DNA from: Carya illinoinensis
Taxonomy: Eukaryota; Streptophyta; Magnoliopsida; Fagales; Juglandaceae
Assembly (NCBI RefSeq): GCF_018687715.1
Contig: NC_056764.1
Coordinates: 5,210,501 to 5,274,500, forward strand
DNA: 64,000 nt
Direction: 5' to 3'
The notes under the pieces are model-generated. The model saw nothing but the letters and a program-made list of their open reading frames with translations, searched no databases and was not told the origin of the DNA. The position numbers and the translations under genes are program-made. Each line of letters opens with the position of its first letter. Position 1 is the stretch's first letter. This document shows positions 1-64,000 of this stretch, piece by piece.

Positions 1-212
1 TATTAACTTATTTTTATCCATACTCTATCAGTCATCGGCAACTATATTCTGTGAAATGATAAAAAAACATAAGTTAAATAGATTTATAGAATCATAAAAA
101 GAATTAAATAATCAATAATAAAAAAAAAAGTAAAATAATGTTACCATCTTCAAGCCTATAGCTCATTATCATCAATGCCAATGCTATATAGTCCAAGGGG
201 CATATCACTGAT

Positions 213-602
213 TCAGTTTTGTATGCAAACGAGGGCCTCCACGGTTGATGGTGACAATGAACTCTGGAAAGTATCTAACACTTGACCTCCAATGTTAAAC
301 ACCGACTCAGATGCAACCGTAGTAATAGGAATGGCTAGCATATCTCAGACAATACGAGAAATGATTAGATATTTGGTGGAATTAGCCTTCTACCAAATTC
401 ATATCTCAAATACAGCATTAGGTGCATTGACCTCTTCCATAAAATACCGTTCAACATTCGAAGTATACCTCATAATATTCTTCGATGTAACGAGCTGATG
501 ATACTCATTCATAACATCGTAATTCTGACAGCGTTGACGCAATACTCCATCTGGACTAAGGTCATTGGTGGGAGGTGTCGGAGTCGAGTGTAAGGTATCC
601 AC
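213..602 (-). pseudogene. hAT transposase C-terminal remnant
   Basis: Reading the minus strand in one frame gives the C-terminal dimerisation region of an Ac/RICESLEEPER-type hAT transposase: a segment ending ERYFMEEVN, then a degraded FxxxxWWK-like block, then [20 protein letters not shown] and [13 protein letters not shown]. These blocks are the classic hATC signature. The frame carries at least three in-frame stops (within and just after the WWK block and before LAIP) and stops soon after the VEALVC block, so it cannot make a working enzyme. The N-terminal BED finger and catalytic core are not visible. A gypsy retrotransposon begins about 130 bp further on and may have separated the remnant from its upstream part; nothing recognisable continues beyond 12.2 kb. 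Family assignment is confident; subfamily is not. Confidence 0.85.
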
Positions 603-1423
603 TGCAGATGAAGGCTATCCACTATTTTGTAGTGGTTGAATAAGTCATCGAGATTAATTTTAAGCGTTGTAAGAAACGATGTAACCTTCATTACCCTGAG
701 GATGGAATTTGTCCAATATTGGTAAGCACCCTTTTTGTGACGCCCACAAATTCCGTTTGGGATCGGACGGACATTTGAAGCGTCGAGACATGTAACACAA
801 GGTTACCTGCCCCCGTTCATGACATATAAGATGCAATAATCCTAACATGCATATAACATTATGCAATATTCGCAGCGGATAATTTTTTTTTTTTAGCAAT
901 ACTATGCACCAAACTGAAAATATCCCAATACTTAAAACATACTTCATACATAAAGATCCATTGAATAACTAAGATCACAGCACTATTCCAAAATAGTTAT
1001 GATCCAAAAGTACTGGAGATGCAACTCCATCGTACAAGTAGTAATTTAACTACTATATTAACATTAACGACGCACCGTCGTTCAGTCGACTGTGTCTAGT
1101 TGGTCAGCTCCTGATCCTCCTTCAGGTCCTGTAACAAGATCTACCATTCGGGGGAATGGTAGTTGGGACTACCACAGTGAGATTTGATTACAAATCTCAG
1201 CAAGTTAAAAAAAAAACTTCCATACAGACTAATGATGCATGTATGACAGTAAAAGCATAAATGCATAATCAAATTCATAAGTAATTAAAGCATAACTTAG
1301 CGTACAACATAGCATAATTGACATAGCTTAAATTGAATCATGAACTGAACTTGACTTGACATGAACTTGATCTGAAACTTGACTTAGCATGAACTTGCTC
1401 TGAAACTTGAATTTAACATGAAA

Positions 1424-1622
1424 AATACATACTCCACAGTTGTTGTGGCCCCATGTATTCTATGTGTAAATACATACTCCACAGTTGTTGTGGCCCCATG
1501 TATTCTATACATCACTATGCAGTTAAATACATACTCCACAGTTGTTGTGGCCCCATGTATTCTACATAAACTTGACTTAACATGAAAAATACATACTCCA
1601 CAGTTGTTGTGGCCCCATGTAT
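1424..1622. repeat. Four-copy palindromic LTR repeat
   Basis: A ~36-bp unit starts AATACATACTCCACAG and ends GGCCCCATGTATT. Its outer arms AATACAT/ATGTATT and inner arms CCACA/TGTGG are inverted, so each unit can fold as a hairpin. Copies start near 1424, 1469, 1526 and 1587, separated by short variable spacers. The other LTR carries six copies (9584-9890). Confidence 0.9.
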
Positions 1623-3464
1623 TTTACGCATCACAATTGTAGTTAAATACATAACCAACTTGAGATAGTAACATTTCGTAACATGGCATAACATATAACA
1701 GACAACATATTTAACATGACATATTTGTAATGTATAGTAATACATGACAGAATATATTGTGTAACAGATAAAAATTGATGACAGAATAAATTCTGTATAA
1801 TAGACAATTACATGATAACTTGGCATGGTATGACATATATGATAACATACATACATACACTGTAATTCTTTTACTTAGCACACATACACAGTAGACTGCT
1901 AGTAAGTTAAAAGCTAACTTACCTCGATCTCCGCGTTTCTTATAAAACTTCAAGTGCGATCATGAGGAACTGTAATTAGTGATTCTAAAAATTAGAACTA
2001 AATCACTAATAATTTGAAATATGGAAAATATTAACTTAAAGAGTAAAATTTTCATTTTACTCTCTACATGTGGGAAATTGACCGTTTTACCCATAACTTA
2101 AGGATTTTGCATACTAACTTCAAAAGTTTCCAAAATTTACATTCCTCATGTAAATTTTGTCCTAAACTTAAATATCAACTCATAAAAATTTAAAACAAAA
2201 CACAACCATGAAGAACACACTATGGTCGAAACATCCATAGGCCATTTCCCTTTATTTTTGTTGCAATTCCTTCCAACTTCAAAACTCATGCTTAAACCAA
2301 AATTTTGCAACAAACATCTTCCAATCCTAAGTTCAAAACCATACTTAAAACATCCATTTAGAAAAATCTAATAATCAACACCAAACTTTTTTGTAAAAAG
2401 ATCCAAGCATTTGAATCACAAGTTTTGACCTTAAATCAAAACATCTCCAAGAATTTCAAAAATCAAATCTTACTTCTAACATATTCATAATATCATCCTA
2501 ACATCAACCATGCTTTAAATCATCAAACTAAAGTCACCAAAATCACAAAATAACATTTGGAGTTTTTGGTTTTACACTTAGTCCAAAAACAGGAGCTTTT
2601 TCCTCAACTAGTTTTGATAAATCTCTTGATCTATGACTTATAAATATATGATCTTCAAACCAAACCATTACATGGTTTAAAAAGATGTCCTAAAACATAT
2701 ACAAGCTTCTAATTCAAGATCACATGGTTAGAAATTAACCAAAACATAAATTTAGCCAAGAATATCCACACTTTGGCTTATCTGAATATCTCTTTGCATA
2801 AAATTTCATATCTTTGAAACTAACATCAAATATCTTCAAAATAATAATATAACATGTATATAAGATGTTTAGGATCCTCCAATAAAATTATCAAAGTCAT
2901 TAGAATAGGTTTAGACCACCAAAGAGTTAAACTTTCTCAAAACAGAAACTGTTTTTCCTCTTCCAGTTTCTAAGTTTCTAAATCTAAGAACATCTTTCAT
3001 CAAAACCTTTAATCATGCAAAAATCCTCAACCAATAGTCACATATACATGTTAACAATACTCCATAAAAATTTCAGATCAATATCTATCCATTAGCTTGG
3101 TCAAAAACTCCAAACTATAACATATTCTCCAGTTTATCTCCCAGAATGACCTTTTTATAGTTTACACAATATTTGACTGACCAAATGATCTTCAAATGGG
3201 GCAAATAAGATATCCATGTAAACTAGACTCAAAAAGGAACAACTTATATGAAGGAGACTTTATGATAAAACACTTACAACAGCTTCAAAATGGGCGTGCA
3301 AAAGATCTCCTAAAATCTGTCCGAGAGAGAGTGTTTGATAATCTTTTATTAGAAGGAGTAATTGAAGATAAGTTCATGGGTGCTGGCTAGACACATTTAT
3401 GGACGAGATAAGGGAGGTGATAAGGCTGGAGTTGAGAGTTGAGTGTGGTTTTCTCCTACCCAAA

Positions 3465-3672
3465 ATATCTATAAAAGATTATCTCATAATATTCTATCCA
3501 ATAATATCTACAAAAATCAACTTAAGATATTTTTATCTAATAATATCTATAAAAATCAACTTAAGATATTTTTATCTAATAATATCTATAAAAATCAACT
3601 CAAAATATTTTTACCCAATAATATTCACGAAAATTACCTCAAGATATTTCTTTTTATCCAATAATATCTACA
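3465..3672. repeat. AT-rich tandem array in the LTR
   Basis: About four to five imperfect copies of a ~39-bp AT-rich unit containing AATAATATCTA and AAAATCAACTTAAG. The same array lies in the other LTR at 11732-11939. The ORFs across it (repeated NNIYKNQLKIFL) only mirror the repeat and are not genes. Confidence 0.85.
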
Positions 3673-3957
3673 GTTTTGAACAGACGTTTTGTCCGAAAAT
3701 GTGAAAAAAAGTTATTGCGCCATAAGACTTTAAATAACCCTCCGAGTCTAATGGCACAAATCATAATACATTTTGACACTTCTAACTATCTCCAATAATC
3801 AAAAATACACTTCTGATACCATAGTAAATAATAACACTAACTATGTAGTTAGACAAAAACCTATACGATTAATGGATTCGTGAAAACTTATGGGTTTTTC
3901 ACGAGATTCCTAAAGTTAATAGAAATTTCACAATTGAATTTCTAGCGGGCTGTTACA

Positions 3958-3979
3958 ATCTCCCCTCCTAAAAAAAAAA
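3958..3979 (-). other. Polypurine tract (PPT)
   Basis: On the minus strand a T-run is followed by AGGAGGGGAGAT directly before the 3' LTR. This is the expected plus-strand primer for a reverse-oriented LTR element. Confidence 0.85.
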
Positions 3980-4153
3980 TTTCTTCCTCGAAATCGAAGT
4001 AAGTAAGAAATAACAATTCAAAAGTTAAGGAAACACATATACTTTATTGATATTCGAATAACGAAGTACAACGTCTGATATTGTCAGTCCCGTACAAGTG
4101 AACTACAAAGTATCAATTAAGCAAAAGCCCGAAACAATTCTGCAAGACTGAAT

Positions 4154-7100
4154 TTAGATGTCAAACAACTGGGGGTACTTGGCTCGCATATCAACTTCTT
4201 TCTCCCAAGTCGCCTCTTGAATATTATGATTTTGCCAAAGTACTTTGACCAATGGGATCTTACGGTTCCGCAACTCTTTATCTTTCCAGTCAAGAATTTG
4301 CATTGGCTTCTCTTCATAGGTCAAGTTGGGTTGTAAAGGTATGCTATCGGGATCCACTATCATTGGTGTCTGATTCCCAAAACTCTTTTTCAAAGAAGAC
4401 ACGTGGAAAACATTATGAATTCCATGGAACTCAGTTGGCAATTCCAAACGATATGCAACTACTCCCACTTTCTCCACTATCTCATAGGGTCCCACATATC
4501 TCGGACTTAACTTGTTTTTCACTCCGAAACGACTCACTCCTCTCATAGGAGATACCTTCACATAGACCCAATCTCCAACTTTAAAATCTATGCTCCTCCT
4601 TCGATTATCAGCGTAGCTCTTCTGTCGACTCTGTGCTGTTTTCATCCTTTCTTTAATCAAGTGTACTTGGTCCTTAATCTCTTGTAAGACTTCTGGTCCA
4701 ACTACTTTGCTTTCCCCTACTTCATCCCAATACAGAGGTGATCTACACTTTCTACCATACAAGGCTTCATATGGTGCCATTTGAATAGTGGCCTGGAAAC
4801 TATTGTTATAAGCAAATTCTACCAAAGGTAATTGTTTCTCCCAATTCCCTTCGTAATCCAAAACACAGGCTCTTAGCATATCTTCCAAAGTTTGAATCGT
4901 CCTTTCTGTCTGTCCATCTGTTTGTGGGTGGTATGCACTACTAAACCTCAGACTAGAGCCCATCGATTCTTGTAAACTTTTCCAGAAGCGTGACGTAAAA
5001 CGAGGGTCTCTATCTGATACGATCGTCTTAGGCACTCCATGCAATCTGACAATCTCTGCTATATAAATTCTCGTCAATCTTTCTAGAGAATCTGTATTCT
5101 TAATGGGTATGAAGTGAGCACTTTTTGTCAGACGATCAACTATTACCCAGATAGTATTATTTCCGGCTGAGGTCCTTGGAAAGCCTACTATAAAATCCAT
5201 GGAAATATCCTCCCATTTCCATTCTGGGATTGGCAATGACTGCAATTTACCGGCTGGCTTTTGGTGCTCTGCTTTTACTAATCTACAGACAGAACATTTG
5301 TTCACAAATTCTGCTACGTCCTTCTTCATTCCTTCCCACCAAAAAGACTGTTTCAAATCCTGATACATTTTTGTACTACCAGGATGAGCAGTGTAAGGTG
5401 TGTTATGAGCTTCCTTTAGTACTTTTTCCTTTAACTCTTCATCTGCTGGAATGACTCTTCTGTCCTTGTAATACAGAGTCCCATCCTCTCTGAGGCTAAA
5501 GTCCACTGGTCCTTTTGACTTTTCGATCTTTTTTACAACTTCTGCAAGTTTACTGTCCTTCTTTTGACGGTCTTTCAGTTCTTCCCAGTCCAATGGAATG
5601 AATTCTTGGATTGTAGTCAACATGGTTTCCTGACTACGGTTTCTAATCAACAGTTTTCTCATACTACATAAGAGGGAATTTACTTCTGATGAAGGAACTG
5701 ATGAAGCTTCTTGTCTGCTCTTGCGGCTTAAAGCATCAGCTACCACGTTGGCCTTTCCAGGATGATACTTGATGTCGCACTGATAGTCGCTGATTAATTC
5801 CAGCCATCTTCTTTGTCTCATATTAAGATTCTTCTGCTCAAACAGGTACTTTAGGCTTTTGTGATCTGTGAAGACTTCACACTTCTCGCCATACAAATAA
5901 TGTCTCCAAATCTTAAGAGCAAAAACTACTGCAGCTAATTCCAAATCATGAGTAGGATAATTCTGTTCGTGATTCTTCAGTTGTCGTGAAGCATAAGCAA
6001 CCACTTTCCCTTCTTGCATTAGCACACATCCGAGTCCTGCCTTAGATGCATCGCTATATACTACAAAAGATTTAAGAGGTTCCGGCAGTGTAAGTACCGG
6101 TGCGGTGGTAAGTCTTTTCTTCAACTCAAGAAAACTTGTTTCGCACTTATCATTCCAAGTAAATTTCACATTTTTCTTAGTCAGGGCGGTGAGTGGTCCA
6201 GACAAACGGGAGAATCCTTCCACAAATCTCCTATAGTAACCAGCCAGTCCTAAGAAACTTCGGATCTCATGCACACTGGTCGGTCTCTGCCAGTTCGTTA
6301 CAGCTTCAATCTTGCTCGGGTCTACTGCTACTCCTCTACTAGAGATCACATGACCTAGAAATTTTACTTCTTCCAGCCAGAACTCACACTTACTAAGTTT
6401 GGCATAAAGTTTCTGATCCTTAAGTATGGTTAAAGCCATGCTTAGATGATGTCTATGTTCCTCCTTGTTCTTAGAGTAGATTAAGATGTCATCAATGAAT
6501 ACGACAACAAAATTATCCAAATAAGGTCTGAATATTTTGTTCATCATGTCCATGAATGCGGCTGGAGCATTGGTTAACCCAAAAGGCATCACTAAAAACT
6601 CGAAGTGGCCATACCTTGTCCTAAAGGCAGTTTTCAGCACATCTTGATCCTTGACTTTTAGCTGATGATACCCGGATCTCAGGTCAATCTTTGAAAACAC
6701 TGCTGCTCCTTGCAACTGATCCAACAAATCATCGATTCTGGGTAATGGGTATCTATTCTTAATCGTCACCTTATTCAACTCTCTATAGTCTATACACATC
6801 CTCATAGATCCATCTTTTTTCTTCACAAATAACACAGGTGCTCCCCACGGCGAAGAACTAGGGCGGATAAAACCCTTCTCCAAAAGTTCTTCCAATTGTA
6901 ACTTGAGCTCCTTCAACTCGGTAGGGGCCATACGATATGGCGCCTTGTGAGTCGGAGTTGTTGCCGGCTCCAACTCTATTTGGAATTCTACTTCTCTATC
7001 TGGTGGTAAACCAGGTAACTCATCAACGAAAACTTCAGGAAAGTCTTCAACCACAGGTATCCCTTGGATTCCTATAGTTTTGGTTGTCTCCTCTACAGTT

Positions 7101-7542
7101 ATCAATAGAAACGCTGAGGCTCCATCATCGATACACTTCCTAGCTTGCAACGCCGAGATCAAAGGTGGGGTGGCCTTAACTGATGTTCCTGCGTAACTCA
7201 TCCTGTCTTCAGTTGGAGGTTCAAACACAACCTCTCGTTTCCGACAGTCTATCTTAACGTAGTGCTTGAAAAGCCAGTCCATCCCCAAAATCAGGTCGAA
7301 TTCCATCTGACCGAATACTAACAAGTTAGCCTTCAGTGTCCTTCCTTCTAGCTCTAACGGACAATCATTAACTAAACGGGTACAAGATACTGTATTCCCA
7401 TCGGGAATTAATACTACAACCCGTCGTGGTAATAGTTCAGTCTGCAAACTACAAATTCGTGCAAACGCTGCAGACACAAAGGACTGCGACGCACCTGAAT
7501 CGAATAGTGCACAAGCCGAGAACCTAAACAAATTAACCCTTC
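4154..7542 (-). CDS. pol: Pol polyprotein (PR-RT-RH-INT-chromodomain)
   Basis: An uninterrupted frame of about 1125 codons ends at 4154. Counting from a TTG codon at 7531: protease DSGAS at 11-15; reverse transcriptase about 195-375 with FIDD at 345-348; RNase H with D494, E531 and D556; integrase zinc-binding H709/H716 and C746/C749; catalytic D779, D840, E876 (D-D-35-E spacing). A C-terminal stretch of about 50 residues resembles the chromodomain tail of chromoviruses. No ATG opens this frame near its start: it is closed upstream by TAA at 7570-7568, and the first ATG lies about 110 codons in, after the protease motif. The proposed 5' end is therefore a splice acceptor at 7543/7542. Polymerase and integrase act in virus-like particles during cDNA synthesis and integration. 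Every catalytic residue I checked is present. Confidence 0.93.
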
Positions 7543-7658
7543 CTAAAAAAAAATATATACACCAATATTAATACTAATTCTAACACATTCATAACACCTG
7601 CAACATCATCAATACTAAAATGAAAGAAAAAAAATATAAAATAAAATAAAAAAAATAC
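7543..7658 (-). other. Candidate GT-AG intron between gag and pol
   Basis: Gag-frame homology ends at about 7660. It is followed on the minus strand by G|GTATTT (donor at 7658), a T-rich 116-nt stretch, then a run of nine T and AG (acceptor at 7544-7543), after which protease-frame sequence begins. Removing exactly this segment keeps the reading frame across the junction. Left in place, gag stops at 7617-7615 and the pol frame is closed by TAA at 7570-7568, so the frames never overlap and a single ribosomal frameshift cannot connect them. An alternative acceptor (TTGCAG, about 50 nt earlier in the transcript) runs into a stop. Splicing is inferred, not shown. Confidence 0.6.
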
Positions 7659-8727
7659 CAGTCATGACGCCAGCTTCATCAGTTTCAGGTGCGTCAACAT
7701 CAAAATCACCGGGTGTTACTGCATACACTCGTGCCGGGATGTGGGGCCTTGGCTTGCGATCACCAGCTCCACTACCTTGTTTGGCGTTAGGACAATCTCT
7801 AATCATATGTCCTGGTTTTCCACATCGGTAACAGACTCCATATCCCTTGTAACATTCTCCAGAATGAAGCTTACCACACTTAGGGCATGGTGAATAAAAG
7901 GACGGCTTCTGTCCTCCAATCATTATTCCCTTGCCTTTCTCCGGACTAGAAAAAGGCCTCTTTTTCTCAGCACTACTGCTTGTAGTAAATGGCATGGCTC
8001 TCTTTCGATCGGTCATGTTCTGGATCGCCAATTCCTTCTGCTCAGCCTCTGCTATTGTCGCTACATTTACCAACTCTTGGTAATTCTCTATTCTAAGGCA
8101 AGCTACTTGACTTCGGATTCTAGGCAGAAGTCCTGCTTGAAACTTTTGTGCCTGCATCTTTTGAGTTGAAATCAAGTGTGGTGCAAACCTTCCCAATGCC
8201 ATGAATTTAGCGGCATACTGCTCTACAGTCAAACTACCTTGTTTTAAGGACGCAAATTCCAGGGCTTTCAATTGTTTGACAGAGTCTGGGAAGAATCTGT
8301 TGTCAAACTCTTCCTTGAACCTCTCCCAAGACAATGCAGCCATACTACCTAGTTCCCTAACTAGAAGTTGCCTACGTGTATCCCACCATATTCCAGCTTC
8401 TCCTTGGAATAGGTATCCAGCATATAGAACCTTTTGGTCCTCAAGACATCCACAAATCTCGTACGTTCTCTCGAGATCTATAATCCATTTCTCGGCTCTC
8501 AGTGGTCCTTCATTACCAAAAAAATTTGGGTAACGGTAAAGCATAAACTTCTCATATGGACAACCCCTAACTTCGGGTCTAGGTGCGTTCACTTGTTGCT
8601 GTTGCTGATGTCTAAGCACGTCAGTCAGCATACGCACAGCTTCAGCTAATCCTCCATCCATTGGGGAATCATGATTCTCCTGATTGATACCACCTTCAGG
8701 GTTTTGAGGTATTCTACCATGAGTCAT
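7615..8727 (-). CDS. gag: Gag nucleocapsid protein
   Basis: Structural protein of the chromovirus, about 356 codons to the 3' boundary at 7659 and about 370 to the stop at 7615. I chose the ATG at 8727 (start MTHGRIPQN) rather than the longer frame from 8769, whose first 14 residues look like leader. The Retrotrans_gag core lies about residues 55-200 (GYLFQGEAGIWWDTRR, FKEEFDNRFFP, LEFASLKQG). Near the C-terminus are two zinc knuckles: a variant CPKCGKLHSGEC and a standard CX2CX4HX4C knuckle beginning CYRCGKPGH, the pair typical of Del/Tekay elements. The last 14 codons (hydrophobic FFILFYIFF) read through the candidate intron and would exist only on unspliced RNA. It lies 154 nt inside the PBS end. 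Confidence 0.9.
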   Translation of the reverse strand: MTHGRIPQNPEGGINQENHDSPMDGGLAEAVRMLTDVLRHQQQQQVNAPRPEVRGCPYEKFMLYRYPNFFGNEGPLRAEKWIIDLERTYEICGCLEDQKVLYAGYLFQGEAGIWWDTRRQLLVRELGSMAALSWERFKEEFDNRFFPDSVKQLKALEFASLKQGSLTVEQYAAKFMALGRFAPHLISTQKMQAQKFQAGLLPRIRSQVACLRIENYQELVNVATIAEAEQKELAIQNMTDRKRAMPFTTSSSAEKKRPFSSPEKGKGIMIGGQKPSFYSPCPKCGKLHSGECYKGYGVCYRCGKPGHMIRDCPNAKQGSGAGDRKPRPHIPARVYAVTPGDFDVDAPETDEAGVMTGIFFILFYIFFLSF

Positions 8728-8880
8728 TTGTCTCTTCCTGTAACACACGAGTATACATATTACAATCATATAATACCTCTCATACCTTTAAGAAATTCAA
8801 GCCTAATGACAACTAAATTTCAAACCTAATATTTGGTGCATTTCCTAAGGACATGTGGATTTACTGCCCAGAGACGTATT

Positions 8881-8892
8881 GCTCTGATACCA
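8881..8892 (-). other. Primer-binding site, initiator tRNA-Met
   Basis: On the minus strand TGGTATCAGAGC lies three bases inside the 5' LTR. It is complementary to the 3' end of plant initiator tRNA-Met, the usual primer for chromoviruses. Confidence 0.95.
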
Positions 8893-9583
8893 CCCTGTGA
8901 CGCCCACAAATTCCGTTTGGGATCGGACGGACATTTGAAGCGTCGAGACATGTAACACAAGGTTACCTGCCCCCGTTCATGACATATAAGATGCAATAAT
9001 CCTAACATGCATATAACATTATGCAATATTCGCAGCGGATAATTTTTTTTTTTTAGCAATACTATGCACCAAACTGAAAATATCCCAATACTTAAAACAT
9101 ACTTCATACATAAAGATCCATTGAATAACTAAGATCACAGCACTATTCCAAAATAGTTATGATCCAAAAGTACTGGAGATGCAACTCCATCGTACAAGTA
9201 GTAATTTAACTACTATATTAACATTAACGACGCACCGTCGTTCAGTCGACTGTGTCTAGTTGGTCAGCTCCTGATCCTCCTTCAGGTCCTGTAACAAGAT
9301 CTACCATTCGGGGGAATGGTAGTTGGGACTACCACAGTGAGATTTGATTACAAATCTCAGCAAGTTAAAAAAAAAACTTCCATACAGACTAATGATGCAT
9401 GTATGACAGTAAAAGCATAAATGCATAATCAAATTCATAAGTAATTAAAGCATAACTTAGCGTACAACATAGCATAATTGACATAGCTTAAATTGAATCA
9501 TGAACTGAACTTGACTTGACATGAACTTGATCTGAAACTTGACTTAGCATGAACTTGCTCTGAAACTTGAATTTAACATGAAA

Positions 9584-9890
9584 AATACATACTCCACAGT
9601 TGTTGTGGCCCCATGTATTCTACGTGTAAATACATACTCCACAGTTGTTGTGGCCCCATGTATTCTACACAAACTTGACTTAACATTAAAAATACATACT
9701 CCACAGTTGTTGTGGCCCCATGTATTCTATGTGTAAATACATACTCCACAGTTGTTGTGGCCCCATGTATTCTATACATCACTATGCAGTTAAATACATA
9801 CTCCACAGTTGTTGTGGCCCCATGTATTCTACATAAACTTGACTTAACATGAAAAATACATACTCCACAGTTGTTGTGGCCCCATGTATT
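9584..9890. repeat. Six-copy palindromic LTR repeat
   Basis: Same ~36-bp hairpin unit as at 1424-1622, here six copies starting near 9584, 9629, 9690, 9737, 9794 and 9855. The copy-number difference is the main divergence between the two LTRs. Confidence 0.9.
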
Positions 9891-11731
9891 TTACGCATCA
9901 CAATTGTAGTTAAATACATAACCAACTTGAGATAGTAACATTTCGTAACATGGCATAACATATAACAGACAACATATTTAACATGACATATTTGTAATGT
10001 ATAGTAATACATGACAGAATATATTGTGTAACAGATAAAAATTGATGACAGAATAAATTCTGTATAATAGACAATTACATGATAACTTGGCATGGTATGA
10101 CATATATGATAACATACATACATACACTGTAATTCTTTTACTTAGCACACATACACAGTAGACTGCTAGTAAGTTAAAAGCTAACTTACCTCGATCTCCG
10201 CGTTTCTTATAAAACTTCAAGTGCGATCATGAGGAACTGTAATTAGTGATTCTAAAAATTAGAACTAAATCACTAATAATTTGAAATATGGAAAATATTA
10301 ACTTAAAGAGTAAAATTTTCATTTTACTCTCTACATGTGGGAAATTGACCGTTTTACCCATAACTTAAGGATTTTGCATACTAACTTCAAAAGTTTCCAA
10401 AATTTACATTCCTCATGTAAATTTTGTCCTAAACTTAAATATCAACTCATAAAAATTTAAAACAAAACACAACCATGAAGAACACACTATGGTCGAAACA
10501 TCCATAGGCCATTTCCCTTTATTTTTGTTGCAATTCCTTCCAACTTCAAAACTCATGCTTAAACCAAAATTTTGCAACAAACATCTTCCAATCCTAAGTT
10601 CAAAACCATACTTAAAACATCCATTTAGAAAAATCTAATAATCAACACCAAACTTTTTTGTAAAAAGATCCAAGCATTTGAATCACAAGTTTTGACCTTA
10701 AATCAAAACATCTCCAAGAATTTCAAAAATCAAATCTTACTTTTAACATATTCATAATATCATCCTAACATCAACCATGCTTTAAATCATCAAACTAAAG
10801 TCACCAAAATCACAAAATAACATTTGGAGTTTTTGGTTTTACACTTAGTCCAAAAACAGGAGCTTTTTCCTCAACTAGTTTTGATAAATCTCTTGATCTA
10901 TGACTTATAAATATATGATCTTCAAACCAAACCATTACATGGTTTAAAAAGATGTCCTAAAACATATACAAGCTTCTAATTCAAGATCACATGGTTAGAA
11001 ATTAACCAAAACATAAATTTAGCCAAGAATATCCACACTTTGGCTTATCTGAATATCTCTTTGCATAAAATTTCATATCTTTGAAACTAACATCAAATAT
11101 CTTCAAAATAATAATATAACATGTATATAAGATGTTTAGGATCCTCCAATAAAATTATCAAAGTCATTAGAATAGGTTTAGACCACCAAAGAGTTAAACT
11201 TTCTCAAAATAGAAACTGTTTTTCCTCTTCCAGTTTCTAAGTTTCTAAATCTAAGAACATCTTTCATCAAAACCTTTAATCATGCAAAAATCCTCAACCA
11301 ATAGTCACATATACATGTTAACAATACTCCATAAAAATTTCAGATCAATATCTATCCATTAGCTTGGTCAAAAACTCCAAACTATAACATATTCTCCAGT
11401 TTATCTCCCAGAATGATCTTTCTATAGTTTACACAATATTTGACTGACCAAATGATCTTCAAATGGGGCAAATAAGATATCCATGTAAACTAGACTCAAA
11501 AAGGAACAACTTATATGAAGGAGACTTTATGATAAAACACTTACAACAGCTTCGAAATGGGCGTGCAAAAGATCTCCTAAAATCTGTCCGAGAGAGAGTG
11601 TTTGATAATCTTTTATTAGAAGGAGTAATTGAAGATAAGTTCATGGGTGCTGGCTAGACACATTTATGGACGAGATAAGGGAGGTGATAAGGCTGGAGTT
11701 GAGAGTTGAGTGTGGTTTTCTCCTACCCAAA

Positions 11732-11939
11732 ATATCTATAAAAGATTATCTCATAATATTCTATCCAATAATATCTACAAAAATCAACTTAAGATATTTT
11801 TATCTAATAATATCTATAAAAATCAACTTAAGATATTTTTATCTAATAATATCTATAAAAATCAACTCAAAATATTTTTACCCAATAATATTCACGAAAA
11901 TTACCTCAAGATATTTCTTTTTATCCAATAATATCTACA
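11732..11939. repeat. AT-rich tandem array in the 5' LTR
   Basis: Counterpart of 3465-3672: four to five imperfect ~39-bp AT-rich units. Confidence 0.85.
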
Positions 11940-12849
11940 GTTTTGAACAGACGTTTTGTCCGAAAATGTGAAAAAAAGTTATTGCGCCATAAGACTTTAA
12001 ATAACCCTCCGAGTCTAATGGCACAAATCATAATACATTTTGACACTTCTAACTATCTCCAATAATCAAAAATACACTTCTGATACCATAGTAAATAATA
12101 ACACTAACTATGTAGTTAGACAAAAACCTATACGATTAATGGATTCGTGAAAACTTATGGGTTTTTCACGAGATTCCTAAAGTTAATAGAAATTTCACAA
12201 TTGAATTTCTAGCGGGCTGTTACACTTTTAGTTTATACAAAATATGGACAACAAAATACGAGCAAAAGTTATACATAATGGTGTATCGGTAAGCACCCTC
12301 TTAGTTTATACATAATACGGACAACAAAAGTAGAGAATTAGAAAGTGAATCCACTAAATAGTAAATAACACAATTTGATCAAAGTTACTGATACTCTATT
12401 CTGTTGCAAATAAAATGAGAAAATGAAATTTTATCTCCGGGGACCAAGGAAGTTATGATCTTCACACAACAGACAAAAACCATAAATTTAAATTTATTTC
12501 AAACCTTTGGAAATAATTAAGTCTGTGTTTACGAGTCAGTGATCACTTTGTGGTTTTAATGCTGCTTACACTTATATGGAGCATGATTTGAGATGGTTGC
12601 TAACGAGTCTATGTTTATTTTTTGTTTGTGACATTTCCACAAATACCTTATGTTCACAGTCCAAAATCAAAAACTTTAGCAAAAGAAATATCACAACCAT
12701 TTCCTCAATACATTCATTCACACAATTATATAATCTACACAATCCAATTTCCAATTTGAATAAGAAATAATATCCAAAATTTGGAGCGAATTTCTAAATT
12801 TAAAACCCTAAAAATTAAAATTTCCAATTGGCAAAAACTGGGGGGAGTA

Positions 12850-13321
12850 AAGCACTGTGGCGACGGTGGTGTGAAGCAATCTACGGCAGAGTGACGTTAA
12901 CGGCAGAATCTTGCTTGGTAGTGTTATGTAGCGTCATGCAGCGTGAGAGAAGAATTATGGTGAGTCTATGAGAGGCTAAGAGCTGAGGAGATGAGTGACC
13001 GAGTGAGGAAGAAAAATGGGAGCGAAGCAATTTGGTATATTCAAAACGGCGTCGTTCCCATTTAAATGGAACAATGTCATTCCAGTCAATCAATTGAAAA
13101 AAAATCCAGATGCAAGGCGTCGTTTTGCATCTAGTTTTTTATTTTTATTTTTAAACAGAATTTGGAGTTGGAATTCAGATCCAATAGGGCTCCGATTCCG
13201 ACTCCAACTTCCGTTGCGGAGTCAAAATTTCTCCGATTTCTAAACACTCTGATTTAGTCGGAGTCGGAATTAGAGAGGGAATCGGTCAGATTCGAAGAGG
13301 TCAAAATTTTGCATACCCCTA
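12850..13321. mobile_element. Truncated non-autonomous hAT-like element (right end)
   Basis: Shares the AAACGGCGTCGTT motif and the terminal GCATACCCCTA (ending 13321) seen in the complete non-autonomous hAT elements of this window. No matching left terminus or 8-bp duplication of ATCTCGTG was found. The left limit is approximate. Confidence 0.4.
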
Positions 13322-13363
13322 ATCTCGTGATGAGCGATACTATAACACATTGTTTAGTAGCCT

Positions 13364-13684
13364 CGTTTGATTGATGGAATGCACTGAGATCAACTCAGTT
13401 CAGTCTAATTTTAAAATGAGTCTAACATATAAACACAACTATCAAATCACTAAACTTATATCAATTCAAAACTTTCTTACACGTGGAATTTATAACATTT
13501 TTCAACTCAACACCTATTTACACACAGGACCCACAACCATTTTCATTTTTTTATAAATAAATATAAACTCATCTTAACATCTAAACACATCTAAAAATAT
13601 TTTAAATGGGCCCCACAAAAGTTATTTCACCATCTCAACTCACTATTATTCGTAAAGAACATAACTCAACTTAACATCCAAACG
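13364..13684. mobile_element. MITE-like element with CGTTTGAT/ATCCAAACG ends
   Basis: AT-rich, non-coding. It begins CGTTTGATTGATGG and ends ACATCCAAACG, so the termini are short imperfect inverted repeats. Related sequence of the same style lies at about 14000-14310 (ACATTTGGATGTT ... AACAACCAAACAAGG). No convincing target duplication, so the superfamily is unassigned. Confidence 0.45.
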
Positions 13685-14717
13685 ATGACTGAAAAAATGT
13701 GTGCGAGAGAGAGAACTAAATAAACATTAGAAATTTTTATAATAATTTACAACATTTCATAATTATTTTATAATTTATATTATAAGTAAGAGTTATAAAA
13801 TAATTAAGAGTTACATATTATTTTTTGTTGACTATAAGTATTTTCCTTTTACTTCTATTTTTTGTCCTCCAAAGATGTTGAAAATCTTTTCCTTGCTATC
13901 AAAACATATAAACTGGTGCATGTTCCTCTAGATATCCATCGCTATTAGATGCCGACGTTGATGCCTATACTTCATAAGAGGGTGGTGTTTAAGGCTACAT
14001 TTGGATGTTAAAATGAGTTGAGTTTTTTATGAATAGTAATGAGTTAAGATGGTAAAATGATTCTGTGGAGCCTACCTAAGATGTATTTGGATGTTAAGAT
14101 GAGTTTAGATTTAATTATGAGAAATTGAAAAAGGTTGTGGGTCTCATGTATAAAGAGGTATTGAGTTGAAAAAGTTTATAGGTCCCACGTGTAAAAACGT
14201 GTTAAATTGAGAAAAGTTTGTTGATTTGAAAGTTATGTATTTAGATATTAGACTCAGCTTAAAATTAAACTGAACTGAATTGATTTCAATATACTCTAAC
14301 AACCAAACAAGGCAATTTGTGCATATTAGAAGTCACTGACAAAAAAAATATTTAGATGTATATTTTTCTATGTTTGTAAAGGTGGGAGATCAATAAAAAA
14401 ATGCTTTTGAAAAGAAAATTGGTGAGACATTATGTATTCTTGGTGTTTTTCTTTTAAAAAAAGTTACTAGCTACTTGGTTTGTATCGCTTTAGTTGCCCT
14501 CTTGACGTGTGAATGCCACGTGCAACCGCATCATCAAATTATTTAAAAAAATGTAAAATATAAATCAAAAGTAGCTCGTTCTCTTTGTCGACTATTTGAA
14601 CAAGAAAAAGCAAAGCCACATTTGAAACCGGCAGCAAACCAAGACAATGGGATAGGGAAGTGCTGGTTCACGACATGGTCGGCTTACGGCGCAATGGTGT
14701 GACGTGTTTGCAGTAGC

Positions 14718-15283
14718 TAGGGGTGAAAACCAATGTCATCAATGTGGGTTCGCACCGACGGATTCTCACATGTGGCTTAAGGGGAAGTAAACCGGCAACT
14801 TTGATTTTGGCGTGATTCCAGTCGATCCATCTGTTTCCCGTCATGGAGCCATGAAGGAGGAGCGAAGCGGCAAGTTGTGAGGTTGCGTGTGAGAGAGGAG
14901 AGAGATTCTGAAGAAAGAAGAAGAATTAGGAAGAAGAATATGGAGGGGAGGGGGCAGGGTTATTAAACCCTAGATCAAAACGACATCGTTTGAATTTAAT
15001 CCAAATGGCATCGTTTTATATATTTGTTTTTTAACTTTGAGTGTAAAACGATATTGTTTTACTCATTTAAGTGAAACGAAATTGTTTTATACACATATAA
15101 TATAATAAATATATATTACTAGCCGATTTGGTGGTTTGAACTAGGTTCAGACTGGGATCGAACTGGCCAACGTCTGTTTTACCATTTTCCTGCCGCCAGC
15201 CAACTGGTTTTATGCCGATTACATACTTCGGCATCCAATTCGTCTTTGTGATGGCTGGTTTGGTCAATTTATGTATAGCCTTA
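14718..15283. mobile_element. Non-autonomous hAT element, 566 bp
   Basis: Starts TAGGGGTGAAAACC and ends TATAGCCTTA. It is flanked by the perfect 8-bp duplication GCAGTAGC (14710-14717 and 15284-15291), the hAT length. The right terminus is only a partial match to the left. The interior holds the AAACGACATCGTTT-type palindromic motif twice. No transposase coding. Confidence 0.85.
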
Positions 15284-15333
15284 GCAGTAGCTAGGCTTGG
15301 TTGCTTCCAGTGAAGGTTTGCAATGATGCAGGT

Positions 15334-16105
15334 TAGGCCTGTGCATAAAAGGGTCTGGCCTGACATGGGCCCACCCGACCAGAGTTGTGTTGTGGGTCAA
15401 ACCCTTTACAAGTTTATTACAAGTAAAAATCGATCAACCGGTTGAAACTATCTCCATTTCTCTCTCGTCCTCAAACCCTAACATCTCTTGGAATCAGCCC
15501 ATGATCTTCTACTCCAACCACACCTCTAAACATCAAGAGCTATTGTTGGAGCATCATGACAGCCACAGCGGTCGCAAAGTTGTTGTTGTTTGCGACATCG
15601 AAACTAAGTTCTTCAAAGTGCTCTTCGTCGTCGTTTGTGAAGCTAAGACAGAGAAGCCTCGCGATCAGCACGGAGGCGACGAAGGAGCTCCGGTGCTCCA
15701 GGATCATGTTGCCAAATAGATTATGACGTGGCATCATGTTGCTCGAGTATCTGGTCGAGCTTGCTGCTCCAGAAGAAAGAGAGAATCGAATCGTAGATTT
15801 GCTCCCGAAGGATCTTGCTGCTCGAGTAACGAGGTATCGCAATCAGCATGAAAAATCTTCGCTCCACCCTTAATTGCTGCATAGCCTCTTTATTTTGATT
15901 TTAGTTTTGTGTGCTAACGCTAGGGAATGAGAACTAGAATAGGTTGCTGAAGGTCCAATGTCTATGGCAGAACGAAAGAGAAGATGATTTACGAGTTCGA
16001 CCCCACCCAAAACTTTACAAGTCGGATCGGGTTGCTCTATATGAACATGCTTTGGGGGTCGGGTCGGGCTCAAATCTGACTTAGACGGGTCGGTGTGCAA
16101 GCCTA
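15334..16105. mobile_element. Non-autonomous hAT element, 772 bp
   Basis: Starts TAGGCCTGTGCA and ends TGTGCAAGCCTA (near-perfect terminal inverted repeats). The 8-bp flanks ATGCAGGT (15326-15333) and ATGCAAGT (16106-16113) match at 7 of 8. It sits only 50 bp from the preceding hAT element. ORFs of 76-110 codons inside are not recognisable proteins. Confidence 0.85.
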
Positions 16106-16113
16106 ATGCAAGT

Positions 16114-17044
16114 CATGCAAGGGTGGTTTAGGGGGGTTGGCAACATGAAGGGTTAGTTTGTTGCGACTATGCAACCATGGAGGGCAAAGCCGAGGTTGGG
16201 TCGATGATGGTTTTGCCATGATGCTTGCAGGGTGTAGCTTGTTGTGATGTCTTGTTGCAACGACTACATGTGATAAGAATTGCTTGCGAACTTCTGGTAT
16301 TCGGTTGGAAATCATATTCGATAATGGGAGAGATAGAGAGAGGCAAGGGGGATCAGTTTTGTTTTTAGAAAAATGATACTATACCACTTGAGTTTATTCT
16401 CTTGATTTGACCATTCATATATTTTATTTTATTTTATTATTTTTTAATAGTTAAAGAAGTAACAATTAGTATATTAATATATTTTTTAAATGTCTAAAAG
16501 AAAAAAAAAAATACATTTTATACTAGGGACACATCCAACTATCAAAGTTGAACGGGATAATTGCAATATCCTTTTTTTAACAGCGGTAAAATAGAGTTGT
16601 ATATCTCCTTTTTTGTTTTTTTTTTGTCTTTTTTTTCTTTTTTGCCATGTTTTGTTGTTGGGCGAAATGCCACTCTCGACCCAAAAATACTACCGACTAG
16701 TTTTTTTTTTTTTTTTCATTTACTTGATGGTTAAATAAATATTTTTAATAATTTTATGAATTTTTTTAAATATTTAAAAATTTTAAAAAAAGGTTTAGAA
16801 AATGTTTTAAAAAATTACAACATTCGGCAAGAATTTTGGATGGGTAACAGCTCCCTTTGTTGTTGTCATCGTCATTTTATTTGTACATAAAACATATTTT
16901 ATAGGGATCTTTTTATAAGAGAGATGTTTGGAATTCTGATAAACATCTTGAGCATTTCTCCTGACATGTTTTTTTTTATTTAATAATTAAACAAGTATTT
17001 TTTTAAAAAACTATTTAAGAATATGAAAAAATGAATAAAAATAA
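16114..17044. other. Intergenic, AT-rich, no gene seen
   Basis: Contains homopolymer T and A runs and low-complexity AT sequence; no ORF or repeat structure I can name. Confidence 0.6.
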
Positions 17045-17049
17045 AATTA

Positions 17050-17390
17050 TGTTATAAACTATCTTGAATTGTATGACCATATTTAGCTAGTCGTCAAACA
17101 TATAGTACATAGTGCTAGCATAGTGAGCTAGCCGTAAAATGTATAGTGTATAGTACTAGCATAGTGAGTTAGCCGCAAAATGCATAGTGCATAGTGCTAG
17201 CATAGTGAGCTAGCCGCAAAATGCATAGTGCTAGTCGTAAAAAGTATAGTCCCATTTGTACTCCTATATATATCGTTGAATCCTTTAAGAAATTCATAAG
17301 TTTCATAACCTCTCTGAGCTCTATCTCTCTCTCTCCTTTTAAAAGTTTTATAACACGTTATGGCTCTCTCTCTTCTATGATTTCATAACA
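17050..17390 (+). repeat. 5' LTR of the copia element
   Basis: 341 bp, TGTTATAAAC to TTTCATAACA. It contains about three tandem copies of a ~41-bp unit built on GCTAGCATAGTGAGCTAGCC, itself partly palindromic (GCTAGC, GAGCTAGC). The 3' LTR has fewer copies. Confidence 0.9.
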
Positions 17391-17580
17391 CGTTATCAGC
17401 ACGAAAGTTCTGACGATTTTAAAGCCAGTAGTCCTCTACTTCAAGTAAGTTTTTCAATATATTTTTGTAGTTTCCAAAATGAATATGAAATGTTACATTA
17501 CTTAATGAAAACTCTATACTTATTCTATTGATTTTGTGAATGTTAAACATACTTATGTTTCTGATTTATATATGTAAAAA

Positions 17581-18630
17581 ATGTCAAATCTTATAAAATT
17601 AAAATTCGTTGCTCTTGACATTTCTGGAAAAAATTATTTATCTTGGATCCTTAATGCTGAGATCTATCTGGATACGATGAACCTAGGAGATACAATTAAA
17701 GAAGGAAATCAAGGGTCCCTGCAGGACCGTGCTAAGGCAATGATTTTCCTTCGACACCATCTTCATGAAGAATTAAAAACTGAGTATCTAACGGTGAATG
17801 ATCCACTTATTTTATGGAATAATTTAAGGAAGAGATATGAACACTAGAAAACTGTAATCCTTCCAAAAGCTCATCATGATTAGATGCACCTGAGGTTGCA
17901 AGACTTCAAGAGTGTTAGTGAATATAACTTTGCACTCTTTAAAATTAGCTCGCTATTGAAATTATGTGGTGAAAAAGTCACTGATGATGACTTATTAGAG
18001 AAGACATATACTACTTTTCATGCCTCGAATGTGCTCCTGCAGCAGCAGTATCGAGAGCGAAAGTTCAAAAAATATTCTGAACTTATATCTTGTATTCTAT
18101 TAACTGAGCAAAATAATAAGCTTTTGTTAAGAAATTACCAGTCACGTCCTACTGGTTCTATATCATTCTCTGAAGTGAATAGTACCAGATTTACATCATT
18201 TCTAAAAGCGAATGGTGCATCTTTTCAAAGAAAAAGAGGGCGTGAACATGGTAGGAAAAACTATAGAAGTGGAGGTTCTAAAAGTGACCACACTAAAAGG
18301 GACAATAATAGATATACACCGTACCACCAGAAGTGGTTCAACTCAGAGAATGACAAAAGTCCTCAAAATAAATTTTTAAAGAAAAATGAAGATGGATGCC
18401 ATAGATGTGGTATAGCTGGACATTGGGCTCGTGTCTGTCGTACAGATAAGTACTTAGTTGACTTATATCAATCTTCTATAAAAGAAAAAACAAAAAAATT
18501 TGAAACAAATTTTGTTGAACAATCATATGCTTTAGATTCTATAGATGGAGAAGATATTATAAGCCTTAATGTTTTTGATTTCTTTGAGGATTCTAGTGGT
18601 AGAGTTGATCATGGAAGTGTTACTTTTTAA
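17581..18630 (+). pseudogene. gag: Copia gag with two in-frame stops
   Basis: A single frame of about 349 codons begins at ATG 17581 and is broken by TAG at 17845-17847 and TAG at 17881-17883. The first third is a UBN2/DUF4219-type gag fold (NYLSWILNAEIYLDTMNLGD, then LWNNLRKRYEH). The C-terminal third is basic and carries the zinc knuckle CHRCGIAGHWARVC (CX2CX4HX4C). It then ends in an acidic DFFED tail typical of plant copia gag. Apart from the two stops the frame is intact. In the living element it would coat RNA in virus-like particles. Confidence 0.9.
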
Positions 18631-18749
18631 TTAATGTATTTCCTTTATCTTATTATAAAATATTTTTATATTATGCAATATTTTGTAGTAATGAAAGTTT
18701 TATTTATTCTTTTATACTTGTTATAAATTATTGATGATATGATTTATCT

Positions 18750-19150
18750 GAGAATGGAAATGGAGCATCCCTAAAGGATCGCCCTAAATTAATAATTTTA
18801 TTGAGTATCTCATATGAGTGATACTGGTACCAAAAGCTCGTTATGATTTATGCACCTAAAGTTGCATAATTGAAATTGTGGAAAGAATATATATTTGAAT
18901 GAACGTCTCGAATGTGTTCCTGAAGTAGCAATATCGATTATGCTCCTGAAGTAATAATATGAAATGCAAACGTTCACAATATATTCTAAATTTGTATCAA
19001 GTCTTTCAGTGACTAAGCAAAATAATGAGTTTTTGATAAGAATCATTAGTCACGTCTTACTAGATCTATATCATTCCCTGAAGTGAAAAGAATGATGCGT
19101 TTCATTCAAAGAAACTAAGAGATTGGACGTGATAATGAATATCTTTTCGG
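18750..19150 (+). pseudogene. Second, degraded copia gag segment
   Basis: Nucleotide-level echo of the gag just upstream: GGATCGCCCTAA resembles GGACCGTGCTAA, CCAAAAGCTCGTTATGATT resembles CCAAAAGCTCATCATGATT, and the block CTCGAATGTG...AGTCACGTC repeats with many changes. It has no open frame. It is best read as a tandem duplication or a recombined older copy inside the same element. Confidence 0.65.
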
Positions 19151-19881
19151 GCCAGAAGCTCGTATTGGAAAAGCTGTAAGATTTCTCTTTAAGATGATAT
19201 TATACAAATTATTGAATCAAATATTATGATGCATCAAAAGGTGATATGATTCAAAATATTTGTATCTTTTCATGGTTATCTTGATCATCCAAAATCAAAT
19301 TACGATAAGTCGAATGATTTTCATATGGACGTCCATAAAAGAACCAGAAAATTCTTTTACTATAAAGTCTTACCACCAGAAGTGGAAAGAAAAATTTGCT
19401 TGAAGCAAATAAGATGAAATTATTCGACGTTATCTTAATTATCATATGTGAACCAGAAGTTCAGATGATAATTAAATTTTGGATGCAATAAGATAAAAAT
19501 GTCTCATATTCTAGTTGCTAAAATCCCAGCGAGGATTGAAATCCCTGTAGGACAATTAAGAAATTCAACAGTCTGAAAGTATGTGAGACCTATTGATACA
19601 AAAGGTACTGCATCTCAAAAGATAAAGATACAAATAATTTGGTGCTCCTGAATAGGCCATACCACAAAACAAGCAATAAAGTTCATCCAAATTCTCTGTA
19701 TAAAATTCTCCTATATAAACTCTTGAAGAGTGCCTCCTGAAGAGGTTTTTCATGAAAATGTCTTCCCTTGAAGAGGGACAGGTACCTGAAAATAACAAGA
19801 TCTCGTTACATTTCATGAATAATGGAGAAATTATGGATAGAAATAAAATCGTTGTTGACAACGTATTTCCATATGAGATGG

Positions 19882-20676
<795 letters not shown>

Positions 20677-21655
20677 TGAGATGGTAATTGACATTACCAA
20701 AAGTAATGATGAAAGTGAATCAAGAATCGTCGAAGAATACGACGTAAAATATTAACCAAATTTGAAAGAAACAATTCCTGCAGAATTGATTCACTAGTAA
20801 AATATGATATATCGGGACTTATAGTCCAAACACCTAAAGATGTGATGCTTGTTGAATGTCAGTGGGTATTTATGGAAAGGAAATAAAAATGTGATATATA
20901 AATCACGAGTCAGTTTCTCAATTCTTGGAGAATTGATATCACTAAGTAAAATGTGATAAATATGGACTTGAAGTCCAAATACCTAAAGATGTGATTTTTG
21001 TTAAATATCAGTGGATATTTATATACATGATATAAAAAGCCTAAAGTTTTTAATATGAAAATATGATATAGAAATCACAAGTTAGTTTCTCGAAGAAACA
21101 ATATTGATATGATTTTAAAGTGGTTGAAATCATATTGAGATTTTTATTAGCTTGAAAGTTACCGAGAGTTTGGATATGCATGATTAACTGCATATTTATA
21201 TGGATCATTGGATCATGATATATATATATGAAAATCCCTGAAGGATAAAAAATGTCTGAAGCTTCTAATATGAATACATCTGAAAATATGTATTCTATCA
21301 AGTTTCAAAGATTCTTATATGATCTAAAGCAATCCAAACGCAAATGGAAACAAGCTATTATTGTAGTTTATATATATGATTTAAATGTCATTGAGGCTCC
21401 AGAGTAGCTCATGAAAACTGCACATATTTGAAATATAAATCTGAAACCCTTGCGGCTTCAAGGGGAAGATGGATGATGTTATTAGTCATGAAATACCATC
21501 TTTTAATACAATTAGTATTTCAAATTCATATTATGGGTTTGATATGAAGTGTGCATTATTAAAGAAGAAATAAAATGGAGCACACAGAACATCTACCAAA
21601 AGATAGAAACACAAATATATTTGTGAAATATTATTTTATTATCTTGAAGCAAGAA

Positions 21656-22081
21656 TTACAGAAATTTGAGGCACTTTGCCTCATTCTTCAAACGCTCTTG
21701 TTCTTCAAAAATCTGCATGGCATCCCTATCTAAAGGGGTGGGCAATCGAAAAGAAGATTTAAGCAAAGATTTTAAATTCCTATTCTCTTACTTTATTGAT
21801 TCTATCTTCATGTTGGACTCCAGAAGAAGTCGCTGAAGTATAGCAATATTCTCGTGGAGATTATCAACTCCACAAGTTCTGGATTGCAGTCGCTGAGAAA
21901 ATGTGACAATGGATGATGAGTATCGGGTACCGAGACTCCCAAGCTCATAGATAATTTCATTATCTGACCTATGAGTCAGATCATTATATTGCATGATAGC
22001 ACCTGTGGTAGAAGTAGGAACAGCTTATGAACGAGGTGCAGAGTACCTCATAAATTGGCCATGAGAAGATCGCTGAGCCAT
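21656..22081 (-). pseudogene. Antisense ORF inside the copia element
   Basis: Read on the minus strand, opposite to gag-pol, an ATG at 22081 opens a frame of about 141 codons ending TAA at 21658-21656, with two internal TAA stops (22027-22025 and one directly after ...MKIESIK near 21788). The frame is otherwise maintained: MAQRSSHGQFMRYSAPRS, then LTHRSDNEIIYELGSL, NLHENIAILQRLLLES and IFEEQERLKNEAKCLKFL. Its second half is leucine- and charge-rich and could form coiled coils. A TATA-like box lies about 100 nt upstream and AATAAA about 16 nt past the stop, so it looks like a complete small transcription unit. I do not recognise the family. It lies between the RT remnants and the RNase H tail, where plant copia elements normally have only pol. 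Confidence 0.6.
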
Positions 22082-22180
22082 TGTAGGATAAGAATGCAGA
22101 AAGAGATTGCAGAGTAAAAATGCAATATGATTACAGAAAAGTGAAGAAGATGAGATGCGAATGAAGATGAACTGAATATC

Positions 22181-22189
22181 TCTTTTATA
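22181..22189 (-). promoter_or_regulatory. TATA-like box of the antisense ORF
   Basis: TATAAAAGA on the minus strand, about 100 nt upstream of the ATG at 22081. It is followed by a CT-rich leader with no other ATG that I see. Plausible core promoter; not tested. Confidence 0.5.
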
Positions 22190-22459
22190 GAGAAAATTAT
22201 GATACAACATCTCTCGTGAAGCAAGAGAAAAGAGACGAAATATAGCTTCATAGCTCTGCGACGCGTGACACCTACAGAGGAGTTGAAAATCCACGGTGCT
22301 TGTCTGATCTTAAAAGGTTGGCCACCGTTTTTATTAAAAAATGAGGTTAACGGTTTAATGTTGATGAATTCTCCACTAACTGTGTTATTTACAAGAACTC
22401 CAGAAGAGTACAACTCCAGAAGAGTAGTGATGAGCAGAAAGATCCAGTTGTGATTATTT

Positions 22460-22708
22460 TATCGACATGGATCAAATCCACAGTTAGTTGGATGTACAGA
22501 TGAGAGTTATCTTTCAGATACACACAAGAAGATCATTGCAATTCATGAGAAGAAAATTGAAATGGATATCAAGAAGGTACGGTCAAGTAAAAATCTGACA
22601 GATTTATTCACTAAAGTATTACCAACTGCAACATTTAAGAAGATTATGCAGAACATTGGAATGCGGAGGTTTGAAGACCTGTTATCATGCACTTTTCAGG
22701 GGAAGTAA
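22460..22708 (+). pseudogene. Copia RNase H C-terminal remnant
   Basis: The plus strand reads QLVGCTDESYLSDTHK, then IEMDIKKVRSSKNLTDLFTK and LPTATFKKIMQNIGMRR. This is the familiar end of plant copia pol (adult-type RSxxNLADLFTKxLP motif). The rest of RNase H is missing upstream, where the antisense ORF region intervenes. Confidence 0.85.
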
Positions 22709-22929
22709 TGTCTTGAAGACTTGTGCTGATTGTACTCTTTTTCCTTCGCTAAGGTTTTATCCCACTGGGTTTTCCTTTGCAAGGTTTTAATGAAACAATC
22801 CTAAAGCATTCGGCTATACACATGAATACTGTACTCTTTTTCCTTCGCCATTGGTTTTTTCCCACAGGATTTTCCTTAGCAAGGTTTTAACCATGCATAT
22901 TCTTTAAATATGGTCATCCAAAAGGGAAG

Positions 22930-23230
22930 TGTTATAAACTATCTTGAATTGTATGACCATATTTAGCTAATCGTCAAACGCATAGTACATAATACTAGCA
23001 TAGTGAGCTAGCCGCAAAATATATAGTGCATAGTACTAGCATAGTGAGCTAGCCGCAAAATGCATAGTGCTAGTCGTAAAAAACATAGTCCCATTTGTAC
23101 TCCTATATATATCGTTGAATTCTTTAAGAAATTCATAAGTTTCATAATCTCTCCGAGTTCTATCTCTTTCTTTTTCTTTTTAAAAATTTTGTAACACGTT
23201 ATGGTCTCTCTCTTTTATGGTTTTATAACA
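22930..23230 (+). repeat. 3' LTR of the copia element
   Basis: 301 bp, matching 17050-17390 with several substitutions and about one fewer ~41-bp tandem unit. It ends GGTTTTATAACA and is followed by the duplication AATTA. Confidence 0.9.
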
Positions 23231-23235
23231 AATTA

Positions 23236-23866
23236 AAATTAAAAAAATCATTTGGACTTGTCGGCAGCCATCCTCGTGTTACACCAACGGCGCCTCTTTC
23301 TACAAACCAGCAAGCTCATCAATTGACGTAATGGGCCGCCATGGGAATCTTCACGTCTGCCCGATTATACTGCATATCATTCAATGTTGTTGATCGCCTA
23401 ATGTTTTTCTCCAGAGGATAATGCTTATCTGACATAGAAAAGCCACCAATGCCCACCGATCCCCCTTTTTTTTTTTTTTTTTTTTTACTTGGTACTTAAG
23501 AAAATATTTTTAAATAATGTTATGAATTTATTTTTTTAAAATATATAAAAAAACCAATATATATATATATATATATATATATTTGCCTGTTCGATAGCCA
23601 CCTTCGGTGGCTTTTCTCTATTGATGTAGTAGGGTCCTTCTCTAGAACTCCTCTGACTTCTGATCTTCATGTATTGCATGGTTGGGAGAAAAAGAAACTT
23701 GGAAAGGAAAGCAGGTATAAAAATTACAACCGGAGATAGTAGGTCTAAAATATGAAAATCACAAAATATGTAACAGAAGGTTAAATTCACCAGTCTTTAA
23801 GTCCAAGGGAAATAAAAAAGTACAAAATCAAAAGCTCTGGCTAGTACGCCAAATATTGAAGGAACG
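23236..23866. other. Intergenic, 3' of the ankyrin gene
   Basis: Holds a T-run near 23466-23487 and a short (TA)n tract near 23557-23581. It includes the presumed 3' UTR of the minus-strand ankyrin gene. No other gene seen. Confidence 0.6.
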
Positions 23867-26800
23867 TCACCTAAACATTATTATATTGAACAATGAACGA
23901 ACGTACAACCAAGGCTTCATTCTCTTATCAAAGATGCCCGATCTGTAGGTATAAGCAAACATGTCAACAAGAAGATGGAACTGCATCAATACAAACAGAG
24001 TAACGGGTACACTGGCCAAACAGATGACAGGATTGACAGTCCATGAATGTCCACGTAGCATGATTAAAAGAGCAGTAGAAAAAGCTATCATCATAGTTGT
24101 GATAGAGAAGAAGAGGGTGCAAAGGCCTATTATCATTCTTTTAGGCAAGGATTTGAGAAAATCTTCTTCTGCATAACGTGATGTAAGGATCCCCAAAAAT
24201 ATCAATACTGAAGCCGAGGAAGAAAAAAGCGACAGAGAATCGGTCAATATAAAGATCTTGAATAAGCTATCATGTAAGAATATTGGCAAGCCTGATTCTT
24301 GATTATTACCACCTGGAACGGTAAATGCTGCCGCAAACATGATAGTGACAATGAGAGCGCCTACTACCGTACAAGAAGTTGATGTGTCCTTCATCCATCG
24401 CTCTCCTTCTTTCATCAAGTCCTTGTGGGTCTTTGTAAACAATTGTCTAGGAGTCAAACCATCTGCGTTCTTAAAGTTTGTAATCATGGGATTGCAAAGG
24501 CTCTCCACCTGCTGTAATTGTTATACAGAATGTTAAAAAGAAATGCAAATAAAAGTACCTGTCAATATTTGAGAGACACTTTAAGTATATATTTACTTAG
24601 AAATTTGAATATTAACATTTATAGTTCGAAAATCTTGTTAAACACTCCAACCTAATTCATGTTAATATTGCCGAAACATAAACTCCCTCCCTTACTCTTT
24701 TTTTTTTCTTACTTTAATTTATTTTGAGTTTGTTTGCTTTTGTTCTTTGCCGCTAATCAATCTAGAATCCTATATGGTGTATGCACTTTTAACATAATCA
24801 CAGTTGAATGGAGCTCTGTAAAATCAGGTGACGATTCAAATGAGCAATTGTAACCCTACAAAATAGGTCATGCACCTATAATAATAATTTTTAAAAGTAA
24901 TACCGTCAATGAGATTTTCTTAATTAATTCTATATAATTACACTTAATAAAATCTCAGGCCAATTAGATTTCATTTACTTTTTGATCTATGAATTCACGC
25001 TCTTCGTTTATTTCGGGGAAAAAGAAAAGATTATGAGCTTTAGGACATCTATAATAATTATGATGACATCTTCCATAGATCTTGGAGAGGTGGAAGACAT
25101 ATGTGAGATGCACTTAATTAAGGAAAAAGAATTTATTTTAAAGATTTAGAGGGGCTACTACTTTTAGTAGAAATGCTTTACAAACTGAAGTGTCATTAAT
25201 TAATAGTTTAAAAAAAAAGTAAGTCAAATCAATATTTGTTACGCTGGGGATGTGCAGCAATCACATGAAGTTTATACTACTTTTTTTAATAAAAATTATA
25301 GTAAGTTTAGTATTTTTCCTATATGAGTAAATGAGAGTAAATGCGGATATGGGAATATCTCAACCATTTTTGGTTTGATTCTAGCAGATTTAAGGACCCT
25401 AGTAATATTATCCACAAATGGCAAAAGGAAACTTGCCTTAAAAGTTAAGACTTCTTTGACAAATAATTTTCAACTTTTGCTGTTCTCATTTATTTTCTCT
25501 GTGTAAAAATCTCTAGAATTTGTAAGATGCAGTAAGTAAAGACTGCACACCCAAGAAATATAACGTGTGAGAGCTGACCTTAAACCATTGCAACTCTCTT
25601 TGCATCTGCAAAGCTGCACCTGGGATGTGATCAAGCGGAGTGAATTCTGTTAACATTGCTACCATATGTAATATGTTATTGCCGAAGACGTCTCTGTTAG
25701 CTGCCCACATGCTTGCCTGTCTGGAGCGGAATGTAGCATAAAAGATATCAGCATGGCGATGTAGGGCAGCCAACATAACGATGCCTCTGTTTTCCTCATC
25801 ACGGATATGCAAAAGTTTTGGATTTGCTGTCACTATTCCAACAACAATCTCAAGGATCCCTTCCCTCATAGCCCGGAATATTGCTGAATAAACACCACCA
25901 TTTATCATGTCTTGATGATCTAAAGTTGATACAGCTTTGCACATGCAAGACACGAGTTCATAGGATCTGACATGGACCAACTTCATCTCATATAAATGCT
26001 TAAATCCTTTGTCAATATGGAAGCAATGTCAATTTTTCTGTATGAATCTATTAATAAACGACAAAATCAAACTAAGAATGAAAAGTTCAAGAAATTAACC
26101 AATAAATTATATTAATCAAAAGGATGCACCATACCCAAGATGTTAAGGAGACTTGAAACTAGCTGACGCAATAGAGCTCGCACTGCAAAGTAAAAGCATA
26201 TTTGCTCATCACAAATATACAATAGAAAATTAATACCAAAAACAAAAATAATTTAGTGACTTTTATTCAGATACACATTTGAGAAATTTAAGCATATTCC
26301 ATTACTAAGGTCTCTTGCTTGGTAAGTAATAAGAAACTACTTTGTCGAATCAGAGAAATCTGCAAACTAGTCATTTTTACCAAAGAAATATGGCATTCAT
26401 GCTCTTTCTCAGTGATCACTAACTATTCATCATCATTAATGGGCCTATGGCAATTAATTGGTGAAGCACTCATACACATTGCTCTAATTTTTTGCCTCAT
26501 TTTGTCAACAGTCGTAGATCTGGAAACATTAAGTTGTATGAATAGATAAGACCATATCGCAGGGTTCCACCCTACCCCTCCCCAAAGATCATAAGACAGA
26601 CAGATTAGATCATAAAAACATGGTATGCCATGAAAAATTTTAATGACAAAACTGGACTTATTGGTCAACTCAGTTAATTTTTAAGTATGAGCAGTTACTA
26701 CAAGCTGGTGTATTATATGCTGAGTTGGACAGGTTTTGATATGCTCGGCTAGGATTAGTAAGAGTTCTGCACGTTAGCATGTTGGCAAACTTAGTTACAT

Positions 26801-27057
26801 TCTGTCTTATGAGCCGGAAAGAAAAGTTGGGCAACAACATACCTGGTCCGATAGTTATTTCTTGATTGTTTTGAATGTTCAAACGAATTTCATCCGTGGT
26901 ATGAGCCCGTGGAATGTGTATACCTTTTCAACAAAAAAAGGCTGATGAGTTTGAAGTAATGATTTAATGCATTTTTAATGTATTTCTCGCTGATAGCATT
27001 TTTACGCATTACTCCACACAAACAATTGAATAACTAAATCTTCAATGTACAGTAAAA

Positions 27058-27094
<37 letters not shown>

Positions 27095-29428
27095 TGCAGA
27101 GTGGGTTAAGGTTGTGTATGTGTGTGTGCATTTATTTATTTATATTATGTTTAATGTTTGTCATGTTTCACAGGTATTGGTTGCTTTAAATCTTCATGTC
27201 ATCAAAAACCGGCACCACTGCATTTGATCTTCTTTATCAGGCAAGCAAGTTTACTGGATTTATCATCTAATGTACAAAACGAGGGAGAGGAAAACCTTAC
27301 AGTCAATCACATCGTAAAAATATGGTGCAAATTATCTAAAATTTTGAAAAAAAATAAAGTAGTAAAGGAAAAGAGGAACCAACGGAGTGCATCCTATTCC
27401 ATATTGACTTTGATATTGCACAAGAATGGCACCATGAAGGTGGTTTTGAAGGATAGTCCAGTGAGAGAACTGACATGAGAATAATGCAATAGCCACAAGA
27501 TGTCTTGAAAGTTATTACAGTGAAAGTGGCATTGGGTTAAGTTATTAGAATCGTGTCTTTGTAGCTACTAGATTAATTACTCCTTATGTGGAAATCCATT
27601 ATTTGATAATGTTAATGTAATCCTTGAAGAAATCAACTGGATCCTAGACGTGAGCACACATTTCCAGAACAATGTAATGAAAAGCAAGCGAAAAGAAGTT
27701 GGTACTGACAGGCGTAGATCCATTTTTTCCAAAACGCGAGCCGGGTTGCACCGGGGAATGCATGAGGCATAGAAGCCAATACATACAAAGGGGTGAAATT
27801 GTCTCTGTCTGGTGCAAAAGCCAAACGCGGCCAACCCTCCATTAAATGCACGGCAATATCTAGTGTTGAATCATGCATGCGTACAGAAAACAATGAACAA
27901 AAGGAATTATGTTGCCAAGATATAAAATCATCAGAAATAACAGCCAATGAATGGTAAGACAAGAAGCACTTCTTACCAAAAAGTCCAGTATAGATAGTGT
28001 GGTTTAAAAGCGTAGCACCGTTGTGGCCCTTTTCTGGCTTTAGCTCTTCCAAAGGAGTGTGAAGATAGAGATAGCGAGCCAATTCTTTATGGCCATTCTC
28101 AAAGGCAATAACAACAGGAATATCTTGCTGATTATTTCCAATGCTGACTAAGCTCTTGTTCTTTCTAATCATGCACTCTGCCATCCGGTTATTACCCTTA
28201 ATAGCTGTATAAGCCAGAGCTGTATTACCACCAAAATCTGGTATTGCCAAGTCTTCTTCCTTCATCATCTCCACCAACTTCTCCACTATATGTTCGTGTT
28301 CAGCAGCAACAGCAGTGTGAAGAGGCGTCTGGCCTGAAATATTTTCGATTGTTGCTGTCTTTGCATTGGGGTGGAGCTTAAGGAAATCATTTGTCGCGTT
28401 CCAATTACCACTTTGAATAGCCTGAAGCAAGGCAGCATACTCAGAGAATTCATTGTTCTGGTTGCCATCCCTCCCTGCCATGGTTTAATTGTTCTCCTTA
28501 AAGAATGAAAAAAAGGGATACCATTCCGACATCAACGTGCCAACCACAGAATTATCTTTTATGTTGATTTGAAGTTTCAGAATATGTAAATGACATTTGA
28601 ATTAATTAGGACCAACAATGGACAGGTCATACCACGTCAAGGCTAGCAAAAAGTATTTCTCAGACTAATAAGAGAAGCACAATTTCATTTGCACTAGGAG
28701 TTTTGCAAACCGGTAAGGTGATTGATGTTGTACATAATCATCGATATTGTACTGAAACATTTGAAATCGGAAAAACCACGACTGGGGCTGGTTTTCAGTT
28801 CCATGGTATGACACCAAATATGTAATCTACCTATTAAAAACCAATTGAATGGTTAAAATTTACAATGCATCCAATAGAATCCATGTTTGAGCCTCTCGAA
28901 TCATTGATAATTTTCTTAAATGTATTATAATCCGTGTGGTAATATGTGTTGGCCAGCTAGAAATAATTTGCAGTTAAAATAAAACTAGAGAGTGTCACCT
29001 GGGCTGCTTGATGTGTTTCCTGCATCTTGATCAGCTGCATTTGGTGGTTGCTCATGGTTCTGTTTTCTATCTGACGTGTTTGATGAGTTTAGTAGTGCAA
29101 GCTCAGGGTTAATTCCTCGTGCGGGTTGCTCATACATTTTAGCCAATGTATCCCACAAAACTCTGGCAGGACTAATATCTTTGATCTTAGACAGTATGTC
29201 AATCCCACATGAAATCTGAATTGCATGTAAAGTTGCAGCATTCCTCTTCCTCCAAGCCTTGAATTCTACTTCATCATCTTCTGGATTAGGAGGTTCTGTT
29301 GTTGTTTCGATAATGTCCCAAAGATCTTGAGCCAACAGATAGTTTTTTATGCAAGCACTCCAGTTCTCATAATTTTTAGTTCCAAGAACTTCAGGAACAA
29401 CTGTGCCTGGAGGAATGGTTGTTGCCAT
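23867..29428 (-). CDS. Ankyrin-repeat/PGG membrane protein with N-terminal gag-like domain
   Basis: Host gene of the ITN1/At5g04700-like ankyrin-PGG family; such proteins sit in membranes and are linked to stress and salicylate or ABA signalling. My exon model on the minus strand is 29428-28999, 28474-27977, 27859-27710, 26923-26843, 26182-26135, 26006-25579 and 24508-23867. All junctions are GT-AG and the frame stays open: 2277 nt, 758 residues. Residues 1-105 resemble a copia gag (UBN2/DUF4219) domain (NYENWSACIKNYLLAQDLWD, ALHAIQISCG, LWDTLAKMYEQ). About 150-430 hold ankyrin repeats (SGQTPLHTAVAAEHEHIVEK, GNTALAYTAIKGN). The PGG domain begins near 580 with VPGG at 609-612 and about four membrane helices. 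A shorter reading starting at ATG 28481 is possible, but that ATG overlaps the splice acceptor GGCAG. The first exon's inclusion rests on matching splice phase and recalled relatives. Confidence 0.85.
27059..27093. repeat. (CA)n microsatellite in an intron
   Basis: About 17 CA units within the intron between coding exons 3 and 4 of the ankyrin gene (counted in transcript order). Confidence 0.9.
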
Positions 29429-30480
29429 GTGCGGAACCTGTCAAATTACAAAGTAAGCATGCATGTTAGGTGAAATTCGGAAAAATGGATGCAGATATGG
29501 TATATATTTCGTCTTTCAAAATCGAGAAAAGAAATTTGTGTTTCGTGCTTATAGGAAACTGCTTTTGAAATATAAATCAAACTAAGAAAAATTTCAAAAT
29601 TGAGAGAGAAATGAATGAAGTGCGAAAGTTGCACGTAACATTTATCTAATCCTAATCCTACATGACTTAGAAATCCCACTTGTATTAATCTAACTTTTTA
29701 TGTAAAGCTCATCCTACATATTATATCTGCCGAATTCAGCATAATAACTATGTAAGATTTTTAGTTTGGCCGGCGTAGGCTTCTAAAATTGAACCACCTT
29801 AAATTCTTTATCTTCTTATCTTCTTTTTTTCTCCTCTCTCAATATTTTCTTGTTTTATTACTATTTTTTTATACCCTATCACGCCTAAAGCTTGAAATCT
29901 TAATTACAACTGTGGCTCAACCTTTGCAGCATACTCTATTTTCATTATGAAAAGCAAGGGAAAACCCTGTTTGTTTCCTGTCCGAGTTTGAAAGATTGGC
30001 CATGGAAAGAAGGAAGACGCATGAGATCAAGACCGTCGGTTGTACGGAGGGGTAGAGCAAAAGGTGAGGGAGGAATCTAGTGGTGGGCATGCGTATATCA
30101 ACGGCGGATAAAAAATCCAGATCTAACAATCCTACACCAAAACAAGGAAAAATAACGAGACAATGACGGAAAAAAAATGGCGTAGATTGGCTATCGTTTC
30201 AGACCGTGTTCTATTCTTACTCCATTATATCTGCTCTGTCTTTTGCACCCTGCTTTAGTTTGTTCAAACTCTCCCAAACAAGGCTTTAGTTTGATCAGAG
30301 ACACGCCATTAGTGTACAAACAAATAGAGAAGACTTCACGAAACAAATTAAGATCGAAAACGAAGTAATTACTTGAAGAGAGCTGGAGAGCTGTCTGTCG
30401 CTTGCAAAACCCAGTGTGCAGTGCTTCATTTGAAGATATGGTTAATGGTTGAGATGCCCACTGATCATATAAACAAGTCT
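29429..30480 (-). promoter_or_regulatory. Presumed 5' UTR intron and promoter of the ankyrin gene
   Basis: Just upstream of ATG 29428 the minus strand reads TTTGACAG|GTTCCGCAC, a good splice acceptor, so a 5' UTR intron is likely. A matching donor (CTTCAA|GTAATT) lies near 30373. A weak TATA-like TTTATATG lies near 30468. The intervening DNA has no coding signal. This assignment is inference from sequence only. Confidence 0.4.
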
Positions 30481-32713
30481 GTCGTTAAGCGTAGAATAAT
30501 TATCCCCTAAACTTAATTACGAAGGACTTTTAATGGTATATCTAATTACTGATTATTATTATTATTATTATTATTATATCAATTAAAAATGATATTTATA
30601 TAAACAATTTTAATTTTACAAAAATATCAAATTATCTATATTCTAAAAATATCTAATTACTTTCCATTGACTTTATTCGAACAACTATTTGTATAATTTT
30701 AAAAAAATACTATTATCTCTCTAAATTTATACCACTCATTTTGTCCATTGATATGGTACCACAATATAGTATCAATTGGCTTATTGAAATAATTTAAAAA
30801 ATTAGAAAATATATATTAAAATTTTATTTATAGTAAACTTTGATTTAGTTTTAATTGCCTTTCTTATTCCTTTAGGCAATAGTTACCTAAAAAAAATTAT
30901 TTTGGTTTACAATAAAGTATTGTATATTTGCATGTAACTTTTTTAAACATATAAGTCAAATAAATGATGTGACATGCTACTATACTTCTAATTTATACGA
31001 CTCGATATGCTTTCTTGATGTGACATCATATGATGTATTAAAAAAAATTAAAATATAAATATAAAAAAATAAAGGAAATATACGATTTTAATCTTCTGTA
31101 TTTTTGTGTTTTCGGACAATGTTTTGTTTTGACTTTATGTGTTTTTTAATTTTTTTGTAATAAGTTACATGGCACCACGTCAAGGAGGGAATTTGAATGA
31201 TGTAGCATTATTCATAAATAAATATTATTTTGAAATAGATTTAATTAGTTTATGATAATCTGCCCCCAAAAATGTTGATGGCTTAGTTTTCATGTTTGTT
31301 TTTCAATTTTTTATTGTTTTTATTTTTTTATTGTTTAAAAAGTGTAGTGTTTGGCTTTGAAGACTATGGCGCATTGTTAAGACCATGGATATAAAGATCA
31401 ATTTTAATAGAGAAACCGTATTTGCCACAAGTGCTGTGTTTTCTTTTTAAAATAAGGAATTTATGTGAAAATATTAATTTATTTAATAATAAATCTCACA
31501 TTTTTTATAATACATAGGCAATGTTTGCATAATATTATTATATTAAAAAAATTATATTATATATAATTAATTTTATATATTTTTTATGTCTTCAATTAGT
31601 ATGATTAGTTAAAATAATTAAAAAATAATAATCATATTAATTGAATATATAATAAATATGTAATAATGATTATAAATAAAAAAATTTATTATTTAAAATT
31701 AAGAAAACCAAAATAACACATTTAATTGTCACGGACTCGGAGTACCGATAATCAAGGAGTTTCTGAAAAGCAAACAAAAATTGTCAAAAGTCAGAACCGA
31801 AAGAGTACTTATCTCGTGACTCGTGAGTCGTGAGTCGTGGCTTTTAATTGAAGCATGAATCAATTATCAGTGTTGCCGTTGCTTTTGCCATATTATCCGT
31901 CCGAAAATAGTGGTTGAAATTGAAAGAGAATGATGCCAAGCTTCAGCATCCCAGTACCATTTACCTTACTCTACCTTTAAATTCTCCGTCCTTTTTAACT
32001 TTTTTGGTTTGGTGGTGACCATAATTCAGTTTTGGCTCTAATCTGGGTTCACTTTAGTAGATGATTGAGGTGATGGGTTTCTCCTATTCTCAGATCTCAA
32101 AATCTCTCTCTCTGGTAGATGGAGATTCTATTCAACCATGGAAACTTGAGCTTTCTGTGGACCTGACTTGCTCGGCTGACAAAGATTTTTATCTTGTTTT
32201 TCCTAATTTTATAATGAATCATGGATGTCAAAAATTAATAAACAAAAAGTTGATATTCCCGATGGAAGATGGATCAACTTGAGAGAGAGACTCTTTGAAT
32301 GCAGAAAGAGGCAACCATGAGAGACTCCATCGCATTTAATATAAAGAGTTTTATTATATATAATTACAGTTATTTATTATTTTGTATATTAATATTAATT
32401 TATTTATATTTAAAATTTAAATTAATATTATTTTTAATAAAATTTACTTTTTAACTAATCACATTATATTAATGCATAAATTAATATATAATGATATTTA
32501 TAACTATATTTTTCCTAGCACAAATGAGTTTTGCAGTTATTAGTCTCATTTTGATACAAAAACCAGCTTTTGTGCATAATATTTGAAAGGAATTCGACTC
32601 TCAAGCATTTTTTTGTTAGAGATCTCAACAACTCTCAAGACTTGGAAATCACTATTCTCAAGACTTGGAAACCATTATTTCAATGGAAAAAGTTCTTTTT
32701 CGAAAGGTTGGAT
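30481..32713. other. Intergenic, AT-rich, no gene supported
   Basis: Contains an (ATT)n tract at about 30552-30576, many A/T runs, and a triplicated GTGACTCGTGAGTCGTGAGTC-like stretch near 31816-31840. A 73-codon ORF at 32061-32282 has no recognisable motif and is probably chance. Confidence 0.55.
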
Positions 32714-32722
32714 TTTTCCTTT

Positions 32723-32894
32723 GAGAAATGATATTTGCAGTCGTGGTTGTGTAAGCGACGTGTAGTCGCTTTGGAAAAAATGAATTAATATGGGACCCAC
32801 ATGAAAAAAAACTAACTTTTTAATCGTGGACCCTATTTTTTTTCAAAGCGATTGCACGGCGTTTGCAATTCCACGACTATATGTAGCATTGCTC
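32723..32894. mobile_element. Mutator-type MITE, 172 bp
   Basis: Starts GAGAAATGATATTTGCAGTC and ends CGACTATATGTAGCATTGCTC; the ends are ~35-bp imperfect inverted repeats. Flanking 9-mers TTTTCCTTT (32714-32722) and TTTTCTTTT (32895-32903) match at 8 of 9, the Mutator duplication length. On its own this would be weak because the flanks are low-complexity. The related element at 34072-34523 has a perfect 9-bp duplication, which supports the class. Confidence 0.75.
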
Positions 32895-33172
32895 TTTTCT
32901 TTTCTAGTTCCTTCATCTATTTTTTTTCTTTTTAATAAAACAAATACTTACATGATGCATTGCCACGTCAGTAGGGTGCACATACAGGCACAATTTTTAC
33001 CTGTATATAGTAGAATATATATATTTTTTTTGGGATAATTGCGTGAGGTTTACGTTGAAATGTAGTCTATGTTTGTTAGAGACAATGTTTCATTGCATTA
33101 GTTTCATAGTATTTTAATTGGAAAGATAAATGAATAAGCTTGGTGGCTGGTTTAAACGTTTTGACCCTTTGG

Positions 33173-33872
33173 TGGATTGGGAATTTAAACTCATTGAGAA
33201 CTCATTTTAAGAATCTAGATTATATTAAAATCTAGATCTATTGAAGAACCCCTCTCAAGAACCCGGATTACAAGGAAGAACGCCACAAAAGTTGTAATTT
33301 ACCTTTGATAAGTTCAAAAATTCAATCAAGAACAAGAGGAGTAAACTCAACTCACGATAAAAATTCAATAATGTCTAACCTGAAGTGGGTAGCCACAAGA
33401 TGTTTAAATACTCCCCAATAAAAGTAACCCTAGATAAAAAATAAGGCCTCTTTCTAAAAATACCCTTACATAAATAGTTCGACTCTACAGTACTATGAAT
33501 AGTGCTGCACTACAGTAACTCACTCATTGAAACCCTATTTCAATATTTCCCAACATACCCTTAAGTTATTCTCATAATAAACTCAATTATTCTAAACTAA
33601 TAAAATAAGTCTTTTAAGTGAATTAACTAAGTTGAAAGCCTTCAAGTCATGTTACTCTGTTGCTCTCTTCCATAACTTATATCAAATTGGTCAAAATTGG
33701 TTCTCCTTCCTTGAAGCTCATCTTGAATGTTGGGCTATTGCTAGTTTCATCCCAAGTGGATTGCACCAATTCTTGCATTGCCCCATTGATCTTCTTGGCT
33801 CTTGATCTTGTGATTACCTCATTTGGAACTTGAAAAATATCTCTAAGGCTCGATCCACCTTAGGGCCTATTA
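33173..33872 (-). repeat. 3' LTR of the decayed gypsy element
   Basis: About 700 bp, clearly homologous to 36982-37688 with many substitutions (shared blocks AACGCCACAAAA, GTTGAAAGCCTTCAAGTCAT, TTGCATTGCCCCATTGATCT). The degree of divergence points to an old insertion. Confidence 0.8.
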
Positions 33873-34071
33873 TTTCCCCTCTCTTCAAAATGATTCAACC
33901 TCGAATCTCCACCTGGATCAAAGGAAAAAAGATTATGAACATTGAAAATAGCAGATACATGATACTTACCTGAAAGATCCACTAGATATAAAGTATCACT
34001 AATTTTATCAAGAATTTGGAAATGTCCATCCAAGCTACTTTTGTTATCAACAGGTAAAGGTATTAAATCAA
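33860..34071 (-). pseudogene. Gypsy integrase C-terminal remnant
   Basis: The minus strand reads DLIPLPVDNKSSLDGH, then KISDTLYLVDLSGKYHVSA and FNVHNLFSFDPGGDSRLNHF. This is the typical end of gypsy pol (YNVSATFNVADLSPFD-type motif). The frame enters directly from the inserted Mutator-type element, which interrupts the protein. Confidence 0.8.
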
Positions 34072-34523
34072 GAGCAATGTTACATACAGTCGTGAAATTG
34101 CAAACGTCGCGTAATCGCTTTGAAAAAGAGTGAGATCCATGATTAAAAAAAGCCTTCTTTGGTCTTGAACTCGCTCCCCGCTCGAGAATGAATGTTGGAA
34201 ACTCTTCGATGACATGTTCCTTTGAGTGCACGATTCCTTAGCTGTGCCTGTTTGGTACCGAGCTCTTTGATGGCCTTTCTTTATCCGTTCACGCTAAAAG
34301 AAAAGGTAGTGAGTGGAGTCAGGCACAAAGCGATCCTCAGCAGCTGAAAGAAGCCTTGTTCGATCTCCTGTTGAAGTGGTGACTCACCTGCAACATAAGT
34401 TTTGCAAACCTAGGTTAATTCAACTTTTAGCTTTTTTTTTTTCATGTGGGTCCCATATTAATTCACTTTTTTCAAAGCGACTACACGCCACTTACACAAC
34501 CACAACTGCAAATATCATTTCTC
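34072..34523. mobile_element. Mutator-type element with non-TIR cargo, 452 bp
   Basis: Ends GAGCAATGTTACATACAGTC (left) and GCAAATATCATTTCTC (right) are inverted repeats of the same family as the 172-bp MITE at 32723-32894. Flanks are the perfect 9-bp duplication TTAAATCAA (34063-34071 and 34524-34532). Unlike the MITE it holds about 250 bp of unrelated, GC-richer sequence (about 34160-34410) between its arms. That suggests a captured host fragment (Pack-MULE-like). I cannot name the source. It inserted into the decayed gypsy integrase. Confidence 0.85.
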
Positions 34524-34559
34524 TTAAATCAAAATGAATAAGTAGATCAAAGCTCAAAT

Positions 34560-35403
34560 CAAATTCAAAAGACGAATGAGAAATAGTTGTATATGGTATT
34601 ATTATATGCAAACTCTAATAATGACAAATAATACTCTCGCAAACATTTATGCAATAATTCAATGAATGGAAAATGATACTCCCACAAACGTTCATGAAAC
34701 ACATATAAAGTTTTCCTTGTACCAAAATGACCACTCCAATTATATGCAAACTCAATGAATGGCAAGTAGTACTCCCACCAATATTCATGCAACACGTCTA
34801 AAGTTTTCTTTATACCAAAATGTCCCAACAAACCACATCTATGCACAAGCAACTTACGCATAAGACTAGTAGGCTCACAAAGTCTATTCTCTCCAAACAA
34901 TCTAGCCTATAGAACTTACCAAACGATACTTTCGCACATACGCCATACACATTAGCAAAGTCATCATTAGTAGCATGCAATTTCTTATCATATTCAAATC
35001 TCAATAACTTTGCATTCAAAATGAAAACAATGACATACCTTCTTGATATTGCAATAACCACAAAAATTTTCTTACCATGTGTGTATTTGATGACATGAGG
35101 AAAGGTAACATTACATTCCTCTCACTTGACATGCATTCTATTAAACTTACATTGTCTCTTCAAGTGTATTAAGGACTTATGTTTGGTATTTAGGATAAAT
35201 TCATTTGGCCAAAGGTAATGTTGCCAATTCTCCAATGCTGTCACACAATCAATTTGATACTTTATTCCTCTAATAAGTAACAATCCACAAAGAACATCAC
35301 TAGGCAACACGAACTTATATATTTGCAACAAAGAGATAACAATACTAGACAAAGATTCGTTAAATTCGATAGTATTAAAATTCGCCCTAGTATAAAAACT
35401 CAA
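34560..35403 (-). pseudogene. Gypsy RNase H / integrase N-terminal remnant
   Basis: Legible minus-strand pieces are ALENWQHYLWPNEFILNTKH then HLKRQCKFNRMH (RNase H), RRYVIVFILNAKLLRFEYDK and DFANVYGVCAKVSFGKFYRL (linker), and GHFGIKKTLDVLHE (integrase zinc-binding region). The last is joined by deletion to LPFIEFAYN, and this joined block is repeated about three times at 34590-34850 (WEYYLPFIEFAYN, WEYHFPFIEL, REYYLSLLEFAYN). Several frame changes separate the pieces. No function is possible. Confidence 0.8.
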
Positions 35404-35675
35404 TTTTCTCTCACTTTCTTCACCCTCGTTTTTCTTTTCAATCTCGTTTTTCCTTTCACTTTTTTTTTTCTTTCACTCTCTTTTCTTTCACTTCCTTTTT
35501 CAACATCTTTTTTTGAGCTCTCGGCCTCACAATTATTTTTTAACTTATTATCTATTTTTCTTGATATTTCAGCCTCACCCTCATATTTTTTCTCTCTATC
35601 ATTTTCGATCTCACTATTTATTTTTTCTTCAATCTCACTCACACTCTTTTTTTTTCGCTTAACTTCACTTTTACT

Positions 35676-36047
35676 CTATCTTTTTTGATCAATTTCAATT
35701 TCTTTCTTTCTTTTTTGATCAACCTCACTTTCGCTCTTTCTTTTTTGATCAATCTCACTTTCACTATTTCTTTTTTTATCAACCTTACTTTTCAGTTTCA
35801 GTTGGTCCTCATGGACTTGTGTTGGAGTTAAAGGAGCAAATTTGATTATTTTTTCATCATTTTTAAAACTGTACATGTTCTTGAACCCATCATAGATCAC
35901 TTTCCTATCACGTTGCCACGGTCTTCCTAACAAAATATGGCCAGCATGCATAGACACTACATCACAAAGTACCTCATTCTTATACCTCTCAATTGAAAAA
36001 GAAACTAACACTTGTTTTTTTACCCTAACCTCCCTGCAATCATTCAA
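35676..36047 (-). pseudogene. Gypsy protease-region remnant
   Basis: The minus strand reads VKKQVLVSFSIERYKNEVLC, then CDVVSMHAGHILLGRPWQRD, YDGFKNMYSF and FAPLTPTQVHEDQLKLK, the region just after the gypsy protease active site (HLLLGRPW...HDG...KYSF pattern). The DSG catalytic motif itself is not seen. It ends in a lysine/glutamate repeat (EIDQKRKSESEVDQKRK) continuing into low-complexity DNA. Confidence 0.75.
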
Positions 36048-36981
36048 TCACTGCAACTTGTATAGTTTAGGGTATTTCAAGGTAGGTAAATTCAATTTCC
36101 CAACTAAAGTAGTGCTAGTCACATTAGTACAACTCACTCTATCAATAATCATACTACATACCTTGTTGTTGATGTGACATCAAGTATGGCAAATGTTCCC
36201 TCTTTACTGCTCTGTATCATCCATTTTACTTTGTGTATTGAGAGCATGCCTGACAACAAGAGACTCACCATACTTCTTATTCTTATGCTCATGTTCAATA
36301 CTAGGCTCACATCTACTCCTGTCTCTCACACTTTACAGATTTCTAATTAATGCACCTCGTTGATCAATCATATCCCTCAATGTCAAATTTAACATTCCAA
36401 ACTTTTATTGCATTGACTGCAATACAAATAATGAATTGTCTCGGTGTTGAGTCACTATTATGAGACATCGTAATGTGCTGCACAAAAAGAATGTTAGTGG
36501 TAAAAACCTCACACACTCCCTTACGTGTTTACACTCGAATGATGACACTTCACTTGTGTTTCGCTCTTAATTGACCTTTTCCAGATAAGAATCTCACACT
36601 CTCTTACCTTTTACCTCAAAAGTTTTCTCACTCAAGTTCTTTAAGATCTAATTGAACTCAATCAAGACAATACAACCTTATTTTATTCTAACTAGTAATT
36701 AGGTCCAAGAAACAAGAACAAGAGAAAACGCAGAAGGAATAAAATGACAAGAGACTCAAGAAATTTATACGATGGAAAGAGTAATTACAAAATAGGATAC
36801 CAACTATAAAGATGTATTCAACACCTTTAAAGATACGACTCAATCAATACCAAATCACTTAATTTCATAGGATCAAGTATTTCAAACAACTATACCCAAA
36901 ATCATTTTCTTTCTCTTATTTTTTGTTTTTTGGTTTTTTTTTTTCGATTTTTATTTTCTTTTCCTCTTTTCTTTTCTTTTT
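36048..36981. other. Interior of the decayed gypsy element, unresolved
   Basis: Presumably the remains of gag and the leader on the minus strand, but no gag or zinc-knuckle motif is readable. It ends in a long T/C-rich stretch (about 36903-36981) where a PBS would be expected. Confidence 0.5.
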
Positions 36982-37688
36982 TGGATAGAGAATCTAGACC
37001 TGTTGAAAACTCGTTTCAAAAATCTAAATTATATTAAAATCTAAACATGTTGAAGAGCCCATCTCAAGAACATAGATTATAAGGAGAAACGCCACAAAAA
37101 TTATGATTTACTTTTGATAAATTCAAAAGTTCAATTAAGAACAAGAGTAGTAAACTCAACTCACCAATAAAAATTTAATAATGTCTAACTAGAAGTGGGC
37201 AGCCACAGGATGTTTAAATACTCCCCAACAAAAGTAACCCTAGGCAAAAAATAAGGCCTCTTTCCAAAAAGACCTTTAAGTGAACAGTTTGGTGCTACAG
37301 TACCGTGAATAGTGCCTCGCTATAGTAATTCCTTGAAACCCTATTTCAACATTTCCCAACATGCCCTTAAATTATTCTCATAATAAATTTATTTATTCTA
37401 AACTAATAAAATTAGTCATTTAAATGAATTAATTAAGTTGAAAGCCTTCAAGTCATGTTGCTCTATTGCTCTCTTCCATAGCTTGTATCAAATTGGTCAA
37501 AATTGATTCTCATTCTTTCTCATTTTTTCAAGCACATCTTGAGTGTTGGACTCTTGTTAGTTTCATCCCAAGTGAATTGCACTAATCTTTGCATTGCCCC
37601 ATTGATCTTCTTGGTTCTTAATCTTATGATTGTCCCATCTGGAACTTGCAAAAGATCTCTAAGGCTTGGTCCACCTTGGGACCCATCA
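36982..37688 (-). repeat. 5' LTR of the decayed gypsy element
   Basis: About 707 bp, homologous to 33173-33872. It begins TGGATAGAG and ends GGACCCATCA on the plus strand. Confidence 0.8.
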
Positions 37689-37978
37689 CCATGCTTCTAA
37701 GGTTGTATACTAACTTTTGTTCTAGGGCCATGATCCCTTTAACCGGGCCGGTGGATTAATTGGTCAGCCTTGGCCCTTCATGGTATTAGGCTCAGACTCT
37801 GGGCCTTTGGCTAGGGGGAGAAAATCCCCTAACAGTTAAAATATTATTTTTTAAAATTATTATTATTTTGTGATTTGAAAAAATTGAGTTATTTATTATA
37901 TTTTGTGTGAAAATTTTAAAAAGTTGTAATGATTAGATAAAATAAAACTATTTTTGTATCCAAACAGTGCCTAAGAAT

Positions 37979-38857
37979 TAGGCCTGTGCAAAATATCCGT
38001 TGGGCCGCACAACCCGCACAACCCGATTGGGTTGAACCCGCTAAAGTCGGGTAGAGGAAATGTCGATTTCGACAAATTCAAATCCGACCAATATCGAACG
38101 ACACCGACTTAAAGTCGGTTGCAGTGATTCAGTGAAATATAATTCTACACTATCATTCTTTTTCTCTGAGTCGAATAAGAAGTTACGGCTTTCAATAAAA
38201 TCATATCGCGTTGAGTAGTTTGGGGAAGCCGCAGAAACTTACCCAAGGCAGCGGAGGTCACCATGGGAAAGAAAAGGCACGTGACTGCCGTTCCAGTGGT
38301 CAAACAGGTGACAAAAATCCATGGCTAACCTGGGTGGCGCGGTAAAACTGCCATCAATCTCCATGGCCAAGTAACAGAGGGAGATAGAGAGAGTGATGAG
38401 AGAGAGAAAATAGAGAGAGACATCAGAAAGAGTGGGCATGGCGTCGAGGAAAGGAACCTCACCGTGAGACGCGGCGGTTAGGGGTTGACGACATAGAGGG
38501 GCTAGCGACATCGATGGGCTTCACCAACCTGTCACGGGGCTGAAATTGGAACGAGGAGACCGCTGCAAAGCTTCTCATTCCATTTTTTTTCCTTGGGTCT
38601 TTTCTAATCATCTGAGATGTATGCTTTTTCTCTGGATCTTGCAGTGATGGTGAAACAAGGTTTTTGTTTGAAAATGGCTTCTGTAGACGAGGAGACTCTG
38701 CAAAGCTTTTATTGTTTTTTTGGCAAAGGTCGGGTCATACAGTTCGACCCGTTTTTGTTTTATTCAGTTCGGGTTGATCCTATCCGGCTCCTTGGGCAAT
38801 GGTATTCAGGTTGGGTCGGACTCAAACTCGCTTTGCGCTGATCGGGTTGCAGGCCTA
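37979..38857. mobile_element. Non-autonomous hAT element, 879 bp
   Basis: Starts TAGGCCTGTGCAAAAT and ends GTTGCAGGCCTA, flanked by the perfect 8-bp duplication CTAAGAAT (37971-37978 and 38858-38865). Same terminal family as 15334-16105. The subterminal regions are rich in CCCG/CGGGT words. Interior ORFs are not recognisable proteins. Confidence 0.92.
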
Positions 38858-38923
38858 CTAAGAATACCTCTCCAGTAAAGGAGATTCAGAGCTCAAAAAA
38901 ATCTTACCCAAAAACTATTAAAC

Positions 38924-39130
38924 CTCGTTTGTTTTTGTAAATGAAATGAGATAAGATGGTTGAAATAAAAATTGAAAGTTGAATAAAATATTATTAGAAT
39001 ATATTTTTTTAATATTATTTTTATTTTAGAATTTAAAAAAGTTCAATTATTTATTTTATTTCATATATAAATTTAAGAAAGTTGTAATATTAGATAAAAT
39101 AAAATGAAAATAGTTATAACAACAAACGAG
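38924..39130. mobile_element. Small inverted-repeat element (MITE), 207 bp
   Basis: Starts CTCGTTTGTTTTTGTAA and ends TTATAACAACAAACGAG; the ends are inverted repeats matching at about 15 of 17. AT-rich, non-coding. Target duplication not clear. Confidence 0.7.
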
Positions 39131-40532
39131 TAAAAAGGGAAAAAACTATGTACAAGTATACGACTCTCTCTTCTTCTTCCTTTGAACGCCATGAAAAGCC
39201 TAAACTGAAGATTTTGTCCAAACCCAAGAACGATCTCGTATGGGAAGGGCGCTTAGGGTCGGCGTCAAATGAGGGAATGGAGGGGGAGCTGAACTTGGGA
39301 AATTAGCTTCTATTCTACAAGCACCGTTTCAGCTTAACACCAAACGTACCGTTTTATTAAACACAGTGGAAGTCGTGCGGAAGGCCTCCACCACTCGCGC
39401 CTGTGTTTAGAGACTCTTTCAAAAACAGAAAAGGTACACCTCACACGACTCACGGAATGGAATTGACCTATACTTTCTCGGCCAACATGTTCTTTCCCTT
39501 TTTCTCTCCCGATGCTAGAGAACCAGTTTTTCCTCCTTTATTTTATTTTATTTTTAATTTTTTTTGCCGTGCGAAAATAGTAATTGTTTACCATACTTTC
39601 CATTCACTCACATGGTAATAAATTTCATGTGTTTAAATCTCTCTCTCTAAACGTGAGCGATCACGTGTTATAATTCTATTATTCGATTTTTGAGAATGAA
39701 GAGAAACGTATATTCCACCACATTTATTATAATTTTAAACAGCAAGGAAATAATAATAATAAAGCTAGGAATAATGACATTCACTTTATAACAAAATAAT
39801 GTCATAATGTCCCGATTAAAAAAATAATGTAATAATGTCGCTCCATCATAATTATTTAATAGATTTTATATAATCATTGGCTATTTTAAAATAGGATTAT
39901 AAGAAAATAATTGTTAATTTAATTTTTTTTTTGGACGGCACAGCATTAGAAGTTAGTGCCTACAACAAAACGTGTAATATAAAATGGATAAAAAGATAAT
40001 TAATTAATTAAAAAAAAAAGTTATGAACTCGTTCTTCAAAGTGGCATATGTTTCAACAATTTGCACCGCCGGGGCACTAAATTAATGTTAATGGGCTTTG
40101 AAGTTTGAACATTCCCTGCTCCTCACGGTTTCTAGAAGCGGACAATCACACGTAAATTAATATTCACTGTGCCTTTTAAAACCCCCGTAAATTAGTCATC
40201 GCTCACCTCATTTAAAACCCGCCTCCGAAATCCCCTCCACCAACAACCCTCCCTGATCCTGCCACGTTACCAAATATTCAATTACTTGTACGCGTGTCAG
40301 CATATCCTTGCAGAACCCGCACTCTTACCTACTTGATGATCAAAGCACCAGGGCAACATCCCCGCTCGCACCGCGTCTCCTCTCTCTCTCTCTCCTAGAA
40401 ATTTTGAAGCCTTCGTCACCAAGTAACTCCATCCCCAAATCTCCGAACTACGTATTAAAGGCAACTTTGTCCAACTGCGAATTTAAACTAGTCTTCCAAA
40501 GACTCCTGGAGTATTGAACTTCGGTTCCGGCC
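39131..40532 (+). promoter_or_regulatory. Upstream region and presumed promoter of the OXI1-like kinase
   Basis: No gene in this stretch. It includes CT-rich tracts and a TTTAAAACC-type AT stretch near 40170-40220, either of which could serve core promoter or leader roles. I could not fix a TATA box or transcription start. An ORF ending at 40517 opens with TTG, not ATG, so it is not taken as an upstream ORF. Confidence 0.4.
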
Positions 40533-41882
40533 ATGAAAGTCGACGAATTAATTCATGAGCATGAAATCCCGGCCTTGGATTTCCAGGATCTCCAGGTGAT
40601 TTCGGCTGTCGGACGTGGAGCCAAAGGCGTCGTTTTCCTAGCGAAAGACAAAGCCTCTGACAAGCAGCTCTTAGCTTTGAAGGTTGTCTCCAAGGCTCTG
40701 ATTGAGGAGAAAGGCAAGGACCGCGGCGAGTACAAGAGGATCTGCTTTGAGCAGCAAGTGCTTCACCATTTCCGGCATCCGCTTTTACCGAGATTGCGTG
40801 GAGTTTTGGCTACACAAAATGTTGTGGCCTATGCTATGGATTATTGTCCCGGAGGTAATCTCCATTCTCTACGGAAAAGGCAGACTGAGAAGATGTTCTC
40901 CGATGATGTTATTAGGTTAGCTTTCAAATCCTTCTGTTTGGTTTCCGAGCGAAAATGGAGTTAGATAAGTTCATATGTTAATATAAACTTGATCCTTTTT
41001 CTTCCTTTTCTCTTCTCTAGGTTCTACGCGGCAGAACTGGTGTTGGCGTTGGAATATTTGCACAGTTTAGGCATAGCTTACAGAGATTTGAAGCCCGAAA
41101 ACGTTATGATTCAAGACAACGGTCACATAATGCTCGTCGATTTCGATCTCTCCACGAGATTATCTACAAAAACTCCTCGATCTTCTCCGAACCCCAGCTC
41201 GGTCCCCAAACCTCACCCGGTCAATAAAAAGCGGTTCTCGCTTTTGCACCGTTGGTGTAATTCCGGCATCTCGCCTGAGGAATCGGCGTCAGCTTGTGAA
41301 GTCCGCGTCAACTCCGGCGACTCGGATGAGAAGTGTAACTCTTTCGTCGGAACAGAGGAGTACGTTGCGCCGGAGATCGTGTCAGGGAAAGGCCACGATT
41401 TCGCGGTGGACTGGTGGTCACTCGGGGTCTTACTGTACGAAATGCTGTACGGAATGACGCCGTTTAAGGGGTCCAATCGAAAAGAGACCTTTTATCGGAT
41501 TATATCCAAAGTGCCGGAGCTGACAGGAGAGGCGACGCCGTTGAGGGACCTGATCGCGAAGTTGTTGGAAAAGGATCCAAAGAAGAGAATCGAACTGGAG
41601 GGAATTAAGGGCCACGATTTCTTCGAAGAGGTTCAGTGGGATGACGTGCCTAAAATCTCAAGGCCACCTTTCATCCCGGGAAATGAAAGCGAGGTCACAG
41701 AGGGAAGGGAAAATATAGACGTGGAGTTGTTTGTCCAAGGAATCTTTGGCAACGGCGAAGTGGAAGTTCCGAAAGGCATAAACGTCGAGAACCATAATAA
41801 GGAAGAGAATACGAATAAGAAGGCATGGGTTGAAGAACAGAATCTCACGACTACTGCAAATGATAGATTTAATATTTTTTGA
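40533..41882 (+). CDS. OXI1: OXI1-like AGC protein kinase
   Basis: Serine/threonine kinase of the plant AGC group, closest in memory to Arabidopsis OXI1 (AGC2-1), which is activated by PDK1 and links reactive oxygen to MAP-kinase defence and root-hair signalling. Two exons, 40533-40915 and 41021-41882, with donor ATTAG|GTTAGC and acceptor TCTCTAG|GTTC, give 414 residues, about family length. Visible: glycine loop GRGAKGVVF at 27-35, lysine K50 (ALK), catalytic YRDLKPEN with D150, and DFD at 168-170 in place of DFG. A ~50-residue insert follows, before the activation segment NSFVGTEEYVAPE; the DFD and the insert are both AGCVIII hallmarks. The chain ends FNIF, a C-terminal FxxF PDK1-docking (PIF) motif. 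Start ATG at 40533 matches the family N-terminus. No defects seen. Confidence 0.93.
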
Positions 41883-42216
41883 TTCTTTTTTTTTTCCCAT
41901 ATTTTATGATATAACGTCTGATCAATGATCATATAGCTGCAGATATAAGTTTGTAACTGATGATCGAGATTTTTGTTTCATCATCGTATAATTGTATATT
42001 TAGCCGATGAAATAATAAATTGAATAAGAAACAAAATTTTCAAACTATTCACGATTTGTATATTGCAATTCAAACTATAAGAAAATATGTCTTCTAGAAC
42101 GAGACTTTGTAGATTAATTTTTTGAGATAACTTTCTTAATATGAGTTATTCTATTCGCATAGTTTAAAAATCAATAGTATATAATATAAATGCTTTAAAA
42201 TAACATGATTCTCTTA
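41883..42216 (+). other. 3' flank of the kinase gene
   Basis: AT-rich. AATAATAAATTGAATAAG near 42008-42026 is a plausible polyadenylation region for the OXI1-like gene. No other feature. Confidence 0.5.
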
Positions 42217-42776
42217 GAGCACTCTTATTAGATTATTTATATATAAAATTATTGTACTTTTTAGCTATTAGGAATGAAGAGAAACTCACAATGAATTATG
42301 CAAACTCAAATAATTTGATTTTGAGCTACAGTATATGTAAACAAAAATTTAAATTTGATGCCTACTGTTTAAGAACCAAATCTATATTTTATTATTTTTT
42401 ATAACACCCTTTCTCTTCTCTCCATCTACATCTACAAACATTTAGATAATTTAATTAAAATATAATTACTAATTAATATATAATAGGTAGAATAGTAAAA
42501 TATGATAAAATAAAATAAATTAATAATTAAAAAAATTAAATTTTTTTATAATTATTAATTAATCATTACTATATAATAAATAACTTGATAATTCAATGTA
42601 AAGATTTGATATGAATAGTTAAAATTAAATTTATCTCATATTATTTTATTGTTATATAATAAAAAAATAATTATTCCAATGTGGAGACTAATGTGAATAG
42701 AATAGCTAAAATCTAAATTCATCTTATATTTATCAAAAGTGTTCTTTACATATGCATAATGCAATAACAATGCTCT
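42217..42776. mobile_element. Tourist/Harbinger-like MITE, 560 bp
   Basis: Starts GAGCACTCTTATTAGATTA and ends with TAATGCAATAACAATGCTC, inverted repeats matching at about 15 of 19. Each end is bounded by TTA (42214-42216 and 42777-42779), the 3-bp target of PIF/Harbinger elements. The AT-rich interior shares long blocks (ATATAATAGGTAGAATAG, AATGAATTATGCAAA) with 50.8-52.0 kb. Confidence 0.7.
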
Positions 42777-42779
42777 TAA

Positions 42780-45700
42780 TAATCATACATTAATTTTGAA
42801 TTGTTCTTCATTAAAAGGTTTGAATTAATTTTGTCATTTTAGTATTTATTATAAGAGTTCTTGCATGCAGCAAATCTAATTGGATTAAAATATTGCCAAG
42901 AAAATTGTATTAAACTCTTTCCTCTTTTTTTTTTTTAATAATAAATAAATCCATAATAATGATTATAATACTTAGATTCGGTTTGGCTATCAAAATTTCT
43001 CATATCAAATATAAAATTATTATCTCATTATTACAATTTTTTTAAATTTCTATACAAAATATAATAAATAATTAACATTTTTTTAATTTTTTCAAATTTT
43101 AAAATAATAATAATATTAAATATTGTACCTTAAAACTTAAAATTCTGTGACCATGCGGAACCTTAATTGTTAAGAATCGGAGATATTTCCTACGTACTGT
43201 TCCGTAACATATTCTATCCTATGTTAAAAGAGTATTTTAAGAGGAAAAAAAAATTGAATAATTCTTCGTGCAGATGCAATATAATATATAGGACCAAACA
43301 GTTTTTTATTTTTTATTTTTTATAATTAATTTGTGGACCGGTGATGGGACCAGCTGAAAGTATAATAACTCAGTCGGTCAATAAAAGGCTTAAAATTTCA
43401 GTTAGACGTCGAGACCAAGCTGCATTTAAAAGCCACATGGTGTTGAACATCATTTTATTTAGGAGGTGGAACGTACACATGCTTTTAAAATATGAAGCTG
43501 TACATCTTTGATCTTTCCCCTCTAATATATCAACCCATGCATGCATGTGGAGAGGCATTCTCAACATTAATTGAGGAATGGACCGGTAACCATTTCTTAA
43601 TTCCCATTTCCAATTAGGTGTGCGTGCATGCATGCCCTACGCCTCTTTTTTCTTTTCCAGCTTAGAACAGCCTTTTGTTGTTAAAATTCATTACTGCTCT
43701 TTAGAAAACAATAGAGAAATAAATGATATTTTGTATAATTTCATTTTTATTTTGTTTGATATGATAATAATCTAATTAATATATTTAATTTAATTAGTAA
43801 TTTATTTTACAAAAGCATGCACTTAATATCATGTGTACGTTAAGTCAATCATATATGCATGAGTATTTGTTAGGTATTTTGAGTTCAAAACGCTTACTTA
43901 ATAGTCACATATATGCAAAGAGAAGATTCATCAGCTAGCATCGGAGTAACATACTATATACATGCATGCATACATGCTTCCTTTGTTATTATTCAGATGA
44001 GAAGATATATATTAATTGGAGCCCTTGACAAAGACAAGAAACTTTATATGTTGGGATCATTATGGCATGACAATGAACAATATATATAGAAAAATGACTT
44101 TCCTATCTTTAACAACATTAGCTAAGAGCTAACACATTAATTTACTCTAATGAGTATCATATTTGTTGACATGTGTCGCATTTTATATTATTTTGATGTC
44201 AATCATTTAAAATTTAGCTGTGAATGATAAAATATAAAATGAATTCAGAACATAATTTTAAGTAAGCCTTGATTTATTTGGTTCTTTGCTTCTTCTTTTT
44301 CCCACAATTTGGCTCCATCTTGGGTTGGTTTTGGTTTGGCGTTATTCCCACTTATCTACTACTTCATTTTGCATCATATCAAATTGAAACCATTATTTTG
44401 AGAAAAAGCACTGACAATTGGAATCATTTCCCCTTGAAGCTTACACAAAACCGACGCCCATAAAGCTATTATCCGATAAAAGATCCACACAAAATAGCAA
44501 AAACACGTCCTTTCCCACTTGCACGTACACTATAAGACAACCAAATGCAAAATCAATTAAATAAATAAATATAAAAAAATTATATAAAAGTAAATTTATA
44601 AATTAATATGGTTTTATAAGATCTGTTAAATTTATTTTTTAATAAAAATAATTTTACAATTTAACGTATCACATCATATTAAATCAATTTATAATATTTA
44701 TTATAAATAAATAGAGCGCAAAATTTTGTTAGATTTCTCTAGAAAAAGGAAAAGCCGAAATTGACAAGAGAGTATTGTGTTAGCTCTTAGCTGTAGAACC
44801 ACTTTAGCACGATTCAGACATATAATGGCTCTGAATTTATCATATCGACAAAAATGTGAATGGTAAGTTGTTAATGGGTCCACAACGACCACTATTATCT
44901 ATGAGTCGGTCTACACTTTGTTCAGGAATTATTTCATTTCCGAATCTGGTAAAATAAGTATCATTTATATACGTTAATTTATTAATTTATTTTTATAAAA
45001 TATCTTTGTATCATAAAATCATATAAAATTATTTTTGTTTGCTTTCTTATATATTATAGAGTCAACTATTTAATTATTATGTTTTTTCTGGTGGAACATT
45101 TTCTAGTTCTCATAATAGATCGCTGTAACTTTCGCAAAGTTATGATTTCATCGTAGAAAAAATGAAGAAAGTTTACCAGATAAATTTAACTAACAAAGAT
45201 TTGACAGTACAATATCGTATCTTAGATTTCTTAAACCCTTGCGCTAATTATCCTTCTAGAAAGTATTATATAATAATTATGTTGTTGACTAACCTGATTA
45301 AAAAAAACACACTATATTTTTTTATTTTTTATTTCTCTTATTAAATATGTGATATATAAATAATAAGTAGAAGAATTTAATTGATTTAAAAAAAATAAAA
45401 TTAAAAGAATTTTATTTTTTTTTAAATATAATGTGTAATATATGGAGATGATAAGGAAGAAAAATCGAGAATAATGATGACGGTGATAATGGACGGTGTT
45501 TATAAAAACTTCCAACAACTTTCTCTAGAAACCCATAAAATATAATTATATAAAAAAATAAAAAGGGAATAATTTCTGTTTGAAATTTGAGAAGGGTTCG
45601 TTTGAATTATTTATAATATTTAGTATATTTATAAATAGTAATGATATAGTTTGAGTTAAAATATTTTATTAAATATTAGAAAAATAAAAAAATAATTAAA

Positions 45701-47338
45701 AGAAAATATTATTACCAAACGGACCATTAGTTTGTCAAACGGACCCTTAAGTGTTCTATTTAATGCTATCAACTAATAACTGTTATAAGATAGACTATCA
45801 CGAGAACCTATGTCATAAGATTTGACTCTATAAACTTATTTTTCAAGGCAAACTATACATTTCTCGACAAAAGGACAAAATCTAACCATTTTGTAATAGA
45901 TTTTTTTTTTTTTTTTAATTTTATATGACCATTGTTTATTATTAATTATGGAATTTATTTTTACCGATAATGCGAAACTGCAAATCACGTCTTCGTATAT
46001 TGCTAGCTCTCTTGCAAAGATCATTTGACACTATTTTACCGCCACTTTTGTTCATACTCTTGAGTATCATGAGTTATTCTCATAATATTATATTTCTATT
46101 TATTATTTTATTATTATTATTATTTTATTTTTATTATTATTTATTACTTTTTCTATTAGTTAATATTTTATTATTTTTTTTAATACTATTCACAACTCTT
46201 CTCAATAATTCTCACTACCCAATTGGACAATTAGACAATAGATGTTGAAAGGACACTGCTATCTATAGGCGGTCCTCTTAAGAGTTTTGATCAATTATCT
46301 CCTTGCTCGTTTACAATCATTGCGAGCTCAATCCTCTTCTAAAACCAAGAGTCCTCACCCGCAATGGCAACACTGAAATTTTCAACTTTTTACACAATCC
46401 TCGGCTAACTGTTCGAACCTAACGTCCTATTTTAGTAAATAGGTACTCTCAAGCTGAACATTGTCAATGTTTTGAAATGCTGGCTGTGATGGTTTTTGGG
46501 TATAGACATCAACACTTCTTGCTAAATTGTCAACTCTAAGAATCGGTTTAACTTCATGCTATGAACCCAAGTATTTCTTATATGATTGTTGAGATTAATT
46601 ATCTTATTGTTGTTAATTGGCTTAATAAACACTCTTTCATTTAGAATTACTCTAATATTTGAAATGATATCTTATATTTCAAGGCCCATTTCCCTTTTAG
46701 TATCAATTATGTCTACGACTCCACACAAAGAGGCAATGCGCCAGCCAATTACGGCGCAACGGGACACATGATAAGCTTTTCTTCTCTTCATCAACTCCCT
46801 AAACATATGTTTGCTTTGTTAAGTGGATCGAGCAGTTCTTCCGTCTATTCGATACTAATTTCCAAAATTATTGCTTAATCTTCTTGTACTTTCCCTCTAT
46901 ATTTTTCCTTTCCGTTGAGAAACTTGATTCTGAGCCTCTTTCTATCCTTATAACCCCAAGCTTGAGGTACCGTCTCTTTACCATGCCAAAAAAGGGATAA
47001 AGTATAAGATCTACCTTTCAAGAATCACTGGCTCACCACCAACCTGCCAGCCTTCTATTCTCCCACAAATTCGCACGTAGAAAAAAACCGGCTGCGATCA
47101 TTTTCATCTTAACTTTAATTTAAGGAGAAATGATCCCTCCACGAAGTGAACACGATTATCATAACTTAGAAGCAAAAATAAATTGACATAAAAATATATC
47201 ATCGGAGAAAAGAAATCGGAATTTAAAATTGTCAACTAAACTGACTCAAGCAGGAAACAGTTTTTGATTCGCATCCATTCATCCAAAACAAAATACTCCG
47301 CAAATTATAATCCAAAACAATACGAGTCTGCATCAAGC
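42780..47338. other. Long intergenic stretch, no gene supported
   Basis: 4.6 kb of mostly AT-rich DNA with many A/T homopolymers. MITE-like fragments with TTTGG/CCAAA edges lie near 42980-43130 and 45595-45750. The less AT-rich part at 46230-47000 has short antigen-like ORFs but no protein motif I recognise. The ORF at 43370-43633 (minus) contains no known domain. The last ~150 bases are the 3' flank of RPL32. Confidence 0.6.
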
Positions 47339-48902
<1,564 letters not shown>

Positions 48903-49440
48903 TGTTTCTACGACACAAACGCCCACATAAGTACAAATCGAGCATGCATACAAACACAGGTGGATAAAAAGAAAACAAGTACAACTTAAAAAGCACGCCA
49001 GTGATTTCAATTTTATCCCAATGGCAAGCCTTTGCAAATGAGAATTTAGTTTGGGGTAATATATTTCCTTCGAAAGAGTTCACATTCTTCGAAGGCTTTA
49101 AATATCTCAACGAGATCACTGAGAAAATGAAAGGTTAGAGAAAATCAATTATTCTTTTTTCCTTAAGATAATCATTCCAGGAAACATCCTCCGCGAAGAC
49201 AAACATATCCTCGAGAAATTCCGATACGACCATTCAGCAACTACTCATATATTATTAACCGAAATATTAAAGATGCAACGATAAAATGAACCAAGCGCCA
49301 ATTAATAAGTTCAGCTAAAATTATCCCGAAAATATGTAGAATCCGTAACCCTAGCCTAGAGATTGAGAGAAAGAGACTAACAGGTAGTAACTCAGAGCTG
49401 CCACCGGTACTGCAAACCCCAATGCGGTGTAGATGAATAA

Positions 49441-49468
49441 CTAGGGTTTTAAACGACGATATATATAT
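49441..49468 (-). promoter_or_regulatory. TATA stretch and telo-box of RPL32
   Basis: On the minus strand an ATATATATAT tract (49459-49468) is followed by AAACCCTA (49442-49449). Telo-boxes near the transcription start are characteristic of plant ribosomal-protein genes and help co-ordinate their expression in growing tissue. Confidence 0.7.
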
Positions 49469-49489
49469 TGAAGAGTAGGGATTTGGTGT

Positions 49490-50799
49490 CCTCCGAACCA
49501 CCATAAGAAAGTGTGGACAGCTCTGTAGGCATTGTGGCCCAGCCCAAAACATCGGAATGCTAAAAGCCCGAACCCATTTTGTCGGATCCGTGAGTTGGGC
49601 TAGAAGACTTATTGGCCCAATTTAAGACTGGGTATTGCACATAACCCATTTAAAAACATTGCAAGATAAAAATGACATTAAGGTTGTTTGGATTGAGAAA
49701 TATTTTAATCTTATTTTATTATTATAATTTTTTTAATTTATATATAAAATATAATAAATAATTTAATTTTTTTAAATTTCAATTCAATTTTTTCAAATTT
49801 TAAAATAATAAAAATAGTAAAAAATAATATTTTAATAATATTTTATTCAACTTTTATCTAAAATCATTTTATCTCATCTCATCTAATTATCCAAATAATT
49901 TCTAATTAAGGTTTTGATGGTTTCTATATTGTTAAAGGACTATATAGCCTTCTTTTAGAAAATTTTAAAGAGTAATTATGAGATAATTCTTGAGTCTTGA
50001 CCCGCAATATTCTCATTCTATCATGATTCATCATATACCGTATTTTAAAATATCAATGCTACATATAGTCTCATTTGGGGACTACAATATAAGTCTAAGT
50101 AATTTTATTTTTAAAATTTTTTAAATTTATAAAAATATCTTTTTTAAAATGATTTTTTTTATTTAATAAAAGGTTTGTATATGCAGTCTTAATTAAATAA
50201 AGACTACAAATAGTATTTCTCACTTTCAAATAATTTGAATGACATAACATTTTGTAATATGATCCCAACCATTGATTTTATAAAGAAGAGGTCTCTCAAG
50301 TGGGATCCAAAAAATCACAACTTCCAAGCAATTGCTCATGGGGAGTCTGTTTTGAGATAAGATAGGAGTATGCATAGCCGCCCATGCTTTAGAGGCCCAT
50401 CCCATCATTGTGATTTAAAAATAAATCTATGGTTTACAAAAATTGGCATATTACTTTCATTTATCTTCAAAATATGTTAACAACATCGAAATCATTTATT
50501 TATTTATTTTTAGGAAGAGGAAGAGGCGTCAAAGTATTTATTGTCTGTTATAATTTTTTATTTTTTATTTATATATATAAAGGCAAATATATTTATATAT
50601 ATATCGGTCACTTTAAATATGACTAGAAAGATTTGAAGTTTTATGAAACAAGCCGCCTCTTGTTGGATTTGGTTCACACATTTATCGGATTGTCTCTGGC
50701 TAAAAACAAGATAGCAGACAAACACAAAAATGTGATCACATCTTGAAAAGACTTGCGTGTACGTGGCACAATCCCTTTCTCAGTGGACCACCTCCTTAA
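49490..50799. other. Intergenic, no gene supported
   Basis: Includes a MITE-like AT-rich unit at about 49682-49912 (GTTTGGATTGAG ... TTATCCAAATAATTTC) with weak inverted ends, and a short TA-rich tract near 50565-50605. Nothing else recognisable. Confidence 0.5.
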
Positions 50800-51445
50800 A
50801 CTTCTCAACAGTAACAGTAACTTTTAGTTACAATAAATCTAAAACTAAAACCAAATTTATTAGATACGGTAGACGCATCAAATATTTATTTTATTATATT
50901 TTTTTATAACATGATCTCTATTATCTCCATCTACATCTTTAAACTACTGTCTCTTTTTATAACAATTTTGAATCAATGCACATCAGAGTATAAAAATAAA
51001 ATAAAAAAATTAAAGTAGAGTCAATGCACACTATAGTAAAAATAGCATTAAGTGTGTTTAATTAGACGTTTATGGTTAGCATTAAATAATTATTGAAAAT
51101 ATGATTTTTTAAACCAATAATTTAATTATAATATGATTACTAGTTAACATATAATAGGTAGAATGGTAAAATATGATAAAATAAAATAAAATAATAATTA
51201 AAAATAAATAAATATTTTTTTAATTATTAATTACTTATTACTATATAATGAATAGAGGGATAATCCAATGTGAGAATTTAATATGAATAGTCAAGGTCAA
51301 ATTCATCTTATATTATTTTATTGTTATATAAAGAAAAAATAACTATTCCAATATGAGAACTTATGTGAATGGAATAGTCAAAAATTAAATTCATCTCATA
51401 TTCATCAAAAGTGTAATTTAACTTTGACTAATCCATTGATGATGC
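50800..51445. mobile_element. Relative of the 42.2-kb MITE, rearranged copy
   Basis: Shares ordered blocks with 42217-42776 (CCATCTACATCT, AACATATAATAGGTAGAATG, ATTCATCTCATATTCATC) and ends GATGATGCTC followed by TAA. The left end is not resolved and the interior carries extra sequence. Confidence 0.55.
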
Positions 51446-52050
51446 TCTAAGAGAAGTCCGAACGGAATATGCAAATTAAAAAAAAAATGCTTCATTTAGC
51501 TATTACAGATGAAAAGTTGGCTGCAATGAATTATGCAAAGTCATACTGACTGACTTTTAGTTACAGTATTTTTAAAAGTAAAGTCAAATTTGATGTAAAT
51601 TGTTCAAGGAACAAATGTTTAGTTTATTGTTTTTTGGTAACACTCTCTCTCTTCTTGACATTTTCTAAAAATATTGCCGGCTTTTACTACAGCAATCAAT
51701 GTCAGCAAGAGCTATTAGCATTATATTGAATTTATTCTTCCACATTTATATTGATTTTTATGAGTCTAATTAGACGTTTGTGGTTATTAACATTAAATGA
51801 TCATTAAAAATATGATTTTTTAACTAATAATTTAATTAGACTATGATTACTACTTAACATATAATCAGTAGAATGGTAGAATATGATAAAAATAAAAATA
51901 TTAAAAAATATATTAAATTAATATTATTTTATTATTATATAAAAAATAAATAGATAATCTAATATGAGAATTTAATGTAAATAGAATAGCCAAAATCAAA
52001 TTTATCTCATATTAGCTAAAACTATGATTTAGCTTTGGCTATTCAGGGAA
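51446..52050. mobile_element. Second adjacent copy of the same MITE family
   Basis: Continues with blocks matching the 42.2-kb element in the same order (TTTAGCTATTACAGATGAAA, AATGAATTATGCAAAG, AACATATAATCAGTAGAATG). With the preceding copy it forms a near-tandem pair. Limits are approximate. Confidence 0.5.
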
Positions 52051-52344
52051 ATACAAGATTACAAGATAAAAGTATAAGATTACAGTCTCAAAAGAATAGA
52101 AAATGCATAAATTTCTCTTTTAAATCTGGAAACTCTCTCAATCAGTGCAATCTTTGATTACAGTAGTGCTAGCTTGATCTTCATCGTTCGACAGGAGATT
52201 CTTTCTTCATGTCTGCCGTGATTGCAGCATGGTGGTTAACAGGTGATACATAATGCTAGTCATGATTTGGTTCAATTTATACTCAACCATTAAAATAGAC
52301 CCCAAGAGTCAACACAATAAAATAGTTCGAGGCACAATTGCTCA

Positions 52345-52869
52345 TGTTGAGTACTGTGGAGTCTGGTCCACACCGCTCGAGCGGAGGCATTGGCCACTCG
52401 AGCGAAGTCAGGCAGAGTCGAACGCTCGATGTCAGCTCGACAGTGAGCTCGAGCAGGAGGAGTTCGCTCGAGCGGAGGCATTGGCTGCTCGAGCGAAATT
52501 AGGCAGAGTCGAACGCTCGACGTCAGCTCGACAGTGAGCTCGAGCGGGATGCGGAAGGGAAGTTCGCTCGACGTGCGCTCGACACGCCGCTCGAGCGAAC
52601 ATGCGATTTAGGGATTCCGCCGTTTGAACTATATATATGATTTTTTGCCTCTTAAGTCTATATAGAGCAAATACGAAAACACTGTGGATGAACAGTCTTG
52701 TGACCCATCTTGTAGTGTGATTCCTCAATAATAAAATCTTCTGCAGCTCCCGTGGACGTAGGCAATTTGCCGAACCACGTACATCTTGTGTCGTGTGTGA
52801 TTGCGTGTGTAATTGTTTTTCTTTCTCATTCGGTGTTATTTCAATTCATTGTCATCGTTTTTCACAACA
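52345..52869 (+). mobile_element. Solo LTR, copia (Angela/SIRE-like)
   Basis: 525 bp starting TGTTGAGTACTG and ending TTTTTCACAACA, flanked by the perfect 5-bp duplication GCTCA (52340-52344 and 52870-52874). No internal region remains, so LTR-LTR recombination has removed it. It includes a TATATATA promoter-like stretch near 52630, AATAATAAAATC near 52727, and the conserved motif CGTGGACGTAGGC...CGAACCACGTA (52751-52781). Copia assignment comes from resemblance to Angela/SIRE LTRs, not from coding. Confidence 0.88.
52374..52545. repeat. Tandem CTCGAG-rich repeat inside the solo LTR
   Basis: Two 81-bp units (52374-52454 and 52465-52545, period 91) beginning CGCTCGAGCGGAGGCATTGG and ending GTGAGCTCGAGC. 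Each contains several palindromic CTCGAG/GCTCGA words. The two are nearly identical. Confidence 0.9.
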
Positions 52870-52874
52870 GCTCA

Positions 52875-53516
52875 ATATAGGCGCACATAAGCTTAACATC
52901 GAGTATTTTTTAAATGTGTTTCTCCTTTTAAAATCTGAATAAAATACTTTTTAAATATGTTTTGTATTGGAATTTATGAAAATGGATGCAATGAGTTTAA
53001 AGGTTGTTTAAATATAAATTTTAAGGAAATTTTTTGTTTGGTTTTTGTATTTTTAACTTTTCACTAAAATTTAGTTATATGATTGGATATTGAAAAGTTA
53101 AATAATATTTTAAAATCTAAATGCTGTTTGGTTTGAAATTAAATTTTTTTAAAAAAAAAATATTAAGAAACCAAACGTTCAGTATGAGTGGGCTTCTTTG
53201 TGTGGAGTCTGAGTTCTGTTTACTGGGTTCTGTTTGTGCTGCATGGGATGATTTGATTGCTGTCTTGCCATGACATGAGTTGGGAATTAGCTAGCTCGAA
53301 TCTCTGGCCCAAGTGCATAAAATGTGGAGTCATTCTGTCATTATTGCACGAGGGTAGTATTATTTCTACATGCATGATCTACGGTTTGGCTAAAAAACAT
53401 TCGCAGTCTAATTCCCAACTTAATGCACAGGTACTTTTTTATGCCAACTGAGGTGATAGCTGTGACTGCTTTTATAAGGACTTGTCCTACCGACGGTCCA
53501 AGCTCATGACAGAAGG
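52875..53516. other. Intergenic, upstream of transporter pseudogene
   Basis: AT-rich at 52950-53170 with TTTGGTTTT/AAACCAAAC-like edges (possible MITE). From 53460 a few codons (AVTAFIRTC) may belong to the pseudogene that follows. Confidence 0.4.
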
Positions 53517-55110
53517 TTGCAACCAGCTATGCATAGAAGGCCTTCTCGGTCTCAAACAGCTATTCTGTGCAGAGGACTCTATGCTATAGCCATTGGTGTT
53601 GGCGGAGTTAAGGCCTCCTTGCCTGCACGCGGGCCGATGATCAGCTCGACAACAGCGATCAGCAGCTCATCTCTGTCTTCTTCAACTGTTTTTTCCCTCT
53701 GCACAGGTGGCCTCATAGCTGCCACCGTAATGATATGGATTGAAGAGAACCTTGGTTGGAATTGGACTTTTATTGTATCAGTTAATAGTCTTGAGTTTAG
53801 CCCATTCCATTTTCGCAATTGATTGCCCAATTTTTAGGTACAAATGCCCGGTGGAAGTCCATTAACTTGGATTTTTAAGGTATGGCAGACGCTTGAAGTT
53901 TAGCCACAATTAGCTTCATGACCTACTTAATTTATTTGGTTGTGTTTGTGTTTGTGTCAAGGTTTTTGCTTCGACAGCTCGTAATTGGAAAATGTAACCA
54001 AGAAGAGAAAATCAGTCAGAAAGCTGTGTTGCAAGTAGATCCAAGAAATTGAAGATCCCATGACAAGTTAAAGTAGTTTCAACTTTTCTCCTATCCTTAA
54101 TTTAGGCGATTAACTTGCCCAAAAAAAGGTAAAAAATATAGGTGATTAGTGCTGTGGAACACTGCCAGCTTGTTATTTGACAATATCGGGATTCATCACC
54201 CACTCCTGTCGATAATCATACACTACACACATAGTGTTGCCTGTCTAGAGTTTCACAAAAAGACACGAAAAGATGTTCATTTGCCTTGAATAATTCCCAA
54301 GTCCTGCAGCAGGCTCCATGGTAGAGGGATCTAAAAAGATTAAAACAGAGTTTGACGTTGGGGAAAGAGAACGAAAATGAAAGAAAGAAGAGATTTTTTT
54401 AGTTTATGAAGCTACCAAAGTTTGATAAATGGGAAACATGGATGTCATTGTTTATGATGCTGTTTTCAATATGTGCAAGTTCTATATTCATGTCTGCTTA
54501 GTTGACAAATATAAGACAGTTGACACGATCCTGGACAAAACATTCTGCTTCCTATCTTTACAGCCACAATTATGATTAACTGTTGCCTAGTTCAACTCCA
54601 AACATTCTCTGTGAAACAAGAGAACATCATGAATAGAACAATCCACAACTTCAAAATCCCAACACAATCATTATCAATATTTACCCTGTTGATCATGCTA
54701 TCTTCCATATCCCCCATACGAGCATTTCGTACGTATTTTTGGCAACAAACTCTTGGGGAAGACCAACAACATATTCAAACTACTGCGGAGAATAGGAATG
54801 GGTCTAGCACTGGCATCAGGGTCCATGGCTGTGGCAGCCGCAGTTGAAGCCAAGGGACGCGAGGCTGCTGAGAATAATGTCACATTGTTTGTCTTTTGGC
54901 TCGGATGCCAGTAGCTTCTGCTAGGAGTTGCCGACATGCTTACTCTTGGGGGAATGCTCGAGTTTTTCTACTCGGAAGCACCAGATAGCATGAGAAGTAT
55001 GTCTAGTGCATTATCATGGTGGTCCACCGTCCACCTCCATGCGGTACTTCATTAGCTCTGTGCTGGTGACCATAACCAACTCTGTTAGTGGGAATTTTGG
55101 TGGGCCATAG
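53517..55110 (+). pseudogene. NPF/PTR (NRT1/peptide transporter) pseudogene
   Basis: Two blocks of a 12-helix proton-coupled nitrate/peptide transporter are visible. At 53565-53800: GLYAIAIGVGGVKASLPARG, then FSLCTGGLIAATVMIWIEEN and LGWNWTFIVS, matching helices 4-5 of the family, but the D-Q-F-D loop between them is rearranged. At 54798-55020: MGLALASGSMAVAAAVEAKG, then LGVADMLTLGGMLEFFYSEA and PDSMRSMSSALSWW, matching helices 9-11, with an in-frame TAG at 54912-54914 and a frame change before it. N-terminal helices, the central loop and the C-terminus are missing or unreadable. Dead gene or fragment; substrate cannot be judged. Confidence 0.88.
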
Positions 55111-57170
55111 CTAAGGAGGAAATTATATTAATCATACCCAGTTGGATCTATTTTACACAATCCTTTGCATTCTTAATTTCCTTAATATTTTGAACTACAT
55201 CAACCGGGCCAAGTGGTATTAGGTACTTCAAAGTTGTAGCTTCCTCAGTAGTTTCTTTCTTCTTTTTTTTTTTTCATTCTCCATCTTGAATAATGTGACA
55301 CATTAATTGAATCAATTAAATAATAATAATTTAAAATATATATCAAATATATATGATCGAGAATGACAAAATTTAAGATTAAAAAAAAAAAATAGAATAG
55401 TTCTAAGAAGATAGGATGAATCCCTCGTTAACCTGCATTATCATCGCCATAGATACAGCTCTAATTGGTTAAACAAACCAGCAAAATGCAAGTTAGCATA
55501 ACAAGTCGACATAGAGTTGTGTGCCCGTCAAAGATTGAATTAGAGGTTGCAAAAGAAGAAATTTGAAGTCTAGAAAGTAGAAACGGCTCATTGTCATTAA
55601 AGTGTTCTCCTTTTCCCATTTGCGGTCCTATTCCTGTAAAATTGATGAATTTGAGTTTGAATATAATGCGCTTGGATTCACACCTCACCCAACCACTTTT
55701 GTCTTATCATTTTATTGTCACCAAGCACGATGTGCCCCTCAATTATTATATGTTGCTCCCCCAATAGCGCAAAATATGGGGACTTAGATATTATACTGTC
55801 TATAAATAGTTATTTTTAGATAATTTTTTTTGTATAATGTGATTGATTATATTACTTCTTTTAATATATAATTAATCATATTAATAAAATACATAAAAAA
55901 ATAAATAAAAATGAGTACATATAAAATTTTTGTAAACTAAGAATCACCCAAAATCATGTGGCTTAAGAGAAATCAAGGACAAACAACTTAACAAAACATG
56001 AACGATCCGGATTTAAGTTCTTCAGGAATTGTCTGTGAAATCATTATTTCTATAAAACGATGTTATTTTTATAAAAACGAATCTAAAAGATTACACGTAC
56101 ATTATTTTCTAATGAACAATTGAGACGAATGGTCACAAATTGAAAAATTTATATATATGTTTTAGAAAATATTTTGTCCGTTGTATGGACTCGAGAAACG
56201 AAATCAAAGGGTTTTGTTAAATCCTAGATCTTGAAGTCTGGGAAACGTGTGTTCAAAGAATAATTTTACTTAATTTTAATTCACCACTTGCTTTGATTCG
56301 GCTGAACTTCTGCAATAAATTATATTAGATACTTAAAAAAAAACAAAAACAGATTTCCTTCCCATTAGCTATAGAGAATTTATTTTGAAACGTGAAGGGT
56401 GAAGCATGAAAGCAAGTAAAAATCACATGTGGTTCGTATAAAATAAAGAGCCAAAATTCCCAGTGGATTGATTATTCCACTCTCCACTAAAATGCAATCT
56501 TAAGCCCACCTTTTCAGCTGGGGGGAATCCCAGTCATTGACTCAGTTCCTTACAAAATTAATTAAAAACAATAATGTATAAAGAAAAATGTTCTGGATAC
56601 TGATTATTATTATTAAATTAACGTGACTTAATGATATTTATATTATAAAGTTATTTTTATTATAAAGATTATATTACGTAAGCTATATCATTTTGTAAAT
56701 TTATTTTAATAAAATATCTTTTGTGATTATAGTATTTCCCATATATAAATATTTTTGTAAGAATTATTATATTTTCATATCAATGTATAGGGAATATCAT
56801 TTACATTACTTAAATGATAGTATTTAATTTATAATATTTAAAATTTATTTTCTAAATTAAATTATATATCACATAAGTATTTTACTAGGTGTATATTACA
56901 CATGAGAATATATATTTTTTCTATATATTAAATAAAAAAATATTTTTAAATCGTAGTATATTTGACATAAATAATAAATATATATAAAAATTCTATACAC
57001 TATATTCTTATTTTTATTTTATTATGTAAGATGTAACACATTTATTACTATTCGATAATTTTTTATAAGAGGATTATTTCTTATCCAATAGTGATAAATT
57101 TAATATATCTTATTTAATAAGATAAAAATTAGATAAAAATGTGGTAATCCTGTATAAAGTCATACAGTTC
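55111..57170. other. Intergenic, no gene supported
   Basis: AT-rich with TA-repeat patches. ORFs of 60-75 codons near 55461-55787 have no motifs. Nothing structural recognised. Confidence 0.55.
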
Positions 57171-57171
57171 G

Positions 57172-57474
57172 CACGTGGGTGAACATTATCACGGCATCAC
57201 CCACCCTTCCACCTTCCTAGTCTTCAACGGTAACAAGCAATTAATCAATTTAAAGCACGCTAAAGTCCTTACATGCTGTGCGCCAATTTGGAGTCAACCA
57301 CGACCAACCACAACACGCCACGTGCTATTTTTGAAGAATTTTGCTACGTGTCACTTTTTCAGTTCGTTACATCCTCACCTCCCCTTATGTCAGATATTTC
57401 ACATGTACTGCCTTTTAAAGTCACGATTCACAGCCAAGCATTTTTCGTATTCATACTTTGCTTATATATATATT
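57172..57474 (+). promoter_or_regulatory. AIR12 promoter: G-boxes, ABRE-like site, TATA
   Basis: CACGTG occurs at 57172-57177 and again at 57319-57324, and ACGTGTC at 57346-57352. TATATATATA lies at about 57463-57474, roughly 105 bp before the ATG. G-box/ABRE sites bind bZIP and bHLH factors, so abscisic-acid or light/stress control is plausible; no auxin-response element was confirmed. Confidence 0.6.
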
Positions 57475-57577
57475 CCTCCGAATCTAAAGGAGATCAGATC
57501 CACCACTGCTCTTGCTCCTCTCCCAAAGCCTCCCATTCCTTCGCAATCTATCCTTAGATCTCTCTCTGTGTTCGGTA

Positions 57578-58360
57578 ATGGGTAGGCTTTGTTTGAAGTT
57601 ACCGGTGATTCTGGGGGTCTTGGCGACGGCTCTGCTGGTCTCGCCGGCTCTGTCACAGACCTGCACGTCGCAGAAGCTCCGTAACAAAAATGACTACCCC
57701 AACTGCACCGATCTCCATCACCTGGGTGCCTTCCTCCACTGGAACTTCAACGCTTCCAACTCGTCGCTGTCCATGGCCTTCGTTGCCCCTCCGGCCAAGA
57801 CAGGCGGCTGGGTTGCGTGGGCCATCAACCCCAACTCGACCAAAATGATAGGTTCCCAGGCGATTTTGGCCTTCAAATCCAACGGCGGGGCCGTGACCAT
57901 CCAGACCTACGACATCAAGGCCTACAATATCAGCTTGTCCGGGTTGAACCTCTCGTACCCTGTGTGGGACCTGAAAGCGGAGGAATCCAGCGGTAACATC
58001 ACGATCTACGGGAAATGGAAGCTGCCGGCGAAGACGGAGATGGTGAACCAGGTTTGGCAAGTGGGTCCGGGCATTCACCCAAACGGCTATCCGATAATAC
58101 ACGACGTCAGCAGTAATGCGGAGAACCTCAAGTCTATGGGGACCCTAAACTTAGTTACGGCAGTGGCTTCTAGTCCTGCTTCTGAACCTGCTGCTTCGGG
58201 ACCCTCTGGGAATACTGCTCCTGGTCCTGGATCTGCTGGGAGTGCTCCAAGCCCTGGATCTTCCAGCGGAAAAAACGGGGTTTCAAGAAACAGAGACAGA
58301 GCCATTTTGAGCTTATGCATGCCTTTATTTGTGATTCTCGGTAGTTTGATTGTCTTCTGA
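57578..58360 (+). CDS. AIR12: AIR12-like DOMON protein, GPI-anchored
   Basis: Single-exon gene, 260 residues, for an apoplastic b-type cytochrome of the AIR12 family (auxin induced in root cultures 12), which sits on the outer plasma membrane and exchanges electrons with ascorbate and other partners. Signal peptide about 1-26 (VILGVLATALLVSPALS), DOMON domain about 45-170. M90 (STKMIGSQ) and H175 (YPIIHD) sit where the Arabidopsis heme ligands are reported. Several N-glycosylation sites (NCT, NAS, NSS, NIS, NLS, NIT). A Pro/Ser/Gly-rich linker about 198-235 is followed by a hydrophobic tail ending LFVILGSLIVF, the GPI-anchor signal. Start ATG at 57578: an in-frame extension to 57512 begins with TTG and is rejected. 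Intact. Confidence 0.94.
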   Translation: MGRLCLKLPVILGVLATALLVSPALSQTCTSQKLRNKNDYPNCTDLHHLGAFLHWNFNASNSSLSMAFVAPPAKTGGWVAWAINPNSTKMIGSQAILAFKSNGGAVTIQTYDIKAYNISLSGLNLSYPVWDLKAEESSGNITIYGKWKLPAKTEMVNQVWQVGPGIHPNGYPIIHDVSSNAENLKSMGTLNLVTAVASSPASEPAASGPSGNTAPGPGSAGSAPSPGSSSGKNGVSRNRDRAILSLCMPLFVILGSLIVF

Positions 58361-59886
58361 TGAGCTTAGTTTTCTGAGAGATTTTTGTTGTTGGATCCAG
58401 TCTTGTGATGAACATTCGTATATTTAGTTGAATAATATTTATTTTTCTCCCTCACCTTGTGTATGATTTGAGCTGAAAGTAGGTTTTAAATCTCCGAAAA
58501 CTTTTGGTTCATTACACGAAGTAGTTGTTCACTTTCTCCTCCTTTTTTAAAGTGGGGAGACTGGGAGTTGAATTCATCATTCACACGATAAAATTTATTA
58601 TTAAAAAAATAATTTTTTCATTTATTTATTTTTTCTAAAAAAGATAACGTTAATTTAAAATTAAAAATATCATTTTTCTTTTTCGTTTTCTTATCTGGTT
58701 CTTTGTTAAGAATTAGAAGCTCTCCATGCTGAACAAGATGTGAGGTTTATTTTTCTTTATTTTGTCTGCACTATTAAATTTGGTCTTGGATTGTCCATTT
58801 TCTTGAGGATTTTACCGAAATTCATGACATAAAAGGATAGAGGATTTCTTTTCTAGCTGATGAAAAAGATATATAAATAAGGAAAAATATAGTTGTAAGC
58901 ATAATTATGTACTAATCTGTGCACCAATGTGATGTGATTGGTCAAAAAGTAAATTTTATTGAAAACAGTGTTAATTTAAATTTTAAATATGAATAAATCA
59001 GTATTGGTATACAAATTAGTGCACGATTGTGTTTGTATGTAGCAAAACTCTATAAATAAACAACCTCTCCTTTTCATAAGAAAATATAGATAGATCTCAA
59101 TATCAGCTCAAGTAGTCGTTTCAGTTTGGTAAACTAGAGATTTGACACTCTTTTCGTAGACGTGTTTGGTAGTTGACAGTTCTCACGTCTCAGACGTTTC
59201 AAAATTTGAAAGAAAAAAGGGTACATTTTTCGGATTATTAAAATTGAAGACTCCTTAATTTCAAACAGAGAATCTATCCATTTTGCAATATTTATATCTA
59301 ACATTTTACAAACCATGAATTGAAATTCCAGGTTGTTTAAGGTATTAGCTATGGCTAATGATCGAATTTAAGAAAATAAATAAATAACATTTTTGGAGGA
59401 AAAAACCACAGTAAATATGTATGAATAATGAACAAAACACACCACTTCAGATATTTGGTTATCGACAAAATATACTTTCACATGGTTTTATAAATTAGAT
59501 ATCTCGGATTCGAATCTACATATAAAACAATAGCCAAGTACGATATTACTGTCGATTTTTTATTTATTTATTAGCTTTCCATGATATCACATGTGGTAGC
59601 GATGGACTTGGACCATAGTCACCCATACTCACCCAAAAAGAGAATATCTTCCCATATCTGCTCTCTCTTTAATAACAACCTTCCAATAATAAATATTTGT
59701 CACGTAACTCTTCTATTTTACATCTCATTTACCATCTTACAATTCATGCTGTGAAAAAAAAGCTACCTCGTTTCAATCATCTGCCTTCCCGTAAAAAAAT
59801 TTCCTTCCTCTCTCTCAGATATAATCCATCCTCCTCCAACCCTACTGGGCAAAGACGCAGCCAGCCAGAAGAGAAAGCTGCCTATC
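58361..59886. other. Intergenic, 3' flank of AIR12
   Basis: AATAATATTTATTTTT near 58430 is a plausible polyadenylation region. The remainder is AT-rich without recognisable genes or repeats. Confidence 0.55.
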
Positions 59887-60557
59887 TAGGGGTGTAATCG
59901 GTCCGGTTTGATCCGGTTTTGAACAAAATTTGGGACCGAACCGGTATGTACCGGTTTTGCATTTTTCAAAACCGATTACCCTCCTAAACCGGTACTCCGA
60001 TTTTACCGATTTCCGACCCGGTTTTACCAGTTTTAATGTACTATATTATATATTATATAATATAGTATATTATAGTATATAATACTATAATGATAATATA
60101 TTGTAATATATTATAATATATATTATAACGGTATTATAGACTATAATGATATATTATATTATATTATATTATAATATATAGTGATATAGTATAAGTGTAA
60201 CTATTAATATGAACTATATAATAATAATATAACTATTAATACAATAAGTAAAATGATATAAAATTTTAAAATTTAATATTATATTAATTAGTAATTTAAC
60301 ATATAGTACAAAACTATTTTATATATAGTTATATATTATATATAAATATTATATATAATTAAAAAATTAAAATATATATATAAATCGGTCTAGTCCGGTT
60401 TTAGAAAAAGAAAAATTAGAACCGAACCGATTTTGACCGGTTTTAAGAAAATTAAAACCGGTACCGGACCGAACCAACCTCGGAACCGGACCAATGCCAC
60501 CAGTTTGGTTCGGTCCGATCTGATTTACCGGTTTATCGATTTTTTTTTACACCCCTA
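59887..60557. mobile_element. Non-autonomous hAT element, 671 bp
   Basis: Starts TAGGGGTGTAATCGG and ends TTTTTACACCCCTA, flanked by the perfect 8-bp duplication TGCCTATC (59879-59886 and 60558-60565). Subterminal regions carry many ACCGGTTTT / AAACCGG words. The centre (about 60040-60385) is almost pure AT with TATA repeats. No transposase. Confidence 0.93.
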
Positions 60558-60565
60558 TGCCTATC

Positions 60566-62734
60566 CCACAAGAACTCGTATCCCACCATGAGTCCCAAGG
60601 GCTCAACTCCCAAGAAGCCTCTACCTAGGACAGAGAGGACTTGTGAGTGTCATGCTTGGGTACGGGGAGGCTTTCGCCATTGGGGTTGCTTCTAGTTTGA
60701 CTTTGCAGGGAATTGGGAGTGTCATGTGCATATTCTTGTGGGGCTTGGCCAGATTTGGGATTCTATTAGAAGTGCTACCAAGTCTTCTCCTTGAACGATC
60801 AAATTTTTTGTTACCGTGCTTTTCTTCAGTTTGTTTATTGGACTTTCGTTAAAATAAAAAATAAATAAATAAAAAAAAGGAGCTTGAAATGGTAGAAAAA
60901 TGGGAAGTGTTGTGATTCATGACAATGGTCATTTTCCATGGGATTGAAATCACTCGCAAAAGGACAACAACATGTATTTTTTTCCTAAAATGGGTTTCTG
61001 TTTGGTGGAAGATGGAGCTCATGGGCAATGGAGCTTCATGGGAGAGATAGAGCTTCATGGATGCGACAGAGTTTGGTGGTGTGACGGCATTTTCCGATTG
61101 TGGAGGCGATGAACCTTGTTTGGTGCGGTGGCAGACTGGTTTGAAGAAAGAAGATGAAGTTCCTTTCTCTCTTTCTCAAGTTCTCCTAAATTAGGTTTTT
61201 TTAATATAACCAATTTTAGTGTGTATAATATAAAATTTCCTAAGTGTCATTTTTTAATTGAGGGCTGTTAAATGCCCAACAACAGCCCAACCGGTCAGAA
61301 GGGCAGCTCACCTAAAAAATATTCGAATGCAAAAACATTAAAAAAAATTATAAGATTTTTATTTTAAAGTAATATTAAATAGCGATTAAAAAAGTAATTT
61401 CCATTTTATTTTTATTTTTATTTAAAAAAATGCGTGTAACTTGGGGCAAATGTAATTTCGTTTTCTTGATCACTGGGCACGTCCTCATCGCATCCTGCGT
61501 AGAAATGGTACAGCATGTAGGGCTCCCGTCCAAGACAAAAAGCTTGGGCTGACTCTGACTTAAAATTCTGAAGCCTCCTACACGGCCAATTCTGTTCAGT
61601 CTGCACTCTGGAGCGCAAGGGCTACGTACCCATTACGTAAAATTGACATCATCCTGACTTCATACTATTTGAATGGTAATTACCAATGTCCCTTTAATTC
61701 GAATTAAATCTGTAGTTTAAAAAGACATAAAAACAAATTTAGGTAGGTCTTGACAAAGAGACAGCATTGCATATTAATTTCGATGGCACATTTCTTGTGA
61801 CATCGAATACGAGCTATGAATGCAGCACAGGTCGTGTCCATGTTTCTTTCTTTACATCACCCTTGCCAACTCGGTCCGTGTAGCTGTAAAGATATCCCTT
61901 TAGAGTATTCTCATCCATATTTTAAAATATCAAATTTTTTGTAATTTAAAAAAATATTTAAAAATTTATCTCAAACTACTCTCATCTCATTTTCTATTTT
62001 GAGATGAATGGATAGAATTATTATAGTAAATTCTCAAATATGAGATCTACTGTTTGCCCCCAAACTATTATTTTAAGTTTATAAAATTATTTGTAATTAA
62101 GTTTATAAAGGGAGGTGAGAGAAAAATATAATAAAAAAAAATAAAAAAATATTATTTTAATAGAATAAAAAAATGATAGGAAATGTGATGTAGGAGATTT
62201 TTGAAAGATAAGTAAAATTTAAGAAAAAATTTTAGAAAATGTATTTTTTAACTAAATTATAGAAAATTTTATGAAAAATAAGATGTGAATGCTCTATTAG
62301 CATTATAACATCAATACCTTTGAAAGAAACTCTGTCTTTGAATTTAGAAATTAATAACACGTCAGAAAACTTGAGATGGAAATAGCTAGGATTGGGGCAT
62401 CCTGCCAACTTGCTTGGTTTGATAGAGTTGCAAATTTGAGTATATCTAGCTGTCCAGTCTTTCTACATTTAGATCAATTATAAATTATTTGAAGCTGAAA
62501 TTATTCTACTGCTGGAAATATTATCAAGTTTACTGTATTGAATAAGATCTTGTCCAAAATAATGGTAATTCGTGCTTCTATATGCATCTTCTTTATAAGT
62601 AAAAATGATAAACCTATACGAGATTCAAGATCTATACTCTCCATCTAACTATGATTATTTTAATATAAATGATTTGTACAAATTTCAAATAGATAAATTC
62701 TATATCGTCTCTTTATACAATAGAGGTCATATTG
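60566..62734. other. Intergenic, no gene supported
   Basis: A few short ORFs (60643-60852; 61418-61618 minus) lack family motifs. The stretch 60880-61200 is GC-richer with GGAGCTTCATGG repeats (about 61015-61060). Otherwise AT-rich. Confidence 0.5.
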
Positions 62735-63266
62735 GATTATGGAGCTTGATTGGTTTTGTGAATTGGAAGAGGCGCAGATAGATTGTTCGCTCGATTGTTG
62801 CTCGACCTAGTGCTTGAATGAACCTCTGGTAGTGAGTTTGCTTGAGGTGGACTCGACACTTGGTTTGAACAAATTTTGGATAAAAAGCTCGCTCGAGGCA
62901 CGCTTGACATTCCACTTGAGGTAATGTTGGATTGACTGTTCGCTCGCAGCACACATGACACTTATTCGAGTGAATACTCATGTTTTTCCAAAATAAGGTT
63001 TCTAACGCCGTTCGCTATATATATGTTATGTTTACGTTCATAATCCATTAGATTGAGGGAATAGTGAGATGCAAACATTGTAGAGCACTTTTGTGAGAGA
63101 AAAATCCTAGAGAGAGTTAAGATTATGTGAGTAGACAGAAGCTTTTGTAACTCATTATGTGTGACTGTAATCTACTTTAAAATAAAATTTATTACAGTTT
63201 TGTGAACATAGGTAAGTTACCAAATCACATTAAATACTGTATGTCGTGCATGTGCTTGAATCTTGT
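62735..63266 (+). repeat. Decayed LTR related to the 52.3-kb solo LTR
   Basis: Shows the same order of features, eroded: CGCTCGA/CTCGAC-rich part (62780-62950), TATATATATG near 63015, then a GTGAACATAGGTAAGTTACC version of the CGTGGACGTAGGC motif. It breaks off at 63267 where another LTR begins. Left limit approximate. Confidence 0.6.
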
Positions 63267-63946
63267 TGTTAGGGAGGATTTTTGTCGTAGGCCCACAAGG
63301 GCCCTTAAAGCCCAAGCCCACCAACGGGGCTTCACTAGAGGACAAGAGAGGGGAGAAAGCAAGGGGGACAGGATAACGAAAGGAAGCAATGTCAGGCCTA
63401 CATGCAAGAGATGGGGGAAAAGAAATGAGGTAAGGTGATGTGATATAAAAAAGGGGAAGAAAGAGATAAAAAAGGGAGGGACAGATGACTTGGAGGGACT
63501 TTTCGATAGACTATTGGCTAGGCTTCGGAGAGGCTTCTCGAGAAGGCTTCTTCAACCTTCAGACACGGTATTTTGTGATAATATCTAAACCGGAAATAAT
63601 GATCTATAATTTTACTGTACAGTGAGAACGGGAGACCTCGAGAAACTGTAAACCAAGCTCATATAGTGGATTCTCCCATCCCCAAATCTCCGTGAATGTA
63701 GGCCCAGTATCGAATCACGTAAATTTGTGTGTCTATTTTTCTCTATTTTCCTTGCATTCATATACCATGGCCATCTGCATGGACACCGTAACCCCGCACT
63801 GGACTAACCGGGGGTCCACACAACCTCTTCCAAGCCCAACACCACAGGGCCCACATATCACCGACCCAGGCCTAAGCACCACCCTCGACGCGTCGGGGGG
63901 AGATCCTTCTCCTCTTTCGACCTGTTGACGAAAATACACGTTAACA
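63267..63946 (+). repeat. 5' LTR of a gypsy-type element running off the window
   Basis: About 680 bp from TGTTAGGGAGGA to CACGTTAACA. It is followed directly by a PBS-like sequence, so the element body lies to the right, outside the window. It carries a CGTGAATGTAGGC...CGAATCACGTA motif (63691-63721) in the same position as in the copia-type solo LTR. Tat/Athila-like placement rests on PBS style only. Confidence 0.7.
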
Positions 63947-63963
63947 GTTGGCGTCATCTATGG
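63947..63963 (+). other. Primer-binding site, gypsy type
   Basis: GTTGGCGTCATCTATGG directly after the LTR. It resembles the TTGGCGCCGTCTGTGG type seen in many plant gypsy elements, with a few changes. Confidence 0.6.
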
Positions 63964-64000
63964 AATAGAGTTACTTTTTACACCAGAAAGAGGAAGAGGG

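Follow-up and report, generated by a model that had tools for sequence, protein, structure and literature searches.

A probable spliced intron separates gag from pol in a young Tekay-like retrotransposon of Carya illinoinensis

An LTR retrotransposon whose gag and pol are both open, and whose two reading frames do not overlap, raises the question of how its Gag-Pol polyprotein could be made. Such an element lies complete on the minus strand (12224-736) of the window, the whole 64,000-nt stretch of Carya illinoinensis DNA analysed here (C13:5210501-5274500), and its relatives were sought in the 674-Mb, 17-contig assembly. The element is bounded by a 5' LTR of 3,329 nt (8896..12224, minus strand), a 3' LTR of 3,222 nt (736..3957, minus strand) and the target-site duplication CTTTT, whose two copies were read at 731..735 and 12225..12229. 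A primer-binding site, TGGTATCAGAGC (8881..8892, minus strand), which we take to be of the tRNA-Met type, adjoins the LTR, and a polypurine tract, AGGAGGGGAGAT, was read at 3958..3969 (minus strand). Since the LTR pair differs by only 5 transitions over 3,222 aligned sites and one 107-nt gap, this intact-looking element is young. Both LTRs contain tandem repeats around AAATACATACTCCACAGTTGTTGTGGCCCCATGTATTCTA (window 1423-1653 and 9583-9920), and the repeat length in the 5' LTR, 107 nt, equals the size of the gap between the LTRs.

The gag exon (7659..8727, minus strand) encodes a capsid and a CCHC zinc knuckle (Pfam Retrotrans_gag, zf-CCHC), and the pol exon (4154..7542, minus strand) encodes protease, RT, RNase H, integrase and a weak chromodomain by Pfam, the Chromo match (residues 1098-1134, E 0.079) being below the curated cut-off. 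Pfam RNase H matches overlap in a single region (residues 471-595). The element presumably belongs to the Tekay clade; its LTRs of more than 3 kb, 5-nt target-site duplication and tRNA-Met-type primer site are Tekay-type traits, although they are not unique to Tekay. The gag ORF, whose start was taken as the ATG at 8727, ends at a stop at 7617-7615, and the pol frame is shut by a TAA at 7570-7568 and open from 7567 onward, which bears out the statement of the initial annotation that the frames do not overlap. Two simple ways of reaching pol were considered and rejected. Reinitiation was discarded because the earliest ATG in the pol frame, at 7306, is beyond the protease DSG motif, and a single frameshift because the TAA that shuts the pol frame lies beyond the gag stop and because the gag-to-pol phase varies among copies of the family.

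Several further ORFs occur in the window. By eye, one resembles a copia gag piece (17884-18630), others resemble exons of an ankyrin-repeat protein (23867-28484), one resembles an AGC-type kinase exon (40965-41882) and one a DOMON-type protein (57488-58360). In addition, two minus-strand frames that overlap at 19565-20336 encode long runs of Ser-Leu, which point to a simple repeat of the (GA)n type.

Between the end of gag homology (VMTG) and the start of protease homology (VNLF) lies a segment of 116 nt (7543..7658, minus strand) that fills the interval exactly, and its proposed removal as a phase-1 intron would rejoin a split Gly codon. The segment starts with GT (7657..7658) in the context CTG|GTATTT, which is no strong match to the plant donor consensus, and ends with AG (7543..7544) after a T tract, in the context T9 AG|GA. 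A branch-point-like TTAAT motif was read at 7567..7571, about 25 nt 5' of the acceptor, and fits the branch-point consensus YTNAY. The gag stop codon (7615..7617) lies inside the segment and is reached upon retention. With 69 T, 26 A, 18 G and 3 C, the segment has a T fraction of 0.59, compared with 0.24 in gag and 0.26 in pol, and no 116-nt stretch of the element is richer in T; this fraction is reached in 5 of the element's 11,374 windows of that size, all of them at most 3 nt away. The third frame is open over a stretch flanked by T8 and T9 tracts. Relatives with a single ORF, P0011 among them, read VVTG-T-IPLFGSLAYTLFDSG through the same place, without extra residues at the junction, and this zero-gap fit agrees with the description of the segment in the initial annotation. 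The accompanying remark that removal keeps the frame is correct but weak as proof, since 18 of the 64 GT x AG pairs tried at and near the junction do likewise. An internal AG|GT is also present (7596..7599, minus strand); AGGT recurs within 82 of the 92 segments found in related copies, mostly as TTGCAG|GTATT, and resembles a recursive or alternative splice site.

Related copies, whose comparison had been suggested as a check, show that splice sites and segment are conserved. Family A comprises 93 junction loci, pooled from nucleotide and protein searches of the genome; the 401-nt junction query matched full length in each of the best 40 of 302 candidates scored, and in the protein search the best 93 of 8,869 candidates were scored. 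A T-rich segment (mean T 0.58) of 85-124 nt occupies the same codon in 92 of the 93 examined loci. Among these 92, the donor is GT in 90, GC in one and TT in one, the acceptor is AG in 91 and AA in one, and in 90 a YTNAY motif precedes the acceptor by 15-50 nt. Even L105, the most divergent locus, with flank identities of 77% and 82% (one flank end extrapolated by 14 nt), has an 85-nt GT...AG segment in the same place. An exact-flank pattern matched 60 genome places at a spacing of 95-125 nt and none at 0-30 nt, although the latter skipped one intron-free copy that is a single base off the pattern; a reversed-pattern control at both spacings had no match genome-wide. Relatives were also sought among viral contigs and other genome contigs, and none was confirmed there.

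The length of the segment varies without regard to reading frame. Family-A segments fall into all three remainders modulo three (36/32/24), and 39 copies differ from the window by 81 indel events over 4,450 segment sites, compared with 0 over 22,815 coding-flank sites. Many of these indels fall in T or TA tracts, so slippage partly explains their number, but they could not be tolerated in a segment whose translation had to stay in frame. The middle 71 nt vary like fourfold sites (pi 0.0205 vs 0.0147), a comparison in which no coding constraint is seen. The gag frame stops within the segment in 73 of 92 copies and is open through it in 19, reaching pol in seven. In those seven (L011, L012, L016, L036, L065, L076 and L098) the segment is open and a multiple of three, and gag and pol form one frame joined by a hydrophobic stretch of about 35-40 residues.

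The single remaining family-A locus (L049, on C2) joins gag directly to pol, with the seam precisely where the splice sites are predicted. This copy has its own LTRs (LTR distance 0.067) and target-site duplication (CTTCT), indicating that it is a retrotransposition product. It is also broken: the matched part contains two stops, a TGA and a TAA, and its gag flank shows a gap of 13 nt. It nests within carrier clades of 14 rows (100/95) in a gag tree and of 8 rows (98/87) in a pol tree; the two trees were built separately, from short alignments and with unsettled bootstraps. In both trees it adjoins L100, a copy with a 97-nt segment and a lost GT, in a weakly supported pairing. When its junction was used as query, it alone was seamless among the best 40 of 250 candidates, and in the other 39 places the pol pieces start at base 129, which is the junction.

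Intron-free copies are numerous among the scored places of a second family, B, found with P0155, a Juglans regia protein that shares 54% identity with the window copy in the protease region. The best 53 of 16,029 candidates comprise 41 seamless and 12 split places, a ratio biased by the higher scores of seamless matches; junctions were read in all 12 split and in 34 of the 41 seamless places. All 12 split places contain a 96-nt intron, CAG|GTATGG...TTCAG|GA, which shares its codon and phase with the family-A intron and occurs in three distinct sequences, with GT and AG in 12/12; when retained, it stops gag after two codons in each of them. All 34 examined seamless places are without the intron, exact to the base (the ends of one family-B locus, L138, were extrapolated by 5 and 2 nt). 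Four intron-free copies (L115, L125, L128 and L130) are identical to the carrier L111 over about 250 flank bases, and a fifth (L129) to the carrier L110 over a similar length, in both cases on different chromosomes. Because seamless copies are numerous, and 22 of 41 are without a stop across the matched 630 residues, the intron is dispensable in family B. The intron state must change 3 times on a tree from 150 gag columns and 4 times on one from 100 pol columns; 2 and 3 of these changes, respectively, are forced by well-supported branches, with the proviso that the alignments are short and the bootstraps unsettled. The simplest reading is that the losses in family B arose by reverse transcription of spliced RNA, to which exchange between carriers and non-carriers could have contributed; gain of the intron in part of family B is formally still conceivable.

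The conserved GT...AG termini, the frame-blind drift in length and the exact intron-free copies indicate that host cells spliced the intron and that the spliced RNA was reverse-transcribed, evidently more than once. Precise removal with a continuous frame is seen in these natural intron-free DNA copies. The initial annotation had proposed a spliced intron in a young Tekay-like element, and this proposal is strongly supported by the kept splice sites, the drifting length, the intron-free copies and the intron of the sister family; we assign a probability of roughly 0.88 to the reading that the segment is a U2-type spliceosomal intron between gag and pol that is spliced. Sister copies lacking the segment had been named in advance as an observation that would speak against splicing. 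Such copies exist, but their gap lies exactly at the splice sites, which favours splicing.

Other readings of the segment account for less of this evidence. A short AT-rich block between two intact genes might, as the initial annotation had itself allowed, be an insertion confined to a single defective copy (another mobile element, say), but a site occupied in 92 of 93 loci, the highly divergent one included, excludes this scenario for practical purposes. It is also very improbable that the segment is translated as a hydrophobic linker, with pol reached by slippage on T tracts, which would take two shifts in the copy of the window. The T8 and T9 tracts bordering the third-frame stretch, and the seven copies with an uninterrupted frame from gag through the segment into pol, agree with a linker; against it stand the segment lengths in all three remainders, the gag frame closed in most copies, the variation of the segment's middle at the level of fourfold sites, the relatives without residues at the junction and the copies cut exactly at GT...AG.

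Gene models give weak support to the splice join, with 9 of 11 using other joins. Eleven Carya models, tied to loci by shared 20-residue words, cross the junction; two have the exact join (P0125 and P0132, which match best to loci with introns of 110 and 92 nt), three use a donor further upstream and six have other joins. The upstream donor, CCG|GTGATT (7708..7709 on the minus strand of the window), is combined with the unchanged acceptor in P0123, P0139 and P0142, a join inferred from the protein sequences. In the Juglans regia model P0154, a receptor-like kinase (RFK1-like) is fused to this lineage's gag, protease and RT, probably through an annotation artefact.

In a protease-RT protein tree of 19 rows, families A and B are sisters at 100/99, and the single-ORF proteins P0011 and P0015 come next at 97/95. 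A genome search with P0011 gave, among the best 31 of 20,779 candidates, 27 contiguous and 4 split places. By our own sorting, the contiguous places belong to family B (16), family D (6) and family E (5), and all four split places belong to family A. One D junction and one E junction were read, and both are in frame without an intron. The simplest history would be a single gain before the split of A and B, followed by repeated losses. Independent gains at the same codon in the two families seem unlikely. The intron sequences of A and B look unlike each other and the donor contexts differ (CTG|GTATTT and CAG|GTATGG), as separate origins would predict, but fast divergence of intron sequence is expected anyway, and codon and phase are identical in what are sister families. 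The Juglans protein P0127 ends in ...IIGIFF, a tail suggestive of gag translation running on into an A-type intron. The gag protein P0150 has a Cys/Phe-rich tail, VFVLAGESCVSFSCFCC..., which might reflect such a read-through from gag into an intron of another lineage.

An intron of this kind could affect the balance between Gag and Gag-Pol. Retention of the intron would yield Gag, as gag usually meets a stop inside it, and removal would yield Gag-Pol, as pol has neither an overlapping frame nor an ATG before the protease active site. Partial splicing would thereby set the Gag:Gag-Pol ratio. Control of the ratio by incomplete splicing fits the data and is our best guess, held with a modest degree of preference. 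For family A, the DNA is lukewarm on such control, and retention does not always bring a Gag stop, given the 19 copies with an open segment, seven of them open into pol. It is rather unlikely, on balance, that the intron is spliced as a passenger that regulates nothing, with Gag arising by proteolysis, as it does in elements with one ORF, and the retained RNA serving as genome only. A passenger would explain why those 19 segments fail to stop gag, why seamless family-B copies are numerous, many without a stop in the matched part, and why families D and E manage without an intron; it explains less well why 92 of the 93 family-A loci examined still have the intron though its loss is mechanically possible, and why all 12 family-B introns stop gag at once.

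A broader picture can be offered tentatively, at slightly less than even confidence. The walnut family may harbor a chromovirus lineage with two forms: an intron form, in which host splicing sets Gag and Gag-Pol, and a one-ORF form derived from reverse-transcribed spliced RNA. The intron would then act as a natural indicator, with each independent intron-free lineage representing one capture, and the frequency of capture may follow donor strength. The intron-free share is 1 of 93 examined loci in family A, with the donor CTG|GTATTT, vs 34 of 46 in family B, with CAG|GTATGG. It has long been asked how plant retrotransposons produce Gag in excess of Pol, and here sister families with and without the intron coexist in one genome. 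Copies that are identical over about 250 flank bases and differ by the intron could make its effect on Gag and Gag-Pol readable from natural transcripts, and the intron-free copies show how often spliced RNA enters reverse transcription.

Compared with known elements, the window copy resembles the Tekay (Del) elements Bongo of beet and Mtr58 of Medicago, as far as the available text describes them, in its long LTRs, 5-nt target-site duplication, tRNA-Met-type primer site and the order gag-protease-RT-RNase H-integrase, whereas an intron is present here and none is mentioned for them in that text (PMC3605345, PMC2533021). Families D and E of the same genome run from gag to pol in one frame, unlike family A. 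According to the accessible part of one survey, most groups have one ORF, and Bianca and Ogre are named as having separated ORFs; like the present element, Bianca has two ORFs with an intron-sized gap, there 172 bp on average, but it is a Ty1/copia element, and splicing work is reported there for Ogre only (PMC6317226).

In the Ty1/copia elements BARE1 and EVADE, the accessible text states that unspliced RNA encodes Gag-Pol and that splicing creates a stop that leaves Gag only (PMC3735527, PMC12786077). As here, the intron is short, U-rich and near the end of gag, with 104 nt in BARE1, and in the text available it alters the Gag:Pol balance (PMC3735527, PMC12786077). Copies of spliced BARE RNA were sought in barley DNA and, by the same partial source, could not be amplified (PMC3735527). 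Unlike in BARE and EVADE, retention of the intron breaks the gag-pol frame in the window copy and in 12/12 family-B introns, with exceptions in 7/92 copies of family A. CRR is a centromeric chromovirus. Bagy2 and CRR are named as spliced Gypsy elements, and the CRR splice is said, in the part of the source available, to remove rt, which differs from a splice that separates gag from pol (PMC3735527). A literature search, mostly outside subscription papers, covered introns and intron-free copies of such elements as well as work on Juglans and Carya, and found no chromovirus described with an intron between gag and pol.

The closest parallel is Ogre, a Ty3/gypsy element of the Tat group, for which the available text describes a partly spliced intron between GAG-PROT and RT (PMC6317226). 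Both are long-LTR Ty3/gypsy elements of dicots with an intron in the polyprotein region that presents an in-frame stop if retained (in the window copy, 12/12 family-B introns and 73/92 family-A copies). However, the intron described here lies between gag and protease, measures 85-124 nt (family A) or 96 nt (family B), interrupts a chromovirus-like element and has exact intron-free counterparts in both families. Tat elements are recognized by an additional RNase H and an intron between protease and RT; in the window element the intron precedes protease and there is one RNase H region. The window element would work like an Ogre without being one, and if the single gain holds, an Ogre-like solution would have been reached separately in chromoviruses.
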